Source of the DNA: Alistipes sp.
GTDB lineage: Bacteria; Bacteroidota; Bacteroidia; Bacteroidales; Rikenellaceae
Length of the DNA: 64,000 nucleotides
Assembly (NCBI GenBank): GCA_021202985.1
Contig: JAJQCA010000046.1
Span: forward strand, 81,217 to 145,216
Direction of reading: 5' to 3'
The notes under the pieces were generated by a model, which had not been told where the DNA came from, made no database searches, and saw only the letters and a list, made by a program, of their open reading frames with translations. Positions 1-64,000 of the stretch are shown here, piece after piece (within the stretch, counting starts at the first letter, position 1; each line of letters starts with the position of its first letter). A program made the position numbers and the translations under genes.

Positions 1-1140
1 CTGGTGCAGTGGTACGATACCACCGGGGTGTTCGGGGGGTCGTTGTGGGTGATGGTGATGAACGTCCTGTTTTACGAGGCTTACCGGAACCGCTCGAGGG
101 CGGTGGCGGCAACAGCGGCGGCGGTTATCGCAGTACCGGTAATAATCTCGCTTACCGTCTATTGGACTTATAAGGAGTCAGGCAGGGCCGTTACCGTAAC
201 GGCCGTACAACCCAATATAGAACCCTACCGAGAACGCTACATCCTAAGCCAGCAGGAGCAGAACGGCATCATGCTGTCACTGGCGTCCCAGGCGCCGCAG
301 GAGGCCCGGTTCGTGATATTCCCCGAAACATCCGTCCACGAGACCATCCCCGAGAACGACCTCGAGTCGGACCGGACCGTAAAAGCTTTCCGCAATTTCA
401 TAGACGAGAGATATCCCTCGACGGTGTTCGTGGTGGGCGCCTCGACCCGCTACTTCTACATGCCGGGCGACAAGGTTTCGGAGACGGCGCGCTACACCCC
501 CGGCCGCGATATCTACTACGATAATTTCAACACCGCGCTCGCGCTGTCTGCCGGAAGGCCGGCCGGGATATACCACAAGGCAAAACTGGTGGTCGGGGCC
601 GAAGCGACGCCCTATCACAAATACCTCAAAAACGTAACGTTGTTCAATATCGACCTGGGCGGTGTGAGCGGCCAGCTCGGATACGGACCCGAAAGGGACG
701 TGTTCACCGCCACGGACGGAACCCGGGCCGGGCCTGCCATTTGCTGGGAGGGCGTTTTCGGCCACTATTACGGCGGCTTCGTCCGCAAGGGCGCGGATAT
801 AATGCTTATAATCAGCAACGACGCCTGGTGGGGCGACACGCAGGGCCACCGGCAGTTGTTCCGCCTCGCGCGGCTTCGGGCGGTCGAGACCCGACGGGCC
901 ATAGCCCGCAGCGCGAACACGGGTATCTCGGGTTTTATCGACCAGCGCGGCCGGGTAATCCAAAAAGTGGGATGGGATGTGCGCACCGCCCTTACGGCCG
1001 ATATCGTTACCAACGACCGGATAACGTTCTATACCCGTTACGGCGACTATGTGGCAAGGATATCGGTACTCGTTTTCGGCCTGTGCGCGCTCTACTACAT
1101 CGCTTACCGCATCCGCAAAAATAACCTTCTTACGCAGTAA
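1..1140 (+). CDS. lnt: Apolipoprotein N-acyltransferase, C-terminal part (5' truncated by window edge)
   Basis: CN-hydrolase-type sequence (VVGASTRYF, FPETSVHE, AICWEGVFG, ISNDAWWGDTQGHRQLFRLARLRAVETRRAIARSANTGISGFID) typical of Lnt. Confidence 0.9.
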   Translation: MVQWYDTTGVFGGSLWVMVMNVLFYEAYRNRSRAVAATAAAVIAVPVIISLTVYWTYKESGRAVTVTAVQPNIEPYRERYILSQQEQNGIMLSLASQAPQEARFVIFPETSVHETIPENDLESDRTVKAFRNFIDERYPSTVFVVGASTRYFYMPGDKVSETARYTPGRDIYYDNFNTALALSAGRPAGIYHKAKLVVGAEATPYHKYLKNVTLFNIDLGGVSGQLGYGPERDVFTATDGTRAGPAICWEGVFGHYYGGFVRKGADIMLIISNDAWWGDTQGHRQLFRLARLRAVETRRAIARSANTGISGFIDQRGRVIQKVGWDVRTALTADIVTNDRITFYTRYGDYVARISVLVFGLCALYYIAYRIRKNNLLTQ

Positions 1141-1170
1141 CAGCGGTACCCGTTTTGCATCACACTTTCC

Positions 1171-2589
1171 ATGCAACCAACTCGGATGGACTACAAGGAG
1201 ACACTCGACACGCTTTACAATATGCTGCCCGATTTCCAGCAAATCGGAGCGGACGCCTATAAACCGGGGCTGGAACGTGTAGCGGCGTTTGCTTCGGCAC
1301 TCGGGAACCCCCAGGAAAAATACGGGATTATCCATGTCGCGGGGACCAACGGTAAAGGCTCGGTATCGCACATGCTGGCATCGGTGCTGACGGCGGCAGG
1401 TTACCGTACGGGATTGTATACCTCGCCGCACCTGCGGGATTTCCGGGAGCGTATCCGCGTGGACGGTGAAATGATCCCTGAGAGCGCGGTAACCGGTTTC
1501 ACCGGAAGGTGGATGGAGGAGATGAAACGCACCGGGCTGTCGTTTTTCGAAGCCACGGCGGCGATGGCATTCGACTATTTCGCGGTGGAAAGGGTGGATT
1601 TTGCCGTGATCGAAACAGGGCTGGGAGGACGTCTTGACGCCACCAACATAGTCAAGCCTTTGATATCCGTTATAACCAATATAGGGCTGGACCACACCGC
1701 CCTGCTGGGCACCACCCTCGCCGAAATCGCGCGCGAAAAAGCCGGGATAATCAAACCCGGCGTCCCGGTCGTTATAGGCGAAAGGCATGGGGAGACGGAA
1801 GGAGTGTTCCGGGATTCGGCCCTTCGTAACGACAGCCCCCTGATTTTCGCGGAGGACACTTTCATGTATGTGGGCCGGGAATCTGGAAAGACGGAAACGG
1901 GTAATTCCGCCGGTAACATCCTGATTATACATACGGCGGAACCGGCTCCGGGCAGGACGGGACGGACCCTCGCGGGACTTTCGGCCAGACCGGAATGGAA
2001 GTGCGAAACGGTGACCTACCGGATTCGTGACCTGCGGGACGGGACGGAGGCAGAGTATCCCTGCGACCTGGCGGGAATATACCAACGGCGCAATATCGTT
2101 ACGGCGCTCTCAGCCGTCGACACACTACGCACCCGGTGCGGGGTCGAATTGACGGAGGCCGCCGTATCCCGAGGTCTGGCCACGGCGGCCCTGTCTACCG
2201 GGCTGGAGGGACGGTGGCAGGTACTTGGCCAGTCGCCGCTGGTGGTGTGCGACACGGGCCACAACGCCCACGGGATATCGCAGGTAGTGGACCAGATAAA
2301 AGGCGAGACATACGAGCGTTTATATATGGTACTCGGGTTTGTCCGCGACAAGGATATCGAATCCATCCTGCCGCTTCTGCCGAAGGATGCCTACTATATT
2401 TTCACCAGCCCGTCCATCCGCCGGGCACTTCCCGCAGGGGAGCTTGCGGGGCTGGCGGCCCCGCACGGGCTGGGCGGGCAGGTATGCCCCGCCGTACCGC
2501 AGGCGGTCGAACGGGCGCTGGCGCTCGCCGGGTCCGGCGATATGATCTTTATAGGCGGAAGCACTTTTGTCGTGGCGGATATATTGTAA
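1171..2589 (+). CDS. folC: Bifunctional folylpolyglutamate synthase/dihydrofolate synthase
   Basis: HVAGTNGKGSVSHMLASVLTAAGYRTGLYTSPHL Mur-ligase/FolC signature; ETGLGGRLDATN. Confidence 0.93.
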   Translation: MQPTRMDYKETLDTLYNMLPDFQQIGADAYKPGLERVAAFASALGNPQEKYGIIHVAGTNGKGSVSHMLASVLTAAGYRTGLYTSPHLRDFRERIRVDGEMIPESAVTGFTGRWMEEMKRTGLSFFEATAAMAFDYFAVERVDFAVIETGLGGRLDATNIVKPLISVITNIGLDHTALLGTTLAEIAREKAGIIKPGVPVVIGERHGETEGVFRDSALRNDSPLIFAEDTFMYVGRESGKTETGNSAGNILIIHTAEPAPGRTGRTLAGLSARPEWKCETVTYRIRDLRDGTEAEYPCDLAGIYQRRNIVTALSAVDTLRTRCGVELTEAAVSRGLATAALSTGLEGRWQVLGQSPLVVCDTGHNAHGISQVVDQIKGETYERLYMVLGFVRDKDIESILPLLPKDAYYIFTSPSIRRALPAGELAGLAAPHGLGGQVCPAVPQAVERALALAGSGDMIFIGGSTFVVADIL

Positions 2590-2778
2590 CCGGTTCGACG
2601 ATGAACGCTAAGCCATAGCAAACATCTTTTAATTTCCGGACTGTTTATAACAGTCAGACCCTTAACGGCGTTCAGGATATGGTTTCAGTATCGGCATTCC
2701 GTGAGAGGCGAATATATAGGATTCCTTCCCCGCATCAGGTATCGGGCACCACAGGTGGTCACGGAACGATTATATTTG

Positions 2779-2786
2779 TATCTTTG
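2779..2786 (+). promoter_or_regulatory. Bacteroidetes -7 element (TATCTTTG) upstream of ruvB
   Basis: Matches TAnnTTTG; overlapping TATATTTG at 2771-2778; ATG at 2795. Confidence 0.5.
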
Positions 2787-2794
2787 CAACCGGA

Positions 2795-3814
2795 ATGGAG
2801 CAGAACGGCACCAACATACGCAACCTCGGCAGCGACCTCGAATTCGAAAACCGGATTAGGCCGCAGGAGCTCGATAATTTCAGTGGTCAGGATAAAATCG
2901 TTGATAACCTGCGGGTGTTTATCAGTGCCGCGCTGATGCGTGGAGAGTCGCTCGACCACGTACTGCTCCACGGCCCGCCGGGCCTGGGAAAAACCACGCT
3001 CGCCAATATCATCAGCAATGAAATGGGTACTGCGCTCAAAGTATCCTCCGGCCCCGTGCTCGACAAGCCGGGCGATCTGGCCGGACTGCTGACCAACCTC
3101 GACGCGGGCGACGTACTTTTCATCGACGAGATACACCGCCTCAGCCCGATAGTGGAAGAGTACCTCTATTCAGCCATGGAGGACTACAAAATCGATATCG
3201 TACTGGATAAAGGCCCCTCGGCCCGGTCGATTCAAATAGAGTTGAACCCGTTTACCCTGATAGGCGCCACCACCCGGAGCGGCCTTCTTACCAGCCCCCT
3301 GAGGGCACGGTTCGGCATCACCTGCCACCTCGAATACTACGACTCGGGGGTGCTGGCGCGGATTATAGAACGGTCCGCCGGTATTCTGGGCATCGGCATC
3401 GACAAGGACGCGACCCTCGAAATATCCCTGCGCAGCCGGGGTACGCCACGCATAGCCAACGCCCTGCTGAGGCGGGTGCGCGACTTCGCGATGGTTAAGG
3501 GAGAGGGGCGTATCGACCTGCCGATTACCAAAGTGGCGCTTACCGCGCTGAACATCGACGCACGGGGTCTGGACCAGATGGACAACCGGATACTGCGGAC
3601 AATTATCGAAAAATTCTCCGGCGGTCCGGTAGGCCTCAATACCATCGCCACGGCCGTGGGTGAGGACAGCGGCACGATAGAAGAAGTCTACGAGCCTTTC
3701 CTTATAAAAGAAGGGTTCCTGAAGCGGACGCCCCGCGGGCGCGAAGCCACCCAACTGGCCTACTCCCACCTCGGATATACTCCCCCCGTAAGGGAAGGCC
3801 AACTGTTCGAATAA
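2795..3814 (+). CDS. ruvB: Holliday junction branch migration DNA helicase RuvB
   Basis: [65 protein letters not shown]. Confidence 0.97.
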
Positions 3815-4034
3815 CCGTGCATCGTTTCACCGGGGTGAGCGTGAAGCCCCGCTCCACCCCTGTCCTTAAACCGCTACCGAACGTAACCTTTACCGTCGTA
3901 CGGACCCGGACTCCGGCAAACGTATCCACCGCGACATCATATAACCGGACGGGTTTTCCGTCCCGGCAGGTTATATGCAGAGTCAGGGGTGTAACTCCGC
4001 TGCGGGGAACCGGCAAAATAATTACCTTAATTTA

Positions 4035-4042
4035 TAACTTTG
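4035..4042 (+). promoter_or_regulatory. Bacteroidetes -7 element (TAACTTTG) upstream of mgsA
   Basis: TAnnTTTG 20 nt before ATG at 4062. Confidence 0.5.
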
Positions 4043-4061
4043 CGTAAAACCACCGGAAATT

Positions 4062-4547
4062 ATGAAGCACATAAAACTGAAAGAGAACAAACTGACCGTG
4101 GCCCTCGTCGCGCACGACAATATGAAGCACGAACTGGCCGAATGGGTAGGCTGGAACTGGGAGACCCTGTTCCGCTGCAGTCTTATCTGCACGGGCACCA
4201 CGGGCCGGATGGTGGAGAAGACCCTCACCGAACGGCGCATCGAATTCGATGAGCAAAGCGCAGACATTACCCTGCTCAAATCCGGCCCGCTCGGGGGCGA
4301 CCAGCAGTTGGGCGCGCGCATAGCCGAGGGTAGGATTAACGCCCTTATATTTTTCTGGGACCCTATGCAGGCGCAGCCGCACGACGTGGACGTGAAGGCG
4401 CTCCTGCGTATCGCAACGCTCTATAACGTACCTACCGCAATCAACCGCTCCTCGGCCGATTTCCTGATTTCGTCGCCGCTGTTCAGCGCGGATTATAAAC
4501 CCGAGGTCAAAGATTATAGGGATTACGTGGAAAGGGCGTTGAAGTAG
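4062..4547 (+). CDS. mgsA: Methylglyoxal synthase
   Basis: VALVAHDNMKHELAEWV, TGTTGRMVEKTL, SGPLGGDQQLGARIAEG, IFFWDPMQAQPHDVDVKALLRIATLYNVPTAIN. Confidence 0.96.
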   Translation: MKHIKLKENKLTVALVAHDNMKHELAEWVGWNWETLFRCSLICTGTTGRMVEKTLTERRIEFDEQSADITLLKSGPLGGDQQLGARIAEGRINALIFFWDPMQAQPHDVDVKALLRIATLYNVPTAINRSSADFLISSPLFSADYKPEVKDYRDYVERALK

Positions 4548-4681
4548 AGTGTTTTAGTGCACCGGCATGGCCCTGAACGGTTCCCGCCGTCGATGCCGGG
4601 TTACCCATACCCGTCGCGGAACTGCCCTCCCGGCAAGGCCGCGGCGAAATAATCCGCCGAGGAAACACTTGCCCGGGCGAA

Positions 4682-5659
4682 TCATAGCCCGAACATCCTG
4701 TCGCTCTCCGACGGCACGTCCAGCCCGTTACGGTATTCCACGGGGGTCTGCGCCGTACGGGTTTTGAACCATTTATAGAAAAAGTTACCGTTGCTGAACC
4801 CCAGTTCGAAGGCAATGTTCTTTACCGGCATATCGGTAAACCTCAGCCGTGTCTTGGCCTCCATCAGCAGGAATTTGTCTATAATCTCCGTGGCCCTTTT
4901 GCCGCTGTTCTTCTTCACGATATTACAGAAGTGCTGCACGGTAATTCCTATCTTTTCCGCGTAAAAAGTGATACGGTGCTCGCGATTGTAGAACTGGTGG
5001 AGCAAGAGGATGAACTGGGTGTAAATTTCCTTGTCACGCCCTTTTCCGTTGTCGCCGGCCGGCTGGTGGACCGGGTAGAGAAACGCCACCTGCTGCATAA
5101 TTAGCGTAAGGACAGCCTTGTGGGTCTCGGTATTGCGGACCACCCCGTTACACTGCTGGCACCTTATCAGCATGTCGAAGAAATCCGAGAAGAGCAAAAA
5201 CTGCTCGTCGCTAAGCCGCAGCACCGGGTTGCGGGAAATGGCCGGGATAAACTCCAGCGCGGTTCCCGTCATGTTGACCTTGTCGAGGAACCCGGACGAG
5301 AAGGCGGCGAAACTGAACCTGAAATCGGGTGAAAGGTGGTGTATCTGGATAAAACTGTCCGGCACGAGGAACACGAAATCGCCCTTGGAGAGCGTATACT
5401 CCGAAAAGTTTACCGTGGCCCGGAAAGTTCCTCCGGTACACATAAAGAAAATTGCCGACCGGATTTTGCACGGGAAGCGTGTGTAGTATCGCAGCAGACT
5501 GTATTCCAAGTCTTTACCCGGCATAAAATCAGCCGGAATATCAAGTGCGGGCAGCATTGTCTTCATAGCGTTTAAAGTTTGGCCGGCGTTTCCTGTAAGT
5601 GCCGAAAGGCTTAATATATTATCTGTTACACCGTTCCGGCCGGAGCTTCCGTCTTTCAA
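4682..5659 (-). CDS. AraC-family transcriptional regulator (start ambiguous; Met at 5566 also possible)
   Basis: C-terminal AraC HTH: ITVQHFCNIVKKNSGKRATEIIDKFLLMEAKTRLRFTDMPVKNIAFELGFSNGNFFYKWFKTRTAQTPVEYRN. Confidence 0.92.
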   Translation of the reverse strand: MKDGSSGRNGVTDNILSLSALTGNAGQTLNAMKTMLPALDIPADFMPGKDLEYSLLRYYTRFPCKIRSAIFFMCTGGTFRATVNFSEYTLSKGDFVFLVPDSFIQIHHLSPDFRFSFAAFSSGFLDKVNMTGTALEFIPAISRNPVLRLSDEQFLLFSDFFDMLIRCQQCNGVVRNTETHKAVLTLIMQQVAFLYPVHQPAGDNGKGRDKEIYTQFILLLHQFYNREHRITFYAEKIGITVQHFCNIVKKNSGKRATEIIDKFLLMEAKTRLRFTDMPVKNIAFELGFSNGNFFYKWFKTRTAQTPVEYRNGLDVPSESDRMFGL

Positions 5660-5698
5660 TTATGAACAATAAAAGTTCTATAATCCTACCGGTGGTAT

Positions 5699-5735
5699 AA
5701 ATACTAACGGAGTTAATGTGCGCAAGTTAGTATTT
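5699..5735. repeat. Inverted repeat AAATACTAAC-N17-GTTAGTATTT, candidate operator
   Basis: Perfect 10-bp arms (5699-5708 / 5726-5735) in the AraC/lipoprotein intergenic region. Confidence 0.6.
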
Positions 5736-5851
5736 TTAGACGAAACGCGGTATATTTTCAGTTTGGAGAGTCGAATCGTAAACGGGGAACTTGAATTTTC
5801 GGATATAAAGTCGGACTTTTGCACTGTCGAAAACTAACAGACTTATATCTT

Positions 5852-7177
5852 ATGAAGAAAACTTTGACACGGCAGCTGGTTTGCCTCCTTATGGCGGTAC
5901 CTTTCCTTACGGGCTGCGACGACAAAGCGCCTTACTACGGTGACGGCATCGAATCTGAATTTAATAGAATCTATTCCGGAAAATCTGCCAGGGACCATGT
6001 ATCCGGCTCCCTACTTCTTACTTACAGCGACAACGAACTCGCGGGCAAGGACGTCTGGTTCGAACTGATGTCGGAAACCTCGGCACGAATCAAATTCTAC
6101 GCTATATTCCCGGGCGAGGCCGAAACTTCGGTGGACGGCTTCACGGTTACCAAAACCGCCACCGGCTACTCCATAAGCGGCAGCGGTACCACCGCCGGGG
6201 GGACTACCTTCTCAGCTTCGGGCACCGTGGGCGTAACGGACGGCGGGTATGCAATGACTCTCGACCTGAAAGACGTGGCCATTCCTGCTAATACACTTTC
6301 CCGTAAAGGGACTTTCACCATGATGGAGACCACAAACGAGATGGTGCTTCTCAATAATTACGGCCTTATGGGCATGTACTACGACCTGCTTTTGAATTTC
6401 AAATGGAAGGTCGACATGGAGTACGAGACCGTCAACGGGGTTGAAATAGTACGGGAAGATCTCTTTGCTCCGACCGGCCTTGAATCCATGTTGGCGCCTA
6501 TCCTAAGCAATCTGCTTTACCTTCTTCTTACGGATGTAACGTTCCATAACGACGGTAATGTAACCGCGACATACAGTCCCATGCCGGACGATCTGAATTT
6601 TATGGGACTAATTACCGGATTCCAGGATTCGGAAAGGGGACCTAAAACTCAGTCTCCCAAGAACCTCATAACATATTATGTAGACGGGGGAAACGCCTAT
6701 ATCCGTCCCGAACTGGTCTCCATCTTAGACCTGGTCATGTCTAACCGGTCGGCAGGCACGCGCAGCGATGAGGAAGGCGGCGAGAGCGGTTCCGGCTTCG
6801 ACCTGTCGATGATTTTCGACCTGCTGGAGGTATACCCGTCAATAACACGCTGGTTCAACGAGGGCATCCGCTTCAATCTAATCGAACGCGACCCCGCCTT
6901 GCCGGTTCTTGACTACCTTGAGAACCAGACCGGGCAGATAGAAATTAACGGACAAACGTATGAAACAGGGGTACATTACTTCTTTGCGGGGAATTACGCT
7001 TTGTATCTCGACGCGGAAGAATTGAAGCCTCTTCTGGAACTTCTGCCGCTGATTTTGGACCTGTTGGATATGGACCTGTCGTTCGAACTGATGCCGGGGA
7101 TGGCTTTGGATTTCGGTGCAATAATCGACAGGATGGTATACACATCTGACATCAACGTGGGGCTTTACCTCGACTAA
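5852..7177 (+). CDS. Lipoprotein, DUF4925-like (by recollection), upstream partner of the TonB-dependent receptor
   Basis: Lipobox LTGC; repeated amphipathic Leu-rich segments; 17 bp from the TonB receptor ORF. ORF opens at 5819; ATG at 5852 is the better start. Confidence 0.7.
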   Translation: MKKTLTRQLVCLLMAVPFLTGCDDKAPYYGDGIESEFNRIYSGKSARDHVSGSLLLTYSDNELAGKDVWFELMSETSARIKFYAIFPGEAETSVDGFTVTKTATGYSISGSGTTAGGTTFSASGTVGVTDGGYAMTLDLKDVAIPANTLSRKGTFTMMETTNEMVLLNNYGLMGMYYDLLLNFKWKVDMEYETVNGVEIVREDLFAPTGLESMLAPILSNLLYLLLTDVTFHNDGNVTATYSPMPDDLNFMGLITGFQDSERGPKTQSPKNLITYYVDGGNAYIRPELVSILDLVMSNRSAGTRSDEEGGESGSGFDLSMIFDLLEVYPSITRWFNEGIRFNLIERDPALPVLDYLENQTGQIEINGQTYETGVHYFFAGNYALYLDAEELKPLLELLPLILDLLDMDLSFELMPGMALDFGAIIDRMVYTSDINVGLYLD

Positions 7178-7194
7178 ACCGAACTTAACAGACT

Positions 7195-10008
7195 ATGAAA
7201 AAAATATTACTCATTATAGCCCTGACGGTGGTACCGGCGGTATCGCTGTGGGCGCAGAGCGTTCAGGGGTACGTCTATGACGAAACTTCCCGGGAACCGC
7301 TCATCGGAGCCACTGTAATATACCTCAACAGGGGTGAGACCACCGGTGTATCTACCGACCAGAACGGTTTCTATAAGATAGACGTGCCGGACGGCGGGGC
7401 AAACCTCGTGTTCTCGTATATCGGTTACGAAGACCAGACGGTGCCGGTAGTTGTGGGCGCGCGTGAAACCGTCACCCGCGACATCTATATGAAGGCGGAA
7501 GTGCAACTGCTGCAAAGCGTGGTGGTCAGCGCCGGCCGTTTCGAACAGAAACTGAGCGAACTTACCGTGTCGATGGACGTGCTTCGCAAGGAAGATGTCT
7601 CGAGGCAGATACCGACCAGCCTCGCGGACGTGCTGGCCAAGCTGCCGAGCGTCGACGTGAACGACAACCAGCCCTCCATCCGCGGCGGAGCGGGATGGAC
7701 CTACGGTATCGGTTCCCGCGCGCTTGTGCTGGTGGACGGTATGTCCGTACTCGGTGCGGCCAACGGCGCCATAAGCTGGAATATAATACCGATGGAGAAC
7801 GTGGAGCAGGTGGAGGTTATCAAAGGCGCCTCGTCGGTGCTGTACGGTTCCTCGGCGCTCAACGGGCTTATCAACGTGCGCACGGGCCGTCCCGGACTGG
7901 TACCGAAAACCAATATAAAATACTACGCCGGTATTTACGGCAACCCGTCGAACGAAGAATATATCTGGTGGGACAAGGCTTTATGGAAAGAGGGCAAGCA
8001 TGAAGTGAAGCCGTTCCTTCGCAGCTCGGTATTCTCCGGGGTACGCAACCCGATGTACGAGGGTATCGACGTGTCGCACGCTCGCCGTATCGGTAACTTC
8101 GACGTTACGCTCGGACTCAACTTCCTAAATGACGAAGGGTACCGCGACCAAGGTTACCGCAAACGTTTCCACCTGGGCGGTACGGTTACTTACCACCAGC
8201 CGAGTGTGGACATAGTTAACTACGGGGTCAACTATAACTTTATGACCGACAAATACGGGGACTTCCTCGTATGGCGCTCGGGCGCTCAGCCCCTCCAGGC
8301 TTCGGCCGTAACCACCATGGGCCGCGAGGGTAACACCTTCAACATCGACCCGTTCTACAACTACATCAACACCCGCAATAATACGGCTCACCGTTTCAAA
8401 GGCCGCTTCCAGTACGAGGGCGACAATATCGTATCCGGTTCACAGAAGTCCCTCACGGAGATACTCGCAAATATGGGTACCGATTACCAGGGAGTACTCG
8501 ACCTGGTGGATAACTTCACGGGCGGTGGCGACCTTCTGGGATGGCTGATGCCCGCTCTTCCGGGGCTTGCAGAGGGTAACCTCAACAGCATCCTCGGTTG
8601 GGGTCTGGACGAACTCAACAAGGTATTCCCCAACGCGTCGACAGCCGACTATATCGACCTTATCGGATTCCTTATGAGCAACGGCCTGCCGCTGGGAGAC
8701 TCTTCGGAGCTTGTACCCTGGCTGGTGAACGCCCTGGACCCCAAAGAGGAAAAGGCCGTGGTGAGCAAAAACTACACCTACTACGCCGACTACCAGTTCA
8801 ATAAGAAAATCGGCAACGCCCAGATTACCGCCGGTACCACCTACCACCACGTGACGAACAACTCCGCGGTTACGGGTAACCACCAGAGCGACAACATTTC
8901 CCTGTTCTTCCAATACGACCACCGTTTCTGGGACCGCCTGAGCCTTTCGTTGGGTATGCGTGCCGAGTACTACCGCGTGGACGACCATAAGAAAGAAGCC
9001 AAGACCAAAATGTTCGGCACGGAGCTGCCGTTCAAACCCGTCTTCCGCGGAGGTTTGAACTACCAGCTTGCCGAATACACCTTCCTCAGAGGGTCCGTGG
9101 GGCAGGGCTACCGTTATCCGTCCCTTACGGAGAAATATGCCCGTAAAGATATCGGGGGCGCGGGTGTGTTCCCGAACAAGGAGCTGAAGGCGGAAACTTC
9201 GCTCAATGCCGAGATAGGACTGGTGCAGGGTTATAAAATCGGGCCTTTCCAGGGCTTCGTGGATATAGCCGGGTTCTATACCTACTACAAGAACATGATT
9301 GAATTCCGGTTAGGTTTCTTCGAGGACTTCGGGGACTACAACATGCTTAACAGTTTAGACCAGTTGATTGGCGCGCTTATGGGCGGTAACCCCCTCGGAC
9401 TGGGAGCCAACTTCTACAATGTTGACCGGGCGCGTATCTACGGTATCGACCTTTCCACCAACGGTACGTATAACATCGCACCGGGTATGAAGTTCCTCTA
9501 CAACCTCGGCTATGTATATATCGAACCTACCGACCCGGACTATAAGAAGAAGAACGCTATCGAAGATACCTACACCGACCCTCTCCAGATGAAGGAGAAA
9601 TCAAATCCGTCCAAGTACCTCAAATACCGCCAAAAACACACTTTCAAAGGCAGTATCGACTACGAATGGAACCGTATCACTCTCGGCACCAACTTCTCAT
9701 GGAAGAGCCGTACCCTTGCTACGGACTACATTTTCCTCGACGAGAGGACCCACGAGTATTATGAGGTTATGGATTTCGTACGTGACATTCTGTTCGGCGT
9801 GGGCAGCGACGGTGAGACCTTCGCCGAATACTGGAAACGGACCAATACCGATTACTGGCTGTGGGACCTTCGCTTCGGTGTAAAGGCATCCGATAAGCTC
9901 CGGTTCCAGGTGTCGGTGAACAACGTCCTGAATAAGGAGTACTCGATCCGGCCGATGGCCCTCGGACCTCCCCGGACCTATGTGTTCACCATCGGCTACA
10001 CGTTCTGA
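7195..10008 (+). CDS. TonB-dependent outer-membrane receptor with N-terminal CarboxypepD-regulatory-like domain
   Basis: Signal peptide; VQGYVYDETSREPLIGATVIY; plug domain RALVLVDGMSV, VEVIKGASSVLYGSSALNGLINVRTG; terminal beta-strand YVFTIGYTF. Confidence 0.95.
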   Translation: MKKILLIIALTVVPAVSLWAQSVQGYVYDETSREPLIGATVIYLNRGETTGVSTDQNGFYKIDVPDGGANLVFSYIGYEDQTVPVVVGARETVTRDIYMKAEVQLLQSVVVSAGRFEQKLSELTVSMDVLRKEDVSRQIPTSLADVLAKLPSVDVNDNQPSIRGGAGWTYGIGSRALVLVDGMSVLGAANGAISWNIIPMENVEQVEVIKGASSVLYGSSALNGLINVRTGRPGLVPKTNIKYYAGIYGNPSNEEYIWWDKALWKEGKHEVKPFLRSSVFSGVRNPMYEGIDVSHARRIGNFDVTLGLNFLNDEGYRDQGYRKRFHLGGTVTYHQPSVDIVNYGVNYNFMTDKYGDFLVWRSGAQPLQASAVTTMGREGNTFNIDPFYNYINTRNNTAHRFKGRFQYEGDNIVSGSQKSLTEILANMGTDYQGVLDLVDNFTGGGDLLGWLMPALPGLAEGNLNSILGWGLDELNKVFPNASTADYIDLIGFLMSNGLPLGDSSELVPWLVNALDPKEEKAVVSKNYTYYADYQFNKKIGNAQITAGTTYHHVTNNSAVTGNHQSDNISLFFQYDHRFWDRLSLSLGMRAEYYRVDDHKKEAKTKMFGTELPFKPVFRGGLNYQLAEYTFLRGSVGQGYRYPSLTEKYARKDIGGAGVFPNKELKAETSLNAEIGLVQGYKIGPFQGFVDIAGFYTYYKNMIEFRLGFFEDFGDYNMLNSLDQLIGALMGGNPLGLGANFYNVDRARIYGIDLSTNGTYNIAPGMKFLYNLGYVYIEPTDPDYKKKNAIEDTYTDPLQMKEKSNPSKYLKYRQKHTFKGSIDYEWNRITLGTNFSWKSRTLATDYIFLDERTHEYYEVMDFVRDILFGVGSDGETFAEYWKRTNTDYWLWDLRFGVKASDKLRFQVSVNNVLNKEYSIRPMALGPPRTYVFTIGYTF

Positions 10009-10029
10009 CGGTAGAAGGTAATAGATACA

Positions 10030-10051
10030 AAAGCCCGCTCCGGCGGGCTTT
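10030..10051. terminator. Intrinsic terminator after TonB receptor
   Basis: AAAGCCCGC-TCCG-GCGGGCTTT perfect stem then TGTTATTT. Confidence 0.75.
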
Positions 10052-10125
10052 GTTATTTAGGTTAATATCATCCCGGGGAGCTGTGATATACCGCTGGTAA
10101 TAATTGGAGATAAATATAAAATACA

Positions 10126-10316
10126 GATTCTTCGCTGCGCTCAGAATGACATTATGGTTATCCCGGGAGCTGTAAAACGACAAAGGATTCTTCCCTGCGC
10201 TCATAATGACATTCTTTGACATCCCGAGAAACCGTAAGTGACGAATTATCTGCCGCTGGTTAGAAGACAGCAAAGAAAAATTGAAAGTCAGATTCTTAGC
10301 AGCATTTAGACTGATA
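10126..10316. repeat. Intergenic repeat cluster GATTCTTCGCTGCGCTCAGAATGACAT (3 units, third degenerate)
   Basis: Units at 10126-10152, 10186-10212 (exactly 60 nt apart) and 10291-10316. Confidence 0.75.
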
Positions 10317-10375
10317 TATGATTTATCGGAGGTGCCGCCACGCGCGAAACCGACGGTGGATAAACGCCCGGTGCT

Positions 10376-10894
10376 CTACTGGTCGCCCAGCTCCTCGGCT
10401 TCCGGGTCGTCCACACCGGCTGTACCGTATCGCAGGAAGGTTTCGAGGGAGATATTCTCAGGCTCGGGAATCAGGAAAGCCTTGGGGAAAGTATCCTTTA
10501 TCCGGCCCCACAAGATAATGGCCTCCTCCTTTGTAAGACAATACCCCGCCGTAACGCGGAAATAAGGCACGTCGTATTTGAGGTCCACCGGAATCTCGGG
10601 ATAGATTTCGCGGAACCGGTTCAGCGTGGAATATGCATTGGCCCGGGCGTTCTGCGAGTTGTCGAAGAAAATCCTCACGCGGTAAGCGCTGATGGTCGAA
10701 CTGCGGCGCGAAGAACCGGCCATGCGGAGTATGGAGGCCGCTTCGCCGCTTTCGGTTACCGTCACCCTCGACCCGCCGGGACCGTCCGGCGCGGAGAGCC
10801 TATTGATAATAATACTGTTATCCTGGGCAGCAGCGGTGACATAAACCGCCAAAAGCAGGCAGCATGACGATAATAAACGGGTATAATAGTTCAT
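10376..10894 (-). CDS. Secreted SPOR-like domain protein
   Basis: Signal peptide; YRVRIFFDNSQNARANAYSTLNRFREIYPEIPVDLKYDVPYFRVTAGYC resembles SPOR domains. Confidence 0.7.
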   Translation of the reverse strand: MNYYTRLLSSCCLLLAVYVTAAAQDNSIIINRLSAPDGPGGSRVTVTESGEAASILRMAGSSRRSSTISAYRVRIFFDNSQNARANAYSTLNRFREIYPEIPVDLKYDVPYFRVTAGYCLTKEEAIILWGRIKDTFPKAFLIPEPENISLETFLRYGTAGVDDPEAEELGDQ

Positions 10895-10911
10895 ATCAGG
10901 GCGGTTGGAGA

Positions 10912-11364
10912 TTATCGGTCAAATATACTGATTAATCGCGAAAGGGGGGTATCCTCGAAATTAAAATCGATTTTGGCGGCACCGGCCTTCACCCGGGTCT
11001 CGCCCCTCACAAGGATACGGTCGGGGTCGAAACTCCCGCCCGACAGGAGGGGTGCGGCGGCCAGCGGGTTGGAAATCCTCATGCGGATGGGAAGTGTAAC
11101 GGAAGTGACGGACCTCTTGCGGATTACAACCGGACCGGTCAGCATCAACTCCCCGATTCGGCCGGCCGAGGTGCTGACGGTAAACCTGCCGCTCTGGATC
11201 TTTATATTCTTCCCCGATTTATTTTGAACGCTCAGCGTTACCACCGGAGTGGAGAGCGATTCGAGCCGCAGTTCTTCCAACTCGAGGATTTGTATGTCGC
11301 CCTCCCGAATGCATGAAGAGGTAAGGGCGGTAAAAAACAAGAGTATTAAACCGAATTTGCGCAT
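10912..11364 (-). CDS. LEA2-like small lipoprotein
   Basis: Start MRKFGLILLFFTALTSSC lipobox; beta-rich LEA type 2-like body. ORF opens to 11427. Confidence 0.6.
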   Translation of the reverse strand: MRKFGLILLFFTALTSSCIREGDIQILELEELRLESLSTPVVTLSVQNKSGKNIKIQSGRFTVSTSAGRIGELMLTGPVVIRKRSVTSVTLPIRMRISNPLAAAPLLSGGSFDPDRILVRGETRVKAGAAKIDFNFEDTPLSRLISIFDR

Positions 11365-11434
11365 ATTATCATCTGTTTTCCCGTGCCGAGGCGACCGGTT
11401 TATCGACCGCACCGGCAAGTATGGCATTACTTTT

Positions 11435-12169
<735 letters not shown>

Positions 12170-12182
12170 AACTTAAATCATC

Positions 12183-13442
12183 TTACCTGTCCTGTTGTAA
12201 CCGCAGGGTGGCATCAGGACTGATGCGCGAAATTATCGTGGTCGGTACCGCCAGGAGGGCCACCAGCAGGACGAAAGTTCCCAGGTTGAGGTACAACCAC
12301 CACCAGAAGCCGAGGTCGACCGGCACCTCGGACAGGAAATATCCTGCCCGGTCGAGTTTCAGCCATCCCGTGCAGCGTTGCAGCAGGCAAATCCCTATCC
12401 CGGCCACATTCCCCCAGAGCAAACCTTTGCCGAGTATATACCCGGAGCGGATTACGAATATTCCCCGGAGGGAAGCGTTGTCCATCCCGAGGGATTTCAG
12501 GGTGCCTATCATACCGGTGCGCTCGAGAAGAATGATGAGCAGGGCGGAAATCATGTTCAGCAGCGACACCATAAGCATTATGACGATTATCACCGCCGCG
12601 TTCACGTTATGGGCTTTCAGCCAGTCGAACAGGTTGGGATAACGCTCCGTAATATCGAGCGCCATCAGAACCTCCCCCTCCGGTTTCTGCACCGCGAAAA
12701 CGGCGTCGTACACATCCTCGTAAAACCGCTCGTGGTTTCCTCCCGAGGAGTTAACCTCGTAACCAGTCACCTGACCCCCATCCCAGCCGTTGAGCCTCTG
12801 CACGTTTCGGATATCGGTCACCACCGTGACCATGTCCAGCTCTTCGAAGCCGGTATCATAGAGGCCCGTGAGTTTGAACAGGTCCCGTCGCGGCGGTCCG
12901 TCATGCCGTATGAAAAGCATTTCCAGCCTGTCGCCCACCCCGACCCCCAGCACAGAAGCCAGCGGAACCGACAGTATAACGTCCTTTGTCCGGTTTTCAC
13001 CTCCCACCTGTGGAAGCTCTCCCTCGGTCAGCGCTCCCTCGAAGAAAGACCAGTCGTAATCCGCGCCCGCACCTTTGAGAACAATGCCCTGCATCCGGTC
13101 GTTCGACCGGACAATACCCCCCTTTATGGCATACGGTTGAACGGCGGCGACGTTTGGTATAGCCCGCAGGGCTTCCTCCAACTCCGGATTTAGCGAAATA
13201 GGGGTGGTTTCGAACGAGGTGTTACCGTCGAGGTTCACTACCTGCACCTGCGCACCGAACCCGGTCACTTTTGCCGTAAGTTCCTTTTTGAATCCCGAAA
13301 TCACCGCCAGCGCAACAATCATTACAGCCGTCCCGATGGCCACGGTGGCCGTGGCTATACCCACCATGATATTACTGCGGCTTCGTCCGCCGCGGCCCGA
13401 TATCCGGCGCGCTATGAAAAATTCGGTATTCAGTTTCGGCAT
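12183..13442 (-). CDS. FtsX-like ABC permease, LolC/LolE type
   Basis: FFIARRISGRGGRSRSNIMVGIATATVAIGTAVMIVALAVISGFKKEL N-terminus; C-terminal FtsX-like TM region. ORF opens to 13475. Confidence 0.88.
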   Translation of the reverse strand: MPKLNTEFFIARRISGRGGRSRSNIMVGIATATVAIGTAVMIVALAVISGFKKELTAKVTGFGAQVQVVNLDGNTSFETTPISLNPELEEALRAIPNVAAVQPYAIKGGIVRSNDRMQGIVLKGAGADYDWSFFEGALTEGELPQVGGENRTKDVILSVPLASVLGVGVGDRLEMLFIRHDGPPRRDLFKLTGLYDTGFEELDMVTVVTDIRNVQRLNGWDGGQVTGYEVNSSGGNHERFYEDVYDAVFAVQKPEGEVLMALDITERYPNLFDWLKAHNVNAAVIIVIMLMVSLLNMISALLIILLERTGMIGTLKSLGMDNASLRGIFVIRSGYILGKGLLWGNVAGIGICLLQRCTGWLKLDRAGYFLSEVPVDLGFWWWLYLNLGTFVLLVALLAVPTTIISRISPDATLRLQQDR

Positions 13443-13755
13443 ATTACGGTAGCGGTTTTGCACTCTCCGTGCCACAGCGCAGGGTTTGCGCCGCAGACGC
13501 CTGCAAAGTAATACAAAATTTGTGAATACCCGGTATTTGTCCTACTTTTAACATTGGTTCGGGCTTTACCGCAGGCATCGGTCGGCGCCTTACCGGGCAC
13601 CCGCCGGGCCGGACCCTGCCAGCCTCTCCTGCGCCGGCCGAGATGCAGTGGCTGACAATGTTTTGAAACTTTACGAAACGCGCTTCGGAGGGGCCGAAGA
13701 TAGAAGAATCGAGTGTAAAGATGCCGCTTCCGGATGCGCGAACAGATTAAACGGT

Positions 13756-14541
13756 ATGATTATGGTACGGACAGTAATGGTAACGGGGGCCACCTCCGGC
13801 ATAGGCGAGGCCACCGCAAGGGCATTCGCCGGCGAGGGGGCCAACCTGATAATAACGGGCAGGCGCTGGGACAGGCTGAAGGCGTTGAAAAAAGAACTCG
13901 AAGCCGACCACGGTGTGGAGGTGCTCGCGCTGGCGTTCGACATCCGGGACAGGAAGCAGTGCGAATCGGCGGTCGACTCCATTTCGGGCGACCTCGCCAC
14001 AGTGGACGTGCTGGTAAATAACGCAGGTCTCGCCGCGGGTCTCGACCACTTCGAAGAGGGAGAGGTGAACGACTGGGAAATGATGATAGACACCAACGTG
14101 AAGGGCCTGTTGTACATCACCCGCCGGATAGTGCCGCGGATGGTAGCGGCCGGCGGAGGCCACGTGGTGAATATTGGCTCGATAGCCGGCACCCAGCCCT
14201 ACGAGAAGGGTGCGGTTTACTGCGCCTCCAAGCATGCGGTCCACGCATTGAGCCAGGGCATGCGGATAGACCTGCTCGGAAAAGGAGTGAAAGTCACCGA
14301 AATACGCCCCGGGATGGTGGAGACCGAATTTTCACTGGTCAGGTTCCACGGCGACGAGCGCCGGGCAGGGGGTGTTTACGACGGTGTAACGCCCCTCACG
14401 GGAGAAGACGTGGCCGAAGCGGTCCTCTGGGCCATAATGCAGCCGCCCCACGTGAATATAGACGAGATCGTGCTCACTCCCCTCGCGCAGGCAAATGCGT
14501 ACTACACGTTCCGACAAAAGGAACAGCCGGACGCAAAATAA
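13756..14541 (+). CDS. SDR-family oxidoreductase (YdfG-like)
   Basis: VTGATSGIGEATARAF, NNAG, YCASKHAV, EIRPGMVETEFSLVRF; internal Met preferred over ORF start 13648. Confidence 0.92.
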   Translation: MIMVRTVMVTGATSGIGEATARAFAGEGANLIITGRRWDRLKALKKELEADHGVEVLALAFDIRDRKQCESAVDSISGDLATVDVLVNNAGLAAGLDHFEEGEVNDWEMMIDTNVKGLLYITRRIVPRMVAAGGGHVVNIGSIAGTQPYEKGAVYCASKHAVHALSQGMRIDLLGKGVKVTEIRPGMVETEFSLVRFHGDERRAGGVYDGVTPLTGEDVAEAVLWAIMQPPHVNIDEIVLTPLAQANAYYTFRQKEQPDAK

Positions 14542-14665
14542 CTCCCGTCCGCAGCCGTTTCCTTTTCAGTAAGACCGGACGGTGACGCGGAATGGATTAC
14601 GGACGGGGGAGCGGTTACAGCCGGGATAATTATTGATTAACTGAAATAAACGAAAGGAGAAGATT

Positions 14666-15358
14666 ATGTATCCGATACTCGGTATCAACGCCGCATGGTG
14701 GCTGATAATTATAATCGGTGTGGCGGGCCTCATAGTACAGGCCAAATTGCAGTCGGTATTCAGCAAATATTCCAAGGTGCCGTTCCCGGGCGGCCTCACG
14801 GGCCGGGACATCGCCGAACGTATGCTGCGCGACAACGGCATCAGCAATGTAAAGGTGGTCGCCACCTCCGGGCAGCTTACCGACAACTTCAACCCCGCCA
14901 ACATGACCATAAACCTCAGCGAAGGGGTCTACAACAGCAGTTCCGTCGCCGCGGCGGCCGTCGCCGCCCACGAATGCGGCCACGCCGTGCAGCACGCACA
15001 GGGTTATGCACCCATTAAACTGCGCTCCGCGCTGGTACCGGTGATAAGTTTCACTTCCCGGTTCGCGATATGGGTAATTATAGCGGGTATCCTTGTGATT
15101 AACACTTTCCCGGCCCTGTTCTGGGTTGGTATCCTGATGATAGCGGCCTCGGCGCTCTTCTCGATAGTAACCCTTCCGGTGGAGTACAACGCATCCCACC
15201 GCGCCATGGAATGGCTTCGCGCCAGCCGCACCCTAAACGACCAGCAGCTCGGCGAGGCCCGCATCGCGCTCAACTGGGCTGCACGGACCTATCTCGTGGC
15301 AGCGTTAAGCGCCATCGCGACGCTCCTGTATTATATTTCATTCGCACGCCGCAATTAA
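14666..15358 (+). CDS. Membrane zinc metallopeptidase, YugP family
   Basis: HECGHAVQHAQGY motif with TM segments; MYPILGINAAWWLIIIIGVAGLIVQ. Confidence 0.9.
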   Translation: MYPILGINAAWWLIIIIGVAGLIVQAKLQSVFSKYSKVPFPGGLTGRDIAERMLRDNGISNVKVVATSGQLTDNFNPANMTINLSEGVYNSSSVAAAAVAAHECGHAVQHAQGYAPIKLRSALVPVISFTSRFAIWVIIAGILVINTFPALFWVGILMIAASALFSIVTLPVEYNASHRAMEWLRASRTLNDQQLGEARIALNWAARTYLVAALSAIATLLYYISFARRN

Positions 15359-15427
15359 TCCCGCCTCCCGGGCGTGGAGGGCGCGATAAAGAGAAAATTT
15401 TCCATCTTTGCGGAAAATTTTTTCTTT

Positions 15428-15880
15428 ATGCGGGTTGTCGTACAGAGGGTCCTTTCCGCGTCGGTAGCCATAGTCGGAGAGGTGGTTTCACAAATCGGGC
15501 CGGGGATGCTCGTTCTGCTGGGCGTGGAGCACGGCGATACGGACGAGGACGCCGTATGGCTAACGAGAAAACTGGCCGGACTGAGGATATTCGACGATGC
15601 GGACGGGGTGATGAACATCGACATCCGCGACTCGGGCGGGCAGGCGATGGTAGTCAGCCAATTTACCCTTCACGCCTCCACACGTAAGGGCAACCGCCCC
15701 TCCTACATACGGGCGGCTCCGGAACCGGAGTCGCGCCCCATGTACCGGAAGTTCGTCTCCATGCTCGAAGAGGCGACGGGGCGAGGCGTCGCCACCGGGG
15801 AATTCGGGGCGGATATGCAGGTGAGCCTGGTCAACGACGGACCGGTGACGATTATCATAGATTCTAAACTACGGGAATAG
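15428..15880 (+). CDS. dtd: D-aminoacyl-tRNA deacylase
   Basis: MRVVVQRVLSASV, GMLVLLGVEHGDT, AMVVSQFTLHASTRKGNRPSYIRAA. Confidence 0.95.
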   Translation: MRVVVQRVLSASVAIVGEVVSQIGPGMLVLLGVEHGDTDEDAVWLTRKLAGLRIFDDADGVMNIDIRDSGGQAMVVSQFTLHASTRKGNRPSYIRAAPEPESRPMYRKFVSMLEEATGRGVATGEFGADMQVSLVNDGPVTIIIDSKLRE

Positions 15881-16762
15881 GTAGACGACGTCGCGGGTGG
15901 AGTCGTCCAGATTGTCAAAAAACCGGACAATCCGTTCTTCAATAAAATCTATCGCGGCATTCGCATTCAACGCCGCCTCGTACGCCGTGTAATCGTTGTC
16001 GCTCACGAACTTCTTCATGTTTTCCGAAATCTTTATTTTAAGGGATATCTGCTCGCGGTACATTTCCACGAACTCCAACGTACCCCTGCGGTCGTTCACC
16101 TCGGCAAGTACGGCTATCTCTTCGAGCAGGGCGTCCATCCTCTCCCAATGCCCATGGTACTGCTCCATCATATTGTAGCGGTCCTGTACCGGGCGGTAGT
16201 TGGGGCTTTCGAAGGCGCCCATAATCCGTTCGGCAGCCTCCTCGAGCCGGGCGACCTCCCGGAATTTTTCCCTTATCATATCGTCTTCGGGAGCGTTGTA
16301 CGGGTTCAGCTCGAGTATATAGACCGTGCCGATGAAGCATCCGAGTAGGACCACCGCCGTAGCGACTCCCGTGAGCGTGCCCCTCCACTTTGAGTACAGA
16401 CCCTGCCCGAGAGCCTTGCGTTCGCCTACTTCCGTTTCAAAATGCTTTTTGGAGAGGGTCGTATACATAAGGGCTACCAGCGTGTTTATAACGCTTGAAC
16501 CTACAGCGGGTAAAGCATCTCCCGCAATTAGACCGAAGGTAATCAGCCCCGCAAACAACAGCAGGGAGAGAACCAGCCATTTATTACCTTTACGGCGGTC
16601 GCCGAGGGCGATGAAGTTGCGGCGAAGCAGAAACCCTCCGGCTATCGGCGAACCGAAGAAAACAGCGATGCCGACGGAGCCGGAATCGTAGATTTTAACC
16701 GGTCCGGAACCGGAGGCTGTATGGGCAGGGGTCATCCGGATAAGTTTTACGGGTAGGCTCAA
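15869..16762 (-). CDS. Hypothetical membrane protein
   Basis: N-terminal TM helices, soluble helical C-terminus; convergent with dtd. Confidence 0.6.
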   Translation of the reverse strand: MSLPVKLIRMTPAHTASGSGPVKIYDSGSVGIAVFFGSPIAGGFLLRRNFIALGDRRKGNKWLVLSLLLFAGLITFGLIAGDALPAVGSSVINTLVALMYTTLSKKHFETEVGERKALGQGLYSKWRGTLTGVATAVVLLGCFIGTVYILELNPYNAPEDDMIREKFREVARLEEAAERIMGAFESPNYRPVQDRYNMMEQYHGHWERMDALLEEIAVLAEVNDRRGTLEFVEMYREQISLKIKISENMKKFVSDNDYTAYEAALNANAAIDFIEERIVRFFDNLDDSTRDVVYLFP

Positions 16763-16991
16763 ATATAGCGCTTTCCGGTGAAAAAATATTCCGGCGGCAG
16801 GAAATTATGTCCTAATCGATTCGGGCGCCAGCTTCGGGACCGGGTGAAAAAATCGGCTCCGGAAGAGGAAACGCACTTTATGCGAATCGACCGTTCCGGG
16901 TATTGCCGTCACCCTTGTGCGTTACGGGGACAGTTCGGATGAAACTCCGGGCCGGCGGTGAAATTTCGGGCGGGATTACCGGGCAAAATAG

Positions 16992-16999
16992 TATATTTG
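16992..16999 (+). promoter_or_regulatory. Bacteroidetes -7 element (TATATTTG)
   Basis: TAnnTTTG 29 nt before ATG at 17028. Confidence 0.5.
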
Positions 17000-17027
17000 C
17001 AAAGGTAATTTAACGGGGACAGGCGCT

Positions 17028-17321
17028 ATGACTATTAAGGAAGCACAGGAACTGGTAGGGACATGGAACGAAAGGAACGCGGTTTACAACAGCGAACTCA
17101 CCTCCATGGCGCTGATTGCCGAGAAGGCGGGCGAACTTGCAAGCGCCATTGCCCGCAAGCAGACCGAACCGAGTAAACACCATCACGACGCCCCCAACCC
17201 ACCCCTTTCGGAAGAGGCCTCGGCCCTGTTCTGGGAGTTGCTTTCCCTCTGTTCACACTCGGGAATCGACCTTACGGAAGCCCTTGCCGATAACCTCAAC
17301 CGGCGACAGGACGTAAGGTGA
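17028..17321 (+). CDS. MazG-like nucleotide pyrophosphohydrolase homologue with apparently degenerate metal-binding motifs
   Basis: MTIKEAQELV...NSELTSMALIAEKAGELA...EEASALFWELLSLCSHSGIDLTEAL aligns by eye with Bacteroidetes MazG-like proteins. Confidence 0.65.
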   Translation: MTIKEAQELVGTWNERNAVYNSELTSMALIAEKAGELASAIARKQTEPSKHHHDAPNPPLSEEASALFWELLSLCSHSGIDLTEALADNLNRRQDVR

Positions 17322-17336
17322 TAAAAGTCCCTTACA

Positions 17337-18113
17337 TCACTCCTTCAGCAGTTTACCCATCAGTTTATTGACCGCTTCGGCTATCGACGGTTCTCTGCCC
17401 AGCAGGCGGATAAACTCGCTGCCGATTATCGCGCCGTTGGCGTTCCCGCATGCGGCCACGAATGTGGGGCGGTTGGATATCCCGAACCCGATCAGGCGGG
17501 GGTTGCGCAGCCCCATGCCGTTTATCTTCCGGAAATACTCCAGCGTATCTTCGCTGAAACTGTCCTTAGCCCCGGTGGTGGAGGCCGTGCTGACCATATA
17601 GATAAACCCGGAGGTGTTCTGGTCGATAAGGCGTATCCGTTCTTCCGAGGTCTCGGGGGTTATAAGCATTATGAATTTTAGGCCGTACTCCTCGCCCAGG
17701 TCCTTGTACTGGCTCATATAGTCGGCGAATGGCAGGTCGGGGATTATCACCCCGTCGATGCCGCACTCGAAACAGTCGCGGCAGAATCTCTCGGGGCCGT
17801 ACTGCATGATGGGGTTCAGGTAGCCCATCATCACCAGCGGGATGTCCACGCGGGAGCGGATATCCTTCAACTGGCCGAACAGTTTTTTGAGCGACATGCC
17901 GTTGTTTAGGGCAACCGTGCCGCTCTGCTGTATCACGGGGCCGTCGGCCATCGGGTCGGAGAACGGTATTCCCACCTCTATCATATCCACTCCCTGCCCG
18001 GCCAGCTCACGTATCACGGGTACGGTGTCGTCCGCGCACGGGTATCCGGCGGTAAAATAGACCGATATAATTCCCTGCTGTTTTTCTGCGAAAAGTTTGT
18101 CAATCCTGTTCAT
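17337..18113 (-). CDS. trpA: Tryptophan synthase alpha chain
   Basis: YFTAGYPCADDTVPVIRELAGQGVDMIEVGIPFSDPMADGPVIQQSG. Confidence 0.97.
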   Translation of the reverse strand: MNRIDKLFAEKQQGIISVYFTAGYPCADDTVPVIRELAGQGVDMIEVGIPFSDPMADGPVIQQSGTVALNNGMSLKKLFGQLKDIRSRVDIPLVMMGYLNPIMQYGPERFCRDCFECGIDGVIIPDLPFADYMSQYKDLGEEYGLKFIMLITPETSEERIRLIDQNTSGFIYMVSTASTTGAKDSFSEDTLEYFRKINGMGLRNPRLIGFGISNRPTFVAACGNANGAIIGSEFIRLLGREPSIAEAVNKLMGKLLKE

Positions 18114-18745
18114 ATCTTTTTATTCCTTACTGTTTCGATAAATATCCTGAGCAGCTCCGTATCCTTTATCCCGGGGGCCGTCTCGAAGCGGCTGTTAAGG
18201 TCGAACCCCGCGCAGCGCGAATAAATGGACAAGTCGGTAGCGGCATCCTCCGGCCCTATCCCGCCGCTCAGCAGGAACGGGGTCCGGCCGGTGTAGCCAC
18301 TGAGCACGGAGTGGTCGAACCTGCGGCCCGAACCCCCTTTGAGCGGGGTTTTGGTGTCGAATACGAAAAGGTCGCATGCGCCTTCGTACCCTCCTGCCGC
18401 AGAGAGGTCGCCAGCCGAGGAGATGCCGAACGCCTTTATGATCGTAAGGCCCCGGCCCGCGAGGCCCGCGCAGCTTTCCGGCGGTTCGCCGCCGTGAAGC
18501 TGCACGGCGTCCAGCCCGTACTGCCCGGCTATCCGGAAAACGGTTTCGGCCGTTTCGTCCACGAACACCCCTACTTTCCTGATCGCCGCCGGAAGCTGCC
18601 GGACAACGTCCGGAGCCAGGCCGAAGGCATTGCGCGGCGAGGGGCGGTAGAAGATAAAGCCCATCATGTCGGGGGCAAGAGCCGCAACCTGACGCGCATT
18701 ATCCGCATCGGCCATGCCGCAAACCTTTATCAATGGCGATCCCAT
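18110..18745 (-). CDS. trpF: Phosphoribosylanthranilate isomerase
   Basis: IKVCGMADADNARQVAALAPDMMGFIFYRPSPR; VQLHGGE; LLSGGIGPEDA; overlaps trpA start by 4 nt. ORF opens to 18793. Confidence 0.95.
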   Translation of the reverse strand: MGSPLIKVCGMADADNARQVAALAPDMMGFIFYRPSPRNAFGLAPDVVRQLPAAIRKVGVFVDETAETVFRIAGQYGLDAVQLHGGEPPESCAGLAGRGLTIIKAFGISSAGDLSAAGGYEGACDLFVFDTKTPLKGGSGRRFDHSVLSGYTGRTPFLLSGGIGPEDAATDLSIYSRCAGFDLNSRFETAPGIKDTELLRIFIETVRNKKI

Positions 18746-18752
18746 TCCCCTT

Positions 18753-19541
18753 TCAGTTTTCGATGACCCTTGCGAGGAACCCACGGAGCGCACCGGCGGG
18801 GTCGCCGTGTTTCATAAAGTTCTCGCCCATCAGGAAGCCACGGTATCCGTGCCGTGCCAGCTCCCTGACCGTCGACGGGTCGGAAATACCGCTCTCGGAG
18901 ATAAGCAGTTTCCCCGCGGGTAGCAGCCCCGCCATCCTAACCGACACGGCCGTATCGGTAACGAAGGTGGTCAGGTCGCGGTTGTTGATACCCACCACGT
19001 CCACGTCGGGGCATACATGGCCCAACTCGTGTTCGCCGTTCAGTTCCAGAAGGACTTCGAGGCCCAGCCCTTTGGCGAAGGCCGCCAGCCGGGCGGTCTG
19101 CTCTACCGTAAGGTTTGCGGCTATAAGGAGTATCGCGTCCGCGCCAGCCGTCCGCGCTTCGCATATCTGGTATTCGTCGATTAAAAAGTCTTTACGGAGC
19201 AGGGGGATATCCGCCAGGGGGCGCGCGGCGCGCAGGTCGTCGAGCGAACCGCCGAAATAGTTACGGTCGGTAAGCACCGATATGGCCGCCGCCCCGGCCG
19301 CCGCATATCCGGCGACGACCTCTTCGAGCGACGCTCGGCAGTTGATATCGCCTTTGGAGGGCGAGCGGCGTTTGAATTCGGCTATTATGCCGCCCGGGGT
19401 GCGGGCGATTGAGCCGGAGAACGAGCGTGCGGGCCTTTCGACGGCCCGGGCCTCGGCATAGATATCCGCGAAGGGCCGCGCGGCCCGGGCCGCCGCCACC
19501 TCTGCACGTTTCGTCTCTATTATCCGTTCGAGTATATTCAT
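18753..19541 (-). CDS. trpC: Indole-3-glycerol phosphate synthase
   Basis: IIAEFKRRSPSKGDI, AISVLTDRNYFGGSLDDL, LRKDFLIDEYQICEA, GINNRDL. Confidence 0.97.
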   Translation of the reverse strand: MNILERIIETKRAEVAAARAARPFADIYAEARAVERPARSFSGSIARTPGGIIAEFKRRSPSKGDINCRASLEEVVAGYAAAGAAAISVLTDRNYFGGSLDDLRAARPLADIPLLRKDFLIDEYQICEARTAGADAILLIAANLTVEQTARLAAFAKGLGLEVLLELNGEHELGHVCPDVDVVGINNRDLTTFVTDTAVSVRMAGLLPAGKLLISESGISDPSTVRELARHGYRGFLMGENFMKHGDPAGALRGFLARVIEN

Positions 19542-19683
19542 CGGGTTATGTGTTTATTTTGGGTACTTTCTATTGCTTACACAATCCTAGTTCTAACGAC
19601 TGACAACAACCGTCCAGGGCGGGATGGTTGCCCTCCATATTTCCGGAGCCACGGCCGGGCCGGGAATTGTGACGGGCCGGCAG

Positions 19684-19742
19684 TTTAGCCTGCATTTATC
19701 TCCGCGAAACTTGCGAATGCTGCGGTGGAGCTGCACGAGCAA
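19684..19742 (-). pseudogene. Degenerate duplicate of the trpD 3' end
   Basis: About 44/58 nt identical, no gaps, to 19761-19819; same frame reads ...TAAFASFAEINAG* versus TrpD ...AAAAFAKFTGINAG*. Confidence 0.7.
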
Positions 19743-19761
19743 TTTAGTGTCAGGTATACCT

Positions 19762-20760
19762 TTAGCCCGCATTTATCCCTGTGAATTTCGCGAACGCGGC
19801 GGCGGCCCTGCCCGAGCGAATGGATTCCCGCGCCTTGCCGATACAGTCGGCAATGGGGAGCGCCGGCTCGAAATTGCGTATCGCAAAGGCCGCGTTAGCC
19901 ACCACGGCGTTCTCCTGCGCCGGGGTCGCCGTTCCGTTAAGCACATTGTCGAATATGCGTGCCGCCTCGGCCACGGTCTCACCGCCGTGCAGTTCCTCCT
20001 GGCCGGCGCGGGGGAACCCGAGTTCCTCGGGGGTAAGAATACCCTCGCCGTTGTTGTCCATGTATTTGAAATCGCTCGTAAGCGATATCTCGTCGTAACC
20101 GTCGAGCGAATTGACGATGGTGAAACGGGTGTCTCCCTGCTGGTACATATAGCTGTAGAGCCGTGCCAGTTTGAGGTTATAGACCCCCAGCAACTGCCGT
20201 TTGGGGATCACCGGGTTCACCAGCGGCCCCAGCATATTGAAGAACGTGCGCACCCCCAGCGCCTTGCGCACAGGGCCTACGGCCTTCAGCGCAGGGTTGA
20301 AGAACTGTGCGTGGAGGTATGCTATATTACACTCGTCCAGCGAGCGGCGGAGCAGGTCGGTATCGGTGGTGAATTTGACGCCGTGGTGCTCGATAACGTT
20401 CGAGGCGCCGCTTACGGAGGTCGCCCCGTAGTTGCCGTGCTTCACGACTTTGTACCCGGCCCCGGCGACTGTGAAACAGGCCGCCGTGGAGATATTGAAC
20501 GTGTTCTTGTTGTCGCCGCCCGTGCCCACTATATCTATCGCGTCGTAATCGCCCAGGTCCACCGGTACCCGCATCTCGAGAAGTGCGTCGCGGAAACCCG
20601 ACAGTTCGTCGAGCGTGATGCTGCGCATCAGGAAGACGGTTATGAAAGCGGCTATCTGGCTTTCGTTGAACTCGCCGCGGGCCATGCGGATAAGCACGTC
20701 GCGGGCTTCGGAGCGGTCCAACTCGCTGTGCTCGAAGAGCCTGTAAAGTATATTTTTCAT
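19762..20760 (-). CDS. trpD: Anthranilate phosphoribosyltransferase
   Basis: DIVGTGGDNKNTFNISTAACFTVAGAGYKVVKHGNYG; NMLGPLVNP. Confidence 0.97.
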   Translation of the reverse strand: MKNILYRLFEHSELDRSEARDVLIRMARGEFNESQIAAFITVFLMRSITLDELSGFRDALLEMRVPVDLGDYDAIDIVGTGGDNKNTFNISTAACFTVAGAGYKVVKHGNYGATSVSGASNVIEHHGVKFTTDTDLLRRSLDECNIAYLHAQFFNPALKAVGPVRKALGVRTFFNMLGPLVNPVIPKRQLLGVYNLKLARLYSYMYQQGDTRFTIVNSLDGYDEISLTSDFKYMDNNGEGILTPEELGFPRAGQEELHGGETVAEAARIFDNVLNGTATPAQENAVVANAAFAIRNFEPALPIADCIGKARESIRSGRAAAAFAKFTGINAG

Positions 20761-20772
20761 ACGCGCCGTCGG

Positions 20773-21342
20773 TTACATTTCGAGCCAGTTCTTCAGGATG
20801 GCATTGCCGCACGGGGTCAGCACCGATTCGGGATGGAACTGCACCCCCCGCACGTCGTAGCGGCGGTGGCGCAGGGCCATAATTTTTCCTTCTTCGTCTT
20901 CCGCGGTAACCTCCAGTTCCTCCCCGGGGAAGCCTTCCCGGTCCACGATCCACGAATGGTACCGACCGGCGACGAAGGCCTCGCCGACACCGGCGAAGAC
21001 GGGGTCCGGAGCCGTAACTTTTATTTCGGTCCCCACCCCGTGGAAAACGTCGGGCAGGTTCAGCAGCCGCGCCCCGAATACTTCTCCGATGGCCTGTTCG
21101 CCGAGGCATACCCCGAAGATACTCTTTACGGGGGCATACTCTTTTATAAGTGCGCACAGTATGCCGCTCTCGGCAGGGATACCCGGGCCGGGAGAGAGTA
21201 GTATCTTATCGTAGGCCACGACCTCTTCGAGCGCGATCTTATCGTTCCTCGCCACAGTGATATCCTCCGCCCCGGCCTCGCGGAGCGAATGGACAAGGTT
21301 ATAGGTGAACGAGTCGTAATTATCCAGTACCAGTATTTTCAT
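20773..21342 (-). CDS. trpG: Anthranilate synthase component II (glutamine amidotransferase)
   Basis: LVLDNYDSFTYNLVH; LLSPGPGIP; FGVCLGEQAIGE; GVQFHPESVLTPCG. Confidence 0.96.
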   Translation of the reverse strand: MKILVLDNYDSFTYNLVHSLREAGAEDITVARNDKIALEEVVAYDKILLSPGPGIPAESGILCALIKEYAPVKSIFGVCLGEQAIGEVFGARLLNLPDVFHGVGTEIKVTAPDPVFAGVGEAFVAGRYHSWIVDREGFPGEELEVTAEDEEGKIMALRHRRYDVRGVQFHPESVLTPCGNAILKNWLEM

Positions 21343-21413
21343 ATTTTAGTGGTCTTTAGAGAAGGGCCGAAAGGTCCAAAAAAACCTCGTTGGTAACATC
21401 TTGCACCAAATAA

Positions 21414-21442
21414 AATTCTTAGGCTCCGCCCTGAGTGACATT
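21414..21442. repeat. Copy of the ATTCTT..CTCCGCCCTGAGTGACAT intergenic repeat between trpG and trpE
   Basis: Resembles the 10126 and 34459 units (divergent). Confidence 0.5.
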
Positions 21443-21447
21443 TTAAA

Positions 21448-22845
21448 CTATTTTATCCCGCCCGCCAATTCTATTGCCTTGCGAAGCGCACCGAGTTTGT
21501 TGTTCACCTCCTTCAGCTCGTTGGCCGGGACCGATTTGGATACGATTCCCGCCCCGGCCTGGAAGTAGAGTGTATTGTTGCGGCTGACGAATGTGCGGAT
21601 GGTGATAGCCTGGTTGAGGTTGCCGTCGAAACCGATATGCCCTATACATCCGCCGTACACCCCGCGCGGATGCGCCTCTATCTCGTCTATCAACTGCATC
21701 GCCCTCACCTTCGGGGCTCCTGAGAGCGTCCCGGCCGGGAATGTGTCGGCGAACAGGCGGATACGGTTCACACCGGGCTTAATCTCCCCGGTGACACGCG
21801 ATACCATATGTATCACGTGGGAGTAGAACTGTATCTCCTTGTACGACTCTACCCGCACGTTCGATGCGTTGCGGCTCAGGTCGTTGCGGGCCAGATCCAC
21901 GAGCATTACGTGTTCGGAGTTCTCTTTCGGGTCGGCCATCAGCCGCTCGGCCAGGCGCCGGTCCTTCTCGTCGTCGCCGGTGCGGTAGATGGTGCCCGCG
22001 ATGGGGTCGATGGTTGCCTTTCCGCCCTCGACCTTGACATGCGTCTCGGGCGAGGAGCCGAAAATGCGGAACGATCCGAAATCGAAATAGAAGAGGTACG
22101 GCGAAGGGTTCACCGACCTGAGGGCGCGGTAAACCATAAAGTCGTCGCCCATATATTGCTGCTCGAAGCGGCGCGAGAGCACTATCTGGAACACGTCCCC
22201 GCGCATGCAGTGCTCGATACCCTTCTCGACCATCCGCATATAATCCTCGTCCGTGACGGGAGAGGTGACCTCGCTGCGGGTGGAAAAACCGTAGGTCGGG
22301 AAGTTGCGGCTCTCGATTACCGACAGCAGTTCGTCCAGGCCGCTCGGGCATCCGCCGGTAAGGTTCTCCGTTACGGTCATCTCGTTGCGCAGGTGGTTTA
22401 CCGCCACCACGTAACGATAGAGTATATAGGTCATCTCGGGGATACCGGCCAGTTCTTCGTCGGTGCCCGTTATCCGGACATCCTCGAAATACTTTACGGC
22501 GTCGTAGGAAGTATACCCGAACAGCCCGTTGGAGGCCGCTGTGTCTCCCGTCACCTCGAATGAGGCCAAGAAATCGTTCAGCGCGTCCTGCACCGTGCGG
22601 CCGTTAACGGCCGTAACGTTTATCGTTCCGTCGGGATACTGCTCCGTTATCTTCCCGCCGCGGACCGAAAAACGGGCCAGCGGCTCGATACCGATAAACG
22701 AGAAGCTATTCTCCGAAGAGTGGTAGTCGGAGCTCTCCAGCAGCGCCGACTGCGGGTACATATCCCGCACCTTCAGGTAGATACCCACCGGGGTCTGCAG
22801 GTCGGCCAGCAGGCGGCGGGAGTTGACTGTTATTTTTGTTTTCAT
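21448..22845 (-). CDS. trpE: Anthranilate synthase component I
   Basis: DVFQIVLSRRFEQQ; SPYLFYFDFG; IAGTIYRTGDDEKDRRLAERLMADPKENSEHVMLVDLARNDLSR; GAPKVRAMQLIDEIE. Confidence 0.97.
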   Translation of the reverse strand: MKTKITVNSRRLLADLQTPVGIYLKVRDMYPQSALLESSDYHSSENSFSFIGIEPLARFSVRGGKITEQYPDGTINVTAVNGRTVQDALNDFLASFEVTGDTAASNGLFGYTSYDAVKYFEDVRITGTDEELAGIPEMTYILYRYVVAVNHLRNEMTVTENLTGGCPSGLDELLSVIESRNFPTYGFSTRSEVTSPVTDEDYMRMVEKGIEHCMRGDVFQIVLSRRFEQQYMGDDFMVYRALRSVNPSPYLFYFDFGSFRIFGSSPETHVKVEGGKATIDPIAGTIYRTGDDEKDRRLAERLMADPKENSEHVMLVDLARNDLSRNASNVRVESYKEIQFYSHVIHMVSRVTGEIKPGVNRIRLFADTFPAGTLSGAPKVRAMQLIDEIEAHPRGVYGGCIGHIGFDGNLNQAITIRTFVSRNNTLYFQAGAGIVSKSVPANELKEVNNKLGALRKAIELAGGIK

Positions 22846-22920
22846 CTTTTCTCTTTTTTAATTGGGGTAGGTTCCCGTGGCCGGGGACCAGGCAACGATG
22901 CACGGTTGTTTACGCCACAT

Positions 22921-24120
22921 TTACGAACCCTCCTGCCGGGTGCTGTTGAAATATTCCACGAACGTCTCCATATCCTTGTCCCCGCGGCCCGAAAGGGTCA
23001 GCACCACCACATCCTCCTGCCGGAAATCCATTTTGCCGAGCGCACCCAGCGCGTGGGCCGATTCGATGGCGGGTATTATGCCTTCGAGGCGCGTCAGTTC
23101 CATCGCCGCGGCGAGCGCCTCGTCGTCGGTCACGGCCACAACCTGCGACCTGCCCGTCACGGCAAGGTTAGCATGCATCGGCCCTATGCCGGGATAGTCC
23201 AGCCCGGCCGACACGGAGTAGGGCTCGGTTATCTGCCCGTCCTCGTCCTGCATCACGAACGTGCGGCTGCCGTGGATTATGCCCCGTTTGCCGAGGTGGA
23301 TTGTGGCGGCTGTCTCGCCCGAATCCACGCCCAGTCCCGCGGCCTCGCTCGCCACCAGCTTCACCCGCATATCGTCGAGGTAGTGGTAGAAGGTCCCGGC
23401 GCCGTTGCTCCCGCCGCCCACGCATGCCATCAGGTAGTCGGGCCAGTCGCGCCCTTCGTGCCGCTGTAACTGGTTCTTTATCTCGGAGCTTATCACCGAC
23501 TGGAACTGCGCCACCATATCGGGGTACGGGTGCGGCCCGACCGTGGAGCCTATGATATAGTGTGTGTCGGCCGGGTTGCAGCACCAGTCGCGGATAGCCT
23601 CGTTGGTGGCGTCCTTGAGAGTTTTATTTCCACTGGTAACAGGCCTCACCTCGGCGCCGAGCATCTCCATCTTCTGGACGTTGAGTTTCTGGCGCGCAAT
23701 ATCCGTCTCGCCCATATAGACGATGCACCGCATCCCCTTCAGGGCGCATACCGTGGCCGTGGCGACGCCGTGCTGCCCTGCGCCGGTCTCGGCGATAATG
23801 CGCGTCTTTCCCATACGGCGGGCCAGGAGTATCTGCCCGATGGTGTTGTTTATTTTATGGGCCCCGGTATGGTTGAGGTCCTCGCGTTTGAGGTAGACGC
23901 GGGCCCCGTACCTCTCCGAAAGCCGCGAAGCGAAATAGAGCGGGGTCGGGCGTCCTACGTAATCCCGCAGGAGGTTGTCGAACTCGGCCCGGAAATCCGG
24001 GTCGGACATGATTTCAAGATATTGCTCCCGCAAGTTCTTCACGTTGCCGTAGAGTATCTCCGGTATATAGGCTCCCCCGAACTCCCCGTAGTACCCCTCG
24101 CTGTTGACATTGTAATCCAT
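22921..24120 (-). CDS. trpB: Tryptophan synthase beta chain
   Basis: [68 protein letters not shown]. Confidence 0.97.
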
Positions 24121-24181
24121 GGTAATATTTCAATTTGTTTTATTTCTGTACATGCCCTTTACAGTCCGGGCCGGAAGGATC

Positions 24182-24216
24182 AAAAATTAAGGGCTGTCGT
24201 GAATCCGACAGCCCTT
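24182..24216 (-). terminator. trp attenuator terminator hairpin
   Basis: Minus strand AAGGGCTGTCG-GATTCA-CGACAGCCCTT then AATTTTTG. Confidence 0.88.
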
Positions 24217-24282
24217 TTATGTTTATTGCCCTGTTTCGTGCAAACATACGGCGTAACCATTCACGACTCCCGGAGTTGTGAA
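24196..24282 (-). promoter_or_regulatory. trp operon attenuator (Bacteroid-trp-like leader): strand 1, strand 2 and antiterminator target
   Basis: Strand 1 TTCACAACTC (24273-24282) pairs with strand 2 GAGTCGTGAA (24260-24269); strand 2 GTCGTGAAT (24259-24267) pairs perfectly with ATTCACGAC (24196-24204) in the terminator loop and 3' arm. Confidence 0.85.
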
Positions 24283-24320
24283 CGCCACCACCATGCTTTG
24301 TTCGAAAATAAGTTTTTCAT
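24261..24320 (-). CDS. trpL: trp leader peptide MKNLFSNKAWWWRSQLRES
   Basis: ATG at 24320, three consecutive TGG codons at 24285-24293, TGA at 24261-24263 inside attenuator strand 2. Confidence 0.88.
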   Translation of the reverse strand: MKNLFSNKAWWWRSQLRES

Positions 24321-24351
24321 TTTTTTGTCGAGCCACTACTGGCTTTCGGTG

Positions 24352-24381
24352 CAAATATAAATAAATTTTTAGTAATGCAAA
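24352..24381 (-). promoter_or_regulatory. Putative trp promoter (TTTG-N18-TATATTTG)
   Basis: -33 TTTG (24378-24381) and -7 TATATTTG (24352-24359), 32 nt upstream of the leader ATG. Confidence 0.65.
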
Positions 24382-24526
24382 TATTATTCCTTGCTCTACG
24401 GGAAGGCTTTGCCGGGATACCACATGAAATCGGATAAAAAACAATCAAATTAATTAGCTAATGTTAAACAATTTACATATATTTAACCGACCCTGAAGAA
24501 CATTGATCGCACATAACATTACGAAT

Positions 24527-24988
24527 ATGAAAACCCACATTTTAAAACTTGCCGCAGTTTGTTTTGTGGCAAGTTGCGCTCTGATATCCTGCAAATCCAA
24601 CGAGAAGTACGAAACATGGCAAGCGACGGGAACGATTATCGGCAGCTACTCAAACGGCTTCGCCTCGATGATGCTCCAAGTAGACGACGAATACCCTATC
24701 GGGCAGATCCTCGAATGTGATAGGGAGGGCCGTCCCGAGTCACACGGGGTCAACGGCACGGGACTGACCATGCCCGAAGCCGGTACGTATCATAATATAA
24801 TTCAGGTTCAGGCCCATATGGATAAGACGTATTACGAAATATCGGGTAAAAGATTGTCCTTTTCTTACAGGGAGTATAATGAAGACAAAGACCGGGATTT
24901 GTTCATGATCGGTAGTGGCATGGCATTGATGTTCGATGCTGCTCCGCAGGTCCCGAAATATATTATCACATCATATAAAATTCTTTAA
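24527..24988 (+). CDS. Small hypothetical lipoprotein
   Basis: MKTHILKLAAVCFVASCALISC lipobox; start internal to ORF 24503. Confidence 0.6.
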   Translation: MKTHILKLAAVCFVASCALISCKSNEKYETWQATGTIIGSYSNGFASMMLQVDDEYPIGQILECDREGRPESHGVNGTGLTMPEAGTYHNIIQVQAHMDKTYYEISGKRLSFSYREYNEDKDRDLFMIGSGMALMFDAAPQVPKYIITSYKIL

Positions 24989-25045
24989 TGATATTTTACC
25001 CCGAACGTGATTTATGACCGGAAATCATTAAATTGTGCCAACTAA

Positions 25046-26533
25046 ATGCAAGTAATGAGATTTCCGGTTTTAATTTTATCCGCCCTTTCGGTTTGCTCTT
25101 CCGCCTTTGCACAGGAGGATACCTTGCGGTTCCCCGAGCCGGGAACCTGCGTGGAGAACGTCGTCAACGGATGGTATGTCCGCGTCGAGTCCATTCCCTC
25201 GGACCTTTGGCATAAAGAGATTCGGGCATATACCGACACTACGAAGAGATCATACCTCACCAGCACCGAAAGATTCCGGATTGATGGCCACCGGACGGTG
25301 TGCGACCCGGAGGAAATTAACCGTCTTCTTCCCGGCGGGGCGCGCGTGGTGATGTCTAAGAAGGCGTTTTACGAGGGCGAGACCCTCGACCATTTCGTTA
25401 CGGCAAGAGGTATGAAAGTAGTGCCGGATATATACGGCGGTTTCCTCCCGGTATATTTTCCGGACGAGGGTATTATGGGGTTCCGAAGCTACTTCGTCGA
25501 CGACTTTAACGAACTACTTGCGCCGGTAGATATCCGGACGGGGGAGGACGCGTTCTTTGACCGGGATATCATGCCTCTGGGCGGCCGTCTGCGGTTAGTA
25601 CGAAAACATTATCCATACCGATGGTATAAGAACTTTTTCGTCCAGTATCTCGACGAGAGTACCGGAATATACCGGGATATCTGCCCGGTACAGGACCTGA
25701 CTCGTTACGGGGAACATCGATATCCCGGTTTGACCACCTTTTACAGCACGGGAAACGACATACTCTATACGACCGGAGAATACGAGGGATATTACAGGGT
25801 TATACTGGAACCGGCTCAGTGTCCCCGGCCGGACAACCCGGCCATCTCTATAAAACGACCGGTCTTCCCTCCACCCTACGAAACGGAGGTACGTGACCCG
25901 TTGGAGATAGATTACGGGATGACCGACCGCACACTGGACGTACAAGGATACCGCATCCGTTACCGGCGTATTCCCCGGGTCGATTTCGAACGTCTGTACG
26001 AGTATTACGGTCCGCATCAGGTATGGACCGGTTGGGGTATAAGCGGACTGGATTCCATAAGGGCCTACCTTCCCGACTTCGAGATATGCTCCTTCGGCCC
26101 TTACGACGTGATATGGGATATACGCCGAGGTAATGAAATCCGTATTTTCCTACCCGGTGACAGCGGTCCCGGCTATATCTACTATCCGGACGAGGATATG
26201 CTCACCTTTATAGGACCGACCGACACGGAAGAAGGAGTAAATATCCGCACCGGTAAGCGCGAATACCACATCCCTACCTCTACGTACTATTCACCCGGAA
26301 AGGATTACCGTATTGCCGGAGCTTATAACTCGCAGGACACATACAATTATCGTTTCGAGCGGCGTAACGAGTCCGGCGACGGATACATACATATGTTCTA
26401 TCTTGACAACCCCGCACTGGGGAAATTACATTACCACAGCGAAGATTTTTTCTGGATAGGAAACACCTGTTATTACACTAATTGGTCCGCCGGCGAAGTG
26501 TCTTACTGCTCGGTCACGCTGCCGGAGCCGTAA
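25046..26533 (+). CDS. Secreted hypothetical protein with internal repeats
   Basis: Signal peptide ...VCSSAFAQ; repeated Y-x-x-D-E / [FY]YSxGxD / Y-x-Y pattern. Confidence 0.65.
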   Translation: MQVMRFPVLILSALSVCSSAFAQEDTLRFPEPGTCVENVVNGWYVRVESIPSDLWHKEIRAYTDTTKRSYLTSTERFRIDGHRTVCDPEEINRLLPGGARVVMSKKAFYEGETLDHFVTARGMKVVPDIYGGFLPVYFPDEGIMGFRSYFVDDFNELLAPVDIRTGEDAFFDRDIMPLGGRLRLVRKHYPYRWYKNFFVQYLDESTGIYRDICPVQDLTRYGEHRYPGLTTFYSTGNDILYTTGEYEGYYRVILEPAQCPRPDNPAISIKRPVFPPPYETEVRDPLEIDYGMTDRTLDVQGYRIRYRRIPRVDFERLYEYYGPHQVWTGWGISGLDSIRAYLPDFEICSFGPYDVIWDIRRGNEIRIFLPGDSGPGYIYYPDEDMLTFIGPTDTEEGVNIRTGKREYHIPTSTYYSPGKDYRIAGAYNSQDTYNYRFERRNESGDGYIHMFYLDNPALGKLHYHSEDFFWIGNTCYYTNWSAGEVSYCSVTLPEP

Positions 26534-26754
26534 TTTACGGGAGGCCGCCCGGGTTCCGTGGCGGCTGATTCTCATAGTGCGCCGGACATGTTGGCCATGC
26601 CGCGGGCGGTCCGGCACTTTTCGAAAGGGGATACCGCAGTGTGCGGTCCGTGAAACTGGTGTAATAAACTGCGTGTGGGACTGAAAATCCGGGGTATGTT
26701 CTTATTTTTGTATGTTTTTTCCCGTCCCGGCGGTTTTACATTTAAACGACCCAA

Positions 26755-28308
26755 ATGCGATCCAGACACCTTGCATACCTGCTTCTGCTGCTCCCCGTTT
26801 TCATTATGCGGGATTACACCCCCTCGAACGAGCTGAAATACCTCAGCATTGTCGACGACGCCCTGCGGGATAATTCCTGGTTCGCCTTCTACAACCACGG
26901 TGTAGCCTATGCCGACAAACCGCCCCTTTTCTTCTGGCTGATGATGCTTGCCCGGGCCGTTACCGGGCGGCACCTGATTTGGCTTTACGGGCTGTTCTCA
27001 CTGCTGCCCGCCATCGGAATTATGGCCGTGATGGACCGCTGGCTCGGCCGGGAGAAAACCGGCCATGACCCATTAACCTCCAACCTTATGCTGGGCACGA
27101 GCGTGATGTTCCTCGGGGCTGCTGCCGTGGTGAGGATGGATATGCTGATGTGCTTTTTTATCGTATTGGCTTTATACACGTTCTATAAATTATATACCGG
27201 TTCGTCACGCCCGCGCGACCGGTGGCTGTTGCCGCTGTGGATATTCCTGGCTGTTTTCTCGAAGGGTCCCGTGGGCCTTTTCGTCCCAGTGCTTTCCATA
27301 ACTGCCTTCCTGCTGGTAAAACGCGATATCCGCTCCTTCGGCCGCTACCTCGGCTGGAGGCAATGGGCGCTGATGCTGGGGCTGAGCGCCGTCTGGTTCC
27401 TCCTTGTTTACGCCGACGGTGGCAGGGAGTACCTCGACAACCTGGTGGTGAAACAGACCGTGGGTCGCGGCGTGGACGCTTTCCACCACAAGGAACCCGC
27501 GTGGTACTACCTCGCCAACCTGCCGTGGATGCTCGCCCCGTGGACCGTACTTTATATCGCCGCATTCTGGCTCGGCCTGCAGCGCAGGCTGCTCAAAGGT
27601 GACCTGCAAACCCTGTTCCTGTGCACGATAGCGGTAACATTCGGGATGCTAACCGCGTTCAGTTCTAAACTGCAAATCTACATGCTGCCTGTCTTTCCGT
27701 TCGTGGCCTACCTCGCATCGGCTTATGTTTACCGGACGCAGGACAGCTTTTGGATCCGCTTCGGGGCGGCCCTGCCTGCCGTGGCGTTGGTACTGGCATT
27801 CCCCGCGTCGTTCTTCGCAGACCGATACGTTTCGTACGAACTCGAAAACCTCCTGCCGTTTCGTATCGCCTTTTTCCTGCTCTCGGCCGGCGCGGTAGTA
27901 TCACTCTATTTTATAATCCGTAAGGCTACCACGCGCGGGATAGCCCTGCTCGGCTTCTCCATACTGCTCACCCTGGCAGTTGCATCCTTCGGTCTGCCCC
28001 AGGTAAACTATGCGCTCGGGTACGGCGAAATGGCCCGTCAGGCCGGGGCTACCGCCCGGGAAGAGGGTATCGAGAACTACGCTTACCTGCGTTTCTACAA
28101 AGGCCAGAACATGGATGTGTACCTCGGCCGGAAGTTAATGACGCTGCAATCGGCACAGGATGTCGCGGCCCTCGACGCTTCCGGTGTCCCCACCATACTT
28201 TTCGTGCGCGATAAAGACCTTACCAATCTGCCCGGGCTTGCCGATATCCTGCGCGACAAGGAGGCTGGCCGGCTCCATAAATACAGTTGGTATATACTGG
28301 GCCGGTAA
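26755..28308 (+). CDS. Glycosyltransferase family 39 (ArnT/PMT-like) membrane protein
   Basis: NELKYLSIVDDALRDNSWFAFYNHGVAYADKPPLFFWLMM and many TM helices. Confidence 0.88.
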   Translation: MRSRHLAYLLLLLPVFIMRDYTPSNELKYLSIVDDALRDNSWFAFYNHGVAYADKPPLFFWLMMLARAVTGRHLIWLYGLFSLLPAIGIMAVMDRWLGREKTGHDPLTSNLMLGTSVMFLGAAAVVRMDMLMCFFIVLALYTFYKLYTGSSRPRDRWLLPLWIFLAVFSKGPVGLFVPVLSITAFLLVKRDIRSFGRYLGWRQWALMLGLSAVWFLLVYADGGREYLDNLVVKQTVGRGVDAFHHKEPAWYYLANLPWMLAPWTVLYIAAFWLGLQRRLLKGDLQTLFLCTIAVTFGMLTAFSSKLQIYMLPVFPFVAYLASAYVYRTQDSFWIRFGAALPAVALVLAFPASFFADRYVSYELENLLPFRIAFFLLSAGAVVSLYFIIRKATTRGIALLGFSILLTLAVASFGLPQVNYALGYGEMARQAGATAREEGIENYAYLRFYKGQNMDVYLGRKLMTLQSAQDVAALDASGVPTILFVRDKDLTNLPGLADILRDKEAGRLHKYSWYILGR

Positions 28309-28524
28309 TCCCGCCTGTTATCTGCCTGCTCGTCGCCCGGAACCCGTCCAGCTATTTTACGGGCCCCTGCAGTCGCTTCGGTTGGTTCGCCGGGCGTAAC
28401 GAGATAAATTATCCCCGTGGTATATCCCTCACTTAAGTTCGGGATGGCATACAAAAAAAATGTCTCTCTCACTCCCGCCGAAAATGATTATCTTCACGGG
28501 CGGTTAAACCCGGCTTCCGGTATT

Positions 28525-30135
28525 ATGAAAAAAAACGGTTCGCTACCCTACCTGCTGTTGATTATCGCAGTCTCGTTTTTCGCCTTCTTCGCTAATGGCA
28601 GCCTGCTGCCCGTCACGGGAGCGGAGGCCGAAAACCTCATAATGGCACGGGAAATGGTCGGCTCGGGGCAATACATTGTCCCGACACTCAACGGCGAACC
28701 GGTAGCCGGAAGGGCTCCCCTCCCGGTATGGATCGCGGCCGGTGTGGAGCGCGCACTTCCCGGTAATCCCGGGGCGCTGCGGTCCGAAGCAGGGCTGGCG
28801 GTTATCCTGATGCTCTTTTTCCTTTACGGAATCGTTTACCGCCTGTCGGGAAGCCGTAATATCGCGGTTACGGCAGCCCTGATTCTTGCCACGTGTTATG
28901 TCACGGTAATGGAGGGGAGGACGGCCGGATGGGATGTGTGCGCACACACTTTTTCTCTGGGTGGCCTGTACATGTACGTGCGCGGCTTATCGGCAAAGGG
29001 AAGGGCTATCGGCTGGATGTTACTTTCGGGCGTCCTTTTCGGGTGTGCACTGTTGAGTAGAGGGTTTGTAACGTTCATTACCATTGTGCTCCCGTTCCTG
29101 CTTGCTTACGGATTGGTAATACGGCCAGGGACGGCAGGCAAAGGACCCGGTATCCTTTTATTGCTCGCCACGGTCCTCGCGGTGTCGGCATGGTGGTTCG
29201 TTTTGATGCGGTCGGAGGGTTACGGGACTGCGGCACTATTCTACCGGGAGCCGGGTACGGCGCAGCCTGCCCTCTATTACTGGCGCTTTCCCGCCGCGGC
29301 GGGCATCTGGACGCTTTTCTGGATAACTTCCATCGTCTGGTTCTTTTGGAGGCGGCGGACGGGCAGGCACCGCAAATTGTTCGCCTTCTCGATGACCTGG
29401 TTCCTGCTATCCTTCGTTGTTATAATGATAATGCCGGACAGGCAGTTTCGCTACCTGCTTCCGGCCATGTTGCCGGGGTCGGTGGTCATCGCTATGTACC
29501 TGTGGAATCTGGCACGCAATCCCACCACCCGGACCGACCGGTTCGTTTTCCGGCTGAATGTGTGGCTGGTAGCCCTGGTTTTATGTGCGGCGGCTTACCT
29601 GTCGTTCACAGTAAACGACGTCCGGTCGGCCGCGGGCGTTACGGCGGCCGGTATATGCTTCCTCCTTCTTGCCGTAATCATGGTTACCGGGATGTACCGA
29701 CGTGGGGGCGGAATAGGGTTCAAACGGATATTCGCCTCTATGGTCCTGGCGACAGTCACAATCGTATCGTTCATCGTTCCGGAGCTTGCAAACCCGACGG
29801 AGGACCCACTCTCCGAACAGGTCGCGAGGACCCGCGGGCTGCCGTTCTACCATGAGGCGGGGAAGCCCGTAAGTCCGGAACTGCTTTACCTGCTGGGCCA
29901 TCCCGTCCCATCCTTAAACCCTGCGGACAGTCTCGACTTCGGGAAACTGCCGTTCGCCTTCATAAGCAGTATGCCTGCGGATTCGCTGTTCGGCGCGGGA
30001 GTCGATACGCAACCGCTTGTAACCGGGCAGGATTACCGGTACCGGAAGTTCTCCGGAAAGGATACCGACAGGTTTTACATCTCTGTCGTCAGCGCGCAGC
30101 CCGTGGCCGAAGAGACAAGTGAAGAGGATAATTAA
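28525..30135 (+). CDS. Glycosyltransferase family 39-like membrane protein
   Basis: GAEAENLIMAREMVGSGQYIVPTLNGEPVAGRAPLPVWI (KPPL replaced by RAPL), many TM helices. ORF opens at 28417. Confidence 0.8.
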   Translation: MKKNGSLPYLLLIIAVSFFAFFANGSLLPVTGAEAENLIMAREMVGSGQYIVPTLNGEPVAGRAPLPVWIAAGVERALPGNPGALRSEAGLAVILMLFFLYGIVYRLSGSRNIAVTAALILATCYVTVMEGRTAGWDVCAHTFSLGGLYMYVRGLSAKGRAIGWMLLSGVLFGCALLSRGFVTFITIVLPFLLAYGLVIRPGTAGKGPGILLLLATVLAVSAWWFVLMRSEGYGTAALFYREPGTAQPALYYWRFPAAAGIWTLFWITSIVWFFWRRRTGRHRKLFAFSMTWFLLSFVVIMIMPDRQFRYLLPAMLPGSVVIAMYLWNLARNPTTRTDRFVFRLNVWLVALVLCAAAYLSFTVNDVRSAAGVTAAGICFLLLAVIMVTGMYRRGGGIGFKRIFASMVLATVTIVSFIVPELANPTEDPLSEQVARTRGLPFYHEAGKPVSPELLYLLGHPVPSLNPADSLDFGKLPFAFISSMPADSLFGAGVDTQPLVTGQDYRYRKFSGKDTDRFYISVVSAQPVAEETSEEDN

Positions 30136-30312
30136 GCCGGGCATTCCCGGAGCGTCGCGGGGGTCCGGTGTAATAGTATCCCCGGGCTTTTTTACGACAC
30201 AAGCGTTCACCGTTAAACATTTGCCGTTTAAAATTTAAATATTTGGCATGTCTTTTATACTTTTGTCAGTTCGCACGGCAAAAAAGCAACGCCGTACGGC
30301 TTAATCACTCCC

Positions 30313-31044
30313 ATGAATAAGACCGCTGACTACGAATTTACGGTTATCGTCCCGGTTTACGACGAGAAGGACAACATAGAACGGCTCGAAAAAGAACTGG
30401 GAAAATTCCTGCGCGAAGCTCCGGTAAAGAGTTGCGTGCTGTTCGTGGACGACGGTTCGAAGGACGGCAGCGGCGATCTGCTGCGCGGTGTATGCGGCCG
30501 GAATCCGGATATGTACTGCATCCGCCTGGGTCGGAACCGGGGCCTGAGCGCTGCCATGAAGGCCGGCATAGACCACACATGGTCCGAATACCTGGGCTAT
30601 ATTGACGCAGACCTGCAAACCGACCCGGAGGATTTTGCCCTGCTTCTGGAACATGCCGCGGACTATCCGCTGGTTATGGGCATCCGGACCGGACGCAAGG
30701 ACAGTTTCGTAAAGAACGCCTCCTCGAAGATAGCCAACGGCTTCCGAAGGATGATGACCGGGGACGGTATCACCGACACGGGCTGCCCGCTAAAGGTGAT
30801 GCGCACCTCTTATGCCCGGCGGATTCCGTTCTTTACGGGTATGCACCGCTTCCTTCCGGCGCTGATTATGCTCCAGGAAGGCGGAACCGTCAAGGAGATA
30901 CCCGTAAGGCATTACCCGCGCACGGCCGGGCAATCGAAATACCACCTCTGGAACCGCCTGGCCGGTCCGTTCAAGGACTGTTTCGCTTACCGGTGGATGA
31001 AAAAGCGTTACATTAACTACACAGTCAGCGAGTCTGACCTATGA
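30313..31044 (+). CDS. Glycosyltransferase family 2 (DPM1/ArnC-like) without C-terminal TM helices
   Basis: VIVPVYDEKDNIERLEKEL, FVDDGSKDGS, GYIDADLQTDPEDF. Confidence 0.9.
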   Translation: MNKTADYEFTVIVPVYDEKDNIERLEKELGKFLREAPVKSCVLFVDDGSKDGSGDLLRGVCGRNPDMYCIRLGRNRGLSAAMKAGIDHTWSEYLGYIDADLQTDPEDFALLLEHAADYPLVMGIRTGRKDSFVKNASSKIANGFRRMMTGDGITDTGCPLKVMRTSYARRIPFFTGMHRFLPALIMLQEGGTVKEIPVRHYPRTAGQSKYHLWNRLAGPFKDCFAYRWMKKRYINYTVSESDL

Positions 31045-31676
31045 GTTCCGGTATAGAGTACGCGGTTGGCGCCGTGGCGCAGCTACTTTTCTCCGCGCGC
31101 GTGCTGGTGCAGTGGATAGCTTCCGAAAAGGCGCACCGGATAATCTCGCCTGTTCTGTTCTGGCAGCTCAGTATGATGGCCTCATTCCTGCTCTGCATCT
31201 ACGGCTGGCTGAGGTTCGACTTCGCCATAGTCGCCGGGCAGCTGGTTTTGTATTACATCTATATCTGGAACCTCAACATCAAAGGGGCATGGAAGACGAT
31301 GCACAGGCTACTCCGCATCGCGTTCCTCTATATCCCCCTCGCCGCGGCCTTTTGGTGCCTTGTTGACTGGGATCACACGTTCGAACATCTTTTTATGCAG
31401 GAAGATATACCGGCGTGGCTCATCATTTTCGGGCTCGTGGGCCAGTCGGTATTCACCTTCCGGTTTATCTACCAATGGTTATATTCCCGTGCGCGCGGCG
31501 AGTCGCTGCTGCCCGTGACGTTCTGGATTATCAGCCTTACAGGTTCGGTTCTTATAATCACCTACGCCCTTATCCGGGTAGACTATATCTACATAGTCGG
31601 GCAGGGAGCAGGACTGGTCGCCTATATCCGCAACATTATGATCGGCGTCCGGCAGCCCCGGAGCGGCCGGCAATAA
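31041..31676 (+). CDS. LAB_N (lipid A biosynthesis N-terminal domain) membrane protein, two domain copies
   Basis: AQLLFSARVLVQWIASEKAHRIISPVLFWQLSMMASFLLCIYGWLRFDFAIVAGQ repeated as GQSVFTFRFIYQWLYSRARGESLLPVTFWIISLTGSVLIITYALIRVDYIYIVGQ. Confidence 0.88.
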   Translation: MSSGIEYAVGAVAQLLFSARVLVQWIASEKAHRIISPVLFWQLSMMASFLLCIYGWLRFDFAIVAGQLVLYYIYIWNLNIKGAWKTMHRLLRIAFLYIPLAAAFWCLVDWDHTFEHLFMQEDIPAWLIIFGLVGQSVFTFRFIYQWLYSRARGESLLPVTFWIISLTGSVLIITYALIRVDYIYIVGQGAGLVAYIRNIMIGVRQPRSGRQ

Positions 31677-31748
31677 ACGGATTGAACCATGACAGTCAAC
31701 CCCCGACCGGGACAGATGTTCGGCCGGAGCGGCACAAAGAATAACGGG

Positions 31749-31771
31749 CGGGCGGCCTTCACGGCCGCCCG
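31749..31771. terminator. Bidirectional terminator hairpin
   Basis: CGGGCGGCC-TTCAC-GGCCGCCCG between convergent genes. Confidence 0.65.
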
Positions 31772-31796
31772 TCTGCGATTCTAAACTCGATAGCCG

Positions 31797-32555
31797 TCAA
31801 TCCTTATTTTCAAACACCAACATAATCTTCCCGCCGTCCGGGTAGATACTGAAGGCGGGCGGGGTATCTTCCTGATTCAGCGCCACGGTGCCCTGTGCGA
31901 TATCTACGCTGTACTGGTTACGGCCCGAGGTGGCGGAAATCCGCTGCGGGATTATTACGGTAAAGGGCAGTTCTTCGCTTTTTTCGCGGGCGGCAATCAG
32001 GGAGAGGAACCAGTTGTCGGTCGGTTCACCTGTCGCGGGGTCGTAAGCTTCGATGGTCATCGAGCCTTCGTCCATATGCATACGGAAACTGCGGTAGCCG
32101 TAAAGGTCGTCCCATTGGAGGGAGGCGGAGCTGTCGCCCGCATCGATTTTCGGATCTTTACATTTAACCGTGTGGAGGCCCACTCCCGGAATGGATTCCA
32201 TAAAGTATATCCCGGCCTGCCGCTGCGGCGAGCTCCACCGCTGGCCGTCCATCACCGCGTATCCTTCGGCTCCCTGGTTATCCGCCGTGCGCACGGCGGG
32301 TAACGGCCTGTCGTCGAACATCCGCAGTTCGCTGAATCGCACCCCGGCGTCCTGCCATGCCATGTCGGCAAGGTAATAACGGCTGTCGAACCGTATTGCC
32401 GGGCGGAGTCCCGCCATCGTATCCACCCCGCATCTCACCGTAGATGCGGACCCGTCGCCCTGCTCGTTCCCACCGGCGGCCGATGCCGGATTTCCAAAAC
32501 ACAAGGCCAGCATTGCCGCTATCGCGGACGTGCCGGCCAATAACCTGCTGAACAT
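31797..32555 (-). CDS. Secreted hypothetical protein
   Basis: Start MFSRLLAGTSAIAAMLALCFGNPASAA signal peptide within longer ORF. Confidence 0.55.
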   Translation of the reverse strand: MFSRLLAGTSAIAAMLALCFGNPASAAGGNEQGDGSASTVRCGVDTMAGLRPAIRFDSRYYLADMAWQDAGVRFSELRMFDDRPLPAVRTADNQGAEGYAVMDGQRWSSPQRQAGIYFMESIPGVGLHTVKCKDPKIDAGDSSASLQWDDLYGYRSFRMHMDEGSMTIEAYDPATGEPTDNWFLSLIAAREKSEELPFTVIIPQRISATSGRNQYSVDIAQGTVALNQEDTPPAFSIYPDGGKIMLVFENKD

Positions 32556-32584
32556 AATCGCTTGTTTTATTATCGTTAGTAAAA

Positions 32585-32785
32585 TTAATCCCATTCGTCG
32601 TCGTTTTGTTCCGGCATTGCAATCTGTCCCTCGCCCGGGAAAGTGTCGGCATAACCGGCCGCGGAGACTGTAAACACCGGCCGGTCCGACCCGCCGGTAC
32701 AGGAATAGGGCGCCACGGGACCGGTATGGGTCCGGCGGAACGCGTATCCGGGAACGGCAGTGGAGTCGGTATCGAAATGTGTCAT
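32585..32785 (-). CDS. Small 66-aa hypothetical protein
   Basis: MTHFDTDSTAVPGYAFRRTHTGPVAPYSCTGGSDRPVFTVSAAGYADTFPGEGQIAMPEQNDDEWD; TAACTTTG -7-like element at 32808-32815; 29 nt upstream of the next gene. Confidence 0.45.
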   Translation of the reverse strand: MTHFDTDSTAVPGYAFRRTHTGPVAPYSCTGGSDRPVFTVSAAGYADTFPGEGQIAMPEQNDDEWD

Positions 32786-32933
32786 ATATCGCAGGGCGGG
32801 GTTGCCGCAAAGTTATCCTTAAAATCCGGCCCTCTCCTGCGGGATATGTCAGTTTATCCCACGGCAATGTGGATTATACCGGTGCGCGCGCGGGCCACCG
32901 GGTAGCCCTTGCAAAAAACAATCCAAACGCAAA

Positions 32934-32961
32934 GAGGGCCGCCCCGTTGGGGGCGGCCCTC
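32934..32961. terminator. Strong hairpin terminator
   Basis: GAGGGCCGCCCC-GTTG-GGGGCGGCCCTC. Confidence 0.7.
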
Positions 32962-32997
32962 CCGGTCCGTACAATGCGGACCGTATTGAATTGACAG

Positions 32998-34287
32998 TTA
33001 CCTGCCTATCGCTTTCATAAGGAATTCCCACGACTTGGCATTCTGCTCGGGGTACTGCCAGTGGCCCAACTCCTCGGCAACCACGATTTCTTTCGGGGCC
33101 GGTATCATGTTAAGGGCCGCGCATACCGAGGTGGGAGGGCAGGTCATATCGTTGTAACCGAAGACGTAGATGCCCGGAGCACGGACACGCCTCGCAAAGT
33201 TCACCACGTCGTAATATGCGAGTGTTTCGAGCATGGCGGACGACGGGTTATCGTTATCGTCGCGGAACATGTGGGGCCATCCGCCGGCGCGGTCGTAGTG
33301 GTGTCCGGCCATGTCCGAGAGGGCCGGATAGTTGGCGGCAAGCGCGGTTATACGGTCGTCGAGACCGGCGGTTACAATCGAGAGCGCACCGCCCTGGCTG
33401 CCTCCGCGGACTATAACATTCTCACCGTCGAACTCGGGAAGAGAGGTCAGGTAGTCGATTCCGCGGATACACCCGAGGTATACCCTCTTGAAGTAGTAAT
33501 TATCCTTGTCTTCGATCTTTATCCTCATATAGTTGGAAAGTGCTCCCCGCGACAGGTCGGCGTAAACGTGGGTGGGAAGGTTCACCGGGATGCCGTGGAT
33601 ACCCATTTGCAGGACGATAAACCCTTGTTCGGCAGTATTAAGGTCGCCGTAGTAAGGGCGGATTCCCGCACCCGGAACCTGAAGCATCACGGGATATTTA
33701 CCCTCGGCCTTGGGTTTGGTAAGGATACCGTATACCCTTGCGTTATACGGCAGCAGGAGGCTTACCTGATAGACATCGACCGTAGCGGTACACTGGTCGG
33801 GCAGAAGCGTTACGATGGGTGCTACGGGGACTTCGGCAAGCTGCGCCTTGGCCCTGTCCCAGAACTCCTCGAAGTCGGCCGGGTCCTGCACGGTGGGCTG
33901 GATATCCTGTGAATCGACTCCCGCGGTTGCCATCCCTTCGTATTCGTTACCGTCGTATGTGGTCCAGACCCGGCAGCGAAGGAAGCCCGGCTTGTCCATC
34001 GTGCCGCCGTCTATCGTGCCGGTGCCGTTACGCAGGGTCAGGGTTCCCGAGCTGCGGGCGGGCATCATGTCTTCCGATATTTCGTACCGTATCTCCACGT
34101 TCTCCAACGGGCTGTTGTTTTTGATGACCGATACGTCGAATTTGATTTTCTCGCCCTGCGAATAGTGCCAGTCGGGATTCTCTGCCGCGACCTGTACGCG
34201 GATATACCTTTGCGGCGGTTGGGCATTAAGGGTCACTGCTAAGGCCAGCGACAGGAGCATGGCCATAAATGTTCTGAAGGTTTTCAT
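32998..34287 (-). CDS. AXE1-family acetylxylan esterase/cephalosporin-C deacetylase-like hydrolase
   Basis: Signal peptide; GSQGGALSIVTAGLDDRITALAANYPALSDMAGH; VFGYNDMTCPPTSVCAALNMI; ELGHW. Confidence 0.9.
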   Translation of the reverse strand: MKTFRTFMAMLLSLALAVTLNAQPPQRYIRVQVAAENPDWHYSQGEKIKFDVSVIKNNSPLENVEIRYEISEDMMPARSSGTLTLRNGTGTIDGGTMDKPGFLRCRVWTTYDGNEYEGMATAGVDSQDIQPTVQDPADFEEFWDRAKAQLAEVPVAPIVTLLPDQCTATVDVYQVSLLLPYNARVYGILTKPKAEGKYPVMLQVPGAGIRPYYGDLNTAEQGFIVLQMGIHGIPVNLPTHVYADLSRGALSNYMRIKIEDKDNYYFKRVYLGCIRGIDYLTSLPEFDGENVIVRGGSQGGALSIVTAGLDDRITALAANYPALSDMAGHHYDRAGGWPHMFRDDNDNPSSAMLETLAYYDVVNFARRVRAPGIYVFGYNDMTCPPTSVCAALNMIPAPKEIVVAEELGHWQYPEQNAKSWEFLMKAIGR

Positions 34288-34458
34288 TTTATTATCTGGG
34301 TTTAGAAGTTCCGGTCGGATGCGAATAGACGTAAAAATACAAAAGAATTTTCAGCCGTCCAAACTTAGTGCAGTTTTTCCATAAAATACCCGGACCGGGA
34401 TAAGTCGATTATTGCTGGCGCAAGGATGTAAGATACCGGTGGAGAATAAATACAGACA

Positions 34459-34533
34459 GATTCTTCACTACGTTCTGAATGACATGCAAATTAAATATGT
34501 CATCCTGAGGAGTTATCAAACGACGAAGGATTT
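34459..34533. repeat. Intergenic repeat copies in inverted orientation
   Basis: GATTCTTCACTACGTTCTGAATGACAT (34459-34485) and GTCATCCTGAGGAG...ACGACGAAGGATTT (34499-34533). Confidence 0.65.
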
Positions 34534-34688
34534 AACGGCTGATTATCCGCCCACCCGAAATGACTTATTTGCGGCCGGCAGGAGATTTGGACACTCTCCT
34601 TCAATTTGGCATACCTATTGGATATCCGCACGTTATCCGCACCGTCTCCGGGGCGGCCCTACCGGATCAACATCTAAAAATATCAGAT

Positions 34689-36077
34689 ATGGCAATTCAT
34701 TTTATCAGGGACAAGAAACAGAGCGTTTACGACCCCTACTCGCAGGATGCGGCAGTAAAACCCATCCCGAAGTACCGCCTTCCCGAGACGGGAAGCGACC
34801 CGGAAGTGGTTACGGACCTTATACTGGACGAGCTCCTGCTCGACGGTAACGCCAAACAGAACCTGGCCACATTCTGCCAGACCGACGTCGACCGGTACAT
34901 CCATAAAATCATGGACCGGAGCATCGACAAAAACATGATCGACAAGGACGAATACCCGCAGACGGCCGAAATAGAGATGCGCTGCGTGGCAATTCTGGCC
35001 GACCTGTGGCACTCGCCCGAGAGCGAGACCACAATCGGCTGCTCGACCACCGGGTCCAGTGAAGCGGCGATGCTGGGCGGCCTCGCCCTTAAATGGCAGT
35101 GGCGTAAAAAACGGCAGGCGGAGGGCAAGCCCACCGACAAACCCAATATTATCACGGGACCGGTGCAGATATGCTGGCATAAGTTCGCACGCTATTTCGA
35201 CGTCGAGATACGCGAAATACCGATGGAGCACGGCCGCCTTCTAATGACCCCGGAAGAGGTGCTCAAACGGGTGGACGAGAATACCATCGGGGTGGTACCC
35301 ACTTTCGGGGTTACGTTTACCTGCCAGTACGAGGACGTTAAGGCGGTAGCCGACGCCCTCGACAGGCTCCAGGCCGAGAAGGGTCTCGACATACCCATCC
35401 ATGTGGATGCGGCCAGCGGCGGTTTCATAGCTCCTTTCTGCCAGCCGGAAATCGTGTGGGACTTCCAAATCCCGAGGGTGAAATCCATCAACGCCTCGGG
35501 CCACAAATACGGACTCTCCCCCCTCGGGGTAGGCTGGGTGGTATGGCGCACCGAACACGACCTGCCCGAAGAACTGATATTCCGGGTTAACTATCTCGGC
35601 GGAGATATGCCCACTTTCGCCCTCAACTTTTCCCGGCCCGGCGGCCAGATTGTGGCCCAGTACTACAACCTGCTCCGCCACGGGTTCCAAGGCTACCGCC
35701 GCATCCAGCAGGCTTGCCTCGACCACGGCGCCTACATAGCCCGGGAGGTGGAAAAACTGGGAATGTTCGAACTGCTGTACGACGGGAAAGGCGCCCTCCC
35801 CGGAGCGGCGTGGATGCTTAAGGAAGGTATCGACCCGGGATTCAACCTCTACGACCTGTCGGACAAAATGCGGTCGCGCGGGTGGCAGATAGCCTCCTAT
35901 TCGTTGCCGGCCGACGCGCAGGACATGGTGGTACAGCGTGTGCTGATACGCCACGGTTTCAGCCACGATATGGCGGAACTGATGATAACCGACCTCAAAC
36001 GGTGCATCGAGTATTTCACCGAAAACCCTGTCCGGCACAGCCTTGCCGAGCAGGAAGCCGGCGGTTACCACCACTAA
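34689..36077 (+). CDS. gadB: Glutamate decarboxylase (PLP-dependent)
   Basis: [58 protein letters not shown]. Confidence 0.96.
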
Positions 36078-36111
36078 TGCGTCCGCCCCTCTTACGGGTA
36101 TAGCTCCAAGC

Positions 36112-36140
36112 TAAGCCGGAACTTGTTGCGTTCCGGCTTA
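36112..36140. terminator. Terminator hairpin after gadB
   Basis: TAAGCCGGAAC-TTGTTGC-GTTCCGGCTTA then TTATTTTG. Confidence 0.75.
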
Positions 36141-36364
36141 TTATTTTGCCTTTGTAAACCGGTAGTATTTTTCAGGGACGGAAACCGAATATACACCCGG
36201 GGGGGGTCCCGAAATTGTATCGCTTACAAAAAAATCCCGGGACCTGACCGGACCCGGGAGTAGTAATAGGTAATGCGTAGAGGGTATTTCTTTAAGGGGC
36301 GTGTGCGTACAGCCGCCGCACATGCCGGTATCCCTTTTGCAAGAACCGTACCGCGCCCGAGCTG

Positions 36365-36859
36365 TTATTCCGCTTTCCGCAGGATGTAGTGGTCGGCAAG
36401 GTCGCCTCCGATACGGTTGCCTACGAGGTCCAGTTGCCGCAGGGTCCCTTCCCCCACGAAATAACGGTATACCTGCCCGTCACCGTAGTCGAGCGTGATA
36501 CGGGTCCCGTCCTCGTCCCACCGGTAAAGGCCGGACGATTCGTACACCTTTCCGTCCCCCTTCCCGAGATAACGGGTCGACATCCGGTAGGTACCGTCCG
36601 CGGAGAGGGTCACGGTGGTTTCGATACCCTCGCAGTCGGCACACGGGAGAACGCCCCGGTATGTACCCGCGTAATCGAGCGAGTTGGCCGCCGTATGGCC
36701 GTCGCCGGCTTGATATGCGTCATACTCGTGCACTTCCGTAATGTCCCGCTCCAGAAGCTGGTCCTCGGTAGGTGGCAGGGCGGCGGTATCGGCCCTGCGG
36801 TTATTAAGGCAGCCTGTCAGGCAGGCCGCCGCCGCAACGGCAATTATTAGTTTTTTCAT
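36365..36859 (-). CDS. NlpE-like lipoprotein
   Basis: Lipobox CLTGC; YAGTYRGVLPCADCEGIETTVTLSADGTYRM. Confidence 0.88.
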   Translation of the reverse strand: MKKLIIAVAAAACLTGCLNNRRADTAALPPTEDQLLERDITEVHEYDAYQAGDGHTAANSLDYAGTYRGVLPCADCEGIETTVTLSADGTYRMSTRYLGKGDGKVYESSGLYRWDEDGTRITLDYGDGQVYRYFVGEGTLRQLDLVGNRIGGDLADHYILRKAE

Positions 36860-37247
36860 CGCATCCGTTTTTATCTTCCTTCGCAACAACCGCTCCGCAA
36901 TCCGCCGGCATATTCTCTATCGCCCAACCCACAAGGCCGGTCACATGCGGCATCAGGCTTTCGCCTTTGGGCGTAAGGCTGTATTCCACCCTCGGGGGAA
37001 CCTCCCCGAAAACCTCCCGGCGCACCAGTCCGTCCGCCTCGAGGGAGCGGAGGGTGACGGTCAGCATCCGGTGCGACACGTCACCGATGGTACGGTGAAT
37101 GGCGCTGAACCTGAGCCTGCCGTTTGCGTGCAGGGTGGAAAGCACCAGCAGGGACCACTTGTCGCCGAACCGGTCGAGCACGTTCCTAACCGGGCAAAAC
37201 CCGGAACCCGCGGGGGGTAAAAAAAATTGGAAATTTTCACTCTCCAT
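36804..37247 (-). CDS. HxlR-family transcriptional regulator
   Basis: CPVRNVLDRFGDKWSLLVLSTLHANGRLRFSAIHRTIGDVSHRMLTVTLRSLEADGLVRREVFGEVPPRVEYSLTPKGESL. Confidence 0.92.
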   Translation of the reverse strand: MESENFQFFLPPAGSGFCPVRNVLDRFGDKWSLLVLSTLHANGRLRFSAIHRTIGDVSHRMLTVTLRSLEADGLVRREVFGEVPPRVEYSLTPKGESLMPHVTGLVGWAIENMPADCGAVVAKEDKNGCDEKTNNCRCGGGLPDRLP

Positions 37248-37400
37248 AACACTTTGTCTTGCAGCGATAGTTACACCGCTGTTAGTATCTTATCCGCAGG
37301 TGCGTTCTTGCGGGATAAGTAAAACCTGCGTATGTTTGCTTTACAAAAGTAACAAACTTACCTTTAGTAACAATATCGTTAATCACTAAATTCTGAAGTT

Positions 37401-37931
37401 ATGGCAAAGAAAGCAGCGGTTCTGGCCCTCAACCCGGTGAACGGGGCCGGGCTGTTCCAGTACCTCGAAGCGTTTTACGAAAACGGAATCGGTTACCGGG
37501 TGTTCGCGGTGGCGGACACGACCGAAATCGCAACCAACTCGGGCATCGCCCTCCGGGCTGACGACACGGTGGCGAACCTTTTAGGCAGGGCGGGTGAATA
37601 TGACGCACTGGTTTTCGCATGCGGCGACGCCGTTCCGGTTTTCAGCCAGAACGCCGAAAAACAGTACAACAGGGACATGCTCGCGGTAATCGCCGAGTTC
37701 GCAGAAGCGGGCAAAATCATGGCCGGCCATTGCGCCGCGGCATTGATGTATGAAATGGCGGGAGTCTCCGAAGGCCGGAGGCTGGCCGTACACCCGCTCG
37801 CAAAAGGCGCCATCGTCAAAGGCAGTGCTACCGATTCGCCCTCGGAGACGGACGGTAATTTCTACACTGCACAAACCGAGAACTCCATCCCGGCCATGAT
37901 CGGCCCCCTGGTGGAAGCCCTTAAAGGCTGA
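37401..37931 (+). CDS. DJ-1/PfpI-family protein
   Basis: AGHCAAALMYEMAGVSEGRRLAVHP nucleophile-elbow Cys; divergent from the HxlR gene. Confidence 0.75.
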   Translation: MAKKAAVLALNPVNGAGLFQYLEAFYENGIGYRVFAVADTTEIATNSGIALRADDTVANLLGRAGEYDALVFACGDAVPVFSQNAEKQYNRDMLAVIAEFAEAGKIMAGHCAAALMYEMAGVSEGRRLAVHPLAKGAIVKGSATDSPSETDGNFYTAQTENSIPAMIGPLVEALKG

Positions 37932-37937
37932 ATAATA

Positions 37938-37976
37938 AACAGGAACCCCCGCAAAGCCATTGCGGGGGTTCCTGTT
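37938..37976. terminator. Bidirectional terminator hairpin (17-bp stem)
   Basis: AACAGGAACCCCCGCAA-AGCCA-TTGCGGGGGTTCCTGTT. Confidence 0.8.
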
Positions 37977-38003
37977 CACGCACCGGCCGGGCCGACGGTG
38001 GTA

Positions 38004-38588
38004 TTACTGCTGTGTCCAGACAAGGTCGTGAATATCGTAACCGAGCTTGCAGGCCAGCTTCAGGTATTTTTTCCGTACATCGTCCGGCATGAATTTCTCC
38101 CGCGACAACAGCCACAGGTAGTCCCTGTTTTCGCCCGCTATCAACGCGAACCGGTAATCCGGGTCGATACTGATCACGTTGTATCCGGAGTAGAACGGTC
38201 CGAAAAACGACACCTTCAGCTTACCCTCATGTGTGTCGTCCACGAATTTGGCTTTACCTTCGGCTTCTTCCCACTCCCCTTTTTCGGTGTTATAGCCGCG
38301 GTTTATCACCTTTACCGAGCCGTCTTCGTTGAGGGTGTACTCGGCCGTCACGTAGTCGAGCTTCTTTTCGTACTTGTAGTCGAACCGGGCTATTTCGTAC
38401 CACTTCCCCAGGAAGCGCGACAGTTCGAACGGGCTTACGGCACGCACCCCTTTGGGGATGGTCCGTTTGAATTTTTTCGCAAGGAAAACTCCCGCCGCCG
38501 CGGCGAGAATACCTCCGCCGACGGCAGCGGCGATGGCTATTTCCTTCTTCTTATCCTTCCTGCAGCAATTACAATGCATCATCTTCAT
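38004..38588 (-). CDS. blc: Blc-like lipocalin with Cys-rich N-terminus and TM anchor
   Basis: FLGKWYEIARFDYKYEKKLDYVTAEYTLNEDGSVKVINRGYN; YLWLLSRE. Confidence 0.92.
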   Translation of the reverse strand: MKMMHCNCCRKDKKKEIAIAAAVGGGILAAAAGVFLAKKFKRTIPKGVRAVSPFELSRFLGKWYEIARFDYKYEKKLDYVTAEYTLNEDGSVKVINRGYNTEKGEWEEAEGKAKFVDDTHEGKLKVSFFGPFYSGYNVISIDPDYRFALIAGENRDYLWLLSREKFMPDDVRKKYLKLACKLGYDIHDLVWTQQ

Positions 38589-38690
38589 AATATTTATTTT
38601 AACGTATTACGAATGCAAGACGGATGCCATACAAGGGAGTGAGAAGGGGATAATGCACCAGGCACGGGACGGCTCCCCGCCCGGGCCGTT

Positions 38691-39338
38691 TCAGGGAGTG
38701 TCTATATATGAACGCCGTATAATATCGGCCGCCGCCGGCCCTTCACAAAAGAGCAGGTCGATAACGGAAAGGTTCTCCTCGAAGGGGAAGCGGTCCGAAA
38801 AGACCTGCCAGTAAGGCTCGGGGCGGAACCGCGGGTCCTCCCGCTTCAGCCGGGCCTTCGGGGAGATCGTAGAGCGGTAATCGGTGAACTCCCCGGACGG
38901 GGCGTTTCGCAGGTCGACGTAGCCGTCCGGAAAGAGTGGACGGTGCCGGCAACCGAGAATCCCGAGTACGGTCTCCATCAGCCCCGTGTTAAGGTCGTAG
39001 AGGAAGACGTACTCTTTCCGGTAGAACGGTTCGAAGAGGTGGGTGTAATAGTCGAAATAGGGGGAGTTGGCGTACGACGAGACTATTGCATGCCAGTGAA
39101 TATGGCGCCACCGTTTGGTATTGTCTATCCGTACGTCCCTGAGGGGGGTCCGGCTAAAGTTACCCGGCTTTACGATGTTCACCGTAAGGGCAGTCCTGCC
39201 GCCGGCAGTCATAATCTCGCAGCGGTTGCGGTAGCTCTGCTTGACGTAGTTTTCATAAACGTCCACGGCACACTCCGAACAGCAGAGTTTGGTATAGTAC
39301 TGAATATTGCCCAGGTATGCAAGGTACAATAGCTCCAT
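38691..39338 (-). CDS. WbqC-family protein
   Basis: YLAYLGNIQYYTKL; GGRTALTVNIVKPGN; WRHIHWHAIVSSYANSPYFDYYTHLFEPFYRKEYVFLYDLN. Confidence 0.88.
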   Translation of the reverse strand: MELLYLAYLGNIQYYTKLCCSECAVDVYENYVKQSYRNRCEIMTAGGRTALTVNIVKPGNFSRTPLRDVRIDNTKRWRHIHWHAIVSSYANSPYFDYYTHLFEPFYRKEYVFLYDLNTGLMETVLGILGCRHRPLFPDGYVDLRNAPSGEFTDYRSTISPKARLKREDPRFRPEPYWQVFSDRFPFEENLSVIDLLFCEGPAAADIIRRSYIDTP

Positions 39339-39471
39339 CCTGCGGTCTTCTTTTACGGGATACTATCTGTTTCTAAACCTTCCGGTTTATTACTCCTCAT
39401 GAGGAGGGGAATTTACGGCCCGCCGGGTGCGGGTTGAGGGCCGGAAGCCGCTACGTGGAATACACCGGAAT

Positions 39472-40782
39472 CTACCCGGCGAAATATTTCTCCAGCGAGT
39501 GGTCTCCCACCACCACGGTGGTGAACAGCTCCGGGTCGAGGTATCTGGCTGCGGTAGCCAGAACGCTCTCCGGGGTCATGGCCTTAACCTCGCGGAGGAA
39601 CCTTTCGAGATAGGTGTTGTCCGTCCCGTTCTGGATATTCTCGATGGTTACGTCCGCAATCCCGAACGGCCCGTCGAGGATACGCATAACCTCGCCGGTC
39701 ATAATGTTCTTCACTATTTGCAGCTCCTCCTCCGGCACCGGCTCAGTGGCGAGCCGCTCCATCTCGAGGTATATCTGGGCCACCGAATCGACCGTGGCGT
39801 TCTTCGCCACCTCGGTAGCTATGGCAATATAACCCTCGTTCTCCATATTCACCATCCCGGCGAACACTCCGTACGTATACCCCCTCTCCTCGCGGAGGTT
39901 ACTCACAAGGCGCGACCCGAAATATCCTCCGAGGATGGCCGTAACCACCTGCATCGGTATATAATCGGGATGGGTGCGCGGATGGAACAGGCGGCCTATC
40001 CTGAGGGCCGATTGCAGGGCGCCGTGGTGCCCCTCGAACTCGAAACTTTCCGAGACCGCCTTCGGGAACGCCGGCGGCGCCGGCGCATCACCAGCCGGAA
40101 GGAATCCGGCGAACTCCTCGAGCAGCGCGGTCTCCTTTGGCCCCACCCGGCCGCTGGCAACCACGAAGCAGTTGCCCGACACGTAATGGCGCGTATAGAA
40201 CTCCTCGAGGATATCTCGGGTCAGGTCGTTGTACCGGTATTCGGAGTAGGAGACCCCGTACGGATGCTTCGGCCCGAAGAGGGCCTTTGCGAATATCTCG
40301 CGGGCGCGGAACGACACTTTTTGCCTCTCCAGCCCGAGGCGCTGGCAATGCTTGTTGGCGTACACCGAAACCTCCGCCTCCGGGAAGGCGGGCATGGCGA
40401 GTATCTCCCGGGCCACTTCGAGTGTCTTGCCGAAGAACCGCGACAGGGATGCGAAAGTCACCACCGCGTAATCCCGGTCAATGGTCACGTCGTAATACGA
40501 CCCGAAATAGTCCAGCCTCTCGGCGATATGCCTCGCGTCGTGCAGGCGGCTCCCCTCGGCCAGCATATTGGCCGTGGCGGAGGCCGAGAAGGGCTTTTCC
40601 TGCACGGAACTGCCCGCCCGGAATATAAAGCTGATCCGGATAACCGGCTGGTCGGGAATATCGAGAGTGTATATCTTAACCCCGTTGGCCGCCACGGTCA
40701 CTTCCGGCAGGCGGGTTTCAAGGCTGTCGGGTACCTTTATGGCAGGCATCCGGGCCATCGTACCGTTACTTTCCATTTGCAT
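39472..40782 (-). CDS. M16-family peptidase, apparently non-catalytic subunit
   Basis: M16 fold sequence but ATANMLAEGS in place of HxxEH; overlaps the catalytic paralogue by 17 bp. Confidence 0.85.
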   Translation of the reverse strand: MQMESNGTMARMPAIKVPDSLETRLPEVTVAANGVKIYTLDIPDQPVIRISFIFRAGSSVQEKPFSASATANMLAEGSRLHDARHIAERLDYFGSYYDVTIDRDYAVVTFASLSRFFGKTLEVAREILAMPAFPEAEVSVYANKHCQRLGLERQKVSFRAREIFAKALFGPKHPYGVSYSEYRYNDLTRDILEEFYTRHYVSGNCFVVASGRVGPKETALLEEFAGFLPAGDAPAPPAFPKAVSESFEFEGHHGALQSALRIGRLFHPRTHPDYIPMQVVTAILGGYFGSRLVSNLREERGYTYGVFAGMVNMENEGYIAIATEVAKNATVDSVAQIYLEMERLATEPVPEEELQIVKNIMTGEVMRILDGPFGIADVTIENIQNGTDNTYLERFLREVKAMTPESVLATAARYLDPELFTTVVVGDHSLEKYFAG

Positions 40783-42028
40783 CCCTTATCATTTTTTCCG
40801 GTACGTACACAAGCGTGGAACTCCGCTCCGGGACGAAAACTTCCGCGGCCGCCCGGGCCACTTCGTCGGCTGTCACGGACCGGAATATGGCCACCTCGCC
40901 GTTCAGGAGCGACATATCGCCAATCATATTGTAGTAGCCGAGGTTCATGGCCTTGTTCATCACGTTTATTTCGCCGAAAATCGTCCCCGCCTCGAATTTG
41001 TTTTTCACCTTTTCCAGCTCGTAATCCGTTATTTCCTCGTTCTTCAATTTTTCGAGTTCCTCCCACATGGCCTTCTCGCCCTCTTCGATTGAGAACCCCG
41101 GCAGCAGGTGGCCGGTCATGATGAACAGCCCCGGGTCGAGGTCGTTTGAGATGTAGGCGTTCACCGACGAGAACATCTTTTTCTCCTTCACAAGGAAATG
41201 GTTCAGCCGGGAAGAACTTCCCCCCGCCAGCAGGTCCGACATCAGGTCGCAAAGGTAGTGCTGGCGGCTCAATCGGCCGGCCATTTTAAAGGCGATGGTA
41301 ATGGCCACGGCCGGAACGTCTTTCATGCACTCCAGGCGCCGGGCTTCGGTCTGCTCCGGTTCTGCCGGGAACAGGTCGTGCGGGGCCGGTTCGCCCTCGA
41401 CCTCGCCGAACCACTTTTCGGCCAGCCCTATCGCCTCAACTTCCGGTATGTCGGCCACAATGGAGAGAATCGCGTTCGAGGGACTATAATATTTCTTGTA
41501 GAAGGCCTTCACCTCGTCGAGTGTGGCGTCCGCGATATGGTCGGGCGTAAGGCCGATGGTGGCCCACCGGTATGGATGGACTTTGTAAGCCATATCGCGC
41601 AGCAGCAGCCAATGGTCGCCGTATGGCTGGTTTAGATAGCGCTGGTTATATTCCTCTATGACTACCCGCTTTTCGGCTTCGAGCGCCACGGGGCTAATAT
41701 CCAGCCCGGTCATCCGGTCGGATTCCAGCCAGAGGGCTATTTCGAGGTTGTCCTTGGGCAGGGTTATATAATAATCGGTATAGTCGTTATTTGTGAATGC
41801 GTTATTTTCGCCGCAAGCCATCTGGAGGGGAAGGTCGAAATCCGGGATGTCGCGGGTACCGCGGAACATAAGGTGCTCGAACAGGTGCGCGAATCCCGTC
41901 CGGGAGGGGTTCTCGTTACGGGCGCCCACGCGGTATATAATGTTCACCGCGGCCATGGCCGAAGCCCTGTCCCTGTGGGCGAGTACGGTAAGGCCGTTAG
42001 GCAGTATCTTCTGTTTATATTCTATCAC
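40766..42028 (-). CDS. M16-family zinc metallopeptidase
   Basis: FAHLFEHLMFRGT (HxxEH), downstream VIEEYNQR. Confidence 0.93.
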   Translation of the reverse strand: MIEYKQKILPNGLTVLAHRDRASAMAAVNIIYRVGARNENPSRTGFAHLFEHLMFRGTRDIPDFDLPLQMACGENNAFTNNDYTDYYITLPKDNLEIALWLESDRMTGLDISPVALEAEKRVVIEEYNQRYLNQPYGDHWLLLRDMAYKVHPYRWATIGLTPDHIADATLDEVKAFYKKYYSPSNAILSIVADIPEVEAIGLAEKWFGEVEGEPAPHDLFPAEPEQTEARRLECMKDVPAVAITIAFKMAGRLSRQHYLCDLMSDLLAGGSSSRLNHFLVKEKKMFSSVNAYISNDLDPGLFIMTGHLLPGFSIEEGEKAMWEELEKLKNEEITDYELEKVKNKFEAGTIFGEINVMNKAMNLGYYNMIGDMSLLNGEVAIFRSVTADEVARAAAEVFVPERSSTLVYVPEKMIRDANGK

Positions 42029-42261
42029 GGGTATTTATTTACTTATCGGCGGACCGGTTTATTCCGACCTGTCCGAGCGGGTAAAGGTAGTGAAAAAAGC
42101 GGGGCCAAGCGGTAAAAACGTTCCCCGAATAAACCGGCGGGACTGTTCCGGGCCGTATTCGGCATGGACCGAAACGACTGTCCATACCTGTGTGCCCCTG
42201 CCCGATGGTGTCACGCAAACCGAACGACCAACAATTCGGATGCCATACCGGCCCGGGTGGT

Positions 42262-42939
42262 TTACCTTGCCTGCGAATAATCCGGGTCGGGGAGCTTGTT
42301 CATAAGCGACACAACCTGCGACGACCTTCTTTGCATGTATGACGAGGGCGCACCGAGGTCCATCCGGGACGGCGCCGGAAGCACGGTCGCTACCATAGCC
42401 GCCTCGCTGCGGGACAGCCCGGAAGCCGGTTTACCAAAATACCGCTCCGCGGCCGACTGTGCCCCGTAAACCCCCGGAGCCACCTCTATAACGTTAAGGT
42501 AGACTTCCATAATCCGCTGTTTCCCCCATACCGCTTCGATCAGGACGGTGAACCAGCTCTCGACTCCCTTCCGCAACCATGTTCCCGCCGGTGCGCAGAA
42601 CACATTTTTGGCGGTCTGCTGGCTGATGGTGCTGGCTCCCCGTTTGCGGCGTCCTTCCCGCCGTTCCTGCATGGCTGCGCGTATGGCTTCCAGGTCGAAG
42701 CCGCGGTGGGAGAGGAAATTATTATCTTCGGTGGCTATAACGGCTTTTTGCAAATAGGGCGATATACGGGTAAGAGGAACCCACTTCGAATCGACCCCGC
42801 TGCGGCCGGCCCCGAGCGCCTGCACGGCCTTGTACGGCGTTACCGTTACCGGTATATAGCGGAACACGGCCACACACCCGACCGACGCCACGGCGAAAAA
42901 TATTATAAAATAGAGCGTTATCCTTCCGATATACTTCAT
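42262..42939 (-). CDS. mtgA: Monofunctional peptidoglycan transglycosylase (start 42939 or 42948)
   Basis: ATEDNNFLSHRGFDLEAIRAAMQ; GASTISQQTAKNVF; MEVYLNVIEVAPGVYGAQSAAERYFGKPASGLSRSEAA. ORF opens to 43155. Confidence 0.94.
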   Translation of the reverse strand: MKYIGRITLYFIIFFAVASVGCVAVFRYIPVTVTPYKAVQALGAGRSGVDSKWVPLTRISPYLQKAVIATEDNNFLSHRGFDLEAIRAAMQERREGRRKRGASTISQQTAKNVFCAPAGTWLRKGVESWFTVLIEAVWGKQRIMEVYLNVIEVAPGVYGAQSAAERYFGKPASGLSRSEAAMVATVLPAPSRMDLGAPSSYMQRRSSQVVSLMNKLPDPDYSQAR

Positions 42940-43374
42940 TTCGTGCATGCGTTTAACCGGCGGCGGCCGGTCGCACCGCAAAGATAATATTTCCGGCCGG
43001 GAGGTGAAAGCCGGGAGAAGCGTCTCGCATTCGTTATCATTGAGCCATACCGAGAGAGCAATCTGATTACGAGAAAACTTAGCGCATCGGTATTTTTCCG
43101 CGACGCTCTTTCCCCGGTATTGGCGTCCGGATAAGTTTGAAAGGCGATGTAACAATCCGACGGCACCCGTTGCTCATCGGGAAGCGGCGTTTCTTCCGGA
43201 CCCGCATTTCCCCGGTTTAAAGGCCGGTCGGCAGGAACTTTAACCCGGGTCTTGGAAGACGCCCTGTAAGGGCTGCATAAGGCATTACAGCCACGATTAC
43301 TCAGGCCATCGCAGTTGCGTGTCCGGAATTGCCATATTCGGCCCGTAAAGTGTGAAAAAACTAACAAATGAAAA

Positions 43375-43407
43375 TTTGGGCGGGTAGCTAATTTTCCCGT
43401 ATATTTG
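43375..43407 (+). promoter_or_regulatory. Putative nifJ promoter (TTTG-N21-TATATTTG)
   Basis: 43375-43378 and 43400-43407; implies a ~140-nt 5' UTR. Confidence 0.6.
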
Positions 43408-43550
43408 TAAGTTTTCACAACGAACCCTTACTAAATCAAACGATTAACAACCGGCCACAGCCCGGGATCATACCAGCCCGGCGGGCCACTAAAGTTTTAG
43501 CCGGGAACCATTCGCAATTTTAATTAGAAACTACACATAGAATAACAAAG

Positions 43551-46500
43551 ATGGCACAAAAAAAATTCATCACCTGTGACGGTAACTACGCTGCTGCCCA
43601 TATCGCCTATATGTTCAGCGAGGTGGCGGCTATCTACCCGATCACACCATCGTCGACGATGGCGGAACTCGTGGACGAGTGGGCGGCCGCGGGACGGAAA
43701 AACATTTTCGGGGAGACCGTACAGGTCGTAGAGATGCAATCCGAGGCGGGAGCCGCCGGCGCCCTGCACGGCTCTTTGCAGGCCGGTGCGCTCAGCACCA
43801 CCTTCACCGCCTCGCAGGGGCTGTTGCTGATGGTTCCCAACATGTACAAGATAGCCGGCGAGCTGCTGCCGGGTGTTCTGCACGTATCGGCCCGTGCGCT
43901 GGCAGCTCAGGCGCTCTCGATTTTCGGTGACCACCAGGACGTTATGGCCACCCGCCAGACCGGGTTCGCCATGCTGGCCACCAGCAGTGTGCAGGAGGTT
44001 ATGGACCTCGCGGGGATAGCCCACCTTATGGCTATCAAATCCCGCGTACCGTTCCTTCACTTTTTCGACGGTTTCCGTACCTCGCACGAGATTCAGAAGG
44101 TGGAGGTGATGGATCAGGACGCCATCGCGGCACTCATTGACCGGGATGCCCTTGCGGCGTTCCGTGCCAGGGCCCTCAATCCGAACCATCCGGTTACCCG
44201 GGGTACGGCCCAAAACCCGGACATTTACTTCCAGTCGCGCGAAGCATCCAACCGTTTCTATGACGTGCTGCCGGACATGGTGGCCGATATGATGGACAAG
44301 ATAAGCGGCATCACGGGCCGCCGCTACCGCCCGTTCACCTACTACGGCGCACCGGACGCGGAGAATGTGATAGTGGCTATGGGTTCCGTAACGGAGACCA
44401 TAAAAGAGACTATTGATTACCTCAACTCGGAGGGACAGAAAACGGGTCTTATCACGGTCCACCTCTACCGTCCGTTCTCGGAAAAATATTTCTTCGAAGC
44501 GGTTCCGGCCAGCGTTAAGCGGGTGTGCGTGCTCGACCGCACGAAAGAGCCGGGAGCTTCCGGCCAGCCGCTCTACCTCGACGTGCGCGATATGTTCTAC
44601 GGCAAGGAGAACGCCCCGATGGTTATCGGCGGCATTTACGGCCTCTCGTCGAAGGACACCACCCCTGCCCAGATACTCGCCGTTTACGAGAATCTCGCTT
44701 CGGCCGAGCCCAAAAAGGATTTCACGGTAGGTATCGTGGACGACGTGACTTGCAAATCCCTCCCCGTGGGCGAGGAGATTTCGCTTGCGAAACCGGGGAC
44801 TTTCGAGGGCCTGTTCTTCGGTCTCGGGGCCGACGGTACGGTGGGCGCCAACAAGAACTCGATTAAGATTATCGGCGAAACGACCGACAAATATTGCCAG
44901 GCCTACTTCTCGTACGACTCGAAGAAGTCGGGCGGTTACACATCCTCGCACCTCCGGTTCGGCGACAGCCCCATCACATCGCCCTATCTGGTTACCACAC
45001 CCGATTTCGTGGCCTGCCACGTTCCGTCGTACGTGGACAAGTACGACGTACTCAAGGGCATTAAGCCGGGCGGTTCGTTCCTCCTGAACAGCGTCCACGA
45101 CGCGGAGACGACCAAAGCGTCCCTGCCGGGCAAAATGAAAAGGGAGCTGGCCGAGAAGAAGATTAACTTCTACATAATCAACGCCACGGCAATCGCGGCG
45201 GAAATAGGTCTCGGCAGCCGCACCAACACCATAATGCAGTCGGCGTTCTTCAAGATTGCCGGCGTGATACCGTACGAGACGGCCGTGGAGCACATGAAGA
45301 AGGCCATCCTGAAATCCTACGGCATCAAGGGCGAGGACATAGTCAATATGAACTATGCGGCGGTAGACCTCGGCGGCCAGAAGGTGGTAAAGGTCGACGT
45401 CCCCGCTGAATGGGCATCTATCGACTGTTCGGCCGAAGCGCCGGCAGCGACCGGATGCGGCTGTAAGCCGGAGTTCATAACCAATGTGGTGGAGCCGGTG
45501 AACGCCCTCAAGGGCGACCAGTTACCGGTAAGCGTATTCACGGGCCGCGAAGACGGTACATGGGACAACGGCACTTCGGCATACGAGAAGCGTGGCATCG
45601 CGGTGAACGTACCCAAATGGATACCTGAGAACTGTATCCAGTGTAACCAGTGTTCGTACGTCTGCCCGCACGCGGCCATACGCCCGTTCCTGCTCACCGA
45701 GCAGGAAGCCGCGCAGCGCAACATCGAGACCCTGCAGGGCCTCGGTCCGACCAAGGAGTACAAATTCCGTATACAGGTAACCCCTCTCGACTGTACGGGT
45801 TGCTCGAACTGTGCGGATGTCTGCCCGGCCAAGGAGAAAGCCCTCGTGATGGAGCCGCTCGAAAGCCAGATGTGCCAGCAGCCTATCTACGACGACCTCC
45901 ACAAAAACGTGGGGTACCGCGACCAGGTAATCGACAAGAGCAAAACCGTGAAAGGCAGCCAGTTCGCCCAGCCGTTGTTCGAGTTCTCCGGCGCCTGCGC
46001 CGGCTGCGGCGAAACGCCGTACATCAAGACCCTTACACAGTTGTTCGGCGACCGCATGATGGTCGCCAACGCCACAGGCTGTACTTCCATATACAGCGGC
46101 TCGGCCCCGTCGACGCCTTACTGCCTCGACCAGAACGGCCGCGGTCCGGCATGGGCCAACTCGCTGTTCGAGGATAATGCCGAGTTCGGTTTCGGTATGC
46201 ATATCGGCACCGAGAAACTCCGCGACACGGTGGAAGAGAAGATGCGTAACGCGATAGCCGACTGCCCGTGCTGCACCGCCGAGCTGAAGGACGCGATGCA
46301 GGAATGGATAGACGGACGCCACGAGGCGGCAACCAGTGCGGCCGCGAGCGAGAAACTTATTCCGATGCTCCAGTCCTGCGACTGCGACACCTGCCGTGAA
46401 CTGCTGGCGATGAAGGACCACTTCGTGAAAAAATCGCAGTGGATAATCGGCGGCGACGGCTGGGGCTACGATATCGGTTACGGTGGTCTCGACCACGTAC

Positions 46501-47102
46501 TGGCATCGGGAGCGGATGTTAATATCCTCGTGGTGGACACGGAAGTCTACTCCAATACCGGCGGCCAGTCTTCAAAGTCGACCCCGGTAGGCGCCGTAGC
46601 CAAATTCGCCTCCTCGGGTAAACGAATCCGCAAGAAGGACCTCGGCGTTATCGCCATGACGTACGGTTACGTCTATGTGGCGCAGGTTGCCATAGGGGCA
46701 AACCAGTCGCAGATGTTCAACGCAATGAAGGAGGCGGAGGCTTATCCCGGACCGTCGTTGGTGATTGCCTACTCGCCCTGTATCAACCACGGTATCAAAG
46801 GCGGCATGACCCGCACCCAGACCATCGGCAAGCAGGCTGTCGAATCGGGGTACTGGCACTTGTGGAGGTACAATCCCGCGCTGGAAGGCACCGGGAAGAA
46901 CCCGTTCTCGCTCGACTCCAAAGAGCCTGACTGGAGCAAATTCCGGCCGTTCCTGATGAAAGAGGTGCGCTACACGTCGCTTCTGAAATCGTTCCCGGAC
47001 GAAGCGGAAGAGCTGTTCCGGGCCGCGGAAGAGAACGCCAAATGGAGGTACAATTCCTATAAACGATACGCTTCGATGGACTATGCGATAGCGGAAGAAT
47101 AG
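43551..47102 (+). CDS. nifJ: Pyruvate:ferredoxin (flavodoxin) oxidoreductase
   Basis: AYMFSEVAAIYPITPSSTMAE; two 4Fe-4S motifs CIQCNQCSYVCP and CTGCSNCADVCP; GACAGCGETPY; VDTEVYSNTGGQSSKSTPVGA. Confidence 0.98.
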   Translation: MAQKKFITCDGNYAAAHIAYMFSEVAAIYPITPSSTMAELVDEWAAAGRKNIFGETVQVVEMQSEAGAAGALHGSLQAGALSTTFTASQGLLLMVPNMYKIAGELLPGVLHVSARALAAQALSIFGDHQDVMATRQTGFAMLATSSVQEVMDLAGIAHLMAIKSRVPFLHFFDGFRTSHEIQKVEVMDQDAIAALIDRDALAAFRARALNPNHPVTRGTAQNPDIYFQSREASNRFYDVLPDMVADMMDKISGITGRRYRPFTYYGAPDAENVIVAMGSVTETIKETIDYLNSEGQKTGLITVHLYRPFSEKYFFEAVPASVKRVCVLDRTKEPGASGQPLYLDVRDMFYGKENAPMVIGGIYGLSSKDTTPAQILAVYENLASAEPKKDFTVGIVDDVTCKSLPVGEEISLAKPGTFEGLFFGLGADGTVGANKNSIKIIGETTDKYCQAYFSYDSKKSGGYTSSHLRFGDSPITSPYLVTTPDFVACHVPSYVDKYDVLKGIKPGGSFLLNSVHDAETTKASLPGKMKRELAEKKINFYIINATAIAAEIGLGSRTNTIMQSAFFKIAGVIPYETAVEHMKKAILKSYGIKGEDIVNMNYAAVDLGGQKVVKVDVPAEWASIDCSAEAPAATGCGCKPEFITNVVEPVNALKGDQLPVSVFTGREDGTWDNGTSAYEKRGIAVNVPKWIPENCIQCNQCSYVCPHAAIRPFLLTEQEAAQRNIETLQGLGPTKEYKFRIQVTPLDCTGCSNCADVCPAKEKALVMEPLESQMCQQPIYDDLHKNVGYRDQVIDKSKTVKGSQFAQPLFEFSGACAGCGETPYIKTLTQLFGDRMMVANATGCTSIYSGSAPSTPYCLDQNGRGPAWANSLFEDNAEFGFGMHIGTEKLRDTVEEKMRNAIADCPCCTAELKDAMQEWIDGRHEAATSAAASEKLIPMLQSCDCDTCRELLAMKDHFVKKSQWIIGGDGWGYDIGYGGLDHVLASGADVNILVVDTEVYSNTGGQSSKSTPVGAVAKFASSGKRIRKKDLGVIAMTYGYVYVAQVAIGANQSQMFNAMKEAEAYPGPSLVIAYSPCINHGIKGGMTRTQTIGKQAVESGYWHLWRYNPALEGTGKNPFSLDSKEPDWSKFRPFLMKEVRYTSLLKSFPDEAEELFRAAEENAKWRYNSYKRYASMDYAIAEE

Positions 47103-47144
47103 CCGCGTTGTGGTTCCGGCCGTATAGGCCGGGTATCTGTTTAA

Positions 47145-47171
47145 AACGGCCTCCCTGTACGGGAGGCCGTT
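47145..47171 (+). terminator. Terminator after nifJ
   Basis: AACGGCCTCCC-TGTAC-GGGAGGCCGTT. Confidence 0.75.
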
Positions 47172-47279
47172 CCGTTTAGGCCGGAATATGAAACTTTTTA
47201 ACTAATTTATTCCTTTTTCATGCATCGTTCCCGGGCGGCCTTGCATCTTACCTGTAACCAGAATTACAAACCACGCACC

Positions 47280-47648
47280 ATGAAAAAGGTTTACACCGTT
47301 ATAGCGATTTCATTTTTAGCCGTTTGTCTGATACCGGTAATATTCCTCTCGGCATGTTCGAATAAGGACGAAATACCCCTTTCTTTTTCGGCCCTGGCTT
47401 ATTCGATAGAAGCGGGCCAGAATAAAGAAATAGAGATAAATTCCGGCAACGGTAACTACTCCATATATACACTCGACGAATCGACCGTGCTTGCCGGTTA
47501 CAGCAAAATGGGTAAGAAATCGGCAGGCAAACTTATCCTGACCGGTCTCAGCGAAGGCGAAACGTCCGTAAGGGTCGTGGACAATATCTCTAACGAGGAA
47601 ATCGAGCTGACGGTAATTGTAACCGGGCCTTATTCATCCTTAGAGTAA
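47280..47648 (+). CDS. Small lipoprotein, Ig/BIG2-like body
   Basis: MKKVYTVIAISFLAVCLIPVIFLSAC lipobox; LTGLSEGETSVRVVD. Confidence 0.55.
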   Translation: MKKVYTVIAISFLAVCLIPVIFLSACSNKDEIPLSFSALAYSIEAGQNKEIEINSGNGNYSIYTLDESTVLAGYSKMGKKSAGKLILTGLSEGETSVRVVDNISNEEIELTVIVTGPYSSLE

Positions 47649-47778
47649 CCGCCTACCGTCAGCCATCCCCCCGTGCCGGGCAATCGTTCCTTCCATTGCC
47701 GGTTTGCATCGGGTTTGACGTTATCAAAAAATGCGGCCCCCGGAGGATGCCGCATCGCGATAGAAAAAAACCAGCTAC

Positions 47779-48210
47779 TTATTTCTGTTTCTTGTATTCC
47801 ATCCTGTCATAGTGGTCGTATTCGCTTATCTCGAGTACGAGCGACGATGAGGTGAGCTTAGCCACGTCCTGCGTTATTATGTCCCCGTCGGAGTCGATTA
47901 TAACAAGTACATCTTCATCCATATACCACCGGAAGGCTTCGCTGTATTCCCAGTCTTCCTCCCTGTCCACTTCCCTGACGACGCCCGTACCGTCGGAGTC
48001 GAAAGTCATATACATCTGGTATTCCGACGAGGTGCTGAAAGAAACGCTGAACGAGTTGCTCGTGTTGTATTCCCATCCGCTGTACTTTACCAGATACCAT
48101 GTACCATAGAGGTTCGACTCGTCGCCTACCTTGTCGTCGTCGTTGCCGCAACCGCCGAACATCAGAGCCGACAGCGCGAGGGTGCAAAATAAAAGGGTTA
48201 ATTTTTTCAT
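47779..48210 (-). CDS. Lipocalin-like small lipoprotein
   Basis: Lipobox MFGGC; NLYGTWYLVKYSGWEY, MTFDSDGTG. Confidence 0.65.
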   Translation of the reverse strand: MKKLTLLFCTLALSALMFGGCGNDDDKVGDESNLYGTWYLVKYSGWEYNTSNSFSVSFSTSSEYQMYMTFDSDGTGVVREVDREEDWEYSEAFRWYMDEDVLVIIDSDGDIITQDVAKLTSSSLVLEISEYDHYDRMEYKKQK

Positions 48211-48272
48211 TTGTCGTTATTAATGCGGTCCCCGGATTATCCGGGACCTGATTGTCTGCTCCCGGGCGGGGT

Positions 48273-48935
48273 TCAGAATGCCAGCCCGAGCCGTATTTTG
48301 AAATTGTTCGTAAACATCTTACTGCCTTCCCCCATTTTGACAAAACCGCGTTGGAAGCTGAAATCGAAGTTAAAACGATTGCGGTACCAGAAACCGGTAC
48401 CGGTATTAAGGCCCGCGTCGTAACGGTTCCAGCCGTCCCAGTCACCGATTTTCGCACTTTGGCTACCGCCTCCCGTATCCCGCTTCTGCTTCCCGGCATA
48501 GTCATACAGGGCATAGGACCCCGTATGAATATCGATTTTAAAATCGGCGGACACGGCAAACTTCCACCCGAAAGTGAACGGGGAGTACTGGACGCTGTGC
48601 GCAATAAGACTCGCATCGGCGTATTCGTTGTCTACCTTGTAACCGCGTGAGCCGAGGCCGAATTCCATACCCCAATAGGCCCCGGCCTCGCGTATTGGCT
48701 TCTGGTAGCCTATCATAAAGTCGTAAGCCGCCTTACCGCTAAGACCTTTAGCGTTTTTTCCGGCCGCGTTCATAACGTTCAGGCCGGCACGGAAAAACCA
48801 TTGGCTGGCCTTCGGCTCGGGAGCCGGTTCGGAATCCGTAATCAATAACCTGCTGTGGGATTCCAGGATGCGGGTTTGCGCACTGATTCCATGGCACAAA
48901 AATATAGCCGCTGCTATAAACAGTATCCTTTTCAT
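48273..48935 (-). CDS. Outer-membrane beta-barrel-like protein
   Basis: Signal peptide MKRILFIAAAIFLCHGISAQ; alternating aromatic strands ending FKIRLGLAF. ORF opens to 49028. Confidence 0.65.
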   Translation of the reverse strand: MKRILFIAAAIFLCHGISAQTRILESHSRLLITDSEPAPEPKASQWFFRAGLNVMNAAGKNAKGLSGKAAYDFMIGYQKPIREAGAYWGMEFGLGSRGYKVDNEYADASLIAHSVQYSPFTFGWKFAVSADFKIDIHTGSYALYDYAGKQKRDTGGGSQSAKIGDWDGWNRYDAGLNTGTGFWYRNRFNFDFSFQRGFVKMGEGSKMFTNNFKIRLGLAF

Positions 48936-48961
48936 TTTTCGTTTCGACTTTAAGTTTAGGT

Positions 48962-49429
48962 TTATCTTCTTATGGACACCGCACCCTTCTCCCTCTCTAA
49001 AGGCTGGCCGATCTCCATACGTATCCATTCGTAATCCTCTTCGGTAGCGGTCTCCCAGTGGGTGTAATGGCCCGGGTATCCGGTTACGGTAACGTTATAG
49101 CCGCCACGGTCTTCGCTCTCTATTTTGAAAGTGGCCGCTACCATAACGTCGCAGTCGTACTCCTCCGAGGAGCGGTTGGCGCCCCAGTTGCGGATGTTGG
49201 CAATATCGCCCTGCAACGCTATCTCTATCTCCTCGCGGGTGAGATGCCATACGTCCTTTTTCTTTTCCGGGTCGACCCTCAGCTCCACCACCACCGGCTT
49301 AACATAGGCGTTGGAGTTCATGTCCAGCACCCGGGCCTGTGTATTGAGCACTTTTACCACGGTCTTTTGGGCATGTGCCGGGATTGAGCAAACGGCCACA
49401 AAAAGCAGGACCGGCAGAAGTTTCTTCAT
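48962..49429 (-). CDS. Secreted hypothetical protein
   Basis: Signal peptide MKKLLPVLLFVAVCSIPAHAQ; directly upstream of the beta-barrel gene. Confidence 0.65.
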   Translation of the reverse strand: MKKLLPVLLFVAVCSIPAHAQKTVVKVLNTQARVLDMNSNAYVKPVVVELRVDPEKKKDVWHLTREEIEIALQGDIANIRNWGANRSSEEYDCDVMVAATFKIESEDRGGYNVTVTGYPGHYTHWETATEEDYEWIRMEIGQPLEREKGAVSIRR

Positions 49430-49591
49430 AGACTGAATATTTAGGGGTTAATAATGCCGGCGTACAATCGCCGGGGAGGTTGTCGAAGCGCCGCCTACCG
49501 GACACTTCAAATTCCCGGACAAAGGTATGTAAAACAAGCAGCGGGAAGGGCGCGCGGGTATTTCCAAAAAAGGGACATAAGTGTCGCCAGT

Positions 49592-49831
49592 TCAGATACG
49601 CATCAGGTATTTACGGCTGTGGGCCTCCTGCCGGACGGCATCGGATAGCTCGCCGAAGAAATCGTGTTCGAGGATAATGCATATACGCCACAGGAGGTGG
49701 GTGTCGATGGTCTCTTTACGGAATATTTTGTATACGTTCGGCCGGGTGCAGCACAACTGGCGCGCAAACCAGGCGACGGGTCGTCCCTGCTGGCGTAGTG
49801 TGCGTTCGATAAGTTGTCCGGCATGGAGCAT
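49592..49831 (-). CDS. Small XRE-like HTH protein (79 aa)
   Basis: LIERTLRQQGRPVAWFARQLCCTRPNVYKIFRKETIDTHLLWRICIILEHDFF. Confidence 0.7.
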   Translation of the reverse strand: MLHAGQLIERTLRQQGRPVAWFARQLCCTRPNVYKIFRKETIDTHLLWRICIILEHDFFGELSDAVRQEAHSRKYLMRI

Positions 49832-49905
49832 AGCCTTTCCCGAAAGTTGACCGCCCCGACTCCCTGTGGGTGAGATTAAGTATGAAAGGTAAGGGATATA
49901 TACAG

Positions 49906-50205
49906 AAAAAGCGTGGGAATCTTACCTTCGCCCGCTCCGAGTTTCAGGGCCTTCGCATGCCCACCCTTCGGGAACGAGCAACGCAGAAAGCCCACGCCGA
50001 TATGTAATACACGGCAATGTCCTGTCCAAAGGACATGCCTTGTGTATAAACACATATCAGCAGGACGTTTCGAGTTGCTATCCGTCGTTCCGAAGGGTTC
50101 AAAAATTGCGAAGTTTTGAAACACGAAAGACAAACGCCTGTAAACGTCTACTGTATAAACCGCACCCCCACTCCACCCGAAGGCTTCCTGCGTAAAGGTG
50201 CGGTT
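49906..50205 (-). ncRNA. Putative structured RNA with terminator-like 3' end
   Basis: Nested hairpin 49999-50058 (7+6+4+6 bp paired segments), GCGTGGG/CCCACGC (49991-49997 / 49911-49917) followed by TTTTT, and AACCGCACC/GGTGCGGTT (50197-50205 / 50158-50166). Confidence 0.6.
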
Positions 50206-50434
50206 GTAAAATTAGGAAAATTTAATCAGATAAACTAACCCGGTGCGGGCATCGGGCCGGTAGGCGGAATCGTAACGGCTGGTCGACACCGCCCCGGTGG
50301 CCAAAGTTATACAGCCCAGGAAATAAGGTCACTAAAAATAACGGCATGTCATGTTATTCTGATAATGGATGCGACTACCCGGCTGCCGGTCGGTGCATAC
50401 CGTTCGGTACGCTCTGACACCGGTCGGCAGTCCG

Positions 50435-51457
50435 TCAGATTTCTTTCGACAAAGGTGGTGGAACGATGGCGGCCGTATCGTACCCGCCCCAGGTTTCGGC
50501 CACATAGTCGAGCGTGGAGAGCAGTTCGGGAACTTCGTTAAGTGTGACGAGTTTATAACGTGTTTCTTTGAAGTTAGGCAGGCCTTTGAAATAGTTGGAG
50601 AAATGGCGGCGCATTTCCAACACCCCCACTTTATCTCCCTTTACCTCCACCGATTTGAGCAAATGCCTTTTAGCTATTTCGACCCGCTCCGAAACCGACG
50701 GCTGGGGCAGGAGCTCTCCCGTTCGGAGGTAGTGCCGTATCTCCCGGAAAATCCACGGACGCCCGTATGTGGCGCGGCCCACCATCACCCCGTCGACGCC
50801 GTACCTGTCGAACGCTTCAGCAGCCCGCTGCGGGGAGTCTATATCGCCGTTTCCTATAATCGGGATACGGATAGCCGGGTCGTTTTTCACCTGCCCGATA
50901 AGGGTCCAGTCGGCCTCGCCCCTGTACATCTGGGAGCGGGTCCTGCCGTGGATGGTGAGTGCGGCGATCCCTACATCCTGCAACCGAAGGGCGATTTCAT
51001 GGATATTCCGGTTGTCATCGTCCCACCCGAGCCGGGTTTTTACGGTCACGGGGGTTCGGACGGCCCGGACTATCCTGCGGGTCATTTCCACCATCAGCGG
51101 CACGTCTTTCATCATGCCGCTGCCGGCCCCACGGTTGGCTATCTTCTTTACCGGGCACCCGAAATTAATGTCGATAACGTCCGGGCGAGCGGTCTCGGCC
51201 ACAATTGCCGCTTCTACCATCGGCTCGATAAGGTGGCCGTATATCTGTATCCCCACGGGGCGCTCCTGGTCGGAAATATTGAGTTTGGCAAGTGATTTGG
51301 CCGCATCGCGGATAAGCCCGTCCGAGGAGATAAACTCCGTGTAGACCATGTCCGCACCGAACTCCTTGCAAATATAGCGGAACGAGGGATCGGTCACATC
51401 CTCCATGGGTGCGAGCAGAAGGGGTTTCTCACCGAGGTCGAGACCGGCAATTTTCAT
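50435..51457 (-). CDS. dusB: tRNA-dihydrouridine synthase
   Basis: LLAPMEDVTDPSFRYICKEFGADMVYTEF; DINFGCPVKKIANRGAGSGMM; GNGDI; MVGRATYGRPWIF. ORF opens to 51508. Confidence 0.95.
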   Translation of the reverse strand: MKIAGLDLGEKPLLLAPMEDVTDPSFRYICKEFGADMVYTEFISSDGLIRDAAKSLAKLNISDQERPVGIQIYGHLIEPMVEAAIVAETARPDVIDINFGCPVKKIANRGAGSGMMKDVPLMVEMTRRIVRAVRTPVTVKTRLGWDDDNRNIHEIALRLQDVGIAALTIHGRTRSQMYRGEADWTLIGQVKNDPAIRIPIIGNGDIDSPQRAAEAFDRYGVDGVMVGRATYGRPWIFREIRHYLRTGELLPQPSVSERVEIAKRHLLKSVEVKGDKVGVLEMRRHFSNYFKGLPNFKETRYKLVTLNEVPELLSTLDYVAETWGGYDTAAIVPPPLSKEI

Positions 51458-51601
51458 CGGGCAGGTTTTAAAAGGTACAAAAATAAAGAATAATCGCCGG
51501 AATACCATCCTTCCAATCCCGCCGGCCGGACGCGCGGACGGGGCTACGCGCCACGGCAGGTATTTAATGGGAAGAATTTATGCATTTAGACGGTTTAACA
51601 T

Positions 51602-51609
51602 TATCTTTG
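51602..51609 (+). promoter_or_regulatory. Bacteroidetes -7 element (TATCTTTG) upstream of argS
   Basis: TAnnTTTG 28 nt before ATG at 51637. Confidence 0.5.
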
Positions 51610-51636
51610 GGGTTACTTTAAACGACTCTTACCGCT

Positions 51637-53421
51637 ATGAATATAGAGGATATAATACAACAACGGGCTCTTGAAACCGTAACCGCGCTGTACGGCGAGG
51701 TGGCCGAATCAGCAGTCCAGATACAGAAAACCCGCAAGGAGTTCGAGGGAGACTACACACTCGTGGTGTTCCCGCTGCTGAAGGCGAGCCGGAAGGCCCC
51801 CGAAGCCACCGCCGCGGAAATAGGCGAGGCGATGACAGGGCGTTACCCGATTTTCAAAGGATACAACGTTATAAAAGGGTTCCTGAACCTTTCCCTTTCC
51901 GACGCCTTCTGGCAGGAGAGGTTCACGGAGATGGAACGGCAACCCGGGTATGGTTTCGCCCCGCCGAGCGGGAAGACCTACATGGTGGAATATTCATCAC
52001 CCAACACCAACAAGCCGCTCCACCTCGGCCATATCCGCAATAACCTGCTGGGTTACTCAGTCTCGCAGATTCTGGGGGCGAACGGCCATAACGTCATAAA
52101 GGTCAACCTTGTCAACGACCGCGGCATCCATATCTGCAAGAGTATGCTGGCATGGCAGAAATACGGCGGCGGGGAAACCCCGCAGTCGAGCGGCATGAAA
52201 GGCGACCACCTCGTCGGAAAATACTACGTGGAGTTCGACAAACACTATAAAGCCGAGACGGCAGAACTCGTCGCCGCGGGCATGGACGAGGAAGAGGCCA
52301 AACAACAGGCACCGTCTATCCGTGAGGCGCAGGAGATGCTCCGCCGCTGGGAAGCCCGCGACCCCGAAACGATCGCCCTTTGGGAGAAGATGAACGGCTG
52401 GGTTTACGAAGGTTTCGATGCGACATATAAGGCCCTCGGGGTCAGCTTCGATAAGATTTATTACGAGTCGGATACCTACCTGCTGGGCAAAAACCTTGTG
52501 CAGGACGGGCTGGACCGGGGAGTGTTTTATCGCCGCCCGGACGGCTCCGTCTGGATCGACCTCACCCCGGACGGGCTGGACGAGAAACTGCTGCTGCGCA
52601 GCGACGGCACGTCGGTCTATATGACGCAGGATCTCGGCACTGCACTCGAACGACACAAGGATTACCGGTTCGACAGCCTGGTATACGTGGTAGGCAACGA
52701 GCAGAACTACCATTTTCAGGTTCTGAAACTTATCCTCAAAAAACTCGGTTACGACTGGTCGGACACCATTTACCACCTCTCATACGGGATGGTGGAACTG
52801 CCCGAGGGTAAGATGAAGTCGCGCGAGGGTACGGTGGTCGACGCCGACGACCTTATCTCCGACATGGTGGGCACCGCCCGCGAAATGTCGGACGAGCTGG
52901 GTAAACTGGACGGTTGCAGTGAGGAAGAAGCTGCCGCGGTGAGCCGCATGGTGGGTATGGGAGCACTTAAATATTTCCTGCTCAAAGTAGACCCGCGGAA
53001 AACGATGCTCTTCGACCCGCGGGAATCCATAGACTTCAACGGTAACACGGGGCCGTTTATCCAGTACACCCATGCACGTATAAAGTCCATCCTCCGCAAA
53101 GCCGCGGAGCTGGGGTTGGATTACCGCGACACCGACCTGCCGGGGATACAGCTAAGCTCCTCAGAGGTGGAGTTGATAAAACACCTCGCCGACCTTCCGG
53201 CTACGGTCCGGTCCGCCGGGGAGAACTACTCGCCCGCGCTAATAGCGCAGTACGCCTACGACCTTGCGAAACTTTTCAACGGTTTCTACCACGATATGCC
53301 TATCCTTCGTGAAGAGGAGGCCGCCATTCGCACTTTCCGGCTGAAGCTGGCCGCAGAGGTGGCCGACGTCATATCCCGTACCATGGGCCTCCTGGGCATC
53401 GAAGTACCCGAGAGGATGTAA
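51637..53421 (+). CDS. argS: Arginyl-tRNA synthetase
   Basis: VEYSSPNTNKPLHLGHIRNNLLGYSVSQILGANGHNV; GMVELPEGKMKSREGTVV. Confidence 0.97.
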   Translation: MNIEDIIQQRALETVTALYGEVAESAVQIQKTRKEFEGDYTLVVFPLLKASRKAPEATAAEIGEAMTGRYPIFKGYNVIKGFLNLSLSDAFWQERFTEMERQPGYGFAPPSGKTYMVEYSSPNTNKPLHLGHIRNNLLGYSVSQILGANGHNVIKVNLVNDRGIHICKSMLAWQKYGGGETPQSSGMKGDHLVGKYYVEFDKHYKAETAELVAAGMDEEEAKQQAPSIREAQEMLRRWEARDPETIALWEKMNGWVYEGFDATYKALGVSFDKIYYESDTYLLGKNLVQDGLDRGVFYRRPDGSVWIDLTPDGLDEKLLLRSDGTSVYMTQDLGTALERHKDYRFDSLVYVVGNEQNYHFQVLKLILKKLGYDWSDTIYHLSYGMVELPEGKMKSREGTVVDADDLISDMVGTAREMSDELGKLDGCSEEEAAAVSRMVGMGALKYFLLKVDPRKTMLFDPRESIDFNGNTGPFIQYTHARIKSILRKAAELGLDYRDTDLPGIQLSSSEVELIKHLADLPATVRSAGENYSPALIAQYAYDLAKLFNGFYHDMPILREEEAAIRTFRLKLAAEVADVISRTMGLLGIEVPERM

Positions 53422-53425
53422 TATT

Positions 53426-53456
53426 TATGGACTCAGACGGACCGTCTGAGTCCATA
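53426..53456. terminator. Near-palindromic hairpin
   Basis: TATGGACTCAGACGG-A-CCGTCTGAGTCCATA, 15-bp perfect arms. Confidence 0.6.
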
Positions 53457-53457
53457 T

Positions 53458-53498
53458 AAAACAGTAACGGGTTACCGACGGTAACCCGTTACTGTTTT
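53458..53498. terminator. Bidirectional terminator, 19-bp stem
   Basis: AAAACAGTAACGGGTTACC-GAC-GGTAACCCGTTACTGTTTT between convergent argS and sulfatase genes. Confidence 0.8.
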
Positions 53499-53520
53499 TA
53501 TACGCTGACCGGTCAGGCCG

Positions 53521-55350
53521 CTAATTGATACGTGAAAAATAGTCGTGGCAGATAATAAGGTCGGAAATCTCCCATGCTTCGCGGAGCCGGTCCTGCATTT
53601 CGCCCGGAGTGGCGTCCGTGTCGCCCACCAACTGCATCTGCGGCGAACATGCCGCACCGGTATGCGTGGGGTCATAAATGGATGTGCCAAGCCCGCGCCA
53701 CCGGTAACCGTCCAGCCCCAGAATGTCGAGCAGGGTCGGGTAAATATCTATCTGGCCCATTACCGGCTCGTAGACTCCCCGGGCGCCGGAATTGAGGATT
53801 ATGAGCGGGGTATACTGCCCGGCCGAAACCCGGCCGCGGCCGGCATCGCTCCGGGCGAGATTTTGCCGATGGTTGGCAAGGCCCTCGTGGTCGCCGGTGA
53901 TTATAACGGTAGTATTTTCGAGTATCCCCTCCCCGTCGAGCATTTCGAGGAAAAGGCCCACGGCATGGTCCGTGTAATTTCCCACGGTCATATATTCCCT
54001 GAGAAGCTCCGGCATGTCGGCCGGAAGCGATATGTAAGCCAGCCTGTCGGGAATGGTGAAGGGATAATGGCCCGAATAGGTCACAACCTGCACGAAGTTG
54101 TTCCCGTCACGGTCCCAGTTCTCCCCGCTGATTATCTTCTCGGCACACTGCCTGAGGAACGGTACGTCGCCCATTATATTCTTCGGACCGAACGTATCCT
54201 CCTCCTTGAAGAAGGCCCGTCCCACCATCCGGTCGTATCCGAATGAAGCCCAGAACACCCCCTGGTTCCACGTACTGGGTTTATCCACGCACAGCACACA
54301 TGATACCGCTTCGGGATACAATTCCCTGAAGCCCTCCACCAGCGACGGAAAGCGGTTTCCCGCGAACTGGGTACTATACGAACCGTCCTGTATAGGCAGT
54401 AAGCCGGTATTGAACATTAGCTTGGCGTCGGCCGAGCGGCCGCCCTTCACCTGCGACAACACATGCGGGGCATAGAACACGGTCGAATCCGCCACCAACC
54501 GGTTAAGGTTAGGGGTAATCTCCACCCCGTCCACCTCCAGCCCTATCATCCAGCTCTCGAACGATTCGAGGAGAATGAATATTACGTTCTGCGGCGTGTC
54601 CATCGGAGAAGCGGTAAGCCGCGCATTGTGGGTTTCGACCCATTGTGCAATCCGTTCCCCTATACGGTCCGTGTAAATATACTTTTCCTTCGCAATGTCG
54701 TAATATAGCGAACCGAAAACGGTATACATCGGGGTTACGAACGAGTATTTATAGGATTGCTTCAACGTCCGGTAGGCCTTTATAAAACCTCCTTTGAACG
54801 ACTGGACCGCAAACGCGAGCATAAATACCGCAAAGGGAAGCAGAAGGAATCGCGACCTTACGGCAAATCCCTGCCGCCCTGCATCCCGTCCGTACCCGCA
54901 CTTTTTTTGTAAGCGGTAATAGATACACCCCGCGGCACCGGTGATGGCGAAAAACAGCGCGTCCACCCACCTGAACGAGAGCCAGACGTTATTTTTATAG
55001 TCGCTAAGATTGCCCCACAGAGTGTACGATTCCAGTGGTATGGAGGAATTGTAGGTTCGGAAATAGAGCAGGTTGCCCACCAGCAGCATGTCCAGCGCCA
55101 GCATCAGTATCCACATCACCCAGCCGGACCGGGTGTAGACGTAGGGTATCACCAATATCAGCGAGGCGAGAATGCTGTAAGCGTAAAGTTCGAACGTGGA
55201 AAAAGGAGTGAACGTTGTGGCGGAACACCACACGAGATCGAATAAGATGAACTTTATCCAGACAGCCAGGAACAAAAGGCAAACGGACTTCCTAACGCAC
55301 TTATCGAACGGCAACAACCATCCCGCGGCCGCCTTTATACTGTATTTCAT
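53521..55350 (-). CDS. LTA synthase-like sulfatase/phosphoglycerol transferase membrane protein
   Basis: N-terminal TM helices; NVIFILLESFESWMIGLEVDGVEITPNLNRL; TVIITGDHEG. Confidence 0.9.
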   Translation of the reverse strand: MKYSIKAAAGWLLPFDKCVRKSVCLLFLAVWIKFILFDLVWCSATTFTPFSTFELYAYSILASLILVIPYVYTRSGWVMWILMLALDMLLVGNLLYFRTYNSSIPLESYTLWGNLSDYKNNVWLSFRWVDALFFAITGAAGCIYYRLQKKCGYGRDAGRQGFAVRSRFLLLPFAVFMLAFAVQSFKGGFIKAYRTLKQSYKYSFVTPMYTVFGSLYYDIAKEKYIYTDRIGERIAQWVETHNARLTASPMDTPQNVIFILLESFESWMIGLEVDGVEITPNLNRLVADSTVFYAPHVLSQVKGGRSADAKLMFNTGLLPIQDGSYSTQFAGNRFPSLVEGFRELYPEAVSCVLCVDKPSTWNQGVFWASFGYDRMVGRAFFKEEDTFGPKNIMGDVPFLRQCAEKIISGENWDRDGNNFVQVVTYSGHYPFTIPDRLAYISLPADMPELLREYMTVGNYTDHAVGLFLEMLDGEGILENTTVIITGDHEGLANHRQNLARSDAGRGRVSAGQYTPLIILNSGARGVYEPVMGQIDIYPTLLDILGLDGYRWRGLGTSIYDPTHTGAACSPQMQLVGDTDATPGEMQDRLREAWEISDLIICHDYFSRIN

Positions 55351-55572
55351 TTACTGTCGTGTTTGAATACGGCAAAATTACGCAATATACCCCTCAAAGC
55401 AATGGAAACGGAACTGGTTTTTATAAAACCTTTCGCGATGGACGGTAATTATGATTTTCCTGTGCCATGTTAAGGATGTATTATAGCCATTCCCGTACGG
55501 CCCATATCCATTGACTTGAGAGCCAGCCCACACCTGCCCGGCCGTTACCGGCGATGGCCCCGCACCATAAAA

Positions 55573-55606
55573 AAAGCGCGCTCCCTATAAATAGGGAGCG
55601 CGCTTT
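55573..55606 (-). terminator. rpoBC operon terminator
   Basis: AAAGCGCGCTCCCTAT-AA-ATAGGGAGCGCGCTTT then T-run on minus strand. Confidence 0.85.
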
Positions 55607-55623
55607 AAAAGAAGTATCCGTTT

Positions 55624-59877
<4,254 letters not shown>

Positions 59878-59989
59878 ATTTTTTGTTGTTTTTTATCCTT
59901 AAAACGTGTCGGGCGCCCGGGAGTCGCCCCGGCAGGCCGTAAGGTAGACGGCCGTATCGCCACTACCTGCGCCCCGGGTTAACCTCCGC

Positions 59990-62900
59990 CTATTCGAGTT
60001 TGACGCTGAGGGCAAGCCCGCGAAGCTCGTGCAGCAGCACGTTCAGCGATTCCGGGATACCCGCCTGCGGGAGGTTGTCGCCCTTGACGATGGCTTCGTA
60101 AGCCTTCGCACGGCCCATCACGTCGTCCGACTTGATGGTGAGAATCTCCTGGAGGATGTTGGCCGCACCGAACGCTTCGAGCGCCCACACCTCCATTTCA
60201 CCGAACCTCTGGCCCCCGAACTGCGCCTTACCCCCGAGCGGCTGCTGGGTGATAAGCGAGTACGGACCGATGGAACGGGCATGCATCTTGTCGTCGATCA
60301 TGTGACCGAGTTTCAGCATGTAGATAACTCCCACCGTCGCCGGCTGGTCGAACCGCTCGCCCGTACCTCCGTCGTAAAGGTAGGTGCGCCCGCTCTTGGG
60401 CACCCCGGCCTTTTCGGTGTACTGGTTGATTTCGTCCAGTGTGGCACCGTCGAAAATAGGTGTGGCGAATTTCAGCCCCAGCTCCTTGCCGGCCCACCCG
60501 AGCACGGTCTCGTAAATCTGCCCGAGGTTCATTCGCGAAGGCACACCCAGCGGGTTGAGCACTATATCCACGATGGAACCGTCTTCGAGGAAGGGCATGT
60601 CTTCGTCCCGTACAATCCTCGCTACGATACCCTTGTTACCGTGGCGGCCGGCCATCTTGTCTCCCACCTTCAGCTTACGCTTCTTGGCAATGTAGACCTT
60701 GGCCAACTGGATGATGCCGACCGGGAGTTCGTCCCCGTTCGTTATATTGTATTTCTCACGCTTGATGCGGGCGTCGCTCTCCTTGAACTTGATCACGTAG
60801 TTGTTGATAGCCGCGACCACAAGGCCGTTGATACGCTCATCCTCGGTCCACTTATCCGTGCTGAGGTTGTGGTAATCAATGTCGAGCAGCATCTTCTGCG
60901 AGAACCTGGTTCCCTTCGGGTAGAGTTCCGCACCGAAATAGTCGGTAATGCCCGACGTGGTCTTGTCTTTCAGCAGGGTCCACAGTTTCTGCACCAACAG
61001 CTCCTTAAGCTGCTGGGCTTCCTGTACGAAGTCCATATCGAGCTTTTCCAGCACGAGCTTTTCGTTCTGCTTGCCCTTCTTGTTGTCCTTGCTGGCGCGC
61101 GAGAAGAGGTCGCGTTTAATGACCACACCGTACAGCGAGGGCTGGGCCTTTAGCGAAGCGTCTTTCACGTCCCCGGCTTTGTCGCCGAAAATGGCGCGGA
61201 GCAGTTTCTCCTCGGGCGAAGGGTCGCTCTCCCCTTTCGGGGTTATCTTACCTATAAGTATGTCGCCCGGCTTGACGTTGGCCCCGATGCGGATGATACC
61301 GTTCTCGTCGAGGTCCTTGGTGGCGTCCTCACTGACGTTCGGAATATCCGAAGTTAGTTCCTCCACACCCCTTTTAGTGTCGCGGACCTCCATTATATAC
61401 TCGTCCACGTGTACCGAGGTGAAGATGTCCTCCCTCACGATACGCTCGGAGATAACGATCGCATCCTCGAAGTTGTAACCCTTCCAGGGCATGAACGCAA
61501 CTTTGAGGTTCCGGCCGATGGCGAGTTCCCCCGCCTGCGTGGAGTACCCTTCCGTAAGTATCTGCCCCTTCACCACCTTCTGGCCGATGGAAACTATCGG
61601 TTTGAGGGTGATTGAGGTGTTCTGGTTGGTCTTCCTGTAAAGCGGAAGCCGGTATACGGTGACCTCCGGGTCGAAACTTACAAGTTTCTGGTCGTCCGTA
61701 AGGTCGTATTTTATATGTATCTCCCGGGCGTCGGCATAAACGCACTCCCCGTCGCCTTCCGCGACTATCTGGATACGGCTGTCCTGGATCATGTCCTTTT
61801 CCAGCCCGGTACCCACTATCGGCGATTCGCACGTTACGAGCGGCACCGCCTGGCGCATCATGTTCGAACCCATAAGGGCGCGATTGGCATCGTCGTGCTC
61901 CAGGAACGGGATCAGGCTCGCCGCAATGGAGGCTATCTGGTTCGGTGCGACGTCCATATAGCTGATTTCCCTCGACGTAGCGGTCGGGGAATCGGCCTCG
62001 GCCCTCGCCTTTATTTTGTCCGACTCGAGGAATTCGCCCTTTTCGTTCACCGGTGCGCTCGCCTGTGCTATGATATGGCCCTCTTCCTCTTCGGCACTCA
62101 GGTAGATAATTTCGTTGTTCTTAAGGTTTACCTTACCGTCCACCACCTTGCGGTAGGGAGTTTCGATAAAGCCCATGTCGCTTATCTTGGCGTAGACGCA
62201 CAGGGACGAGATAAGGCCGATGTTCGGGCCTTCGGGAGTCTCTATGGGGCAGAGGCGGCCGTAGTGCGTGTAGTGCACGTCACGTACCTCGAAACCTGCC
62301 CTTTCCCTCGACAGACCGCCCGGACCCAGAGCCGAAAGGCGGCGTTTGTGGGTCATCTCGGCCAGCGGGTTGGTCTGGTCCATGAACTGCGAGAGCTGGT
62401 TGGTCCCGAAGAACGAGTTGATAACGCTCGACAGCGTCTTGGCGTTGATAAGGTCCACCGGGGTGAAAACTTCGTTATCCCTCACGTTCATCCTCTCGCG
62501 GATGGTCCTGGCCATGCGGACGAACCCTACGCTGAACTGGTTGGCAAGCTGCTCGCCTACGGTCCTTACACGCCTGTTCGAAAGGTGGTCGATATCGTCC
62601 ACATCCGCCTTCGAATTGATAAGCTGTATCAAGTATTTAATAATGGCTATGATATCGTCCTTTGTAAGGATACGGATATCCCGGTCAATCTCCAGCCCTA
62701 ATTTCTTGTTTATACGGAACCGGCCAACTTCCCCGAGATCGTAACGCTTGTCGGAGAAGAACAGCTTGTCTATAACGTCCCTGGCGGTCGCCTCATCGGG
62801 CGGCTCGGAGTTTCGCAGCTGGCGGTAAACGTAGACCACGGCCTCTTTCTCGGAGTTGCACGGGTCTTTCTGGAGCGTGTTGTATACTATCGAGAAGTCG

Positions 62901-63808
62901 GTGCCGCTCTGGCTCTCCTTATGCAGGAGGATGCTCTTGGCTCCGCTCTCGATTATTTCTTCGATGTGCTGCTCCTCGAGCACGGTTTCGCGGTCCACTA
63001 TAACCTCGTTACGCTCGATGGGAACCACCTCGCCGGTGTCCTCGTCCACGAAATCTTCGACCCATGTCTTCAGGACCCTTGCGGCGAGCTTACGGCCCAC
63101 CACTTTTTTCAGGTTGGCCTTGTTCACCTTAATTTCGTCCGCAAGGTCGAAAATCTCCAGTATCTGGCTGTCGCTCTCAAAGCCGATGGCGCGCAGCAGC
63201 GTCGTTACGGGGAGTTTTTTCTTACGGTCGATATAGGCGTACATCACATTGTTGATGTCCGTCGCAAATTCTATCCACGACCCCTTGAACGGTATTATAC
63301 GCCCCGAGTAGAGCTTCGTACCGTTTGTGTGGAGGCTCTGCCCGAAAAAGACGCCGGGAGAGCGGTGGAGCTGGGAAACGATAACCCTCTCCGCACCGTT
63401 GATTATAAATGTCCCGCGCGGGGTCATGTACGGTATGGTGCCGAAATAAACATCCTGTACCACCGTGTCGAAATCCTCATGCTCCTGGTCGGTACAGTAG
63501 AGTTTCAGTTTCGCTTTCAGCGGAACACTATACGTAAGGCCCCTTTCCAGACACTCCTCTATGGAATACCTCGGGGGGTCTATATAGTAGTCGATGAATT
63601 CCAGGACAAAATTGTTCCTGGTGTCGGTGATGGGGAAATTTTCCATGAAAACCTTATACAACCCCTCTTCCTTACGGTTCTCGGCGGTGGTATCGAGCTG
63701 GAAAAAATCCTGGAATGATTTGAGCTGGACCTCGAGGAAGTCGGGATAAGGCATCCTGTTCTTTACCTCGGAAAAATTGATCCTCTGGTTATTCGTTTTT
63801 TCGGACAT
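59990..63808 (-). CDS. rpoB: DNA-directed RNA polymerase subunit beta
   Basis: [62 protein letters not shown]. Confidence 0.99.
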
Positions 63809-64000
63809 TGTATCCTTTGAGTTTTAATTGAATCTCTACGTAGCTTGCGGGCTATCGGGATTTCTCTGTTCTGCTCCGCAGAGCCTGGATCGCGGCCTGA
63901 TCACCGCACCTGTGCGGTTCTTCGATCCCGCCGGGGCAGTCCCGACCGCGGGCTACGGTCGGCGAATCGTTACCCTGCGAATTAGTGCCGCCGTTGGCGG

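Follow-up and report, generated by a model that had tools for sequence, protein, structure and literature searches.

The region from 24381 to 24181 on the minus strand of the window (the whole stretch of 64,000 nucleotides that was analysed) raises the question whether the trp operon behind it is controlled by a ribosome-mediated attenuator and, if so, which part of the terminator the antiterminator captures. All evidence described here was obtained by computation on the sequence of this locus and on those of related loci. The sequence reads as a promoter, a leader peptide, a 1:2 hairpin and an 11-bp terminator with a U5 tract, followed by trpBEGDCFA (Table 1). This gene order, B-E-G-D-C-F-A, had been assigned by an earlier sequence-only reading and was borne out by NCBIfam; trpE and trpF scored under the curated equivalog cut-offs, yet neither had a better match to another function. 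The named best relatives of the window trpB were Bacteroidota, except for one MAG labelled Clostridium sp. The position of trpB as the first gene had been taken as unusual and is ordinary instead, as the same order has been described for BT_0527-0533 of B. thetaiotaomicron, written trpAFCDGEB (PMC11898669). On the plus strand, a divergent ORF of 161 aa with a lipoprotein-like N-terminus is located at 24503..24988; an NCBIfam search with this ORF gave no match.

The leader ORF, unannotated and proposed to encode a WWW peptide upstream of trpB, starts with ATG at 24320 and ends with TGA at 24263..24261, within strand 2 of the hairpin. Its start is preceded by an A-rich run and no Shine-Dalgarno sequence, the lack of which is usual in Bacteroidota (PMC7366714). 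A W(W)W leader was found at the same place in 28 of 28 same-family trpB loci with enough upstream DNA, a count that leaves out L134 and L140, in which contig ends interrupt the upstream DNA, and in each of the 28 loci a terminator follows. Loss of the WWW ORF in relatives had been named as an observation that would speak against the element; the ORF is conserved. Further leaders were gathered through trpB/trpE synteny, after a survey of the same taxonomic order with the Rfam model RF01692 (Bacteroid-trp) at E≤10 had given mostly noise. This resulted in 97 leaders across Bacteroidota, from trpB loci including named genomes and from trpE-upstream loci of Flavobacteriaceae and others. A Trp-codon leader was also present in all of 30 additional trpE loci. 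The leader accompanies the first gene of the operon, which is trpB in Bacteroidales, trpE in Flavobacteriaceae and trpD in Sphingobacterium. Most relatives have three Trp codons and some have two; the leader of L039 (upstream of trpB), MKTILVNACLWRFLQLQKS, has a single one, with the hairpin and terminator kept. In L042 and L055, both upstream of trpB, the WWW leader begins with GTG rather than ATG, and ATG-only scans miss it.

The promoter-like element that had been pointed out, TTTG-N18-TATATTTG, is present and agrees with the Bacteroidota primary-sigma consensus of TTTG at -33 and TAnnTTTG at -7 (as quoted in PMC7366714). The pattern TTTG-N17-20-TAnnTTTG had a single match in the whole 64-kb window, the trp promoter site. 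This uniqueness is not decisive taken alone, because 0.24 matches are expected by chance. The motif TAnnTTTG recurs at most 100 nt upstream of 83 of the 97 Bacteroidota leaders (5.8 expected). Since the W-rich leader occurs in 28/28 same-family loci and recurs across Bacteroidota, the comparison indicates that the leader, the promoter motif and the terminator are not a product of chance. This conservation is, at the level of sequence, the decisive evidence for the reality of the element. As in an attenuator, codons for the amino acid of the pathway (WWW) lie in a conserved short leader ORF before the trp genes.

Table 1. Features of the trp leader region and operon in the window (window positions).
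Feature	Position	Strand	Remarks
Promoter TTTG-N18-TATATTTG	24352..24381	-	Bacteroidota sigma-ABfr type, -33/-7
trp leader peptide ORF MKNLFSNKAWWWRSQLRES	24261..24320	-	sequence; W-rich leader kept in same-family trpB loci
Three Trp control codons TGG TGG TGG	24285..24293	-	sequence
Strand 1 TTCACAACTC	24273..24282	-	pairs with strand 2; 1:2 covariation
Strand 2 GAGTCGTGAAT	24259..24269	-	includes the stop of the leader; its core GTCGTGAAT forms the 5' side of the antiterminator
Inner helix, 5' side TATGTTT	24242..24248	-	pairs with 24224..24218; weakly supported
Inner helix, 3' side AAACATA	24218..24224	-	weakly supported
Terminator 5' arm AAGGGCTGTCG (strand 3)	24206..24216	-	3:4 covariation
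Antiterminator 3' side ATTCACGAC	24196..24204	-	terminator loop and first 4 nt of the 3' arm
Terminator 3' arm CGACAGCCCTT and U tract	24182..24199	-	sequence and covariation
trpB, first gene of the operon	22921..24120	-	TIGR00263, 584.9 bits, above cut-off
trpE, trpG, trpD, trpC, trpF, trpA, in this order	17337..22845	-	NCBIfam matches

The RNA elements claimed by the sequence-only reading, a strand 1/strand 2 pairing with the stop codon in strand 2, a 9-nt complementarity of strand 2 to the terminator loop plus the start of the 3' arm, and an 11-bp terminator stem followed by T5 (24216..24182), were all seen at the window locus. TTCACAACTC (24282..24273) and GAGTCGTGAA (24269..24260) form 9 pairs with one A.C mismatch. 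The strand-2 core GTCGTGAAT (24267..24259) is the perfect complement of ATTCACGAC (24204..24196), which spans 5 loop nt and, counted from the loop, the first 4 nt of the 11-nt terminator 3' arm. This match scores 22; among strand-2 shuffles, pooled over loci, 0.2% score as high. The terminator AAGGGCTGTCG(GATTCA)CGACAGCCCTT (24216..24189) is followed by AA and then by U5 (24186..24182). The locus thus combines an intrinsic terminator with a competing antiterminator. Among the 87 loci with a recognised core, the leader stop codon overlaps the strand-2 core in 56. For the inner helix TATGTTT:AAACATA, covariation by permutation gave a z of ~2.7, with the largest permutation exceeding the observed value. 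A further candidate mechanism, in which the segment that follows strand 2 would hide the 5' arm, was rejected because such pairing did not clearly exceed that of shuffles.

Covariation was analysed in 53 distinct Bacteroidales sequences in a plain MAFFT alignment without structural fitting. In the 1:2 helix, 89.5% of the cells were paired and 7 of 9 pairs had changes on both sides; the 3:4 helix was paired in 99.1% of the cells, with double-sided changes in 10 of 11 pairs. The helix between strand 2 and the loop plus the first four nt of the 3' arm was paired in 94.3% of the cells, with 5 of 7 pairs changed on both sides, and in slid versions of this helix pairing dropped to 9–68%. Its covariation score was 0.319 compared to 0.223 (sd 0.013) in shuffles, a comparison to be read with the fact that the shuffle controls retain phylogenetic relatedness, which inflates shuffle-based significance. 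Column 56 in strand 2 has two alternative partners, column 35 of strand 1 and column 157 of the terminator. It is changed from G to A in 19 sequences, in which both partners are changed from C to U, with no mismatch in either pairing. The terminator stem does not account for the change at column 157, since in most members this column is a loop position outside the stem. Run on the part-emerged transcript, RNAalifold returned the helix of strand 2 with the loop and the first four nt of the 3' arm unprompted. The alignments thus support each of three mutually exclusive predicted helices, and the pairing of strand 2 with the terminator, for which compensatory changes upstream of trpB had been suggested as a check, is conserved with such changes.

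Complementarity was also compared between matched and permuted partners at 95 loci. For strand 2 and the loop plus 3' arm, matched partners scored 17.26 and permuted partners 14.62 (sd 0.25); in the same test there was no matched-partner excess for the terminator 5' arm (11.16 vs 11.16). The 2:3 pairing of the classical E. coli wiring, in which the terminator 5' arm is sequestered, was therefore not found, pairing of the 5' arm being at chance. Scored in this way, strand 2 faces the loop and 3' arm in 27 of the 28 same-family trp leaders (27:1), and in the E. coli trpL control it faces the 5' arm (CGGGC:GCCCG). The genome of the window has a his leader as well, a GTG-started MIFSAHNIHHHHLSPRG upstream of hisG (L178:2503-2633, contig C48), with the terminator AGGACTTGCC(CGAAA)GGCAGGTCCT and a strand 2, GGGTAAGTC, that pairs with the 5' arm. 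Of 30 same-family loci examined, 16 had a His-rich leader and a terminator before hisG; among these, under the same scoring as trp, the 5' arm was favoured in 14, the 3' arm in none, with 2 ties. Since the same-family his leaders score 14:0 for the 5' arm, the scoring has no bias in favour of the 3' arm, and the strongest internal control for wiring is the his leader of the window's own genome. Nine his-leader loci gave no match to Rfam at E≤0.1, and the upstream regions of leu, ilv and thr gave no attenuator leader candidate (ATG starts only).

These comparisons weigh on a classical wiring, in which a stalled ribosome would let strand 2 or the next segment pair with the 5' arm and the 3'-arm match would be secondary. 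The 5' arm is indeed partly paired upstream in the stalled-state folds of most loci, and this wiring is used by Pontibacter and Sphingobacteriales and, in the window's own genome, by the his leader. However, pairing of the 5' arm amounted to 5.62 nt compared to 5.19 nt with shuffled middle segments (p 0.05), and to 5.42 compared to 5.34 within the same family (p 0.84). Together with the missing matched-partner excess for the 5' arm and the opposite outcomes for trp and his leaders under one scoring, this makes classical wiring of the window locus improbable.

The sequence-only reading had treated an antiterminator that invades the loop and 3' arm as an unusual detail. The predicted pairing is not peculiar to the window locus but is a conserved design in Bacteroidales and Flavobacteriaceae. 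Flavobacteriaceae have the loop plus 3'-arm wiring with GTCGTGA:TCACGAC and variants, and the Saprospiraceae loci L093 and L103 have it too. In three loci of one Bacteroidota family, L166, L167 and L169 (upstream of trpE), the sequences of leader, strand 2 and terminator loop are wholly replaced; despite this, the loop plus 3'-arm wiring is kept (GGGAAA:TTTCCC, as in L167 and L169). In Pontibacter strand 2 faces the terminator 5' arm, GTGAACAGC against GCTGTTCAC, as it does in Sphingobacteriales and a few others, so wiring differs within the phylum. L084, L085, L106 (Pontibacter), L107 and L070 have WWW leaders with a classical 5'-arm antiterminator upstream of trp genes.

Folding with a ribosome footprint was performed on the 95 loci; the footprint size, the pseudoknot-free equilibrium folding and the simple complementarity scores are simplifications. 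With 6 nt of the 3' arm emerged, 89 of the 95 loci were predicted to switch, forming the terminator with the ribosome at the stop codon and not with the ribosome stalled on WWW, and 80 of these 89 act through the loop/3' arm. At this point the mean probability of the terminator in 28 same-family loci was 0.01 with a stalled ribosome and 0.98 with the ribosome at the stop. With strand 2 scrambled in silico it rose to 0.76 in the stalled state; scrambling thus largely abolishes the predicted switch. When the whole stem had emerged, the terminator was the equilibrium fold despite a stalled ribosome in 92 of 95 loci, which suggests that the antiterminator would need a short time window, that is, kinetic control. 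The fold without a ribosome formed 1:2, followed by the terminator. At the window locus, a variant with one change in strand 2 had its terminator delayed almost as much as the native leader until 7 nt of the 3' arm had emerged; the effect is small since the 5' arm is taken up by other segments too. In these models the clear effect of strand 2 is therefore a family average and not one of the window locus alone. The lower terminator stem and the antiterminator could also exist together as a pseudoknot.

Anatomy, conservation, covariation of three pairings and folding in silico all argue for ribosome-mediated attenuation, as the sequence-only reading had proposed. We put the probability at roughly 0.8 that the locus is a Trp-sensing, ribosome-mediated transcription attenuator with a kinetically controlled antiterminator that captures the loop and 3' arm. 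From these data we infer stalling, kinetic control, termination and the response to Trp as follows. RNA polymerase would start near 24345, and a ribosome would translate the leader. At low Trp-tRNA levels the ribosome would stall on WWW, cover strand 1 and leave strand 2 free to capture the emerging terminator loop and the top of the 3' arm before the hairpin nucleates, and transcription would run on into trpBEGDCFA. With enough Trp, the ribosome would get to the stop codon inside strand 2 and mask strand 2, and the terminator would form. Without translation 1:2 would form, making termination the default. In L124, L135, L136, L138 and L057 the leader frame passes strand 2 and its stop comes 51–66 nt beyond the Trp codons, so that in these loci a terminating ribosome would not mask strand 2 in the way described.

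The residues after WWW are conserved in Bacteroidales (R-x-L-Q-L...S), as might be expected if the nascent leader peptide sensed free Trp in a TnaC-like, Rho-dependent manner rather than through slow translation of Trp codons. Yet the codons of these residues lie in strands 1 and 2, between which covariation is seen at the RNA level; Flavobacteriaceae carry different residues after WWW, some members deviate in frame and stop position, and an intrinsic terminator is present, so that we hold peptide sensing to be very improbable. That the leader is non-regulatory or controls only the translation of trpB is hardly credible, given a conserved terminator and U tract with 10 of 11 compensating pairs and a leader that stays in front of the operon whichever gene comes first (trpE in Flavobacteriaceae, trpD in Sphingobacterium).

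The window locus is thus very probably a genuine Trp attenuator, ordinary in purpose, and a divergent relative of an RNA class already known; the new part, as far as found, is the conserved flipped antiterminator of this class. A search of the open PMC literature, where the class appears in few papers and RF01692 is cited by one, gave nothing relevant on a loop or 3'-arm antiterminator, and the main text of Weinberg et al. 2010 gives the Bacteroid-trp motif in a table only (PMC2864571). On balance we favour a more general view in which trp operons of Bacteroidota would have a mirror-image attenuator: capture of the loop and the top of the 3' arm would block nucleation of the hairpin in a short kinetic window, the 5' arm would not be hidden, and the topology would have changed within the phylum with the logic kept. 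The change of topology is suggested by the classical wiring of homologous trp leaders in Pontibacter and Sphingobacteriales and of the his leader in the window's own genome. Textbook attenuators hide the terminator 5' arm, which is feasible before the 3' arm exists. In the design of the window locus strand 2 would compete for the 3' arm itself, beginning at the loop. If this is true, antitermination is decided by which strand first reaches the emerging arm, and the locus offers a natural system in which to test how strands compete during transcription, the control being a classical his attenuator within the same cell. The design may also provide a phylum-wide rule for locating attenuators that Rfam misses, and the putative Trp switch belongs to gut Bacteroidota, a group in which the supply of indole and Trp is of consequence for the host.

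Bacteroid-trp (RF01692) is the closest class, and homology to it, as suggested from the sequence, is supported by an alignment that is full-length though sub-threshold and by a same-family locus that passes the model. The proposed covariance search aligned the window locus over the full model (1-131/131) with 40.7 bits and an E of 0.0036 in 801 nt, but there was no match at the gathering cut-off of 49 bits, and a search of the own genome gave no match at E≤0.001, so that a relaxed threshold was needed. Because 40.7 bits is below the 49-bit cut-off, the window leader is best described from its sequence as a divergent relative of Bacteroid-trp and not a formal member. RF01692 passed 1 of 20 same-family loci (L117, 52.2 bits) and missed 19; it passed 6 of 9 other Bacteroidales and 17 of 20 trpE loci with mainly Flavobacteriaceae-type leaders, a label that rests on leader and TrpE similarity. 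Terminator and antiterminator are not described by the model, whose last position falls within the 5' arm of the terminator. Like Bacteroid-trp, the window leader lies upstream of Bacteroidota trp genes and has a tandem-Trp leader ORF followed by an extended 1:2 hairpin. It aligned in a common MAFFT set with Bacteroides and Parabacteroides members scoring 52–112 bits, and it shares sequence and wiring with passing members: those of Bacteroides, Parabacteroides and Flavobacteriaceae mostly have the same loop plus 3'-arm pairing. The difference is that the window copy is sub-threshold.

The his leader of the same genome is the His-codon counterpart, of the E. coli hisL type, and is classically wired, with strand 2 directed to the 5' arm and loop. 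The E. coli trp attenuator (trpL) resembles the window locus in its tandem Trp codons, 1:2 hairpin, intrinsic terminator and mutually exclusive pairings. In trpL the leader stop codon lies between strands 1 and 2, whereas at the window locus it lies inside strand 2; and the strand 2 of trpL pairs with the terminator 5' arm, whereas that of the window pairs with the loop and the 3' arm.
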